Shown: positions 1-38,061 of the stretch, piece after piece
Layout: every line of letters starts with the position of its first letter
Position numbering within the stretch: position 1 is the first letter of the stretch
IMG/VR virus record: IMGVR_UViG_3300042291_000809
Location: 1-38,061 of that record
Reading direction: 5' to 3' (one strand)
DNA length: 38,061 bases
Source: a virus
The notes under the pieces: generated by a model
Database searches by the model: none
The model's input: only the letters and a program-made list of their open reading frames with translations
Told to the model about the DNA's origin: nothing
Program-made: the position numbers and the translations under genes

Positions 1-399
1 GGCGATGTAGTAGTTGGTGGTGATTTAGTAGTACAAGGTAATACTGTAACATTAAATACCGCAACATTAATAGTTGAAGATAAACTAATCACATTAGCAA
101 GTGGTTCAACTTCATCGGCAACCGCAGATGGTGGAGGTATTGAAATTGCTGGAGCAGGTGCAAACTTTATATACCAACACTCTACAACTGCATTTACTTC
201 ATCGGTAGCATTAATCGCACCGGCAGTAACATCTTCAATTAATTTGGGTACAGGGGCAGGTAGTTCTAAAAGAATAGCATTCCGAAATACAAACGGTAAT
301 TTGGATTTAGTTGCAACCGGTAGTATAAATGGGGATTTACTACAATGGGATGGTACTGATTTTATAATGAGTAACATAATAGATGGAGGTTCATTCTAA
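1..399 (+). CDS. C-terminal part of a phage fibre/structural protein (5' truncated)
   Basis: This open frame runs in from the left edge and stops at TAA 397-399, giving 132 residues. It opens with GDVVVGGDLVVQGNTVTLNT and continues into a segment on a 'known state, no visible noise' plan typical of phage fibre shafts: a short beta repeat (LVVQGNT), a stretch like EDKLITLASGS, then LLQWDGTDFIM. The same LVVQG...LLWDS arrangement recurs inside the 994-residue fibre protein at 6655, so I place it in the same fibre family. No catalytic or receptor-binding domain is visible in the part present, and the N-terminus is outside the window. It is followed directly by a strong terminator, so it ends a transcription unit. 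The structural role is inferred from family resemblance and neighbours. Confidence 0.7.
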   Translation, partial: GDVVVGGDLVVQGNTVTLNTATLIVEDKLITLASGSTSSATADGGGIEIAGAGANFIYQHSTTAFTSSVALIAPAVTSSINLGTGAGSSKRIAFRNTNGNLDLVATGSINGDLLQWDGTDFIMSNIIDGGSF

Positions 400-406
400 A
401 TATTAA

Positions 407-436
407 CCCCCCTCATTAAAAGGGGGGATTTTTTTT
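407..436 (+). terminator. Rho-independent terminator after the truncated fibre gene
   Basis: Six C (407-412), a 9-nt loop and six G (422-427) form a perfect GC stem, followed by A and eight T (429-436). It lies 8 nt after the stop codon at 399. This is the most GC-rich hairpin in the window. Confidence 0.9.
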
Positions 437-467
437 AAATTATTAATGAACAAACATATCAATCATA

Positions 468-1112
468 ATGGCTACTAATAACAACAAAACGATAATATTA
501 CATAGGAGGTCACAAACATCTGGCTCCAGACCAACCGAAGCTACATTACGTGTAGGTGAAATTGGTGTGAATATTTATGATGGTAAGGCATTTTTACATA
601 AATCCGGCTCTGTTGATACAATTGTAGATATTGTAGTAGCTGGTTCGGATACGGTAGGTTCAATTAACATATTAGGTACGGGTTCATTTGGTGAGTTAAC
701 CGTTACAAACGACATTAACGTTGGTAGTGATGTATTCGTAACGGGAGATATTGTTGGAAATGGTGATATTGATATTGCAGGGGCAGTATCCGCATCAATC
801 GTTTCCGCATCCGTATTTATTGGTAGTGGTGCTCAATTGACAGGAGTTACCGCATCAATGAGACCAGATGATTTTGATTTCAACTCTGACCCATTTGCAG
901 GAACAATTGGATACATACAAGCTAGTGGTTCTCTTTACAAAGTAGCAACTACTTCAACGGCAGTTGAATTTAGATATAACGATAACCCATTCGCAACTTT
1001 TCAAACAGGAAGTACATCACTTTATGGAATAGGAGATATACTTGCATTTAGTGGTTCGGTGGCAACAAGATTAGCAACTTTGGAATCGGGTTCAGATGCG
1101 GGCGAATTTTAA
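468..1112 (+). CDS. Short fibre-like structural protein with Mtd_N-like N-terminus
   Basis: A 214-residue protein. Residues about 8-50 follow the pattern I-x-x-H/K-R-R...L-R-V-G-E-I-G-V-N-x-Y-D-G-K-A-F-L-H-K, the N-terminal signature shared by many phage fibre and tropism-determinant proteins (Mtd_N-like). The rest is Ser/Gly/Thr/Ile-rich beta-repeat sequence. Compared with its 963-residue downstream relative it lacks the long SGSSQ array and any C-terminal chaperone, so it may be a short fibre, a collar/whisker piece or an adaptor. The neighbouring gene at 1204 starts with the same signature (VGEIAINTYDGKLFIKRSG), indicating paralogy. It lies between two terminators. I see neither TATTTATA nor a TAnnTTTG promoter upstream, so its own promoter is not identified. 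The exact role is unknown. Confidence 0.75.
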   Translation: MATNNNKTIILHRRSQTSGSRPTEATLRVGEIGVNIYDGKAFLHKSGSVDTIVDIVVAGSDTVGSINILGTGSFGELTVTNDINVGSDVFVTGDIVGNGDIDIAGAVSASIVSASVFIGSGAQLTGVTASMRPDDFDFNSDPFAGTIGYIQASGSLYKVATTSTAVEFRYNDNPFATFQTGSTSLYGIGDILAFSGSVATRLATLESGSDAGEF

Positions 1113-1134
1113 TTACGATTATTAAAAAAATACA

Positions 1135-1142
1135 TATTTATA
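1135..1142 (+). promoter_or_regulatory. Putative late promoter element TATTTATA
   Basis: TATTTATA lies 61 nt before the ATG at 1204. It touches the base of the hairpin at 1142-1169, so a transcript starting just downstream would begin inside the terminator stem. Confidence 0.5.
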
Positions 1143-1169
1143 AAGGTACTATATAGTACCTTTTTTTTT
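1142..1169 (+). terminator. Rho-independent terminator
   Basis: The perfect 8-bp stem AAAGGTAC / GTACCTTT (1142-1149 with 1156-1163) has the 6-nt loop TATATA. It runs into nine T (1161-1169). It lies 30 nt after the stop of the gene at 468. Confidence 0.85.
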
Positions 1170-1203
1170 GTTACATAACTCAAACTAAATATAGACCATA
1201 CAT

Positions 1204-4095
1204 ATGGCTCAAAGCATTATACTAAAGCGTTCATCGCTACCTGGGAAAGTACCCGATACCGGCTCTTTAAACGTTGGTGAAATAGCAATAAATACCTATG
1301 ATGGTAAATTATTCATCAAACGATCCGGCAATCTAGATTCGATACAAGGAATACTAGTAACAAACTCAACTACAACAGGTTCAATATCTTTAACCCAAAC
1401 GGGTTCATTTTCGGAATTAGTAGTAACGCAAGATGCCAATATTAGTAGAGATTTATATGTAACAAATGATATTATTGGTGCTGGAGATATTGACATTAGT
1501 GGAAATATTACCGGTAGTTCCGCATTATTAAGTGGAAGTTTAATATTAACTGGTTCTCAAACTATTACAAACGATTTGACTGTTTTAGGAACAGTTAATG
1601 CAAGACAATTCAATATATCGGTAATTTCTTCATCTGTCCTTTTTGAAAGTGGCAGTTCCAGATTTGGTAATACATCAGACGATACGCATGACTTTACAGG
1701 TTCAGTTAGTATTACGGGTTCATTCTTATTGAATGGTGCAGAAGTAGGTGGTGGAACAACAAGTGGTTCATTTACAGGCTCATTTACCGGAGATGGTAGT
1801 GGATTAAGAGGAGTAGTAAGTGATGATATACCAAGAGATGGTTGGGATTATAATGTAAATAGTTCGGCATCTATAAGTGATTTTAATGTAGAATCTGATA
1901 AATATTATATAGATTTTGAACAATCGCAATCAACTGCAGTAGGTACGCCTGTTGGTTTTAAAGGATTTTTAACAAATATATCAGGTAGTACACAAATATT
2001 ACCTACATTAGATGGTATTGATTTTGTAGTTGGAAATAATGTAGTAGCATCAATTGGTGTGGGTGGTATTATATCAACAGTAGCAGCGGGAACTGTAAGT
2101 GGTTCATCTCAATTAACATCATCATATGATAGTAGATATACTATAAGTGGCAGTATTAGTGCAGTCCCAACAGGTACAATAAGTGGTTCTTCACAATTAA
2201 CCGCATCAGTATTAGCAACAACAGGTTCTAATACATTTGTAGGAACACAAACATTGAGTGGTTCAATCATACCAGCAATCGATAATGCATATGATTTAGG
2301 TTCGGCAACTTATCAATGGAGAGATATATATGTTTCATCTGGTTCACTTTACATAGATGGTACAAAGGTATTAGGTTCAACGGGAAATGAATTACAAATT
2401 ACAACCGATGTAGGACAATCAATTAAGATTTTAGAAGCAGGAAGTGATAGTATTATTTTACAATCTGCAGATGGAGATATTCAACTAAAAACATCGGGTG
2501 GTGGTAATTTATTATTTGACCCAACAACTGGTTTAATCGATGTTAGAGGAACTTTACAAATACAAGATGGATATAAGGTAACATCTTCGGGAGGATTGGG
2601 GATTGTGTTTGGAAATAATATAGTAGTTAGTGGTTCATTAGAAAGTACAGGTAATATCAATGGTATAAATCTTACAACATTTAGTTCATCTATTGCATCT
2701 ATTTTTTTAAATCAAAATACTGCAACTTCATCTTACGAAACAAAAGGTAGTGGAATTGTTAGTGGTTCTTCACAAATAACTTTTAGTGGAATTAGTTCAT
2801 TACCTACATTAGTTTCGGGTTCATCACAAATAGCATATGTAGATATTAGTTCTATTCCATCGGGTATAGTAAGTGGTTCTTCACAGATATTAGCCGGAAG
2901 TGGTATAGTAAGTGGTTCATCTCAAGTAGACGTAACACAAACTCAAAAATATCCAACATTAGCAACAACCGGTTCTAATACATTTTTTGGAACTCAAACA
3001 TTTAGTGGTTCGGTTTATATTGCAAATGACTTAATTGTACAAGGTAGTTCATCAATTCAATACATATCGGCATCATCCGTATCAATTGGAACTAATATTG
3101 TTCAACTAAATACGGCAAATCCATCGGTAAGATATGCAGGATTAACTATAATAGATAGTGGTTCAGTAGGTGGTTCGGGTTCATTCTTATATGATTCGGT
3201 ACAAGATGAGTTTATATTTGTTCATAGAGGAAATGGTACAAACGTAACATCATCTCATTTTATTTTAGGACCAGAAACATACGATGATTTAGGAAACGAA
3301 ACTTATTTAACAACAAATAAATTACCAAAGGGAACTGGAAAAGAACATCTTAACGATTCAAATATTACCGATACTGGTACTTTGATTACATTGGGTTCAA
3401 ATACAGTTATAAACGGTACATTAGTTGCAACCGGAACAACATTAGTTTCATCTTCAGCACAAGTAGTTGGAATATTATCATCATTAAACACATATACGGG
3501 TTCAAATGATACAACCAATACTGCACAAAATACAAGATTGACAACAATAGAAAGTGTTACGGGAAGTTACGAAACAAAAGGTAGAAGTATTGTATCGGGT
3601 TCATCGCAAGTAGATGTAATGTCTACAACAAACATTGCACGATTGGCAACTACGGGTTCTAATCAATTTACCGGTTCACAATTTATTACTGGTAGTATAA
3701 CACTTACCGGTGATGGGGGTGCTGGAGGCCAACGTGTTACATTAAACAACACAGGTGCGGGACAAGTTCAATATGCATTAGTAAATGGTGGAACTTCCGG
3801 AACAGGTATATTTGGTATTAGAAATGGTTCAGCTGGTACGAATTTGATATTATTAAATTCAACAGGTACATTATACCCGGCAGCTAATGGTACACAAGAT
3901 TTAGGTTCAGCATCATTTCGTTGGGCAAATTTATATACAAACGATTTACACTTAAGTAATGAAGATAAAGTTGGTGGAAATGATGTAGATGGTACAACTG
4001 GAAATTGGACAATACAAGAAGGTGAAGAACATCTATATATCATCAATAATAAGACAGGAAAGAAATTTAAGTTTTCATTAGAAGAAATACAATAA
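1204..4095 (+). CDS. Large repetitive phage fibre protein (963 aa)
   Basis: The N-terminus has the Mtd_N-like signature (LNVGEIAINTYDGKLFIKRS, about residues 22-41). The body consists of Ser/Gly-rich modules. At least seven copies of [V/I]-S-G-S-S-Q are interleaved with ATTGSN-T/Q-F-x-G-x-Q modules (three copies) and YDLGSATYQWRDIY-type strands, a typical trimeric beta-fibre shaft pattern. The C-terminal 40 residues form a compact charged module (NWTIQEGEEHLYIINNKTGK). No S74 chaperone is present, unlike the fibres at 6655 and 9697. It begins the unit that continues into three lectin-like genes, the first only 1 nt downstream, which suggests a shaft plus tip proteins. Parts are shared almost verbatim with the 994-residue fibre, including a 29-nt exact match (2722-2750 and 9031-9059). 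That it is a fibre is well supported; its position on the virion is inferred. Confidence 0.8.
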   Translation: MAQSIILKRSSLPGKVPDTGSLNVGEIAINTYDGKLFIKRSGNLDSIQGILVTNSTTTGSISLTQTGSFSELVVTQDANISRDLYVTNDIIGAGDIDISGNITGSSALLSGSLILTGSQTITNDLTVLGTVNARQFNISVISSSVLFESGSSRFGNTSDDTHDFTGSVSITGSFLLNGAEVGGGTTSGSFTGSFTGDGSGLRGVVSDDIPRDGWDYNVNSSASISDFNVESDKYYIDFEQSQSTAVGTPVGFKGFLTNISGSTQILPTLDGIDFVVGNNVVASIGVGGIISTVAAGTVSGSSQLTSSYDSRYTISGSISAVPTGTISGSSQLTASVLATTGSNTFVGTQTLSGSIIPAIDNAYDLGSATYQWRDIYVSSGSLYIDGTKVLGSTGNELQITTDVGQSIKILEAGSDSIILQSADGDIQLKTSGGGNLLFDPTTGLIDVRGTLQIQDGYKVTSSGGLGIVFGNNIVVSGSLESTGNINGINLTTFSSSIASIFLNQNTATSSYETKGSGIVSGSSQITFSGISSLPTLVSGSSQIAYVDISSIPSGIVSGSSQILAGSGIVSGSSQVDVTQTQKYPTLATTGSNTFFGTQTFSGSVYIANDLIVQGSSSIQYISASSVSIGTNIVQLNTANPSVRYAGLTIIDSGSVGGSGSFLYDSVQDEFIFVHRGNGTNVTSSHFILGPETYDDLGNETYLTTNKLPKGTGKEHLNDSNITDTGTLITLGSNTVINGTLVATGTTLVSSSAQVVGILSSLNTYTGSNDTTNTAQNTRLTTIESVTGSYETKGRSIVSGSSQVDVMSTTNIARLATTGSNQFTGSQFITGSITLTGDGGAGGQRVTLNNTGAGQVQYALVNGGTSGTGIFGIRNGSAGTNLILLNSTGTLYPAANGTQDLGSASFRWANLYTNDLHLSNEDKVGGNDVDGTTGNWTIQEGEEHLYIINNKTGKKFKFSLEEIQ

Positions 4096-4096
4096 T

Positions 4097-4834
4097 ATGC
4101 CGATTATAATTGGGACAAATACATTAAGTTCGACAGATGTAAACGCATCGGGTGTATTTACAAGAGCAATTGTAGATGAAGGATTGGTTACATATTACGA
4201 TGCTGCAAATTTTTATTCATATCCTGGCTCTGGTACAGTTTGGTATAATATGGTTGGTAGTGGGAGCGATTTAGATTTATTAGGAAGTTTAACAACTGCA
4301 ACGGTTGGAGGTAGAACTGCAATGAATTTTAATGCTGATGGTAAATATGCGTATAAAGCAGGGGTATCGGCAACATTCGGAACAAAATCTGCAACATTTG
4401 AAGTTTGGTTATATCCCGGAGCATCCGAATTAACTGCCGGTGATAGAGGTACGGTAATAGTGGTAAATGGCAGTAATGGGCAATATATGAGTTGGAATAA
4501 AGATAATAGATACTTATCAACATATTGGTATTCACACCCAACCGAAGGATATCACGAAACAGTAGGTCCGTCTGCTAGAGGTGCATGGCATCATTGGTGT
4601 TCTGCTTGGGATTATCAAAGTGGTAGAGTATTTCAATATGTAAATGGAGTGAACTCCGGTAACGGAGCTTCACAAGGTGATGCAACTCCTGGACAAAATA
4701 TAAATATAGGAAGAGAAAGTGTGGACAGACAATTTAGTGGAGGCATCGCAGTTGTTAGAATTTATAATAGAGCTCTATCAGGTGATGAAGTATTTCAAAA
4801 TTTCACAGCAGAAAAAAGCAGATTTGGTATATAA
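4097..4834 (+). CDS. LamG-like (concanavalin A fold) receptor-binding protein
   Basis: A 245-residue protein with a short N-terminal piece (MPIIIGTNTLSSTDVNASGV) that resembles the starts of the next two genes, followed by a LamG/concanavalin A-like lectin domain, about residues 30-240. Diagnostic elements are the opening YYDAANFYSYPGSGTVWYN, the central strand TFEVWLYPG, the WHHWCSAWDYQSGRVFQYVNG strand pair, and the closing GGIAVVRIYNRALSGDEVFQN. These match the Laminin_G_3 layout often found at the tips of phage fibres and in carbohydrate-binding proteins. Its last base pair overlaps the start of the next gene (TAATG), so the two are probably translationally coupled. It likely binds surface glycans, but the ligand cannot be told from sequence. 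Confidence 0.75.
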   Translation: MPIIIGTNTLSSTDVNASGVFTRAIVDEGLVTYYDAANFYSYPGSGTVWYNMVGSGSDLDLLGSLTTATVGGRTAMNFNADGKYAYKAGVSATFGTKSATFEVWLYPGASELTAGDRGTVIVVNGSNGQYMSWNKDNRYLSTYWYSHPTEGYHETVGPSARGAWHHWCSAWDYQSGRVFQYVNGVNSGNGASQGDATPGQNINIGRESVDRQFSGGIAVVRIYNRALSGDEVFQNFTAEKSRFGI

Positions 4835-5589
4835 TGGCAATATATTTAGGAGATAAAACATTACAAAGTACAAACTTTAATTCTTCGGGAGAAACTCTAA
4901 ATAAGTTTCATCTTCCGGATGATACACTATTGTTAAATCTAAATGCAACAAATTATAATGGTGGAACTTGGTATGATTCGGCACAGGGAATACCATTTCC
5001 AGTTGTTAATACAGCGCCACCAAAAACATCTTTAAGTGGCATACCATGTGTGGATTTTAATGATTCTGGATATTTTGAATCTTCTGTACCTAATGCAAAT
5101 AAAGTTGATATGAGAGGTGCATATACTTTAATAATGATTTATTATCACGAAGGATTTGTAGAAAGAAGAACAATATTTGAAAAAGCAGGAACATCTTACG
5201 CATCATATCAACAAGAATTAGCATGTACAATGGAAGTTGCTAATACAATGAGTTGGTATAGGGGATACCCTGATTATGATTACGGCAATTCCAAATCATA
5301 CACAACAAGTGCATGGAATATGATTGCAATCAATGGAAATGTATCTACTAATACTGGATTTTATTATAACAACGGTGTTTGGACATCTGGATATACAAAT
5401 AGAGTTGATGCTAATTTAGTAAGAAGTGGTGCAATAAGAGTAGGTAGTGGATATTCAGGAACGGTACAGGCCGGTTATTTACATGCATGTATGGTTTATG
5501 GAACGGATTTGAGCACTGATAAAATTAATCAAGTATACAACTACTATTCAAACATTTTTGGATTATTAGGAGTAACATTATATAGATAA
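4834..5589 (+). CDS. LamG-like receptor-binding protein, second copy
   Basis: A 251-residue protein. The N-terminus MAIYLGDKTLQSTNFNSSG is clearly related to those of the genes on either side and probably docks onto a shared platform. The remainder is a diverged LamG-type jelly roll: LNLNATNYNGGTWYDSAQG near residue 34, IPCVDFNDSGYFES, RTIFEKAG, WNMIAINGNVSTNTGFYYNNG and a closing VYGTDLSTDKINQVYNYYS helix, which is the common end of such domains. Similarity to the preceding protein is structural rather than close, so this is an old duplication or a separately acquired tip. The start ATG shares its A with the preceding stop. Role inferred: glycan binding at the fibre tip. Confidence 0.7.
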   Translation: MAIYLGDKTLQSTNFNSSGETLNKFHLPDDTLLLNLNATNYNGGTWYDSAQGIPFPVVNTAPPKTSLSGIPCVDFNDSGYFESSVPNANKVDMRGAYTLIMIYYHEGFVERRTIFEKAGTSYASYQQELACTMEVANTMSWYRGYPDYDYGNSKSYTTSAWNMIAINGNVSTNTGFYYNNGVWTSGYTNRVDANLVRSGAIRVGSGYSGTVQAGYLHACMVYGTDLSTDKINQVYNYYSNIFGLLGVTLYR

Positions 5590-5590
5590 T

Positions 5591-6364
5591 ATGGCAATTT
5601 ATATACAAGATAGTACAATCGATTCAAAATCATTTGGTCCAACTGGAGTATCATCAAATCCATTTACATTGGATGGTTCTACTTCTGCAAAAGCCGCACC
5701 TTCTGCAAATTGGTTAAGAAATAAATGTGGAATAAATACAAATGGTATGTATTGGTTAAATCCGGGTGGTTTAGGTGCAAATCAATTTTATTGTGATTTT
5801 ACATTTGATAATCAGAGAGTGTGGGTTATGATTGTTGCCAATAGAATTAATACAAATGGATTAAGTGGATTAACATACGCATCAGCAACTGCGGCACAAA
5901 TCAATACTACCGGAACATATAATTCATCTTTGGGATTTAATTTATGGGTTGGTTTACCTTATTGGAAACATTTGGGTAATACCATTTGTCAATATGTATC
6001 AACTTCAAATGTAAGTATATCGGGAAGTCATACAAAAAGAGCAAGATGGAAATTTAATGGATTTACATCTACATATGCATTTATTCACCCAAGAGATATA
6101 ACAGTTAATGTTGGAGCAGATAATCCTGGTTGGTATACATATCATGCCGTAAATGCTTATAATTTAACAACATATGACAATGACCAGGATGTTTATGTTG
6201 CCAACTGTTCAACATCGTATAATAATCAACCTTGGTGGTATGGGGGGTGTTGGGATGGTAATTATTTTGCTGGTAGTGGGTATGCCGACGGTCCGTATTG
6301 GGCAGGTTCGGCCGGTGATTATCACAATTATGGAGCAGCATTTTTATCATTTACAGATTTATAA
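5591..6364 (+). CDS. Fibrinogen-like (FReD) receptor-binding protein
   Basis: A 257-residue protein. The N-terminal MAIYIQDSTIDSKSF matches the docking start of the two upstream genes, but the body is a fibrinogen-related domain. Residues about 46-80 read Cys46...GMYWLNPGG...QFYCDF (Cys68), the GVYxIxP-G...VYCDM signature. Residues about 195-250 contain TYDNDQD (the Ca-site pattern of FReDs), Cys206, PWWYGGCWDGNYF with Cys220 (GGWWYxxCxxxNLNG pattern) and YADGPYW. Cys46-Cys68 and Cys206-Cys220 correspond to the two conserved FReD disulfides. In animals and tachylectins this fold binds acetylated sugars in a Ca-dependent way; that this one does so is inference. An additional Cys lies near residue 134. 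It completes a three-gene tandem of different lectin folds. Confidence 0.75.
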   Translation: MAIYIQDSTIDSKSFGPTGVSSNPFTLDGSTSAKAAPSANWLRNKCGINTNGMYWLNPGGLGANQFYCDFTFDNQRVWVMIVANRINTNGLSGLTYASATAAQINTTGTYNSSLGFNLWVGLPYWKHLGNTICQYVSTSNVSISGSHTKRARWKFNGFTSTYAFIHPRDITVNVGADNPGWYTYHAVNAYNLTTYDNDQDVYVANCSTSYNNQPWWYGGCWDGNYFAGSGYADGPYWAGSAGDYHNYGAAFLSFTDL

Positions 6365-6368
6365 TATT

Positions 6369-6608
6369 ATGGAAATAAGATTAAAAGAAATGAAACTTAA
6401 AATAATTAAGTTAAACAACACACAATATAAAAGAGTTATTGAAGATTTTGATGGTAATGAAATGTGGAATGGTGGTGAACAATATTATATTTACGATGGT
6501 GTTGTTGTTATGCAAAATGAAAATCTATTAGAATTGGTAGAACAAATGAAAGGATTACCATTTTGGAATATTGTAGAAGTGGTAAACGAATTATATCCAA
6601 TAGAATAA
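6369..6608 (+). CDS. Small hypothetical protein in fibre locus (79 aa)
   Basis: I take the ATG at 6369, 4 nt after the fibrinogen-like gene. The frame is open further upstream, but that part only overlaps the previous gene in another frame. The product, MEIRLKEMKLKIIKLNNTQY..., is 79 residues, charged and without Cys. It ends in a likely helix (LLELVEQMKGLPFWNIVEVVNELYP). A second in-frame Met at residue 8 is an alternative start. I recognise no domain. A tail-fibre assembly helper would fit the position, but nothing in the sequence shows it. Confidence 0.5.
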   Translation: MEIRLKEMKLKIIKLNNTQYKRVIEDFDGNEMWNGGEQYYIYDGVVVMQNENLLELVEQMKGLPFWNIVEVVNELYPIE

Positions 6609-6627
6609 GAAAAAAGATATTTGATTA

Positions 6628-6635
6628 TATTTATA
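6628..6635 (+). promoter_or_regulatory. Putative late promoter element TATTTATA
   Basis: TATTTATA lies 19 nt before the ATG at 6655, in the 46-nt gap after the small gene at 6369. The spacing suggests a very short leader. Confidence 0.6.
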
Positions 6636-6654
6636 ACAAACATAACAGAATTAA

Positions 6655-9639
6655 ATGGCAGCTATATTTCAAATTAGAAGAGGTTCAGGATCAATTAATA
6701 CATCCATATCCGATGGTGAACTGTATTTACATAAGAGTTCGGGCTCTTTACAAGTTTCAGTTGGAGATGGAAATCCTGTAACATTAGCTAGATTAGATCA
6801 ACCAAATTCGGGTTCATTACGATTGGGTGGAGATATAACTGCATCAAACGCATATTTTAGTGGTGATGTTGCAATATCTGGAAACTTATTTTTAGGTAAT
6901 AATTCATCGGACAATATTTCTGCATTAGGAGTATTTACATCAAATTTAAGTGCAGGAACAACAAATACATATGATATCGGATCTACTACATCTGTTTGGA
7001 GAAATGTATATGCAACATCTATATCAGGGGCAATAGCAGCAACAAATGGTGTAATATCGGGTTCATCTCAACTTATATCAATATTAGATCCTTTAAACGC
7101 ATTTAGTAGTTCTCAATTAACACAAAATACCGCATTAGCAACTATATCTGGTTCTTTGATTTTAACTGCATCTGCAAATACGATATCAATAACAAATTTA
7201 AACGCATTTAGTGGCTCTCAATTAACACAAAATACTGCATTAGCAACTATAACCGGTTCATTGATTTTAACTGCTTCGGCAAATACTATATCAATAGCGG
7301 AATTAAACTTATTTAGTGGCTCTCAATTAACACAAAATACCGCATTAGCAACTATAACCGGTTCATTGATTTTAACTGCTTCGGCAAATACTATATCAAT
7401 AGCGGAATTAAATGGGTATTCATCATCTTTAAAAGATGCAATAACTGTCAGTGGTTCTGGTGGTTCATCTACTACTACTATTAAAGGAAATTTGGTAGTT
7501 CAAGGAACGCAAACCACAATTGATTCAACAACAATTCAATTAGGTGATAATATTATTGAACTGAATGGTACAGGTATTGCAAATGGTGGATTGGTAGTAA
7601 AAGACCCTACTGGTGCTTCTATTATTAGTGGTTCTCTATTATGGGATTCAACATTAGATTATTGGAAAGGTGGAACATTAGGAAACGAATCAAAAATACT
7701 TTTAGCAGGAGGTGATTCAGTAGTTTCATCATCTGCACAAATAACACCATTATTACCAACGGGCGTAGTTAGTGGTTCTCAACAAGTAACAAGTTCATTA
7801 GATTTAAGATATTTAATGATTGATGGTGATTCAGTAGTTTCATCATCTGCACAAATACTAAATTATAATGTATTCGCAACAACGGGTTCAAACTCATTTA
7901 ACGGAGGTCAATCAATAAATGGTAATCTATATTTAACCGGTTCTTTAATTCCAAGTGGTAACTTTGTATATGATTTAGGTTCAGCAACAAATGGATTTGG
8001 GGATGTTTATTTATCTTCTAGTACCGTTTATATGAATAACAACCCCATATTTGGTACAACCGATGTTGTTCCCGTACAGGTTGGCGATTATTTACAAGGC
8101 GGTATAGTTTATTATGTAGATACTGTAAATGGATTTTCTTATATAGTAAATAAAGATGATATTGGTGAGGTTGATTCTTCTAATTTTACAAGAGTAGCTG
8201 GTGCTAATAGTAGTGTACTTGGTGGTGGTATTGCAAATACAAATGCAATTACTGCATCTACGGGAGGACAACAAAACCCTGCAAAACTATGTAGTGATTT
8301 TAGTGGAAGTGGTTATACTGATTGGTATTTACCATCTACTAGAGAATTAGCAGTAATGGCAAGTAATACAAATTTGATGGGAGCAAGTTTAGCAGGCGTG
8401 AGATATTTTAGATATTGGTCATCAACCGCAGATTCAAACGCATCAAAAACTTATTATGCAGGTGATGATAAAACCGATGACCAACTGTATACAGGTTATA
8501 GTTATGGAAATAGTATAATGTATAGTGTTCCTGATAATCGTACATCTGTTGGTTATGTAAAAGCAGTTCGTAGAACAAATATAACAGAAATAATAAGAAC
8601 TTTATCTTTTCCAAACTTTAATTTTTCCGGTTCAATAAATGTTGCAGGAACTATTGATGGAATTGCAATTGGTGCGTTTGTAACACAATCAAATGAAAGA
8701 ATAACCGAATTAGAAAGTTCAAGTGTAAATTTAAATCTATACACTTCATCTGCAAATGCATGGAGTGGTACAATTGATGAAAGATTTACAACATTAGGTA
8801 ATTATACTGCAAGTGTAAATCAAACTACGGCGAGTTTAAATCAATTTAGTGCATCGATTAACTTCTTTTCATCATCTACATTTACCGAATTTTCAAATTC
8901 ATATGATGCAGTTAGTGAAAGTTTTGATTATAGAATATCAATTTTAGACCCAGGTAATTTAGATGATGTATTATTAGGATTAAATGCATTTACATCTTCG
9001 ACAAATGGTAGATTAAATAATATAGAAGCAGCAACTTCATCTTACGAAACAAAAGGTAGAGGAATTGTAAGTGGTTCACAACAAGTAATAGATTTATTAC
9101 CAACGGGAGTAATTAGTAGTTCATTTCAAATAGTTCCATTGCTACCTACGGGAGTAGTTAGTGGTTCATCTCAAATAGTTCCATTGCTACCTACGGGAGT
9201 AGTTAGTGGTTCAATTCAAGTATTAGGTGGTTCTACTGTTCATAGTGGTTCATCTGGTGATTATCAATTTAATTCAATTGGAGTTGGAACGGCAGCATCA
9301 ACAGTAGCAGGTGAAATTAGAGCAACCGCAGATATCACAGCATTTTACTCATCCGATATCCGTTTAAAAGAAAATATACACCCAATCCTACACGCATTAG
9401 AAAAAGTTAAATCAATTAGTGGTAACACATATAATTGGAAAGCGGGATTTGATGAAATACATTCTCACAAAGGAAATGATATTGGAGTAATTGCACAAGA
9501 AATTGAAGCGGTATTACCACAAATTGTAACAAATAGAGATAATGGGTATAAAGCAGTTCAATACGAAAAAATTATTCCATTATTAGTAGAAGCAATTAAA
9601 GAATTATCAGCAAAAATTGACAGATTGGAAAATAAATAG
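6655..9639 (+). CDS. Tail fibre with Lcl_C/DUF1566-like insert and C-terminal Peptidase_S74 chaperone (994 aa)
   Basis: Domains in order are: a short Mtd_N-like start (FQIRRGSGS...DGELYLHKSSG); a beta shaft with a triple 35-residue tandem repeat at residues 147-251; an LVVQGTQTTIDSTTIQLGD shaft module; a C-type-lectin-like Lcl_C/DUF1566 domain at about 474-642 (GGIVYYVD, GYTDWYLPSTREL, YWSST, VKAVRR); coiled/beta linkers with LLPTGVVSGSSQ repeats; and a Peptidase_S74 intramolecular chaperone from about 899. The S74 hallmark is Ser900-Asp901-x-Arg903-x-Lys905, then GVIAQEIEAVLPQIV. In this family the chaperone trimerises the fibre and cuts itself off just before that Ser, leaving a mature fibre of about 899 residues; cleavage here is inferred. 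The insert is a plausible receptor-binding head. It is preceded by a TATTTATA element. Confidence 0.85.
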   Translation: MAAIFQIRRGSGSINTSISDGELYLHKSSGSLQVSVGDGNPVTLARLDQPNSGSLRLGGDITASNAYFSGDVAISGNLFLGNNSSDNISALGVFTSNLSAGTTNTYDIGSTTSVWRNVYATSISGAIAATNGVISGSSQLISILDPLNAFSSSQLTQNTALATISGSLILTASANTISITNLNAFSGSQLTQNTALATITGSLILTASANTISIAELNLFSGSQLTQNTALATITGSLILTASANTISIAELNGYSSSLKDAITVSGSGGSSTTTIKGNLVVQGTQTTIDSTTIQLGDNIIELNGTGIANGGLVVKDPTGASIISGSLLWDSTLDYWKGGTLGNESKILLAGGDSVVSSSAQITPLLPTGVVSGSQQVTSSLDLRYLMIDGDSVVSSSAQILNYNVFATTGSNSFNGGQSINGNLYLTGSLIPSGNFVYDLGSATNGFGDVYLSSSTVYMNNNPIFGTTDVVPVQVGDYLQGGIVYYVDTVNGFSYIVNKDDIGEVDSSNFTRVAGANSSVLGGGIANTNAITASTGGQQNPAKLCSDFSGSGYTDWYLPSTRELAVMASNTNLMGASLAGVRYFRYWSSTADSNASKTYYAGDDKTDDQLYTGYSYGNSIMYSVPDNRTSVGYVKAVRRTNITEIIRTLSFPNFNFSGSINVAGTIDGIAIGAFVTQSNERITELESSSVNLNLYTSSANAWSGTIDERFTTLGNYTASVNQTTASLNQFSASINFFSSSTFTEFSNSYDAVSESFDYRISILDPGNLDDVLLGLNAFTSSTNGRLNNIEAATSSYETKGRGIVSGSQQVIDLLPTGVISSSFQIVPLLPTGVVSGSSQIVPLLPTGVVSGSIQVLGGSTVHSGSSGDYQFNSIGVGTAASTVAGEIRATADITAFYSSDIRLKENIHPILHALEKVKSISGNTYNWKAGFDEIHSHKGNDIGVIAQEIEAVLPQIVTNRDNGYKAVQYEKIIPLLVEAIKELSAKIDRLENK
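7093..7407 (+). repeat. Three tandem 105-nt repeats inside the fibre gene
   Basis: The units are 7093-7197, 7198-7302 and 7303-7407, each coding 35 residues on the pattern LNxFSGSQLTQNTALATITG plus SLILTASANTISI. By eye, units 2 and 3 differ at only about four bases, implying recent duplication, while unit 1 is more diverged. The array lengthens the shaft. Confidence 0.9.
9127..9213 (+). repeat. Tandem 45-nt duplication in the fibre gene
   Basis: Two copies (starting 9127 and 9172) encode a 15-residue unit QIVPLLPTGVVSGSS. They are identical over about 42 nt. A third, degenerate copy lies just upstream (LLPTGVISSSF). Confidence 0.85.
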
Positions 9640-9640
9640 A

Positions 9641-9648
9641 TATTTATA
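9641..9648 (+). promoter_or_regulatory. Putative late promoter element TATTTATA
   Basis: TATTTATA follows the stop of the 994-residue fibre gene by 1 nt and precedes the ATG at 9697 by 48 nt. Confidence 0.6.
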
Positions 9649-9696
9649 AACATACAATAATAATTTTATTAACGTACTAAAAAAAAGGTAAACTAG

Positions 9697-11217
9697 ATGG
9701 CACTTAAATTTAGACGTGGGACAACCGCACAACAATCAGGTTCGTTAGCATTTGGAGAACCATATGTAAATACTACATTAGGAACTCTACTAATTGGTGG
9801 AACGAGTGGTGATATCGTATTATCCGCAGGAGGTACAGGAAGTACCGGAAACTTTGGAGCAATATCTGGTTCAGGATTGGATATTACCGGAAACGCAAAC
9901 ATTGCAGGAAATTTAACATTAGGTGGGGCTATCACAATTGGTGATGCATCTGCTGATACTGTAAATGTTATAGCATCTTTAAGTTCTTCACTTATTCCAC
10001 AAACTACAAACGCATTTGATTTAGGGTCTGCAACTAAAATTTGGAAAGACCTTTATATTTCAACCGGTTCAATTAAATTTGTAGCAGGAACAACTGTTGT
10101 AAAAGAACTTAATTTAACAACATTAACTGCATTGGAAGCAGCAACCGGTTCAGCTAATGTATCCGTAACAAATTTAAATTCATTTACAAGTTCAATTGAT
10201 ACAACGATTAAAACTAAAATGAATACAGATGGTGTAGTTTCGGGTTCTTCTCAAATTACATACGCAAATATATCTTCTATACCAGCCGGAATTATTAGTG
10301 GTTCATCACAATTAAGTGGAACTACGATTACGGATTTAACTGTTGTTAATTTAACAACAGTTAATCAAACTGCAAGTGTTGTATTTAGTAGTGGTTCTAA
10401 CCGATTTGGTGACTTTGGAAATGATACACATGAGTTCACTGGTTCAGTTCAAATAAGTGGTTCACTTACAACAATAGGAGCATCAACTGCAACATCATTT
10501 AATGGAGCAATGAATGCAACAAATGGTGTAGTAAGTGGTTCATCTCAAATTACATACGCAAGTATCTCTTCTATCCCAGCAGGAATAGTAAGTGGTTCAT
10601 CTCAAATATTAGGAGGAAGTGGATTAGTATCAGGTTCTTCTCAAATTACATATGCAAGTATCTCTTCTATCCCAGCAGGTATAGTAAGTGGTTCTACACA
10701 AGTAACTCCATTATTACCAACCGGTGTAGTTTCGGGTTCGGCTCAAATAACTTTAAGTTCAACAACTGGATATGGTACTGTTATTAACCAAAACTTATTA
10801 ACTACATCGGATGTTAGGCACAATTCATTGGGAGTTGGTATGGCTGCATCAGCTACCACAGGCAGAATTGATGCAACTAATGATATTGTTGCGTTCTCAT
10901 CTTCGGATATTCGTTTCAAAGAAAATATTGTTCCAATCCAAAACGCATTAGACAAAATTAGAAAGATTAGTGGTAATACTTACGATTGGAAAGAAGAGAA
11001 TAAAATTGAGCACGGATATGAAGGAAATGATGTTGGAGTAATTGCACAAGAAATTGAAGCAGTTCTTCCACAATTAGTTCAGACAAGAGAAAGTGGATTC
11101 AAAGCAGTTAAATACGATAAGTTAGTTGCATTACTAATTGAAGGTATTAAAGAACAACAATTACAAATAGAGCAATTAAGAATAGATCTAAATAATTCTG
11201 TAAATAAAGGTTTATAA
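9697..11217 (+). CDS. Tail fibre with C-terminal Peptidase_S74 chaperone (506 aa)
   Basis: Begins MALKFRRGTTAQQSGSLAFGEPYVNT, a compact Mtd_N-like start. The shaft has YDLGSATKIWKDLY-type strands (here FDLGSATKIWKDLYIS) and two near-identical modules (VSGSSQITYASISSIPAGIV) 96 nt apart. From about residue 402 there is a Peptidase_S74 chaperone: Ser403-Asp404-x-Arg-x-Lys408, GNDVGVIAQEIEAVLPQLV, and a final coiled coil (KEQQLQIEQLRIDL). The domain is closely similar to that of the upstream 994-residue fibre, so the two are paralogues with different heads and lengths. No lectin-like insert is present. Auto-cleavage before Ser403 is expected from the family but not shown. A TATTTATA element precedes it, and the glycosyltransferase gene follows after 1 nt. 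Confidence 0.85.
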   Translation: MALKFRRGTTAQQSGSLAFGEPYVNTTLGTLLIGGTSGDIVLSAGGTGSTGNFGAISGSGLDITGNANIAGNLTLGGAITIGDASADTVNVIASLSSSLIPQTTNAFDLGSATKIWKDLYISTGSIKFVAGTTVVKELNLTTLTALEAATGSANVSVTNLNSFTSSIDTTIKTKMNTDGVVSGSSQITYANISSIPAGIISGSSQLSGTTITDLTVVNLTTVNQTASVVFSSGSNRFGDFGNDTHEFTGSVQISGSLTTIGASTATSFNGAMNATNGVVSGSSQITYASISSIPAGIVSGSSQILGGSGLVSGSSQITYASISSIPAGIVSGSTQVTPLLPTGVVSGSAQITLSSTTGYGTVINQNLLTTSDVRHNSLGVGMAASATTGRIDATNDIVAFSSSDIRFKENIVPIQNALDKIRKISGNTYDWKEENKIEHGYEGNDVGVIAQEIEAVLPQLVQTRESGFKAVKYDKLVALLIEGIKEQQLQIEQLRIDLNNSVNKGL

Positions 11218-11218
11218 T

Positions 11219-12217
11219 ATGTACGATGTTTACTATACAACCGCAGGAGGACCGTGGTTTAATAGTGGTGCGGATATGTGGGTATCACACTGGATAGAAG
11301 AGGTATCGCCTGAATTGAAGGTAAAACCTCTTCTATTATTTCATAGAAAAAAGCCTGATAATTATGAAGAGTTTCCAATTGAAATTGACCACATTTGGGA
11401 AATATCAGAAGATAAAATATTAAAAATATTTGAAGGAGCTAGAAAGATACATATACTACACGGTCATTACACACCAACAACCGCAATACATCAATATTTA
11501 GAAAAAATTGATTCAATAGTATTTCACAATTTAACAAAAGTGTCTTTAATAGCACAGATGCAAAAAGAAGAATACTTGCATTGGTATGGTAATTGGGAAT
11601 ATGAATCAGAAATGATTGATAAAATTAAAAATAAAATTTGGATAGGGTTATACCATTTTCCATACAAAACGGATAATTTACATCATATTTCAAATAATTA
11701 TACATTTACACAAAATAAAGAACTTTCAAACTCAACTGAATTAGGATACGCAGCGAGAGTGGAGGGTAGAAAGAATGTTGAATATATGGATGGATTGGGT
11801 GGATTTATTTCTACCAATTCAGAAACATTCAACAAATATTATAAAAAGAAATATGGATACAAATTTGAAAAAACAAAAGTTTACAAATTTGATTATAAAT
11901 ATAAAGAAAGGTTCTATGGACTTGATTGGGGAATCTCTCATTCTTGTTTTGAATATGAACCATTCGGATATGGAATTTTTGAAGCAGTGGATTGGGGAAA
12001 ACTTCCAATACTACATGAAAAATGGCACGTACCACTTGATTACAAATACAAAGCGAGTGATGCGGTATCGTTTAGAGAGACCTACGAAACGATTTGTAAC
12101 GATGATTATGAAACCCGTAAAAAGGAATTTCAAAAACTAAAAGATTGGATGATTAAAAACTTTTCAAACAAAGATGAATGGAAAGGAAAACTTTTAGATA
12201 TTTATAACGAAGAATAA
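11219..12217 (+). CDS. GT4-like glycosyltransferase (GT-B fold)
   Basis: A 332-residue protein. The C-terminal half has the retaining GT4 nucleotide-sugar signature: Glu247-Pro-Phe-Gly-Tyr-Gly-Ile-Phe-Glu255 is an exact E-x7-E motif, followed by DWGKLPILHEKWHVPLDYK, which parallels the A-C-G-x-P-V-I segment of the family. The middle segment GYAARVEGRKNVEYMDGL resembles the strand-turn after the inter-domain linker ('GR...KN'). The N-terminal half begins MYDVYYTTAGGPWFNSGADMWVSHW, like the glycine-rich acceptor-domain loop of GT-B enzymes. It has no signal peptide or membrane segment, so it acts in the cytoplasm. Being wedged between fibre genes, it may glycosylate Ser/Thr-rich fibre proteins. 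Modification of host glycans is the alternative. Substrates are not visible. Confidence 0.7.
   Translation: MYDVYYTTAGGPWFNSGADMWVSHWIEEVSPELKVKPLLLFHRKKPDNYEEFPIEIDHIWEISEDKILKIFEGARKIHILHGHYTPTTAIHQYLEKIDSIVFHNLTKVSLIAQMQKEEYLHWYGNWEYESEMIDKIKNKIWIGLYHFPYKTDNLHHISNNYTFTQNKELSNSTELGYAARVEGRKNVEYMDGLGGFISTNSETFNKYYKKKYGYKFEKTKVYKFDYKYKERFYGLDWGISHSCFEYEPFGYGIFEAVDWGKLPILHEKWHVPLDYKYKASDAVSFRETYETICNDDYETRKKEFQKLKDWMIKNFSNKDEWKGKLLDIYNEE
12199..12206 (+). promoter_or_regulatory. Putative late promoter element TATTTATA inside the end of the glycosyltransferase gene
   Basis: TATTTATA lies 21 nt before the ATG at 12228, nearly the same spacing as the element before 6655. It overlaps the last codons of the upstream gene, so chance is a possibility. 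Confidence 0.45.
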
Positions 12218-12227
12218 CACATAAATA

Positions 12228-13973
12228 ATGGCAAGAACTAATTTATCTTTAGGAAATTTATACAGAGCAGTAAGTGGTTCGGTAAGAACAAGTCAAGCAG
12301 TTTCAATCGGTGGATTGGGTGGTAATGCTGCAAATAGTGCATTTACATCATTCGCAACAGATGCCATTACTGTAACAGTTCCAACATTTACATATATAGT
12401 TGAAAGTACTGCTGAAAACGCACAATTTTCATTTACAACAACTGGTTCACTTTTTTATTCTAAAGTCCAACAAGTTACAAACAATTATACTTGTTCATTT
12501 GGTAATGCAAACTTTACGGCAGGAACTAGAACGTTTGGAACAGGACCAACCATAATTCCATTAACACCTGCGGCAGTTGCAGCTGCAAACTATTCGGAAG
12601 CTAGTTCAGTATTATCAATGCAATATGCAGATGGATATAATTTGAATGCAACAAATTATGGTATATTAACTACAAAGACTTTATACGCAGTAGATGTTTA
12701 TAATACAATAAACCAACCTGATTTTTGTTTATTATTTGGTACAAAAGTAAAATTATCAAATGGTAGTGATATCAATGTTGAAGATTTAAATGTTGGAGAT
12801 GTAATTAAAGCATGGGTGCCAGCCGGATTACCCGATGAATCACAACCATTAGATTCTGAAAATGTAGATTGGAGATTTTATCAATTAGAAAGTAATTCAG
12901 GTTCTTATACCGAAGTAGTAGTTGAAAATTTAGTATTTAACTTTGCAAGTGGATATTACAACATAAATGATGGGTTGATTCAATCAACCGGAACACACCC
13001 ACTTTGGGTATTTGATAATGAAATTCAAAAATATCATTTCAAAAATGTAGAAAATATATTTCCTGGTGATTTAATTGTTAAATTTACCGAAGAAGGTGGA
13101 GTAGAAGAAATTGAAGTATATGATATAGCACAGGTAATTGATGATATTGAAATTGTAACTATAAATGTAGAAAATGCCGATGTGTATTTGGCAAATGGTA
13201 CAATATCACATAATAAGGGAACAGCAACCCAACCTTATATTCCATCTTCTGGATTAAGAATGTATTTAGAACCTGCTAAAACTGCATCATTTGCATCATT
13301 AACACTACCATCAACGGGAACACCATCGGTGGATGTATTGGATATGAGTGGTTATGGTACGGGTGTTAGACCTGGAGCACAGGCACCTCTATCATTAGCA
13401 AGTTCAAATCCATCATACAATAATGGTGCAAGTAGAAAAGAAAGATATTATTCTTTTGATGGTGGTGATTTATTCTATAAAGATACTGCATCTAATATCA
13501 ATGGTGGTATAGCTCAATTTAATACTAACACCGGTACAATTCATTTATGGATTAGACCTACAACAACATTAGGTACAACTACAAGACACATTTTTGACTA
13601 TGGTGGGTTTTATGGTATAGCAATTGAATCATCCGATAGTTCTACTTTAAATAGAGTAAAATTCTATGGTAGTACATTGGGTAATAGTGCACAATTAACA
13701 ACTTCATTACCATCAAACGTTTGGTATATGATTTCAGCAACTTTCCAACCATCTGGAACTGTAACGGTTTATGTAGATAAAACATCAGTAGGAACATTTA
13801 CCGCAAATGCATTCACTGCACCATCATCTACTAACTATGTAACAATAGGTAGTAATAGTGCAAGAACAACGTTTTGGAATGGACAGATTGGGGCAGTATT
13901 ATTCTACAACACATTACAAACAGCCGCATTAGTAGGGCAAGTATATGATTATTTCTCACCAACATATAAGTAA
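12228..13973 (+). CDS. Hint (intein-like) domain inside a LamG fibre/lectin protein
   Basis: A 581-residue protein in three parts. (1) Residues 1-166 are Ala/Thr/Ser-rich beta sequence of unknown type. (2) Residues 167-329 are a Hint domain: Cys167 starts block A (CLLFGTKVKLSNG...LNVGDVI), Thr254-x-x-His257-Pro is block B (STGTHPLWVF), and NADVYLANGTISHN with His328-Asn329 is the C-terminal block. (3) Residues 330-581 contain a LamG-like domain (GTIHLWIRP, SNVWYMISATFQPSGTVTVY, TFWNGQIGAVLFYN). At 163 residues the Hint unit is mini-intein size with no room for a homing endonuclease. The +1 residue is Lys330, not Cys/Ser/Thr, so standard protein splicing is not expected. This resembles A-type bacterial intein-like (BIL) domains that cleave or splice unconventionally. 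Cleavage would release the LamG part; that is inference. Confidence 0.85.
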   Translation: MARTNLSLGNLYRAVSGSVRTSQAVSIGGLGGNAANSAFTSFATDAITVTVPTFTYIVESTAENAQFSFTTTGSLFYSKVQQVTNNYTCSFGNANFTAGTRTFGTGPTIIPLTPAAVAAANYSEASSVLSMQYADGYNLNATNYGILTTKTLYAVDVYNTINQPDFCLLFGTKVKLSNGSDINVEDLNVGDVIKAWVPAGLPDESQPLDSENVDWRFYQLESNSGSYTEVVVENLVFNFASGYYNINDGLIQSTGTHPLWVFDNEIQKYHFKNVENIFPGDLIVKFTEEGGVEEIEVYDIAQVIDDIEIVTINVENADVYLANGTISHNKGTATQPYIPSSGLRMYLEPAKTASFASLTLPSTGTPSVDVLDMSGYGTGVRPGAQAPLSLASSNPSYNNGASRKERYYSFDGGDLFYKDTASNINGGIAQFNTNTGTIHLWIRPTTTLGTTTRHIFDYGGFYGIAIESSDSSTLNRVKFYGSTLGNSAQLTTSLPSNVWYMISATFQPSGTVTVYVDKTSVGTFTANAFTAPSSTNYVTIGSNSARTTFWNGQIGAVLFYNTLQTAALVGQVYDYFSPTYK

Positions 13974-14002
13974 TAAAAATGTTGTTTTGGAATAAAAGTT
14001 TA

Positions 14003-14010
14003 TATTTATA
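14003..14010 (+). promoter_or_regulatory. Putative late promoter element TATTTATA before the tail sheath gene
   Basis: TATTTATA lies 33 nt before the ATG at 14044, in a 70-nt gap between the fibre locus and the tail operon. Confidence 0.65.
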
Positions 14011-14043
14011 TGGAGATAATAAAAATTAAACAATAATAATACA

Positions 14044-16284
14044 ATGGCAGAAAAAATCGTATCACCTGGTGTTTTTACAAAAGAAAATGACCTTTCATTC
14101 TTACAACAAGGGGTAGCTGAAATAGGTGCAGCGTTTATAGGTCCTTTTAAAGAAGGGCCAGTAGTTCCTACAATTGTTAATACTCAAAGTGAATTTGAAA
14201 ATCTTTTTGGGGCAGTTGATGGAACATATTATACCCCATTAGCGGTACAAAATTATTTAAGAGAAGCAGGTACTGCAACTATTTGTAGAGTAGCTGGTAT
14301 TGGTGGTTACACCGAAACCGCTCCTTTATTATTAACAGCAACTTCAGGTTCAGTATCAGCATCTTTGGGTATTCTTTTCAATACATCTACAAACTCAAAT
14401 GCAGGTTTATTCGGAGCACAAGTTAGTGGTTCTCAAACCGGAGCAGGTGATTTTAAATTATTAACAAATAGTGGTAGTTTATCATTATCGGCATCTTTAG
14501 ACCCGTCTGATACAAACGATATTGAAGCAGTATTTGGAACATCGGCATTAGGTTCAAAAACCGCATATGTTTATGGGTTTTTTAAAAATTCATCTATAAC
14601 ATTTGATGCAAGTTGTTCATCTTCGGTAACTGTATTAAACTCACAGGATTTTACAGATGATGCACAAGAGGCATTAACTCCAATGATTAAATCTCAAACT
14701 ATTTCCGGTGAAAGATATGACCTTTTCCAATTTGAAACATTGGGTGTTGGTAATACTGCTAATACTAAAATTAAAATTGGTATTACAAATATTAAAGCAG
14801 CGGGTAGTGTAAATGGTACTGATTATGGTACATTCACATTAGTTGTTAGAGATTTTGCTGATACAAATAAGAAAAAGAATGTATTAGAAACTTGGTCAAA
14901 TGTAAATTTAGACCCTAATTCTCCAAACTATATTAGTAGAGTAATTGGTGATAGAAAATTATCAATTGATTTAGATGGTAAAATAACTGAAACAGGTGAT
15001 TGGGTTAATAATTCAAAATATGTTAGAGTTGCCAACTTAAACGAATCGGCTCCTGTACAAGCAGTACCATTCGGACACACCGCATACTCTTTACCAATAT
15101 CAGCATCAGCATTAATTGGTTCTGCGATTCCATCTGTATCATTTGTAAGTGCATCAGCAACACAATATGGTGGTATTGATTTAGATAACAATACTGATAA
15201 CATAATCTACTTAAAACCAATTCCAACCGGAGCAGGTGTAGGTTCTAATTCAGTATTTGGATTAGATGCATCAAATGGTGGTTCATTATCAGTAGGTTCA
15301 ACTTCCGCACAATTCGTTGTAGCATTCCAAAATGGATTTGATGGTAACTCACCAGCAACTCCAATCAATAAAGGTGCTGATATTAACGCAGGAAACTCAC
15401 AAGGTTTTGATTTGACAAATTCAACCTCAAGTGGTTCGGTAGCATATAACAAACTAATTTCCGCATTATCTAATTCTGACGAGTTTGATATTAATATGAT
15501 AGTAGCACCCGGTGTTATTAGAAGATTACACTCATCAGTTGCAACAGATATATTGGATTTAGTTGAGCAGAGAGATGATTGTTTCTATATAATGGATACA
15601 ACATCACAAAATGATTCCGTATCGCAAGTTGTAACCCAAGCAGGGGCAGTTGATTCAAATATGGCTGCAACTTACTACCCTTGGATTAAAACAATAGATT
15701 TAAACACTAATAAGTTAATATCAGTACCACCATCAGTATTACTACCTGGAGTATTTGCGGCAAACGATAGAGTAGCAGCAGAATGGTTCGCACCAGCAGG
15801 TTTGAATAGAGGTGGATTAGTAGGAGCAGTTAGTGTATTGAATAGATTAACTCAATCTGAAAAGGATACATTATATGAAGGAAAGGTAAACCCAATCGTT
15901 CAGTTCCCTGGACAAGGAATTGTAGTATTTGGACAGAAAACCTTACAAGATAAGCCATCTGCATTAGATAGAATCAACGTAAGAAGATTATTATTAACTG
16001 TTAGAAAGTATATCGCATCTACTTCTAGATATTTAGTATTTGAACAAAATACATCTACAACTAGAAATAGGTTCTTAAATATCGTAAATCCTTATTTGGA
16101 ATCAATCCAACAAAGACAAGGTTTGTACGCATTTAGAGTAGTAATGGATGAATCCAATAATACACCGGATGTAATTGATAGAAATATCCTAAGAGGAGCT
16201 ATTTACTTACAACCAACTAAAACGGCAGAATTTATTCAAATTGATTTTAACATCTTACCGACTGGTGCAAGTTTTGGATCATAA
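14044..16284 (+). CDS. Contractile tail sheath protein (T4 gp18-like)
   Basis: A 746-residue protein. The start, VSPGVFTKENDLSFLQQGVAEIGAAFIGPFKEGP, matches the T4 gp18/Phage_sheath_1 opening (SPGI-x-x-x-E...A-x-V-G-x-F-x-x-G-P). It is followed by TIVNTQSEFENLFG and the LREAGTATICRV strand, as in sheath domain I. The C-terminal third (RVAAEWFAPAGLNRGGL, NPIVQFPGQGIVVFGQKTL, INVRRLLLTVRKYI) is the conserved sheath core ending in a subunit-interlocking strand. The central region is variable and Ser-rich (protruding domains). It is slightly longer than T4 gp18 (659 aa). The tube gene follows directly, the usual sheath-tube order. Sheath subunits polymerise around the tube and contract during DNA delivery. 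Confidence 0.95.
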   Translation: MAEKIVSPGVFTKENDLSFLQQGVAEIGAAFIGPFKEGPVVPTIVNTQSEFENLFGAVDGTYYTPLAVQNYLREAGTATICRVAGIGGYTETAPLLLTATSGSVSASLGILFNTSTNSNAGLFGAQVSGSQTGAGDFKLLTNSGSLSLSASLDPSDTNDIEAVFGTSALGSKTAYVYGFFKNSSITFDASCSSSVTVLNSQDFTDDAQEALTPMIKSQTISGERYDLFQFETLGVGNTANTKIKIGITNIKAAGSVNGTDYGTFTLVVRDFADTNKKKNVLETWSNVNLDPNSPNYISRVIGDRKLSIDLDGKITETGDWVNNSKYVRVANLNESAPVQAVPFGHTAYSLPISASALIGSAIPSVSFVSASATQYGGIDLDNNTDNIIYLKPIPTGAGVGSNSVFGLDASNGGSLSVGSTSAQFVVAFQNGFDGNSPATPINKGADINAGNSQGFDLTNSTSSGSVAYNKLISALSNSDEFDINMIVAPGVIRRLHSSVATDILDLVEQRDDCFYIMDTTSQNDSVSQVVTQAGAVDSNMAATYYPWIKTIDLNTNKLISVPPSVLLPGVFAANDRVAAEWFAPAGLNRGGLVGAVSVLNRLTQSEKDTLYEGKVNPIVQFPGQGIVVFGQKTLQDKPSALDRINVRRLLLTVRKYIASTSRYLVFEQNTSTTRNRFLNIVNPYLESIQQRQGLYAFRVVMDESNNTPDVIDRNILRGAIYLQPTKTAEFIQIDFNILPTGASFGS

Positions 16285-16298
16285 AAAATAAAATAATA

Positions 16299-16306
16299 TA
16301 CTTATA
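16299..16306 (+). promoter_or_regulatory. Putative late promoter variant TACTTATA before the tail tube gene
   Basis: A one-base variant of TATTTATA, 28 nt before the ATG at 16335. The same variant occurs at 17941. Confidence 0.4.
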
Positions 16307-16334
16307 GTAAGAAACAATTAAATAAAAAAATAAA

Positions 16335-16823
16335 ATGGCAGAAGTATTAGAGTTTGATAAAATGTTCTATACCAATTTTGAACCAAAATTAGGAAACAGG
16401 TTCATAATGGAAATTGATGGTATAGAATCATATTTGGTAAAAACTGCTAACAGACCGACTTTCACATCTGAAATCGTTGAGTTAGACCACATCAACGTAA
16501 GAAGGAAGATTAAAGGTAAATCCAATTGGGATGATGTAGAAATTACATTATATGACCCAATCGTTCCATCTGGAGCACAACAAGTAATGGAGTGGATTAG
16601 AACATCACACGAATCATTAACAGGCAGAGATGGATACGCTGCGTTCTATAAGAAAGATATTACATTTTACTTATTAGGACCGGTAGGTGATAAGGTTGAG
16701 CAGTGGACATTAAAAGGAGCGTTTATCTCACAAGCAAACTTTGGTGAATTAGATTGGGCTTCAAACGACCCGTTATCAATTTCATTAACTTTAACTTATG
16801 ATTTCGCAATTTTAGAATACTAA
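16335..16823 (+). CDS. Tail tube protein (T4 gp19-like)
   Basis: A 162-residue protein, the same length as T4 gp19 within a few residues. The pattern LGNRFIMEIDGIESYLVKTANRPTF...EIVELDHINVRRKIKGKSNWDDVEITLYDP is the tube-monomer signature. QQVMEWIRTSHE and LKGAFISQANFGELDWASNDPLSISLTLTYDFAIL complete the two beta sheets that hexamerise into the tube. It lies between the sheath gene and the chaperone/tape-measure genes and ends at a terminator, so it is probably made in large amounts from its own upstream element. Confidence 0.95.
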   Translation: MAEVLEFDKMFYTNFEPKLGNRFIMEIDGIESYLVKTANRPTFTSEIVELDHINVRRKIKGKSNWDDVEITLYDPIVPSGAQQVMEWIRTSHESLTGRDGYAAFYKKDITFYLLGPVGDKVEQWTLKGAFISQANFGELDWASNDPLSISLTLTYDFAILEY

Positions 16824-16847
16824 TAGTTAAATTATACATTACAATAG

Positions 16848-16877
16848 AAGGGATGCAGAAATGTTATCCCTTTTTTT
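16848..16877 (+). terminator. Rho-independent terminator after tail tube gene
   Basis: The stem AAGGGAT (16848-16854) pairs with ATCCCTT (16866-16872) across an 11-nt loop and continues into a T run through 16877 and beyond. It lies 25 nt after the tube stop codon. Confidence 0.85.
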
Positions 16878-16894
16878 ATTTTTTGAAAAGTATA

Positions 16895-16902
16895 TATTTA
16901 TA
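16895..16902 (+). promoter_or_regulatory. Putative late promoter element TATTTATA
   Basis: TATTTATA lies 23 nt before the ATG at 16926 and 18 nt after the terminator's T run, so it restarts transcription for the chaperone/tape-measure group. Confidence 0.65.
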
Positions 16903-16925
16903 TATAAATTATTAGTTATTATATT

Positions 16926-17741
16926 ATGGAAGAAAACATAGAACAACAAGTTACGAGAGGATTGAATACAAATACCACTCATTCACAAAAAAATTACCCA
17001 TTCCCAACCGAAGTTATCAGTTTACCATCAAAGGGGTTGTGTTATCCAGAAAACTCACCACTTTCAAAAGGTGAAATTACAATAAAATTGATGACAGCCA
17101 AAGAAGAAGATATACTAACTTCGACTAACTTAATCAGAAAAGGTATTCATTTGGATAAATTATTGGAATCGGTTGTAGTAGAATCCGGTGTTAATATAAA
17201 TGATTTGTTAATTGGAGATAAGAACGCAATATTGGTTACATCTAGGATGTTAGCATTTGGTCCAGAGTACCAAGTAACAGTGAGTGACCCAAGTGAGGGT
17301 ACACCTGTTGAAGTAACGGTAGACCTTTCTAAAATACAAATAAAAGAGATTGACGAATCACAGTTAAATAGAAAAAATGAATACGATTACATTCTACCTA
17401 AATCAAAAGCATCAATTAAATTTAAGTTATTAACGCATGGTGATGAAATTGCTATTAATAAAGATATTGAGGCAAGTGAAAAGACTTTAAAACAGAGTAA
17501 TGAGATAACAACCCGATACCGTAGGATTATAGTTGAAGTTGATGGTAATAGAGATTTTGGACATATAAGTAATTTTGTATCAAACCGATTGTTAGCTGGA
17601 GATTCTAAAGCATTGCGTAAGCATATTTCAACATTAACTCCTGATTTAGATTTAAAATTTGAATATGAATCACCATTCACCGGAGAAACGGAGGCTCTTC
17701 GTATACCTTTTGGGGTAGACTTTTTTTATCCTACCGAGTAA
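16926..17741 (+). CDS. T4_baseplate (gp26-like) family protein, probable tail assembly chaperone
   Basis: A 271-residue protein. Residues about 28-110 carry the family pattern ISLPSKGLCYPENSPL...ITIKLMTAKEEDILTSTNLI...LLIGDKNAILVTSRMLAFG. This is the hallmark of the T4 baseplate-hub gp26-like family (Pfam T4_baseplate, from memory). The C-terminus ends SPFTGETEALRIPFGVDFFYPTE. Position argues for a tail-assembly chaperone: it lies after tube and before tape measure, the slot of gpG/gpGT-type proteins. A second reading frame begins to overlap it near its end (see 17719-17940). No Cys-rich or membrane segments are seen. Family membership is fairly secure; the choice between hub component and chaperone is inference. 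Confidence 0.75.
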   Translation: MEENIEQQVTRGLNTNTTHSQKNYPFPTEVISLPSKGLCYPENSPLSKGEITIKLMTAKEEDILTSTNLIRKGIHLDKLLESVVVESGVNINDLLIGDKNAILVTSRMLAFGPEYQVTVSDPSEGTPVEVTVDLSKIQIKEIDESQLNRKNEYDYILPKSKASIKFKLLTHGDEIAINKDIEASEKTLKQSNEITTRYRRIIVEVDGNRDFGHISNFVSNRLLAGDSKALRKHISTLTPDLDLKFEYESPFTGETEALRIPFGVDFFYPTE

Positions 17742-17940
17742 TTACACAGTAGTTTTACATCAAAAAATATTTCAAATGATATACCACTCAAACGGTGGGT
17801 TTACTTGGAATGATGTATATTTTATGCCAACTAAATTAAGAGAGTTTTATTGGAGAGAACTATTGAAGGCAAAAACGGAAGAGAACGAAACCATAGAAAA
17901 GGTAAAATCAAATAATTCTTCTAAAACTAAAAGAAGATAA
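17719..17940 (+). CDS. Small overlapping frame: candidate frameshift extension of the gp26-like protein
   Basis: A frame +1 relative to the preceding gene is open from 17719 to TAA 17938-17940. From ATG 17776 it would give 54 residues (MIYHSNGGFTWNDVYFMPTK...). However, the sequence just upstream of that Met (VVLHQKIFQ) already looks like the beginning of the same amphipathic helix, and this stretch has no ATG, GTG or TTG. The overlap contains a T7 run (17721-17727) read as GAC TTT TTT TAT in the main frame. A +1 (or -2) slip there would produce ...VDFFILPSNYTVVLHQKIFQMIYH..., a G/GT-type extension of about 70 residues. The HSNGGFTWNDVYFMPTKLREFYW core looks conserved. Alternatively it is an independent 54-residue protein started at 17776. 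Confidence 0.6.
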   Translation, partial: TFFILPSNYTVVLHQKIFQMIYHSNGGFTWNDVYFMPTKLREFYWRELLKAKTEENETIEKVKSNNSSKTKRR

Positions 17941-17948
17941 TACTTATA
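17941..17948 (+). promoter_or_regulatory. Putative late promoter variant TACTTATA
   Basis: Starts directly after the stop at 17940 and lies 21 nt before ATG 17970. It is the same variant as at 16299. Confidence 0.35.
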
Positions 17949-17969
17949 ATAGTATTATAATATTATATT

Positions 17970-18218
17970 ATGTCAAAGAAATTAATAGTAGAAGTAGGAT
18001 TACTAAATAAAATGTTTTCTATGTTTTTCAAAGCAAAAGAAAACCACAAAGAAGATGAATTTATTGATAATTTAGGGAAAAAAAATGCAGAATTGGGAAA
18101 AGTTTGGTCAAAATGGAATTCTGACATGGAAAACACTTTACTTGCAACCAAACGTGCATTAAAAGTTCATAATTTGGACACAAAGGAAATTGATGATTTA
18201 TTAAATAAATACTATTAA
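17970..18218 (+). CDS. Small hypothetical tail-region protein (82 aa)
   Basis: An 82-residue, highly charged, probably all-helical protein (LLNKMFSMFFKAKENHKEDEFIDNL..., ending DTKEIDDLLNKYY). It has no Cys, no recognisable domain and no membrane segment. It sits between the putative chaperone frame and the tape measure gene (16 nt gap), so a helper in tail-length or tape-measure assembly is possible but unproven. Confidence 0.65.
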   Translation: MSKKLIVEVGLLNKMFSMFFKAKENHKEDEFIDNLGKKNAELGKVWSKWNSDMENTLLATKRALKVHNLDTKEIDDLLNKYY

Positions 18219-18234
18219 TATTACATAGCGTATT

Positions 18235-20862
18235 ATGGCTAAATCCAAATCATTTTCTGATTCTGAAAAGAAAAAAACATTTACCGATCTGGGTTCGTAT
18301 GAACGTTCGATTTCCAGTATAACAAATAGCTTTGCCAAACAGGATTCAATTTTAAAGGAAATTGAAAAAAAAATGGAGTCTACCAAAGGTACGATTACCA
18401 GTTTAGGAAAGATATTACAATCCAATACAGATTTATCAAAATCTCAAAAAGATGCTATCACAGAATCGGTAGCAGAATACAAACAATATCAGGTAGCGAT
18501 TTCTAAAGCAAGAATTGAGCAAAAGAAAGGAAATATAACTCAATCCGAATATAACGAATTAATTATAAAAGGCAAAGAGTCTTATGATGATTTTGTAAAA
18601 TCAATTTCAAAATCAGGTAAATCCGCTAAAGCAATCATTCCTATATTAGAAAATATGGGAAAGGAAATGGAATCCTTTGCAGAAGCTGCCAAACGAAGTC
18701 AAAAAATATTAAATGGAGTAAATACTACATTAGATCAAATAGGTGGATCGGGTGTGCAAGGTATGCGGGAATTAACCGATGTAATAAAAAGTGCAACAAG
18801 TGGTGGAAAAGGATTAATAACTACATTATTCGCATTAGGAGCAGCCGCTGGAGCATTGGCTTACAATTACGGTTTAGTTGGTGATAAAATTGGACTGGTT
18901 GCCGGTTTTGATGCAAAAATAGCAGATATATCTGGAAATATTGCAATTGCAAATTTAGAAATTGAAAGAGGTGGATTTGGTGGAAGAAATTTTGTAGCAG
19001 ATAGAGCAGCAGCGGAATTTGCAGCATCAATCAAACAATCTGCTGCATCATTTAGGTCTGCCTCAAAAACGGCATTATTTGGTAAAGGATTAGGTTCGGT
19101 TGGATATGGTGCGGCTCAATTAGAAATGGCAGGAATATCTTCCGAAACAATTGCGAGTGGTATGCAGGCGGCTGCAAATGAAACCGGTAGAATGCCAACT
19201 GCAAAAATTGGAGCAGATATGGCAATTATGGCAGCCAGAACCGGTCAATCTGCGGAAGGTATTGCCAGTATAAATGATGCATTTATGAGAATGGATGGGG
19301 TAAGTGAAAAAACCGCATTAAATCTGCAAGAAGGTGTCAGGGCAATGGCGGATAAAGCCGGTGTAAATTTGGGTGGTGTGATGGAAGAAATGGCAGGGGC
19401 ATCCAAAGAAATGTTGGGTTATCAGATAAAATCAGGTTCGGCATTAGCAAGGCAAGTTGTATTTGCAAAATCAATGGGAGTTTCTTTCAATGAAATTGCA
19501 AAAGCAGGTCAAAGTATGGTGTTGAATTATAAAGATAGTATCAAAGCCGAAATGAGTTTATCTGCGATGTTAGGTAAAAATGTAGACCTTTCAGAAGTAA
19601 GAGCCAAATTCGCATCAGGAGATACAGAGGGGGCAATGAAGTCATTGAAAGCGCAAGGATTAAATCCTGCCGAAATGGATATGTTTCAACAACAACAACT
19701 TCAATCTGCATTGGGTGGAATGGATTTAACTTCATTACAAAAAATAGCAACAAGAACCGGTAGAGGTGGCGGCGGATTGGCAGCGGGAACGGCGGGTGGA
19801 GGAAATCAACAATTTTTAACAACAACGCAAGCGGCTCAAGCAACATTAAATGCAGAAAATGCATCCATATCATCAGATACTGCAATACAATTAGCTGAAA
19901 TTGATAAACAATTTGAAATAGCAAAACAAAAAGCCATAATTGATAATACCGGCGGATTAAATAAGTTAAATGTTGAATTGGCACAACAAGGGGGATTAAA
20001 AGATGCAATGGTAGGTTTATCTACTATGTTGTTTGGTTTGTTAGGTGGTGGATTATTTGCTGGAGTTGGAAAACTATTTCAGGGTAAAATTTCAAATCCA
20101 TTTTCAAAAGGAGGCGCGGGTATGACTCCATCGACTAGTCCTACTGGTAAACTAAGAGGGCCGAATGGTCAATATTTACCTAATAAGTTACCACCTGCGA
20201 GTGTAGCAGATGATGTGGTAAAAGCCGGAAGTAAAGGTGTGGGTATGATGGGTAAGGTTGGAAAATTTGCAAAATTTGGTGGTAAATTATTAGGTAAAGT
20301 AGCTGCACCACTAGCAATTGGTATGGCAATTTATGATGGATTTCAGGGATTTAACGCAGATAAGAGTGCAGCTACCGGTGATAAAATTTTAAACGCAGGT
20401 AGTAGTATATTAAGTGGATTGAGTTTTGGATTACTTGGAAAAGATTCGGATACTATAAAAGCAGAGGCTGACGCAAAAAACGGAGTACCATCCGCCTCTC
20501 AAGTTGCGGCAACAACTCCTGGTAATAAATCAGTTGCAACTACAATAGCCAATTCTGAAAAGTTTTTGCAAGATAAACTTACTTATATGAGTGGTAATTT
20601 GGAAAGAGTTGTAGATAGAACAAATCGAACAATGATTAACACTGCCGCAACAACCAAAGAACTTACAACTCTTAATACAAATACAAAAGCGATAATGAAT
20701 CTAACTAAAACTATTGAGGCTTTAACCGTTGCAACCTATCAAGGTAGTAGAGATGTTTCGGTAAAAATAGATGGCAAAAAGGTAGCATATTCATATAACA
20801 AATATAGTGAAAATACACGTTTGGTCAACCCAAATATCTCAACTACTAAAACTGAGGGGTAG
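18235..20862 (+). CDS. Tail tape measure protein
   Basis: An 875-residue protein. The N-terminal ~180 residues are Lys/Ser-rich helix with coiled-coil character (SYERSISSITNSFAKQDSILKEIEKKMES). Hydrophobic Ala/Gly-rich segments lie near residues 193-222 (LITTLFALGAAAGALAYNYG) and 592-616 (MVGLSTMLFGLLGGGLFAGV), as is usual for tape measures that enter the host membrane. The middle is long Ala-rich helix (GMQAAANETGRMPTAKIGAD...). The C-terminal part has Gly/Lys-rich loops and a final beta-like piece (VSVKIDGKKVAYSYN). It follows the chaperone slot and precedes baseplate genes, as expected. The protein sets tail length and is ejected ahead of DNA. It is larger than T4 gp29 (590 aa), which would predict a longer tail if the same rule holds. 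Confidence 0.85.
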   Translation: MAKSKSFSDSEKKKTFTDLGSYERSISSITNSFAKQDSILKEIEKKMESTKGTITSLGKILQSNTDLSKSQKDAITESVAEYKQYQVAISKARIEQKKGNITQSEYNELIIKGKESYDDFVKSISKSGKSAKAIIPILENMGKEMESFAEAAKRSQKILNGVNTTLDQIGGSGVQGMRELTDVIKSATSGGKGLITTLFALGAAAGALAYNYGLVGDKIGLVAGFDAKIADISGNIAIANLEIERGGFGGRNFVADRAAAEFAASIKQSAASFRSASKTALFGKGLGSVGYGAAQLEMAGISSETIASGMQAAANETGRMPTAKIGADMAIMAARTGQSAEGIASINDAFMRMDGVSEKTALNLQEGVRAMADKAGVNLGGVMEEMAGASKEMLGYQIKSGSALARQVVFAKSMGVSFNEIAKAGQSMVLNYKDSIKAEMSLSAMLGKNVDLSEVRAKFASGDTEGAMKSLKAQGLNPAEMDMFQQQQLQSALGGMDLTSLQKIATRTGRGGGGLAAGTAGGGNQQFLTTTQAAQATLNAENASISSDTAIQLAEIDKQFEIAKQKAIIDNTGGLNKLNVELAQQGGLKDAMVGLSTMLFGLLGGGLFAGVGKLFQGKISNPFSKGGAGMTPSTSPTGKLRGPNGQYLPNKLPPASVADDVVKAGSKGVGMMGKVGKFAKFGGKLLGKVAAPLAIGMAIYDGFQGFNADKSAATGDKILNAGSSILSGLSFGLLGKDSDTIKAEADAKNGVPSASQVAATTPGNKSVATTIANSEKFLQDKLTYMSGNLERVVDRTNRTMINTAATTKELTTLNTNTKAIMNLTKTIEALTVATYQGSRDVSVKIDGKKVAYSYNKYSENTRLVNPNISTTKTEG

Positions 20863-20888
20863 AGTATTACATAAATTTTAATAAAAGA

Positions 20889-20896
20889 TATTTATA
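20889..20896 (+). promoter_or_regulatory. Putative late promoter element TATTTATA before baseplate genes
   Basis: TATTTATA lies 19 nt before ATG 20916, the same spacing as at 6628. Confidence 0.6.
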
Positions 20897-20915
20897 GTAA
20901 ATATACTAACTATAA

Positions 20916-22280
20916 ATGGCGACAATTTTAGATTTATTCAAAACCAATCAATCAGATATTTACGGAAAAGTTGATAATATCCGTATAAATAGTAGGGGAT
21001 TGATTAACCCACCTAGAGGTGCAGCATTACTACTATCATCACCAAATACAATAGCAGACCTAATAGGTAATCAGGTAAGTGGAGTTCTTAAAGGTTCTGC
21101 AAATAGACCATCGGATACTATATTTAGTAATAATACTCCATTTTCAAAACCGATTTCGTTAGATAAAACTAGAGCAGGATTGCAAACTGTAATTGAAGCT
21201 GATACAAACTATTTTATAAAAGATACCCCATCACCATCATCGATCATTACGAAAATAAAACAGGGAGCATCCAATACAAGCGGTGTGGGAGCGAATTTGG
21301 CAATTAGTGCGATAAACAAATTTGGTAGTAAAAAGGGATTAAAGGATTTAAACAATTATAAAAATAATTTAATAAATAAAGCAAAAAGTTCTGATAAATA
21401 CGGAACTACTTTTCAAAAAACAAAATTAGGTGAGAAACCACTTGATGAAATAAAACCGTTTAGTAAGTTTTATCCAAAATATACCGAAACGGATAGTGAA
21501 ACGGCAGGAAATTCAAAGTGGCAGAAACAAACTGAAATAGTAGAAAGAGGTACAAAGCCAACGTGGGATGCGGTAAATACCAATATTTTAAATAAATCAT
21601 ATTTTGTTGATAATCAATCATACCTAAATTCAATTTCGGCTAATAAAGATGCGGGAAATGTGTATGTGACTTTTAAAAAGTATGGAAAAAATGAAATTGT
21701 ACCGTTTGTTGGAACTATATCGGGTATATCCGAAGATATTACACCTGAATGGAGTGCTTTTAAATACATAGGTTCACCGTTTAATATTTATAGATATGGT
21801 GGGGTAGAAAGAAGTATAAAATTTGATTTGAAATTATACTATACAACAATTACGGAAAGAGATGTTATGATTAAAAAAATAAATTATTTAAAATCATTGG
21901 CATTTCCATACGATGAAGTATCTACTATTAAATATTCAAACACTGAAACAACTTTAGCATTTTCACCAAATTTGGTATATATGGGAATTAGTGGATTATA
22001 TAAGGATGTGTTAGGGTATGTTGAAAGTTTATCATTCAATATAGAAGAAACTGCATCATGGTCAAATGTAAATCCTAATATGGAAGAAAATGTGGATGAT
22101 ACTATATATCCAAATAAAGCCATGTTGTATCCTAGTCTAATAAATGTATCATTTGGTATGAAAATTATAGAAAATCATACTACGGAAGTAAAAGATACGG
22201 TAACTAGATATAGATACAATTTCGATGGGTACGGATATGGTTTAAATAATATAGAAACGACAGATGGTAATCCAATTTAA
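20916..22280 (+). CDS. Baseplate / tail-tube initiator-like protein (gp48/gp54-like)
   Basis: A 454-residue protein. The first ~240 residues are low-similarity, Asn/Lys/Ser-rich. The C-terminal ~200 residues have the tube-initiator/cap pattern: ISGISEDITPEWSAFKYIGS, RYGGVERSIKFDLKLYYTTI, a helix IKKINYLKSLAFPY, then the strand LGYVESLSFNIEETASWS and a final LINVSFGMKII. In T4-like phages such proteins cap the baseplate and start tube polymerisation. It lies next to the LysM and hub genes, as baseplate-core genes do. Family assignment is by pattern only, and it could equally be a gp53-neighbour wedge component. Confidence 0.6.
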   Translation: MATILDLFKTNQSDIYGKVDNIRINSRGLINPPRGAALLLSSPNTIADLIGNQVSGVLKGSANRPSDTIFSNNTPFSKPISLDKTRAGLQTVIEADTNYFIKDTPSPSSIITKIKQGASNTSGVGANLAISAINKFGSKKGLKDLNNYKNNLINKAKSSDKYGTTFQKTKLGEKPLDEIKPFSKFYPKYTETDSETAGNSKWQKQTEIVERGTKPTWDAVNTNILNKSYFVDNQSYLNSISANKDAGNVYVTFKKYGKNEIVPFVGTISGISEDITPEWSAFKYIGSPFNIYRYGGVERSIKFDLKLYYTTITERDVMIKKINYLKSLAFPYDEVSTIKYSNTETTLAFSPNLVYMGISGLYKDVLGYVESLSFNIEETASWSNVNPNMEENVDDTIYPNKAMLYPSLINVSFGMKIIENHTTEVKDTVTRYRYNFDGYGYGLNNIETTDGNPI

Positions 22281-22290
22281 TATATAGATA

Positions 22291-22593
22291 ATGGCAAGTA
22301 GATACATATATAATGAGATATTAAAAGTTAAAGAAACCAAACAAAACTATTTGGAATCAACCATATATCCTAAAATAAAACCAAACAACAATGATTTATA
22401 TATTATTTCAGAGCAGGGTGATAGATTAGACTTATTGGCAAATAAATACTATGGTGATACAACTCTTTGGTGGGTAATTGCAACTGCAAATAATATAAAT
22501 GATGCTACATTTTATGTTGAAGCAGGTATTCAATTGCGAATACCATCTGATACTAATACAATATTAAACGATTTACAAAAAATAAACAGATAA
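22291..22593 (+). CDS. LysM-containing baseplate protein (gp53/gpX-like)
   Basis: A 100-residue protein. Residues about 34-88 form a LysM-type unit: LYIISEQGDRLDLLANKYYGD, TTLWWVIATANNI, and the closing VEAGIQLRIP. This is the D-R-L-D-x-L-A-x-x-Y-Y-G-D...W-W-x-I-A-x-x-N signature of T4 gp53 and P2 gpX-type tail proteins, which bind within the baseplate or guide the tail through peptidoglycan. It has no signal peptide. The gene lies 10 nt after the initiator-like gene and 3 nt before the hub gene. Confidence 0.8.
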   Translation: MASRYIYNEILKVKETKQNYLESTIYPKIKPNNNDLYIISEQGDRLDLLANKYYGDTTLWWVIATANNINDATFYVEAGIQLRIPSDTNTILNDLQKINR

Positions 22594-22596
22594 GTT

Positions 22597-24879
22597 ATGG
22601 CATTTCCGTATTTAGCACCAATTAAAGGTTGGATGAAATCGGTTCTTGAAGAAAGAGAGCAACACCCAACCGATACTGCTCTTAAAATGCCGTGGATAAT
22701 ACTTACTTCCGGCGCAAAAGTAGTAAAAGCTTCACAACAATCAGAAAATGCGGAAAAAAAAGTAGAAACTTTAAAAAAAATAATAGGAGGTACTTCGGGC
22801 ACAACCGAATACTATGGGTGTATTATAAAAAATAATATAGATGTGGGATTAAACTACCAACAAAATGAAACAATAGTTGGTATTGATTTTAACGGAAAAC
22901 CCATAAAGGTTGAAGGTGAAACTAATAGAAGGACATCAACTCCTATTATAGAATCCGTTGATATTGATACTGATGGTGCTAATAATACTTTAAAAACTGC
23001 AACAGTTAGTGTTAGGTGTTTTACACTTAAACAGTTTGAAATGTTTGAATTGTTTTTTTGTAAACCAGGTATGAATGTATTATTGGAATATGGTGATAAT
23101 ACATTGGATAGAAAAAAATACGAACAATCCGGAAAAAATGAATTAAAATCATTTACAAAATCATCGGAAGCATTGATAGATAAGACGGATTATAACACAT
23201 TTGTTCAAACTTTTTCCGATTATTATAGGGTAAATACTAAATCTTTAAAAGATTATCTATCAAAAATTGAAAGAGCAAAGGGTACATATGATTTAGTTGC
23301 AGGAAAGATTACAGATTATAATTTTGCAATAGATAAAGATGGCACATATACCGTATCATTGGAAATTTCTCAAGGAAATCAGATGACACTTGCTATACCT
23401 ACAAACATATCAAATGATAAATCTAGTATTGCATCAAAATCAAAAGAAAAGGCAACTACTTTTGAACAATGGGTTTCACAACTTTCTGCAGATTTAAAAT
23501 TGGATAAATCGGTTTTAAAACTTGATAAAACTAAATGGGAGCATGATTTTTTTAATTGGAATAAATTAAATATTACAAAAAAAGATGAAACTGCAAATTC
23601 CGATCAATATGTTTCATTAAGGTTCATATTGAAAGAGTTAATGAATTATTCTATAATAGATGGTAATATTGATAAAAATACATTTGAGTTTACAATGCCA
23701 AAATATAAAATAGATGATGTTGATACTGAAATTATTCCAATACGAATTCATAAAGATATAATATCATCATCCGAAGATGTTTTATTTCCAAACAAAACAC
23801 TTCCAAAGTTTGTTGCAAAAATCAAACCATCAACCGCAGTAGATGCTAAACCACAAGATAATATTGAAATATCAAATATAACCGATGATGGTACTATAAA
23901 TGGGTATTCAGTAATAGAATCAAAAGTAGTTAAACTTGCAGTAGAAAACGGTACTTCAATAATAATAAATCCAACCAATGGCGATGAAAGGTGTGGAAAT
24001 GCTTTAAATATTTTTATAAAGTATAAAGTATTAGTTGAAATATGGAGAAAATCATATACGAGAGCAGATTTTTTAAATGGAATACTATCAGTTGTGAATT
24101 CAAACTCATATGGACTTTTTAGATTGATATATGCCCCACAAGCAGAAAGAAGTACTGCGACTGTAATAGATTTCAAATCAACAAATACAATACAAATTAC
24201 AGAGGAAAACTTATATAAATTTAAACCTACTACTATAAACTCAAATGTTAAAGATTTTACTTTTAATTTTGAAATGAGTAATTTGGTTGCAGGTAGAACG
24301 GTATTCAACTCACAGAGGTTTTTATCAAATTATGCTAAAACAGGAGCTAAAACCGAAGGAAAGGAAATACAATTATCGGCAGATGTTTATCAAAGTGTTG
24401 ATTACTCAATGTTTTCAAATGCGGATGGATTTTATTCTATAAATATGATTGACTTAGAAGCTATTAAAAAAACATTGCAAGAAGCGGTTGATACTAGCCA
24501 GATACAATCTAATACGGATACAAAAGCAGAAGAAAACGAAGCCGTAGATTTTACTGAAATAATTGAAGATAAATCTATTAAGTTCATACTACCATCCGGT
24601 ATTAAAACATTAGTATTTACTGATAGAGAATTGATAGTAAATAAATTGAAAATAAACGAAGAAGCGAGTGGTAATACCTTAACTCCAATAGATGTAACCA
24701 TCGCAATTGATGGTATAAGTGGATTTAGTTGTGGAGAATATTTTAACATAGTTGGTGTTCCGGAAATATATAATCAAATAGGAGTGTTTCAAATAACAAA
24801 CACAAAGCATAATATATCAAACGAAGGTTGGACAACCACACTAGAAGCAGGATTTAGAATAAATAAAAAGAACAAATAA
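22597..24879 (+). CDS. Baseplate hub protein (gp27-like, large)
   Basis: A 760-residue protein. An early segment TATVSVRCFTLKQFEMFELFFCKPGMNVLLEYGDN (about residues 127-161) resembles the hub-domain strand-helix-strand found in phage baseplate hubs. A middle KITDYNFAIDKDGTYTVSLEI continues the beta barrel, and the end GISGFSCGEYFNIVGVPEIYN, VFQITNTKHNISNEGWTTTLEAGF closely fits the last strand pair of gpD/gp27-type hubs ('F-x-V-T-x-V-x-H-x-I-x-x-x-G-W-T-T'). It is much longer than T4 gp27 (391 aa), with extra charged and Asn/Lys-rich inserts at about 240-340 and 600-660. A lysozyme or spike domain is not visible. It lies in the baseplate cluster and overlaps the next start by one base. Confidence 0.7.
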   Translation: MAFPYLAPIKGWMKSVLEEREQHPTDTALKMPWIILTSGAKVVKASQQSENAEKKVETLKKIIGGTSGTTEYYGCIIKNNIDVGLNYQQNETIVGIDFNGKPIKVEGETNRRTSTPIIESVDIDTDGANNTLKTATVSVRCFTLKQFEMFELFFCKPGMNVLLEYGDNTLDRKKYEQSGKNELKSFTKSSEALIDKTDYNTFVQTFSDYYRVNTKSLKDYLSKIERAKGTYDLVAGKITDYNFAIDKDGTYTVSLEISQGNQMTLAIPTNISNDKSSIASKSKEKATTFEQWVSQLSADLKLDKSVLKLDKTKWEHDFFNWNKLNITKKDETANSDQYVSLRFILKELMNYSIIDGNIDKNTFEFTMPKYKIDDVDTEIIPIRIHKDIISSSEDVLFPNKTLPKFVAKIKPSTAVDAKPQDNIEISNITDDGTINGYSVIESKVVKLAVENGTSIIINPTNGDERCGNALNIFIKYKVLVEIWRKSYTRADFLNGILSVVNSNSYGLFRLIYAPQAERSTATVIDFKSTNTIQITEENLYKFKPTTINSNVKDFTFNFEMSNLVAGRTVFNSQRFLSNYAKTGAKTEGKEIQLSADVYQSVDYSMFSNADGFYSINMIDLEAIKKTLQEAVDTSQIQSNTDTKAEENEAVDFTEIIEDKSIKFILPSGIKTLVFTDRELIVNKLKINEEASGNTLTPIDVTIAIDGISGFSCGEYFNIVGVPEIYNQIGVFQITNTKHNISNEGWTTTLEAGFRINKKNK

Positions 24880-25253
24880 TGTATAAGGATATAGCAAACA
24901 ATTTGGGATTATTCACAATACAAATACCACAAACAATAGTCCCATCACCAACTCCAAATGATTATGAAATTGGGTTTATACGAAGATATTTTTGTCAAAA
25001 AGCAAATGATGTAAATGGATTTGTTTTTGAAATATCAGTTGAAGTATATGATATATTGGGATCAAATGTATTTTGGAAAGTTGCAGATTTAAAATGGAGA
25101 ATAATTGGACCAATTGATACAGTATATAAGGATAACGGCGAGATAGAAGATGTTGGTGTTATAAAATCTAATAAATACGCATTACAAACTGCAGCATCTA
25201 CTGTAAAAAATATTGGATTATATTTACCAAATATTTTACAATTTTATAAATAA
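24879..25253 (+). CDS. Hypothetical baseplate-associated protein (124 aa)
   Basis: The start ATG shares its A with the hub stop (TAATG), so it is likely co-translated with the hub. The 124-residue product has a Pro-rich opening (IQIPQTIVPSPTPND), then a beta-strand pattern with Trp (VFWKVADLKWRIIGPIDTVY) and a helical end. I recognise no family. Gene order suggests a hub accessory or spike-tip-like piece, but no metal-binding HxH or PAAR motif is present. Confidence 0.65.
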   Translation: MYKDIANNLGLFTIQIPQTIVPSPTPNDYEIGFIRRYFCQKANDVNGFVFEISVEVYDILGSNVFWKVADLKWRIIGPIDTVYKDNGEIEDVGVIKSNKYALQTAASTVKNIGLYLPNILQFYK

Positions 25254-25267
25254 TATATATATATATA
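25254..25267 (+). repeat. (TA)7 dinucleotide run in the spacer before the oxygenase gene
   Basis: Seven consecutive TA units start right after the stop codon at 25253 and end 13 nt before ATG 25281. The run could act as a low-complexity promoter region; nothing more specific is visible. Confidence 0.6.
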
Positions 25268-25280
25268 AAACAAATTAGTT

Positions 25281-26057
25281 ATGAAAGAATACAAACATTT
25301 ATCCGTTGAGGAAAGACAACAAATGACCTTTGATTGGAGATACAGGGGGTTCACTGTACTAGAATTACTAACAGAAGATGAAGTTGATGAAATCAATGAA
25401 GAATTGAATAAATTGAGGTTAGAAAGAAATGCAAACGAACCAGAAAAATGGACAGAATTTGAACCATTTATGTACCCGCATAAACTCTCTGCAAAATTAG
25501 AAAAACTATTCGTACATCCAAAAATGATTGAAGCGTGTGAATATCTAATGGATTCGGACATAGTTGGTATGCAAACGTGGGCATATTACAAACCAAAAGG
25601 TGAATTAGGAAGAGACCAACATCAAAACGCATTTTATACAGGATGTGGACATAATGAAATCATTAACACTGCCTTAGCATTAGATAATCACGACCCTGAA
25701 AATGGGGCAGTGTGGAATTACGAAGGTTCTCACCGATTGAATACATTACCTATTGAAGATAATGAAGAACGTAAAGCAACAAATACCGGTAATTGGAGAA
25801 GTGAGAGAGGTAAAAGTTGTGTTATGCCAGAAGGACATGATTTCAAAAAAATTGAAGGATATTTAAGAAAAGGACAAGTAGCATTATTACATTCGCACGT
25901 AGTACACGGATCAGAGCCAAACAGAGATACTACACGAATGAGAAGAAACTTTTTGAGTGGGTATTTAAAAAAAGGAGCGTATTTTAATCCAGGTACTCAA
26001 ATGAAAAGAGAGGTAATTAATATTTATGAATTAAAAACAAAACATTGGGGAGAATAA
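25281..26057 (+). CDS. PhyH-like 2-oxoglutarate/Fe(II) dioxygenase
   Basis: A 258-residue protein with the phytanoyl-CoA dioxygenase (PhyH) layout: an N-terminal helix YRGFTVLELLTEDEVDEINEEL; GRDQHQNAFY with His114; LALDNHDPENGAVWNYEGSH (the N-G-x-x-x-x-x-x-G-S-H segment); and LHSHVVHGSEPN with the distal His209, then TRMRRNF with Arg219-Arg222 for 2-oxoglutarate. The usual HxD metal motif reads His114-Gln-Asn116, so the carboxylate ligand is an Asn. That may lower or change iron binding. The gene sits after the baseplate genes and before a polymerase. Possible substrates are a nucleotide, a lipid-like metabolite or a protein; none can be read from sequence. Phages do carry such auxiliary oxygenases. 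Confidence 0.8.
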   Translation: MKEYKHLSVEERQQMTFDWRYRGFTVLELLTEDEVDEINEELNKLRLERNANEPEKWTEFEPFMYPHKLSAKLEKLFVHPKMIEACEYLMDSDIVGMQTWAYYKPKGELGRDQHQNAFYTGCGHNEIINTALALDNHDPENGAVWNYEGSHRLNTLPIEDNEERKATNTGNWRSERGKSCVMPEGHDFKKIEGYLRKGQVALLHSHVVHGSEPNRDTTRMRRNFLSGYLKKGAYFNPGTQMKREVINIYELKTKHWGE

Positions 26058-26058
26058 T

Positions 26059-26089
26059 TTTGTAATATCAATTTTTTTTTGTATATTTG
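26059..26089 (+). promoter_or_regulatory. Bacteroidetes-type promoter (TTTG-N19-TATATTTG)
   Basis: TTTG at 26059-26062, a 19-nt spacer, and TATATTTG at 26082-26089. The ATG at 26096 is 6 nt after the -7 box, so the predicted +1 falls at or beside the start codon. Confidence 0.8.
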
Positions 26090-26095
26090 AACTAT

Positions 26096-27355
26096 ATGTT
26101 CATTATAGAGAAAGAAGAAGATGTTAAATTAATTAACCCAATTGATACTACGCTGGTAATCCCAATTTGGAGTTCTAACATCGGACACGAATTGGGATTT
26201 CCTATTTCTTTTGTATACATACGTACCAAAGATACTGAATATATTTTAAATTTCCAACACATCGATGCAAATAGAGTTAAACCCTTTAATATCAGTGAGT
26301 TATGTAATGAGAATACATTAGTATTGGGAAATCGTTATATAGGTACTAACGGATACGACTACGAGTATATCTACTTCGAACACTACGGAATTACCTTTTC
26401 ACCTAAAGAGTTCTTTAGAGAGGTTTATAATGGGTACAGAACAAACTACGCAGAATTGAATGATTGCATACCTTTAATGAAATGGTACAGTGTATTAAAA
26501 ACTATACCATTGATAGATGATATAAAAAGTTGGTATAGAAGGTATTCACATTCAATAACACAGTTAGGAAGAATCGAAGGGGCGGGGGTTCGGGTCGAAG
26601 AAGCAAAATTTATTGATAGTTTTAATTTCCCGCAGCAGTACATCCACAACGGTTTGGTGTATACAAAGTACAATCCATACACCACTACATCTCGTCCATC
26701 CAACCACCACTTAAATGTAAACTGGTCTGCGTTAAATAAATCCGATGGTATCCGCTCCTCCATCATATCCCGTTTTGAGGGAGGTACATTAATTCAATTT
26801 GATTATGAATCATACCACATTCGTTTAATTGCGGGGTTAATAGGTTATGAATTTCCAAAAGGAGAAACTGCCCACCAACACCTCGCAAACCTTTACGGTA
26901 CGGATTATGAAACTGCCAAAGGGCTAACATTTCGGTATCTATATGGGGGTTTAGATGAGTTGGCGAGGGGGATACCATTTTTTCAAAAGGTAGAAGTGTA
27001 TATTAGTGAGATATACCAAAAGTTTGTAATTTCGGGTTGTTTAACGACTCCTCTATATAAGAGAGAAATACACCACTCAAAAATTGAAAACCCGACTGAA
27101 CAAAAAGTATTTAATTACCTATTACAGGCATTAGAAACTGAAATTAATTACTTAAAGATTGAAGATATCCTAAACACTTTGGTAGGGAAACGGTCAAAAT
27201 TGATATTATACACCTATGATGCATTTCTTATAGATACTCATCCCGAAGAGAGAGATTGGGTGTTAAGTGAATTACCAATTGGAATGGAAAGGGGTGGGTT
27301 TCCAATACGTTCTTATGAAGGAATTAATTATGATAATTTGAAAGTAATTAAATAA
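26096..27355 (+). CDS. Short, divergent family A DNA polymerase
   Basis: I start at ATG 26096 (419 aa) rather than the TTG at 26087, which lies inside the -7 promoter box. The C-terminal half is a PolA palm/fingers: TTTSRPSNHHLNVNW (T-G-R-L-S..N-L-Q-N region); motif A Asp236-Tyr-Glu-Ser-Tyr-His-Ile-Arg; motif B with Lys275, Phe279, Tyr283-Gly284 (AKGLTFRYLYGG); and motif C Tyr-Asp375-Ala (YTYDAFLID). Both catalytic Asp residues are present, but the motif A Glu (steric gate) is His, the motif C Glu is Ala, and the Arg four residues before Lys275 is Tyr. The N-terminal ~160 residues could be a reduced exonuclease-like domain; no DxE motif stands out. Its role could be replication, primer synthesis or gap repair. 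T4 itself uses a family B polymerase. It has its own host-type promoter. Confidence 0.85.
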   Translation: MFIIEKEEDVKLINPIDTTLVIPIWSSNIGHELGFPISFVYIRTKDTEYILNFQHIDANRVKPFNISELCNENTLVLGNRYIGTNGYDYEYIYFEHYGITFSPKEFFREVYNGYRTNYAELNDCIPLMKWYSVLKTIPLIDDIKSWYRRYSHSITQLGRIEGAGVRVEEAKFIDSFNFPQQYIHNGLVYTKYNPYTTTSRPSNHHLNVNWSALNKSDGIRSSIISRFEGGTLIQFDYESYHIRLIAGLIGYEFPKGETAHQHLANLYGTDYETAKGLTFRYLYGGLDELARGIPFFQKVEVYISEIYQKFVISGCLTTPLYKREIHHSKIENPTEQKVFNYLLQALETEINYLKIEDILNTLVGKRSKLILYTYDAFLIDTHPEERDWVLSELPIGMERGGFPIRSYEGINYDNLKVIK

Positions 27356-27362
27356 AAATATA

Positions 27363-27370
27363 TATTTATA
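27363..27370 (+). promoter_or_regulatory. Putative late promoter element TATTTATA before the 27396-32234 operon
   Basis: TATTTATA lies 25 nt before ATG 27396. It is the only candidate promoter for the four-gene block, implying late expression. Confidence 0.6.
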
Positions 27371-27395
27371 CAGGATAAACACGCAATTACCAACA

Positions 27396-27797
27396 ATGAT
27401 AAAGTTAAAAGATATACTAAACGAGAGTGTTATGAGTGTATCGGATTTAGATGATACATTGGAACAATATAGAAAGGATACTAATTGGACAGATTGGTAT
27501 ATGAGTGGAGGATGTTATACATTTGCTGATGCACTAAATAAGTATTTAGAAAATAGGGGTAAGTATATAGCTATAATAGAGCCGGAAACAAAAGCTATGG
27601 TTCATGTTTGTATTTTGTATAACGGAAAATATTGTGATTATAACGGATGTAGAAGTAAAAACGATATACTATCCGATATCACTATAAACGGAACTCCTAT
27701 ATGGAAAAATATAAGTAGGTCACAAATAACATCTGAATATAATTTTGATAATAGTGAAGTAAACTCAATACTAAAAAATTTAAGTAAAATAAAATAA
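27396..27797 (+). CDS. Hypothetical protein with MIKLKDILNE N-terminal tag (133 aa)
   Basis: A 133-residue protein. The first ten residues MIKLKDILNE are almost identical to those of the next two genes and end in L-N-E, the T4 prohead-protease type [L/I]-x-E site, followed by Ser-Val. The rest is a small alpha/beta protein with Cys in GGCYTFADALNKYLENRG and YDYNGCRSKND-like segments (Cys near residues 40, 73, 83 and 88). GGCYTFADAL followed by a MVHVCI strand recalls small Cys/His-containing hydrolase folds, but I cannot assign one. The stop overlaps the next start (TAATG). It is a candidate virion-internal protein. Confidence 0.65.
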   Translation: MIKLKDILNESVMSVSDLDDTLEQYRKDTNWTDWYMSGGCYTFADALNKYLENRGKYIAIIEPETKAMVHVCILYNGKYCDYNGCRSKNDILSDITINGTPIWKNISRSQITSEYNFDNSEVNSILKNLSKIK

Positions 27798-29131
27798 TGA
27801 TAAAGTTAAAAGATTTATTAAACGAAGTAAAATTCAAATCACCGGATTATATTATTAGTACAACCCCCGCATCTAGTTTACCGCAACAAAAATTAGGTCA
27901 TGCAGATGTAATGATTGGTTTAAAATTAGCAGAAAAACTTAAAAACTATACATTACATGTTAGACACTATAAATTAGTACACGCCGATGGAAAAGTAGCG
28001 TTAAAACTAACACCAGAAGGCAAGACCGCAGTAAGAGTAAGAACTGAAGATGACCCAAAATACTTACAATTGATACAAAAGACAGTTAATGATGTTGTAG
28101 CGGATTATGTAAGTAAACTAAAAGAATCAGTAAACGAAGCATTAGACCCTAAAGCAGAAAAATTCTTAGATGCTATTCAGGTTAATGATAGAAGTATAAA
28201 GGATTTAAAAAATATTACTGTCGATGCAACCCCACAAGGTAATTGGTCAGTTTATTACAAAGGTAAACGTATGTTTACTCTTAATGGTAAGATGTTAGAT
28301 GATAAAACTATTATGAAATATGGTTTAGAACATATGGATGAGAGTTTATCGGAGGGAAAGAAAATTCAAAGGCCAGTAAATCGTTGGTTAGAATTAAAAA
28401 ATGATGAATCAATGCATGCTAATAAGAAGTTAGCAACTGGTTTGAGAGAATTAAAATATCAATTCAAAGAATCAGTAAACGAAGCGGCACCCCTCTACAA
28501 AGATTGGGATGAATTTGTAAACCCACACTATATTTTAGTAACATTAAAAAATGGTAAAAAACTAAAAATAGAGAAAAAAAATGTTAAAGGTGGTACAAAT
28601 GTATATCACGCAATTTTAAAAGCTTTTAATGATAATAACCATAACATAACTAACAGAGTTGTAAGTGGAATGATTGATAGATTAGGTGCATCCGTAAACG
28701 AAACTACACTAAACGAAGATAAAGTTTATATTGATTTTCTAAATAAGAAAAAGGGATTTAAGCAAGATAGGATTAAATTTAATTCATACGAAGATGCCGT
28801 AAAATGGGCAAAGAAGAATTTTGACAAGTTTAATCCCGATATGATTAAATACGAATCAGTAAATGAAGCTCAAGCAAAGTATGATGTATATCACAATTCA
28901 TATACATCGGCAATTCAATCAGCTAAAGAGTATGCAGAGAAACAAGGATATACTATTAACGATGATGATTCATTCACAAAAATAGGATTAGGACCGCGTA
29001 AACCATCGGAAGGTAAGACTAATAGATTTAGTATTGAATTATCTAAAGATGGTAAGGTTCAACGAAAAATGCTACAAATCCAAGTATATGGTATGAGAAA
29101 CAAATACGAATTAAACTGCTATATAGGATAA
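27797..29131 (+). CDS. Hypothetical multidomain protein with MIKLKDLLNE tag and ESVNEA linkers (444 aa)
   Basis: The N-terminal tag MIKLKDLLNE is shared with both neighbours. The body is divided by recurring ESVNEA-like linkers at residues 109-115, 224-230, 299-302 (ASVNET) and 353-358, each followed by a different folded-looking segment. The first two linkers share an exact 20-nt repeat (28121-28140 and 28466-28485). Additional L-x-E sites occur at SLSEGKK and TTLNEDK. Segments such as YILVTLKNGKKLKIEKKNVKGG look beta; others are Lys-rich helix. This reads as several small modules strung on processable linkers, like a polyprotein of packaged proteins. No catalytic motif is recognised. Confidence 0.7.
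   Translation: MIKLKDLLNEVKFKSPDYIISTTPASSLPQQKLGHADVMIGLKLAEKLKNYTLHVRHYKLVHADGKVALKLTPEGKTAVRVRTEDDPKYLQLIQKTVNDVVADYVSKLKESVNEALDPKAEKFLDAIQVNDRSIKDLKNITVDATPQGNWSVYYKGKRMFTLNGKMLDDKTIMKYGLEHMDESLSEGKKIQRPVNRWLELKNDESMHANKKLATGLRELKYQFKESVNEAAPLYKDWDEFVNPHYILVTLKNGKKLKIEKKNVKGGTNVYHAILKAFNDNNHNITNRVVSGMIDRLGASVNETTLNEDKVYIDFLNKKKGFKQDRIKFNSYEDAVKWAKKNFDKFNPDMIKYESVNEAQAKYDVYHNSYTSAIQSAKEYAEKQGYTINDDDSFTKIGLGPRKPSEGKTNRFSIELSKDGKVQRKMLQIQVYGMRNKYELNCYIG
28121..28870 (+). repeat. Dispersed ESVNEA-coding repeat (four copies) in the 444-aa gene
   Basis: Copies lie at 28121-28140, 28466-28485 (identical 20 nt), about 28688-28702 (diverged) and 28853-28869. They encode K/Y-E-S-V-N-E-A or A-S-V-N-E-T. 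The spacing is irregular (345, about 222 and about 165 nt). Confidence 0.8.
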
Positions 29132-29135
29132 TATT

Positions 29136-30074
29136 ATGATAAAACTGAAAGATTTAATTAAAGAAATCGAATTTTCTACACAGAAAGCATTTGATACATA
29201 CAGTAAGGCTCATAAATTAAGACCTGATACGAAAGTGAAAGTTGCAGGTAAAAACACTACCGCAGGTGCGGCATCGCAAGTAAAAGGTACATCTGTATTT
29301 GGTAAAGCAGGTGGAGCATCTGCTAAACCTGATGGTATGGATACAGTTAATGCAATCGCAGCTAGGACTGGTATAAGAACAACTGCAGTGGCAGGTTGGG
29401 CAGATACAAATGGTGTAAATTTGGCTTCTATTTCAAAAGATTTAAAATCTAAAAAGTTAAAACCAATGGATTTAATGACCGCAATTAGTGGTAATCCTGG
29501 TAACAAATACGCTAAAGATATAATCGCAAAGTATTCCCAAAGTGGTGGAAGTAAATCAGAACCACAAAATGAACCCACTTCTAAACCAAAAGAAGCTAGA
29601 AAAGGCAATCCATCAGTAAATAAAGATGCTAAGAAAAATGCAGAAAAATTTGGTATTACTCCAGAAAAATTAGGTAAAGAAGAATATCCAAAAACAATGT
29701 TAAAAGCCGCAGTTGAAGCTCTAACTGATGCTAATTTTCACGATGAAGCAAGGGAATTGATATCAAAGATTGAGGGAAAGCCTGAATGGGCTAAAAAGGT
29801 AAATTATCCATCAATGGATGACCCAAAGTATAAAGAAAAAATGACGGATATAAGAACAAATGGAGTAGATAGTTCAGAATATTGGGATTCTGATGATAAT
29901 ACTCGTGATTATGGTACTAGTGTATCGCAAAAATCGGGTTGGAATGGAACAGATGCAGCAGATGGTATTGCATTCACTTTAAGAATGAATGGATTTCATA
30001 AACAAGCTGATATGATTCAATCCGTATTTGATGCGCAACCATCGACTAAACTATCGTCAGTGTTACCTAAATAA
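29136..30074 (+). CDS. Hypothetical protein with MIKLKDLIKE tag (312 aa)
   Basis: A 312-residue protein beginning MIKLKDLIKE-IEF, the third member of the tagged series; the tag ends in I-K-E. After it comes a basic Ala/Gly/Lys-rich region (KVAGKNTTAGAASQVKG) and a helical piece DTVNAIAARTGIRTTAVAGW. A Pro/Lys/Ser-rich hinge lies near residues 147-165. The C-terminal domain is more acidic and ends HKQADMIQSVFDAQPSTKLSSVL. The basic N-terminal half would suit a DNA-associated internal capsid protein. No family is recognised. Confidence 0.65.
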   Translation: MIKLKDLIKEIEFSTQKAFDTYSKAHKLRPDTKVKVAGKNTTAGAASQVKGTSVFGKAGGASAKPDGMDTVNAIAARTGIRTTAVAGWADTNGVNLASISKDLKSKKLKPMDLMTAISGNPGNKYAKDIIAKYSQSGGSKSEPQNEPTSKPKEARKGNPSVNKDAKKNAEKFGITPEKLGKEEYPKTMLKAAVEALTDANFHDEARELISKIEGKPEWAKKVNYPSMDDPKYKEKMTDIRTNGVDSSEYWDSDDNTRDYGTSVSQKSGWNGTDAADGIAFTLRMNGFHKQADMIQSVFDAQPSTKLSSVLPK

Positions 30075-30083
30075 TAAAAACAA

Positions 30084-32234
30084 ATGATTCCAAATTTTGA
30101 AGAAATATTATCAGAATTAAGTTATAGAATTCCGGAGGGTATAATTGATCTTACTAAACCACATCAGGTAAATGAACTGATTGAGATACTGAAAGAACAT
30201 AATATATCATCACCAACTACACTTGCTCAAAAAGCAACTCAATGGTTCACTTTATTAAAAGAGGATGATATTGTAAAAAACAAAAAAACAGGAAATATAT
30301 ATACGGTTAAAACTTTTAATCCGGATACGCACGTAAAACCAACACCGGCTGAAATAGATAAGGCAAAGGGTGATGGGGAAATAAAACCAGAACCTACACC
30401 AAATATTTTTGACAAACCAACTGAAAAGGATACCGATGCTGGTGAGACTTTAAGTTTGGATTCATTTTTAGATGGAATACCAGATACATCCAATACTATA
30501 AAGGGGAAAGATTCGGTAAAAGCAGGGGCAAACGCAATACTTAATCAGTTAGATAAATTTGCAAATGCACCAAATAATCCAAACGCGGATTCTCATAAAA
30601 AAACAAAATCATTAATTGATAAAATGTTTAATGGTGAATCATTGGGTGATGATGAAAAGGCGTTCTTATACCAATTTATTAGAATTGCAGAACCAACCGT
30701 AAACAATCCAAATTCTGCCAAATTTTATATTGCAAAAGAACCTAATAATTTTAAAGGAAATAAAAGGGCTAAGATTGAAATCGGTAGTAGAAGTGGTGGC
30801 ACACCTACGCTTGCTGCATTTAGAAAATTTACCGAAAAGGCTGGGTTATCACAAATGTCCGCATCTACGTTTGGTACAAAACTAACAACTGCAAACCAAA
30901 CATTTACTGGTGAAGATGGTAAGGTTAAGTTAATTATGGGTAAAGATGGAAACGAATGGACATCGGTTGTTAAGAATGAAAACGATATAGTAACTTCAAT
31001 AAACTTTGGTGATACTAAACTTACACGATTAGATTTAAATGACCCTAATATATCAGAAACAGAATTAAAATTAAGAGAGAGAAATAATCGTAATATGGAT
31101 GATTATTCCAGAGCAATTGAAAAGCGTGATTTGAAATTTATTGATATGGATGAGGGTGTAACACCTGATACTCCTGAAAATAGAGTTATTGTTATCAGAG
31201 GTGCATTAACTGGGATGGCAACTAGATTGAGAGAATTAGCTAACAAAAGTGGTACTAATGAGGAACGGGTTACAAATATTATAGATTCAATTGATACCTT
31301 TGCAGAAAGAAATCCAAACGAATCCCCACAAGAATGGTTTAAAGATTTAAACGCAGTAATGTCTTCAATTGCAAATGATGAAGGAGAGCCATCATTAAGA
31401 GAATCTTGGGCAAACTATGCAGAAGTATACGCGGCTATTGTAGCTATGCATGGCGGTGGTAATGGTACTGAAAATGGCGCATGTGCTTTATTACCGGAAA
31501 GTACAACATTGCAAACGGTTGATGTACTTACTATTAATACAAATGGTGTAGGTGAGAGGAGGATTGTAACATTGGATGGGAGGAGTGTTAAAAAAGGAGT
31601 AGGAGCACCTAGTGCCTTAACATCTAAAGCCGAAAAATCTACTTATAAAAATGATAAAGACGGTACTAAAAAGACATCTATTATAGAATTATCCAAATCG
31701 CACGATGATATATACCGTATGAAATTGGATGAACCAATTGAATCGCATACTGAATACCAAACCAAATATCGCAGTAATCTAATAGATACTGTTAGAGAAT
31801 TGGGAGTAAGTGGCGATTATATCACTACCATAGAAGATGCTCTTACAGAACCAAACAGAGGATGGGTATCTGTTGGTAAAGCACTTGCTCAAATAGAACT
31901 TCAAAGAACTAAAAAGAACATAGATGCTTCGGCAGAAACTATGAAAAAAATTCGTATGAGATTGGAAAGTTATTATTTATACAATAAATTGGCACACGAT
32001 GTATATAATACAAACGTAGATATTCAGGATTTTAGTAATGATAGTATATTATCACAATCAGATGATAGGGGTGGTACTCAATTAGTTAAAAATAAAGATA
32101 TTAAAATAGATTCATCGGATGGTGTTAATATTTTAGCCTATATTAAATCTGAATTTAATGTTGGGACATGGGGAGATGGTGGCAGGAGTGGAAACGCTGG
32201 AGCGGGTAGATTCCATAATGCACCTAAAAAATAG
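30084..32234 (+). CDS. Large hypothetical protein, possible virion-internal protein (716 aa)
   Basis: Starts MIPNFEEILSEL, again a short amphipathic helix ending in L-S-E. The segment at about 57-95 (EDDIVKNKKTGNIYTVKTFNPD) looks like a small beta motif followed by a Pro/Lys-rich linker to about residue 130. The remaining ~580 residues are mixed, with long helices (LRERNNRNMDDYSRAIEKRD, RGALTGMATRLRELANKS). The Gly/Ala/His-rich end, HGGGNGTENGACALLPES near residues 455-472, contains one Cys. No ADP-ribosyltransferase, protease or nuclease signature is evident to me, although a large protein ejected with DNA (compare T4 Alt) is the analogy suggested by position and N-terminus. Function unknown. 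Confidence 0.65.
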   Translation: MIPNFEEILSELSYRIPEGIIDLTKPHQVNELIEILKEHNISSPTTLAQKATQWFTLLKEDDIVKNKKTGNIYTVKTFNPDTHVKPTPAEIDKAKGDGEIKPEPTPNIFDKPTEKDTDAGETLSLDSFLDGIPDTSNTIKGKDSVKAGANAILNQLDKFANAPNNPNADSHKKTKSLIDKMFNGESLGDDEKAFLYQFIRIAEPTVNNPNSAKFYIAKEPNNFKGNKRAKIEIGSRSGGTPTLAAFRKFTEKAGLSQMSASTFGTKLTTANQTFTGEDGKVKLIMGKDGNEWTSVVKNENDIVTSINFGDTKLTRLDLNDPNISETELKLRERNNRNMDDYSRAIEKRDLKFIDMDEGVTPDTPENRVIVIRGALTGMATRLRELANKSGTNEERVTNIIDSIDTFAERNPNESPQEWFKDLNAVMSSIANDEGEPSLRESWANYAEVYAAIVAMHGGGNGTENGACALLPESTTLQTVDVLTINTNGVGERRIVTLDGRSVKKGVGAPSALTSKAEKSTYKNDKDGTKKTSIIELSKSHDDIYRMKLDEPIESHTEYQTKYRSNLIDTVRELGVSGDYITTIEDALTEPNRGWVSVGKALAQIELQRTKKNIDASAETMKKIRMRLESYYLYNKLAHDVYNTNVDIQDFSNDSILSQSDDRGGTQLVKNKDIKIDSSDGVNILAYIKSEFNVGTWGDGGRSGNAGAGRFHNAPKK

Positions 32235-32235
32235 T

Positions 32236-32257
32236 ATTCAAAAAAACACCTTTGAAT
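32236..32257 (+). terminator. Weak hairpin after the 716-aa gene (possible terminator)
   Basis: ATTCAAA (32236-32242) pairs with TTTGAAT (32251-32257) across an 8-nt loop. It lies 2 nt after the stop. It is followed only by an A/T mix rather than a clean T run. Confidence 0.3.
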
Positions 32258-32269
32258 TAAAATTTTATA

Positions 32270-32294
32270 CTTATTTAAGATTATATTAAATAAG
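32270..32294 (+). promoter_or_regulatory. Perfect 9-bp inverted repeat before the 32305 gene
   Basis: CTTATTTAA (32270-32278) and TTAAATAAG (32286-32294) flank a 7-nt loop and end 10 nt before ATG 32305. It overlaps a TACTTATT sequence (from 32268) that resembles the late element. It could be an operator or an mRNA hairpin near the start codon. Confidence 0.45.
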
Positions 32295-32304
32295 CTATAT
32301 TAAA

Positions 32305-32706
32305 ATGAATACACAACTATTGTGTCTGTTTACAACAAAAGGTCAAATAGATAATTCTTTAGATTTTATACTAAAAAACTATATATTACAGAATAACAAT
32401 ATCTTTGTTTTGCAGAGCAAGATAAATGATGACGAATTGTATATAACTTTTAATGTAGAAAAAGGTTCTGCACCAATTGATTCTGAATGGAAAACTATAC
32501 TTGTTCATAGAAAAAAACAATCCAACACTATATACACTATAAACGCCTTAAACGAAGTTATTAAATCAAAAACAGGCGGTCAAATTGATACTTCATTTCA
32601 AATAGATTGGGATGATTTTACCAATTGTATACTAACTACTTCAAATACTGGATACAGAATGATATCTACAAAGGTGTTCAAAACTATTAATACTCAAAAT
32701 TTGTAA
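32305..32706 (+). CDS. Hypothetical protein (133 aa)
   Basis: A 133-residue alpha/beta protein: LLCLFTTKGQIDNSLDFILK, then alternating strands (IFVLQSKINDDELYITFNV, KTILVHRKKQSNTIYTINA) and an end resembling a helix plus strand (GYRMISTKVFKTINT). The strand-helix order suggests a small ferredoxin-like or regulatory fold, but no family is recognised. It leads the DNA-metabolism block, and its final codons overlap the -33 box of the next promoter. Confidence 0.6.
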   Translation: MNTQLLCLFTTKGQIDNSLDFILKNYILQNNNIFVLQSKINDDELYITFNVEKGSAPIDSEWKTILVHRKKQSNTIYTINALNEVIKSKTGGQIDTSFQIDWDDFTNCILTTSNTGYRMISTKVFKTINTQNL

Positions 32707-32731
32707 TTTCAAAATATTATTCGTATATTTG
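32700..32731 (+). promoter_or_regulatory. Bacteroidetes-type promoter (TTTG-N20-TATATTTG)
   Basis: TTTG at 32700-32703, a 20-nt spacer, and TATATTTG at 32724-32731. The ATG at 32736 is only 4 nt after the -7 box, consistent with a leaderless or nearly leaderless transcript. Confidence 0.8.
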
Positions 32732-32735
32732 GTTT

Positions 32736-33065
32736 ATGCCAAAATACAAATTTACTCCAATTCAATTACATACCGATAAAGACGTTGATATATTCGAAAA
32801 AAACGAAATAGAAATATCAAAAGCAATTATCTATGGTATAGATTATGGTATCAAATACAAAAAACCGGTTGTTGATTTTGCAGAAATTGTATTAAAACAC
32901 GCATTCTACATAACCCTATCTATCGAAAGTTCTCAATTTGAAAATTTAATAGAGCAAAACCTACAAACTTTACTAAAATATGAAGAATATGAAATGTGTG
33001 CCTTATGTGTAAAATTGAAAAATAAATTAAAAAAACAAAGTGAAAAACCAAATAAACAGTTATGA
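32736..33065 (+). CDS. Hypothetical protein (109 aa)
   Basis: A 109-residue mostly helical protein (YGIDYGIKYKKPVVDFAEIVLKHAF, NLIEQNLQTLLKYEEYEMCALCVKLKNKL) ending in a Lys-rich tail. Two Cys close together (CALC) are not part of a recognisable zinc motif. The stop overlaps the next start (ATGA). It is expressed with the DUF1599 gene from the promoter directly in front of it. Function unknown. Confidence 0.65.
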   Translation: MPKYKFTPIQLHTDKDVDIFEKNEIEISKAIIYGIDYGIKYKKPVVDFAEIVLKHAFYITLSIESSQFENLIEQNLQTLLKYEEYEMCALCVKLKNKLKKQSEKPNKQL

Positions 33066-33415
33066 AAGAACAGAAAGAACAAACCGCAATTGAATATTGC
33101 GAAGAAACCTACCCACAAACGTGCGAAGAATTCAAAAACATTTTAGATGAAATGTATGTCACCTTTTGTAAAAAACAAAGAAACTACGGACCTGGGAACA
33201 TTTCAGTAGGAACTTCATTAGAAAGTAAAGATGATGTTAAGTTATCCCTAACTGGATTATGGTTCAGACTTAATGATAAAGTACAACGATTGAAACAATT
33301 GGTAGTATTAGGTCAACCTGATGAAGTAGGTGAATCAATACAGGACACATACGAAGATATCTCCGTATATGGCATAATTGCTCAAATAGTACAAAGAGGC
33401 AAGTGGGCAAAATAA
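33062..33415 (+). CDS. DUF1599-family protein (nucleotide-modification-associated, Nmad1-like)
   Basis: A 117-residue all-helical protein. The KKQRNYGPGNI turn, GLWFRLNDKVQRLKQL and ESIQDTYEDISVYGIIAQIVQ match the short DUF1599 pattern (K-x-x-x-Y-G...L...R-L-x-D-K-x-x-R-L...E-S-x-x-D-x-x-x-D-x-x-x-Y). This MazG-related group is named for its association with nucleotide modification in phages. The D-x-x-x-D pair (DTYED) could bind a metal. A role in nucleotide pool handling for modified DNA is inferred from the family name and the DNA-replication neighbours; no modifying enzyme is seen in this window. Confidence 0.75.
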   Translation: MKEQKEQTAIEYCEETYPQTCEEFKNILDEMYVTFCKKQRNYGPGNISVGTSLESKDDVKLSLTGLWFRLNDKVQRLKQLVVLGQPDEVGESIQDTYEDISVYGIIAQIVQRGKWAK

Positions 33416-33416
33416 A

Positions 33417-33448
33417 TTTGTTAATATCAAATAAATAACGTATATTTG
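33417..33448 (+). promoter_or_regulatory. Bacteroidetes-type promoter before the gp32 homologue (TTTG-N20-TATATTTG)
   Basis: TTTG at 33417-33420 lies 1 nt after the preceding stop, with a 20-nt spacer and TATATTTG at 33441-33448. Predicted +1 is near 33455, leaving a leader of about 90 nt, unlike the other two promoters of this type. Confidence 0.8.
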
Positions 33449-33464
33449 ATATAACAAAAGCAAA

Positions 33465-33504
33465 AAGGTTATATTTATTAGTAGGAATATTGCAATATAA
33501 CCTT
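33465..33504 (+). promoter_or_regulatory. Leader hairpin of the gp32-like gene
   Basis: A perfect 11-bp inverted repeat, AAGGTTATATT (33465-33475) with AATATAACCTT (33494-33504), with an 18-nt loop. It lies at the 5' end of the predicted leader, upstream of the A/T-rich TTAAAA repeats. Confidence 0.65.
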
Positions 33505-33543
33505 AAAACTTAAAAACAATTTATTAACATTTAAAACTTAAAA
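33503..33543 (+). repeat. TTAAAACTTAAAA direct repeats just before the gp32-like start codon
   Basis: The 13-nt sequence TTAAAACTTAAAA occurs at 33503-33515 and 33531-33543, giving four TTAAAA units in a G-free stretch ending 3 nt before ATG 33547. It is a candidate unstructured RNA binding site for the ssDNA-binding protein itself. Confidence 0.7.
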
Positions 33544-33546
33544 TTA

Positions 33547-34413
33547 ATGGACATTTCATTAGCATTAAAGAGATTTAGCTCTTTACAAAACAACACAAAA
33601 AAGTCTGACTCAATTTGGAAGCCAGCAAACGGTAAATCTCAAATCCGTTTAGTACCCTACAAATTTAATAAAGATAATCCTTTTATTGAATTGTATTTTC
33701 ACTACAACATTAACAACAAAACGTACTTGTCACCAATTTCATTTGGAAGACCTGACCCAATCGTAGAGTTTGCAGACAAACTTAAACGTACAGGCGATAC
33801 TGATGATTGGAAAGCAGGTAAGAAAATGGAGCCAAAATTAAGAACATTCGCACCAATCGTTGTTAGAGGTAAAGAAAATGAGGGTGTTAAATTTTGGGGA
33901 TTTGGTAAAACAGTTTATCAGGATATTTTGGGTTACATAGCCGATCCTGATTATGGGGATGTTACTGATCCAATCAGTGGTAGAGATATTGTATTAGAAG
34001 TTACCGCAGCGGAAGAGTCTGGTACATCATATCCAACAACAACAATTAGAGTAAAACCCGCCGTTTCTAAACTGCACGAAGATGCGACAACCGTTCAACA
34101 ACTATTGGAAGGACAAAAAGAAATTACTGAATTATATCAGGAATTATCTTACGCAGAATTAAAAGGTATTTTAGAAAATTGGTTAAATCCATCAGCAGGG
34201 GCACCGGATGAGGAATCAGTTGTAGCTGAATTAGCGGCAACTAAAACTCCAACACAACCTGTATCTACAACATCGGTTACAACCCCACAGTATGCGGCGA
34301 CAACTCCTACAACGGAATTAAAAGATGATTTACCGTGGGAAGATGACGCACCTAAAACATCTGCACCAAAAGATGATGTAGCATCGGCATTCGATGATTT
34401 ATTTAACAATTAA
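33547..34413 (+). CDS. Single-stranded DNA-binding protein (T4 gp32-like)
   Basis: A 288-residue protein, close to the length of T4 gp32 (301). The opening MDISLALKRFSSLQNNTKK is the basic, cooperativity-type N-terminus. The OB-fold core includes KSQIRLVPYKFNKDNPFIELYFHYN, RTFAPIVVRGKENEGVKFWGFGKTVYQDILGYIADPDYGDVTDP and the strand TTIRVKP. The C-terminus is acidic (DDLPWEDDAP...DDVASAFDDLFNN), the usual partner-binding tail. There is no Cys in the protein, so the zinc-binding loop of T4 gp32 is absent. The protein coats ssDNA during replication and recombination, and the gene is followed by uvsX. Its leader (33449-33546) has features of an autogenous translational operator. Confidence 0.92.
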   Translation: MDISLALKRFSSLQNNTKKSDSIWKPANGKSQIRLVPYKFNKDNPFIELYFHYNINNKTYLSPISFGRPDPIVEFADKLKRTGDTDDWKAGKKMEPKLRTFAPIVVRGKENEGVKFWGFGKTVYQDILGYIADPDYGDVTDPISGRDIVLEVTAAEESGTSYPTTTIRVKPAVSKLHEDATTVQQLLEGQKEITELYQELSYAELKGILENWLNPSAGAPDEESVVAELAATKTPTQPVSTTSVTTPQYAATTPTTELKDDLPWEDDAPKTSAPKDDVASAFDDLFNN

Positions 34414-34427
34414 TTAAAGCAGTTACG

Positions 34428-35534
34428 ATGGCAAAAAGAGAAGATGATTTGGCAAGTGTTCTTGCTGAATCATTAAATAAACAAAATAAGGATGGTAAGA
34501 TTGCGTATTTCCTAACAGATGAGGGAGGGGATGCACCAACAAATGTAAAAGATTGGTTATCGACCGGTAATGCAATGTTGGATGTGGCAATCTCTAATAG
34601 ACCTTATGGGGGTTTGCCAGTTGGTAGAATTGCAGAGATTACGGGTTTAGAGCAGAGTGGAAAATCTCTGCTCTCTGCCCATCTTTTAGCAGAAACCCAA
34701 AAGAAGGGTGGTGTTGCAGTACTAATTGATACAGAAACCGCAGTAAGTAGGGAATTTTTAGAAGCAATCGGAGTAGATATTTCAAAACTACTTTATGTTT
34801 CAGTTGATACCGTTGAAGGTATTTTTGAAGCGTGTGAAACAATTATTGAGCAGGTTAGAAAAGGTGATAAAGACCGATTAGTAACAATTGTAGTAGATTC
34901 GGTGGCAGCTGCATCAACTAAATTGGAATTGGAAGCCGATTATGATAAAGATGGATTTGCAACAGGTAAAGCTATTATCATTTCAAAAGCAATGAGAAAG
35001 ATTACCAATATGATTGGTAGACAATCTATCGCACTTATATTTACAAACCAATTAAGACAGAAAATGAACGCAATGTTTGGTGACCCCTGGACAACATCAG
35101 GTGGTAAAGCATTGGCATTCCATAGTTCAGTTAGATTGAGATTGAAGAATATGGGGCAATTGAAAGTTGGTGATAGAATTGTTGGTATTAAGGTTCGTAC
35201 GCAAGTTATTAAAAACAGAATGGGACCGCCACTAAGATGTGCAGATTTTGATATCTTCTTTGATAGAGGTATTGATAACTACGGAGGTTGGTTAGCAGTT
35301 ATGAAAGATAATAAAATTGTTAAACAGGCAGGTGCTTGGTATGAATACACTGATATAGAGAGTGGTGAAGTTATGAAGTTTCAATCTAAGGATTTTCCAA
35401 AGATGCTACAAAACGAAGTATTAAAAGACCAAATCTATCGTAGGATATGCGAAGAAACTATATTACAATATAAAATCAATTCGAATTCGGAAGAAGTTGA
35501 AGTTACAACGGACGAAACAAATGAGTCAGATTAA
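34428..35534 (+). CDS. uvsX: RecA-like recombinase (UvsX)
   Basis: A 368-residue protein. Walker A is Gly73-Leu-Glu-Gln-Ser-Gly78-Lys79-Ser80, and the Walker B-like strand is RLVTIVVDSVAAAS. TSGGKALAFHSSVRLRL is the conserved loop-2 region of RecA/UvsX, preceded by ALIFTNQLRQKMNAMFGDPW. The N-terminal region is short and the C-terminus acidic (EEVEVTTDETNESD). It lies 14 nt downstream of the gp32-like gene, with which UvsX cooperates in strand exchange and replication restart in T4. Its last 14 bases overlap the start of the 5'-3' exonuclease gene in another frame. Confidence 0.92.
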   Translation: MAKREDDLASVLAESLNKQNKDGKIAYFLTDEGGDAPTNVKDWLSTGNAMLDVAISNRPYGGLPVGRIAEITGLEQSGKSLLSAHLLAETQKKGGVAVLIDTETAVSREFLEAIGVDISKLLYVSVDTVEGIFEACETIIEQVRKGDKDRLVTIVVDSVAAASTKLELEADYDKDGFATGKAIIISKAMRKITNMIGRQSIALIFTNQLRQKMNAMFGDPWTTSGGKALAFHSSVRLRLKNMGQLKVGDRIVGIKVRTQVIKNRMGPPLRCADFDIFFDRGIDNYGGWLAVMKDNKIVKQAGAWYEYTDIESGEVMKFQSKDFPKMLQNEVLKDQIYRRICEETILQYKINSNSEEVEVTTDETNESD

Positions 35535-36579
35535 TAAAAAGTATTTAGATATACTAAAACAAATAGATAAGGAACACAATGAATTTGGAGATTTACACAG
35601 AAACTCTAAAACATTAGTTATTGATGGTCTTAATACTTTCATTCGTTCCTGGTCAACTGCACCAAATCTTAATGATAATGGTGACCACATTGGAGGAATA
35701 GTTGGTACTTTAAAAAGTATCGGCTACGCCATCCGAACCATCAACCCAACACGCGTTGTAATAGTTTTCGATGGAAAAGCTGGATCGCAAAGTAGAAAAG
35801 AAATCTACTCCGGATACAAATCTGAAAGAGGTAAGAACAAAATCAAAATGAGATTGAATCGAGCCGCATCCGTTGAAATGAATCCAGAAGAAGAGAGTGA
35901 ATCTATGAAACGGCAGATGTCCGCATTGGGTGATTTACTTTCAACTCTACCCGTTACAATTATGATATATGATGGGATAGAAGCCGATGATGCGATGGCA
36001 TATATTGCAACTACTTTACGAAAAGATGGCGAGAAAGTAGTAATTATGAGTTCTGATAAAGATTTCTTACAATTGATAAACAAAGATGTTAGTGTATATT
36101 CTCCATCAAAAAAGAAAATGTATACCATAAAAGAAGTAATTGAGGAATACGGATTTCATCCACATAATTTCATTAATTTCAGAATGATTGATGGTGATAA
36201 ATCCGATAATGTAGAAGGTATACCGGGATTGGGTATAAAAACTATTTTAAAAGCATTCCCAATACTTGTAGAAGAAACGGTACATACTACTGAATCTATG
36301 TTAGAGTACATTTCAACTTTACCAAAAAAATCAAAAGCACACGATTTATTTGAAAATAATTTGGAAATCTTAAAAAGAAATCGTAAATTGATGCAGTTAT
36401 CCGAACCATCATTTAGTGGAAATCTACGTATGAAAATTATGGATAGATATGATGAATCTACTCCAAAATTTGATAAACAGGGCTTTTTAAAAGTAGGATT
36501 AAAATATCGTATTTTGGATGGGTTTACAAATGTTACGGATTGGATGCAATCTACATTTGGTTATATTGCAAAGTTTTAA
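35521..36579 (+). CDS. 5'-3' exonuclease / flap endonuclease (T4 RNase H-like)
   Basis: I choose ATG 35521 (352 aa), which overlaps the uvsX stop by 14 nt. An in-frame TTG at 35497 would add eight residues of low-quality sequence. FEN-family acidic residues are in place: Asp35 (VIDGLN), the VVIVFDGKAGSQSRKEIYSGYK arch region, Glu154/Asp156/Asp157 (EADDAM), Asp179/Asp181 (SSDKDF) and Asp224/Asp226/Asp229 (DGDKSDN) leading into the helix-hairpin-helix NVEGIPGLGIKTILKAF. The enzyme removes RNA primers and flaps during lagging-strand replication. No polymerase domain is attached, as in T4 rnh. Confidence 0.9.
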   Translation: MSQINKKYLDILKQIDKEHNEFGDLHRNSKTLVIDGLNTFIRSWSTAPNLNDNGDHIGGIVGTLKSIGYAIRTINPTRVVIVFDGKAGSQSRKEIYSGYKSERGKNKIKMRLNRAASVEMNPEEESESMKRQMSALGDLLSTLPVTIMIYDGIEADDAMAYIATTLRKDGEKVVIMSSDKDFLQLINKDVSVYSPSKKKMYTIKEVIEEYGFHPHNFINFRMIDGDKSDNVEGIPGLGIKTILKAFPILVEETVHTTESMLEYISTLPKKSKAHDLFENNLEILKRNRKLMQLSEPSFSGNLRMKIMDRYDESTPKFDKQGFLKVGLKYRILDGFTNVTDWMQSTFGYIAKF

Positions 36580-36603
36580 ATAGTTAAATTAATAAAAACA
36601 GTT

Positions 36604-36909
36604 ATGGAAGAAGTATTAGTGAAACCGTTAGGTGATAGGGTATTATTATCTGAAACGGATGCTGGAGAGCAAAAAACTCCAAGTGGTATTATTATACCAG
36701 ATAGTGCAAAAACGGAAGATATTAAAACCGCTAAAGTGGTTGCAATCGGCTCTGGAATATACACCGCAAGTGGTACTTTGATACCAATGAGTGTATCAGT
36801 GAATGATATCGTAATGATACCACCATACCATCAAGGTACAGAGGTTAAATTAAATGGTAAAAAATACCTATTAATGCGAGAATCAGAAATATTAATGATT
36901 AAACAATAA
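36604..36909 (+). CDS. groES: GroES co-chaperonin (functional counterpart of T4 gp31)
   Basis: A 101-residue protein. The canonical GroES features are present: KPLGDRVLLSETDAGEQ, the mobile loop EQKTPSGIIIPDSAKTE that contacts GroEL, KVVAIGSGI, the DIVMIPPYHQGTEVKLNGKKY dome strands and the final LMRESEILMI. Similarity is to bacterial GroES and much closer than that of T4 gp31, suggesting acquisition from a cellular host. In T4-type phages the co-chaperonin is needed with host GroEL to fold the large major capsid protein. It sits in the replication block rather than with capsid genes, possibly for early expression. Confidence 0.93.
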   Translation: MEEVLVKPLGDRVLLSETDAGEQKTPSGIIIPDSAKTEDIKTAKVVAIGSGIYTASGTLIPMSVSVNDIVMIPPYHQGTEVKLNGKKYLLMRESEILMIKQ

Positions 36910-36922
36910 ATAAAAAAATCAC

Positions 36923-36927
36923 GGAGG
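36923..36927 (+). promoter_or_regulatory. Strong Shine-Dalgarno sequence GGAGG
   Basis: GGAGG lies 9 nt before ATG 36937. It is the only convincing ribosome binding site of this type that I see before any gene in the window. Confidence 0.7.
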
Positions 36928-36936
36928 AAACAAATT

Positions 36937-37155
36937 ATGCCAATGAAGTGTATTAAGTCAATAAAAGAAACCCCAAATACAAAATTGGGTACAATATTAA
37001 GAGTTAAAGATTTAGAAGCCGATGAAAAAGTAACCAAAGGTAATTGGCAATATATTCCTAAATCTGAATGGAAGGAATCAACTCGCAAATCAAAAAGCGA
37101 CCAAGCAGAGATTAAATCAAAAAAACAATCAAAGAAACAAAAAGCTGAAGCATAA
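36937..37155 (+). CDS. Small basic hypothetical protein (72 aa)
   Basis: A 72-residue protein with a compact N-terminal half (KCIKSIKETPNTKLGTILRVKDLEADEKVTKGNWQYIPKSEW), a likely small beta fold with one Cys. The Lys/Ser/Gln-rich tail (STRKSKSDQAEIKSKKQSKK) is probably disordered. The start is fixed by a GGAGG site. The stop overlaps the helicase start (TAATG). Its position directly before the replicative helicase suggests a replication accessory role, but no family is recognised. Confidence 0.7.
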   Translation: MPMKCIKSIKETPNTKLGTILRVKDLEADEKVTKGNWQYIPKSEWKESTRKSKSDQAEIKSKKQSKKQKAEA

Positions 37156-38061
37156 TGGAAGCAACCGATACACTCGTCAAATATGGGCAATCGTATCAAT
37201 CGCGAGTTGTTACTTCCTTAATTACAGATGTCAAATTTTTAGAACAGGTATCGGAAATTACCAAAGAAGAGTTTTTTGAGTCCGATGCAAATAGGTGGAT
37301 AGTACGTTCTGTCATAGATTACTTTAATGATTATAGAAATGTTCCTACAATGGAAGTTTTTAAAATTAAAATAGGTGAAATTGAAGATAAAGTATTAAAG
37401 CAAACTGCAATAGAACAACTAAAAACTGTTTATTTGCAAGTAGGTTCGACTGATTTAGAATATGTAAAAAAAGAATACTTAACGTTTTGTAAAAATCAAA
37501 AAGTTAAAGAGGCATTGCTTAAATCGGTTGATTTACTTAAAATAGGTCAATATGATAAAATAGTTGATTTAATGAACGCTGCATCCAAAGTTGGAGTTGA
37601 ATCCGATTTGGGATTAGACTATATTGAAAACTTTGAATCGATAATGGAGGATGTTAAAAGAAACTCCGTATCAACCGGTTGGGATGTAGTGGATGAACTA
37701 ATGGATGGTGGATTAGGCCCCGGTGAATTGGGGGTAGTTATGGCTCCATCTGGAATTGGTAAGACTTGGTTTTTATCAAAGATAGCGTGTGAGGCAATGA
37801 GAAGAGGTATGAATGTTCTACATTATAGTTTAGAATTATCAGAAAACTATGTTGGACAACGATATACTACAATCTTAACCGGAATACAAACATCCGAACA
37901 TAAAGCTAGGAAAGAAGAGATTATTAGAAAAATAAAAGCAGTTCCAGGAAGAGTTCGTATTAAGTATTATCCTCCACAATTCGCATCTTCAAAAACATTA
38001 TCATCTCATATTGAAAAATTAAGAGCAACTGGGTTCAACCCACAGTTAATAATAATAGATT
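37155..38061 (+). CDS. Replicative DNA helicase, DnaB/T4 gp41-like (3' truncated by window end)
   Basis: The first 302 residues are present. The N-terminal helical domain (about 1-150) includes FLEQVSEITKEEFFESDANRWIV and YFNDYRNVPTMEVFKIKI, as in gp41/DnaB primase-interacting domains. The RecA-like motor begins at about residue 175 (VSTGWDVVDELMDGGLGPGE). Walker A is Ala197-Pro-Ser-Gly-Ile-Gly-Lys203-Thr204, followed by CEAMRRGMNVLHYSLELSENYVGQRY (H1a/SLE-type segment). The sequence ends at the strand LIIID of Walker B. It unwinds the fork hexamerically. The start overlaps the previous stop by one base, with no separate promoter. Confidence 0.92.
   Translation, partial: MEATDTLVKYGQSYQSRVVTSLITDVKFLEQVSEITKEEFFESDANRWIVRSVIDYFNDYRNVPTMEVFKIKIGEIEDKVLKQTAIEQLKTVYLQVGSTDLEYVKKEYLTFCKNQKVKEALLKSVDLLKIGQYDKIVDLMNAASKVGVESDLGLDYIENFESIMEDVKRNSVSTGWDVVDELMDGGLGPGELGVVMAPSGIGKTWFLSKIACEAMRRGMNVLHYSLELSENYVGQRYTTILTGIQTSEHKARKEEIIRKIKAVPGRVRIKYYPPQFASSKTLSSHIEKLRATGFNPQLIIID

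Follow-up and report, generated by a model that had tools for sequence, protein, structure and literature searches.

A predicted GT-B-fold glycosyltransferase encoded beside a Hint-domain protein in the tail locus of an uncultured virus

To our knowledge, few systems of phage virion glycosylation are known. In mycobacteriophages, glycans have been reported in the virion at the C termini of capsid and tail-tube proteins (Freeman et al. 2023, as recounted in passages of PMC12619734 and PMC12894461). Such modification is not general, because staining of ten other phages, as described in a passage of PMC12894461, revealed no glycoprotein. A second point of comparison is the moraphages, with genomes of 200 to 307 kb, in which four core orthogroups are called glycosyltransferases in PMC12619734, an article that also discusses both DNA and virion glycosylation. 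The terms "intein" and "Hint domain" are absent from that article, and a search of the open-licence PMC literature found, going by titles, no on-subject paper joining a Hint domain, a phage, and a glycosyltransferase.

The DNA analyzed here, referred to as the window, is a viral stretch of 38,061 nucleotides (IMG/VR record IMGVR_UViG_3300042291_000809, positions 1 to 38,061). Its glycosyltransferase (GT) gene is encoded with virion genes, and the feature it shares with the mycobacteriophage systems is a phage-encoded sugar modification of virion proteins, which we propose for the window. The difference is that the reported mycobacteriophage glycans are on capsid and tail-tube proteins, whereas the candidate acceptor in the window is a Hint-domain protein or a tail fiber. 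The likeness to moraphages, which is a matter of resemblance only, lies in very large phages that carry several GT genes; two contigs related to the window, 238 and 245 kb long, encode further GTs.

The glycosyltransferase gene and its relatives

The GT gene occupies positions 11219 to 12217 on the plus strand, where an open frame of 332 amino acids runs from ATG to TAA and the opposite strand contains stops throughout. Directly 5' lies an S74-chaperone tail fiber gene (9697 to 11217, plus strand; PF13884, E = 1e-17), itself preceded by a second S74 fiber gene (6655 to 9639, plus strand; PF13884, E = 3.1e-15) in which there is also a weak internal match to Lcl_C (E = 6.4e-5, under the Pfam cutoff). 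On the 3' side are a gene for a protein with Hint and LamG domains (12228 to 13973, plus strand), the tail sheath gene (14044 to 16284, plus strand; PHROG 23, E = 5.9e-68), and the tail tube gene (16335 to 16823, plus strand), which was identified by matches to annotated phage tubes. Consistent with the spacing given in the first-pass annotation, the fiber gene ends 1 nt before the GT gene and the Hint-LamG gene begins 10 nt after it. Sheath, tube, and fiber genes surround the GT gene and have the same orientation. Scans of positions 9600 to 14200 for promoters (28 matches, versus 25.7 in shuffled sequences) and for terminators (2, versus 1.4) gave results at the level of the shuffles.

Relatives of the window GT were found in 213 stretches of viral contigs. 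Clade 1 is defined as the best 80 of these 213 stretches, which are 81 to 100% identical to the window GT over nearly the full length; clade 2 comprises 29 loci at about 45% identity, and clade 3, at 36 to 40% identity, comprises 8 viral loci together with one contig from a metagenome-assembled genome (MAG) of Flavobacteriales. A repeat search with GT alignment A1 returned the same 80 contigs as the first search. When the GTs of the window and of locus L243 were compared by tblastn to 50,697 annotated phage records, the sole record with this GT was LR756508, a 484-kb metagenomic phage whose GT is 34% identical to that of the window; used in turn as a query against the viral contigs, the LR756508 GT found no relative. 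A scan of genome collections yielded two MAG contigs with the GT, one of which, L244, ends inside the gene.

Across 18 picked clade-1 loci, the GT had a median pairwise dN/dS of 0.124; the values were 0.066 (tube), 0.249 (sheath), and 0.332 (Hint-LamG) in the same loci and 0.215 for the gene at 16926 in 14 of the 18. The GT is therefore slow evolving for a fiber-locus gene, and because relatives occur in 213 viral stretches and dN/dS is about 0.12 in the 18 picked loci, it is not a chance open reading frame. In an unrooted tree of 36 GT sequences, a branch with 100/100 support separates the Hint-linked GTs from a second GT, termed paralog B and described below; the place of LR756508 in the tree is unsure, because its long branch meets that of paralog B and drew a program warning. 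The closest annotated tubes are those of Microcystis phage Mel-JY01 (60.5%), LR756508 (55.6%), Flavobacterium phage immuto (48.1%), and RM378 (42.9%); the nearest is thus from a Microcystis phage, whereas one clade-3 contig sits in the Flavobacteriales MAG.

Predicted fold and conserved residues

Family searches with the window GT protein gave no confident assignment. A Pfam scan returned no match, NCBIfam returned LytR alone (E = 1e-4, 22 bits versus a cutoff of 375), the best PHROGs match spanned 14 residues (E = 0.034), and the best match among PDB sequences had an E value of 0.53. A 31-row GT profile found nothing among PDB sequences, and family scans of all 31 aligned members produced scattered weak matches only, including PF00534 in 2 of the 31 (best E = 0.088, below the Pfam cutoff).

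An AF2 model was built on the 31-row alignment, which spans the three clades and in which rows L248 and L252 start at a tblastn or chosen limit instead of a checked start codon. This model, which replaced a poor one (pLDDT 48) built on 17 close sequences, had a pLDDT of 88.6 and a pTM of 0.87. Its best VIA-align match was sucrose-phosphate synthase 6kih (Z = 23.2; rmsd of 3.6 Å over 316 residues), in a superposition covering model residues 1 to 332, and the next GT-B matches were HepE 4xsr (Z = 22.7) and BshA 6d9t (Z = 22.6). Foldseek was in agreement with a GT-B fold (8x3q, E = 2e-9). The predicted fold bears out the original call of a glycosyltransferase, and the conclusion that the gene encodes a GT-B-fold enzyme is well supported by the model.

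With these GT4-type enzymes (6kih, 4xsr, and 6d9t), the model shares a GT-B fold over its whole length (Z of 22.6 to 23.2) and, weakly, the register of an E-x7-E motif. The window GT differs from them in having no Pfam or PDB sequence match, in the Gln or Asp that replaces the second Glu outside clade 1, and in its place in a phage tail locus. Membership in CAZy family GT4, whose enzymes perform retaining transfer from a nucleotide sugar, would call for both a GT-B fold, which the model predicts, and sequence similarity in the form of a Pfam Glycos_transf_1 or Glyco_trans_1_4 match above cutoff, which the window protein lacks. Compared by hhalign to six GT4 proteins, the GT profile gave a weak alignment (probability of 13%, E = 0.0022; the highest probability among 20 column-shuffled controls was 0.59%, and a Hint alignment gave 0.12%) that placed the GT motif in register on the GT4 E-x7-E. 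This comparison serves as supporting evidence only, because the set was small and partly motif selected: the six proteins were obtained from eleven loci tried in two MAGs, two of them contain unreadable residues, and a script picked them by an E-x5-9-E-[AS] pattern, which favors aligning that motif. Because no Pfam match exceeded the cutoff and the hhalign match was weak, the enzyme is named GT4-like here and is not filed in GT4.

The Glu residues of E-x7-E have known roles in GT4 enzymes. In the window protein, Glu247 and Glu255 are both in place (EPFGYGIFE, within an E247-PFGY-x-IF-E255 motif at 11957 to 11983, plus strand). E.{7}E as a mere pattern can be found at four places in this protein, so its presence alone is weak evidence. 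The description of the motif as an exact E-x7-E applies to the window and its clade but not to the wider family; all 31 aligned relatives have E247, while position 255 is Glu in the window's clade only, Gln in clades 2 and 3 and in LR756508 (E-x7-Q), and Asp in paralog B (E-x7-D). Other residues are invariant in all 31 sequences. For example, G17 and D19 are fixed in an N-terminal Gly-rich loop (T7 to D19; 11237 to 11275, plus strand), whose role we take from GT4 enzymes, as are R180, E182, R184, and K185 in the segment R180-x-E182-x-R184-K185 (11756 to 11773, plus strand), which by analogy with GT4 enzymes we presume to be the probable donor-phosphate-binding segment, and H241.

These residues bear on the idea that the GT-B protein has no catalytic activity and is retained to assist assembly of the Hint protein. 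Replacement of the second Glu by Gln or Asp outside clade 1 would fit such a role, but because all 31 sequences keep the first Glu, the Arg/Lys cluster, and H241, we regard it as very unlikely. The structural matches likewise raise the possibility of a DNA glucosyltransferase like AGT or BGT of phage T4, as T4 AGT (1y8z) superposes on the model with a Z of 19.6 and T4 BGT is among the Foldseek matches. However, T4 AGT scores below many non-DNA enzymes, the window gene is placed in a tail locus, and a thymidylate-synthase-type gene (PF00303), the one gene of a hydroxymethyl-pyrimidine pathway that was looked for, is present in one of eight long relatives, none of which is known to be complete. 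Modification of DNA is accordingly scarcely probable.

The Hint protein as neighbor of the glycosyltransferase

The 581-amino-acid product of the gene 3' of the GT, its probable partner, matches PHROG 38766, "virion structural protein" (E = 3.4e-6, residues 155 to 331), and carries a LamG (concanavalin A-like) domain at residues 429 to 567 (13512 to 13928, plus strand; PF13385, E = 2.2e-15). Conserved residues, the PHROG 38766 match, tblastn, and a weak Pfam match in a relative place a Hint domain at C167 to N329, followed by Lys330 and Gly331 (12726 to 13220, plus strand). Pfam detected no Hint domain in the window protein and sees one only in that of L243 (PF01079, E = 0.0032, below cutoff); the best tblastn match of the domain to phage proteins labeled "intein domain" had an E value of 2e-5. 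Among 107 distinct homologs, which are what remained of 178 collected after removal of duplicates, C167, H328, N329, and K330 are present in 107 and T254 and H257 in 106. The window domain therefore has the Cys1, T-x-x-H, and terminal His-Asn of Hint and bacterial intein-like domains (107, 106, and 107 of 107, respectively) and differs from them in the next residue, which is Lys in 107 of 107 homologs and in none Cys, Ser, or Thr.

Inteins need Cys, Ser, or Thr directly after His-Asn for splicing. Because the Lys found here cannot be the usual nucleophile, ordinary splicing is not expected. An active Hint domain is nonetheless predicted, because C167, T254, H257, H328, N329, and K330 are conserved, and the sequence makes cleavage or an unusual transfer a more likely outcome than splicing.

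The most constant neighbor of the GT is this Hint protein and not the S74 fiber. All 81 clade-1 loci (80 contigs plus the window copy) have a Hint match that begins within 900 nt 3' of the GT, a count that includes two loci with odd Hint starts, L041, where the beginning of the Hint gene is missing after the GT stop, and L046, where the frame is broken inside the Hint gene. The Hint gene is the next one after the GT in 29 of 29 clade-2 loci, and it lies 8 to 33 nt 3' of the GT in 9 of 9 clade-3 loci, where the Hint domain ends the protein; for L247 and L250, in which the listed Hint frame overlaps the end of the GT, a conserved internal Met was taken as the start. Of 158 GT-bearing loci, among which some contigs are counted repeatedly, 151 have 10 or 11 nt between GT stop and Hint start, and the other seven comprise gaps of 7, 4, −14, and −14 nt (negative values are overlaps) and three loci that were not measurable (L041, L046, and L082). 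With the Hint protein as the query, a GT was found directly 5' of Hint-LamG in 22 of 23 loci, the exception (L086) holding just 40 nt on that side. Even in LR756508, where the tube is 87 kb away, a Hint gene (E = 4.1e-18) ends 70 nt 5' of the GT. Where the lists were cut to the best-scoring matches, they comprise the nearest relatives only, and the loci counted are far from independent, because GT and Hint are inherited together inside clades 1 and 2.

Within clade 2, the GT is 81 to 88% identical and the Hint core 61 to 75% identical in most loci, and the parts of the Hint protein flanking the core are 33 to 45% (N-terminal) and 26 to 33% (C-terminal) identical in most. In L245 (6457 to 7773), L247 (6826 to 7986), and L251 (2694 to 7946), the gene 5' of the GT encodes a further Hint-like domain at its end, so that three of the eight viral loci in clade 3 have the GT flanked by two Hint proteins, as judged by eye and, for L251, also by profile.

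Presence and absence of the two genes were compared using the tail tube as the query, keeping the best 80 of at least 588 matches, among which 24 newly cut loci held more than 5.3 kb of upstream sequence. GT and Hint are both present in 23 of these 24 loci, and L151 holds neither. Eight of the 24 contigs had already come from GT or Hint queries; the 16 others divide into 15 with both genes and L151 with neither. The whole records of the L151 contig (31.5 kb), Mel-JY01, immuto, and RM378 contain tube homologs but no GT and no Hint. Among loci with readable neighbors, no GT of the Hint-linked clades was found without a Hint gene. Distant Hint domains occur in 55 phage records, and the three of these that were examined (NCTB, Yoloswag, and Afa-NA1) are without this GT. 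In a sample that is small and related, this joint presence and absence of GT and Hint is suggestive.

Fibers, glycan genes, and candidate acceptors

The first-pass annotation had proposed that the enzyme glycosylates the adjacent fibers. In clade 1, a fiber match ends within 250 nt 5' of the GT in all 78 loci with enough sequence, and an S74 domain ends within 400 nt 5' of the GT in 69 of 69 clade-1 and 25 of 25 clade-2 loci, these being the loci among 80 and 29, respectively, that hold 400 nt of upstream sequence. Such counts are what would be expected if the enzyme O-glycosylated Ser/Thr-rich S74 fibers and the Hint gene were a mere bystander, a reading also favored by the S74 domain found 1.3 to 5.5 kb 5' of the GT in six of eight clade-3 viral loci and by the position of paralog B directly after virion genes. 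However, an S74 domain lies within 400 nt in none of the eight clade-3 loci, and none was found in the 8 kb upstream of the GT in LR756508, making nine of nine readable distant loci without a directly adjoining S74 domain, and in these the Hint gene still adjoins. The composition of the fibers also argues less strongly than it had appeared to. Ser plus Thr makes up 22 to 27% of the four window fiber genes' products versus 18 to 23% of five proteins encoded 5' of the sheath in immuto, a phage without this GT; this difference is moderate, and "exceptionally Ser/Thr-rich" was an overstatement. SGSSQ-like repeats occur in three of the four window fibers and are absent from the small number of L151, immuto, and Mel-JY01 proteins taken for comparison. 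Taken as an account in which the Hint gene has no part, fiber glycosylation is unlikely. What survives of the original proposal is an enzyme that is a GT by predicted fold and is co-oriented with virion genes; what does not is the fiber as its constant direct partner.

Paralog B, a GT of 324 to 328 amino acids, was found in four of eight long contigs (L277 to L280). Its start overlaps the end of a fiber-like gene of 1,271 to 1,758 amino acids by 4 nt in three of the four, and in the fourth it lies 13 nt after a 514-amino-acid virion-like gene. Judged by eye, the genes 3' of paralog B look like those that Pfam assigns to methyltransferases and GT-A enzymes in clade 3, and two others on that side in L278 have no Pfam match. 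A Hint profile found nothing beside paralog B, so that this second GT, present in four of the eight long contigs after fiber-like genes and without an adjoining Hint, is an observation against the Hint pairing. Because the long contigs were chosen for the known GT, the figure of 8 of 8 for that gene says nothing about frequency. Because an S74 domain lies 1.3 to 5.5 kb upstream in those six clade-3 loci and paralog B follows giant fiber genes, fibers are still possible targets, and O-glycosylation, the putative linkage, is possible as well.

Among the contigs, L156 and L159 are apparent near copies. Further Glyco_trans_1_4 or Glycos_transf_2 matches, three of them below cutoff, occur elsewhere in the long relatives, namely in L256 (G003); L259, L261, L272, and L275 (G001); L257, L271, and L273 (G002); and L258, L260, L270, L274, and L276 (G004).

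Several distant homologs lie beside genes for glycan modification. In L243, genes beside the GT match the Pfam families Methyltransf_24, Radical_SAM/SPASM, Glyco_transf_7N/7C, and Glyco_transf_25; one protein of this locus (5085 to 6506) combines a group-7 glycosyltransferase with a LamG domain. One gene beside the GT matches Gly_transf_sug in LR756508, and one matches Sulfotransfer_4 in L246. In L244, the neighbors match DegT aminotransferase, CTP_transf_like, LicD, Hexapep, and Methyltransf_24, along with a sulfotransferase below cutoff; this contig, in which the GT homolog is cut by the contig end, is binned as Pacearchaeota and is possibly viral. These matches come from a scan of 20 neighbor proteins, of which one is the L243 Hint protein and six had no match, and glycan neighbors in the other clade-3 loci were judged by resemblance of their open reading frames only. 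Among the window proteins scanned (Pfam and PHROGs), the GT had no further glycan gene beside it, which weighs against the reading favored below.

An alternative target is a molecule of the host, be it surface polysaccharide, LPS, or a small molecule, which the enzyme would alter, for instance, to block superinfection. The nearest folds include LPS, teichoic-acid, and small-molecule enzymes, and one homolog beside sugar-biosynthesis genes is in an archaeal-MAG contig that breaks off within the GT gene, leaving a single side readable. In those phage loci that were read, the GT nevertheless lies among tail-locus genes and keeps its Hint neighbor, which makes a host target quite unlikely. Modification of a virion protein is the likeliest use of the GT, because of its predicted fold, its co-orientation with virion genes, and its distant relatives beside glycan genes.

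The reading thus shifts from O-glycosylation of fibers to glycosylation of a virion protein, probably with the Hint protein as partner. We favor, with some reserve, an enzyme that draws on a nucleotide-sugar donor to glycosylate a virion protein encoded in the tail locus, for which the co-encoded Hint protein is the likeliest acceptor or partner. We infer catalysis, donor, timing, virion-protein acceptor, and Hint processing along the following lines. The GT would be expressed together with the tail genes, as its spacing suggests, and would attach sugar from a nucleotide donor to a product of the tail locus, the Hint protein being the likeliest. Either before or after glycosylation, Hint would cut next to the invariant His-Asn-Lys and part the N-terminal domain from LamG, and the neighboring fiber may be a further acceptor.

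A more ambitious proposal is that GT and Hint form an obligate two-part machine in which glycosylation is coupled to autoprocessing of the tail protein, which we consider rather improbable. In its boldest form, the Hint thioester would, in hedgehog fashion, fix a sugar acceptor or the following Lys to the C terminus of the N-terminal domain (about 166 residues), and the GT would build or cap the glycan.

Whichever protein is modified, a conserved enzyme family missed by Pfam and PHROGs occurs in over 200 uncultured viral stretches and stays beside a Hint gene down to about 35% identity. Because the enzyme and its candidate substrate are named, the question can be tested without a host. Sugars, if present, would be relevant to the way in which these phages attach to glycan-coated hosts or escape recognition, and if the two-part machine proves true across the Hint-linked clade, it would represent a new route to virion glycoproteins.
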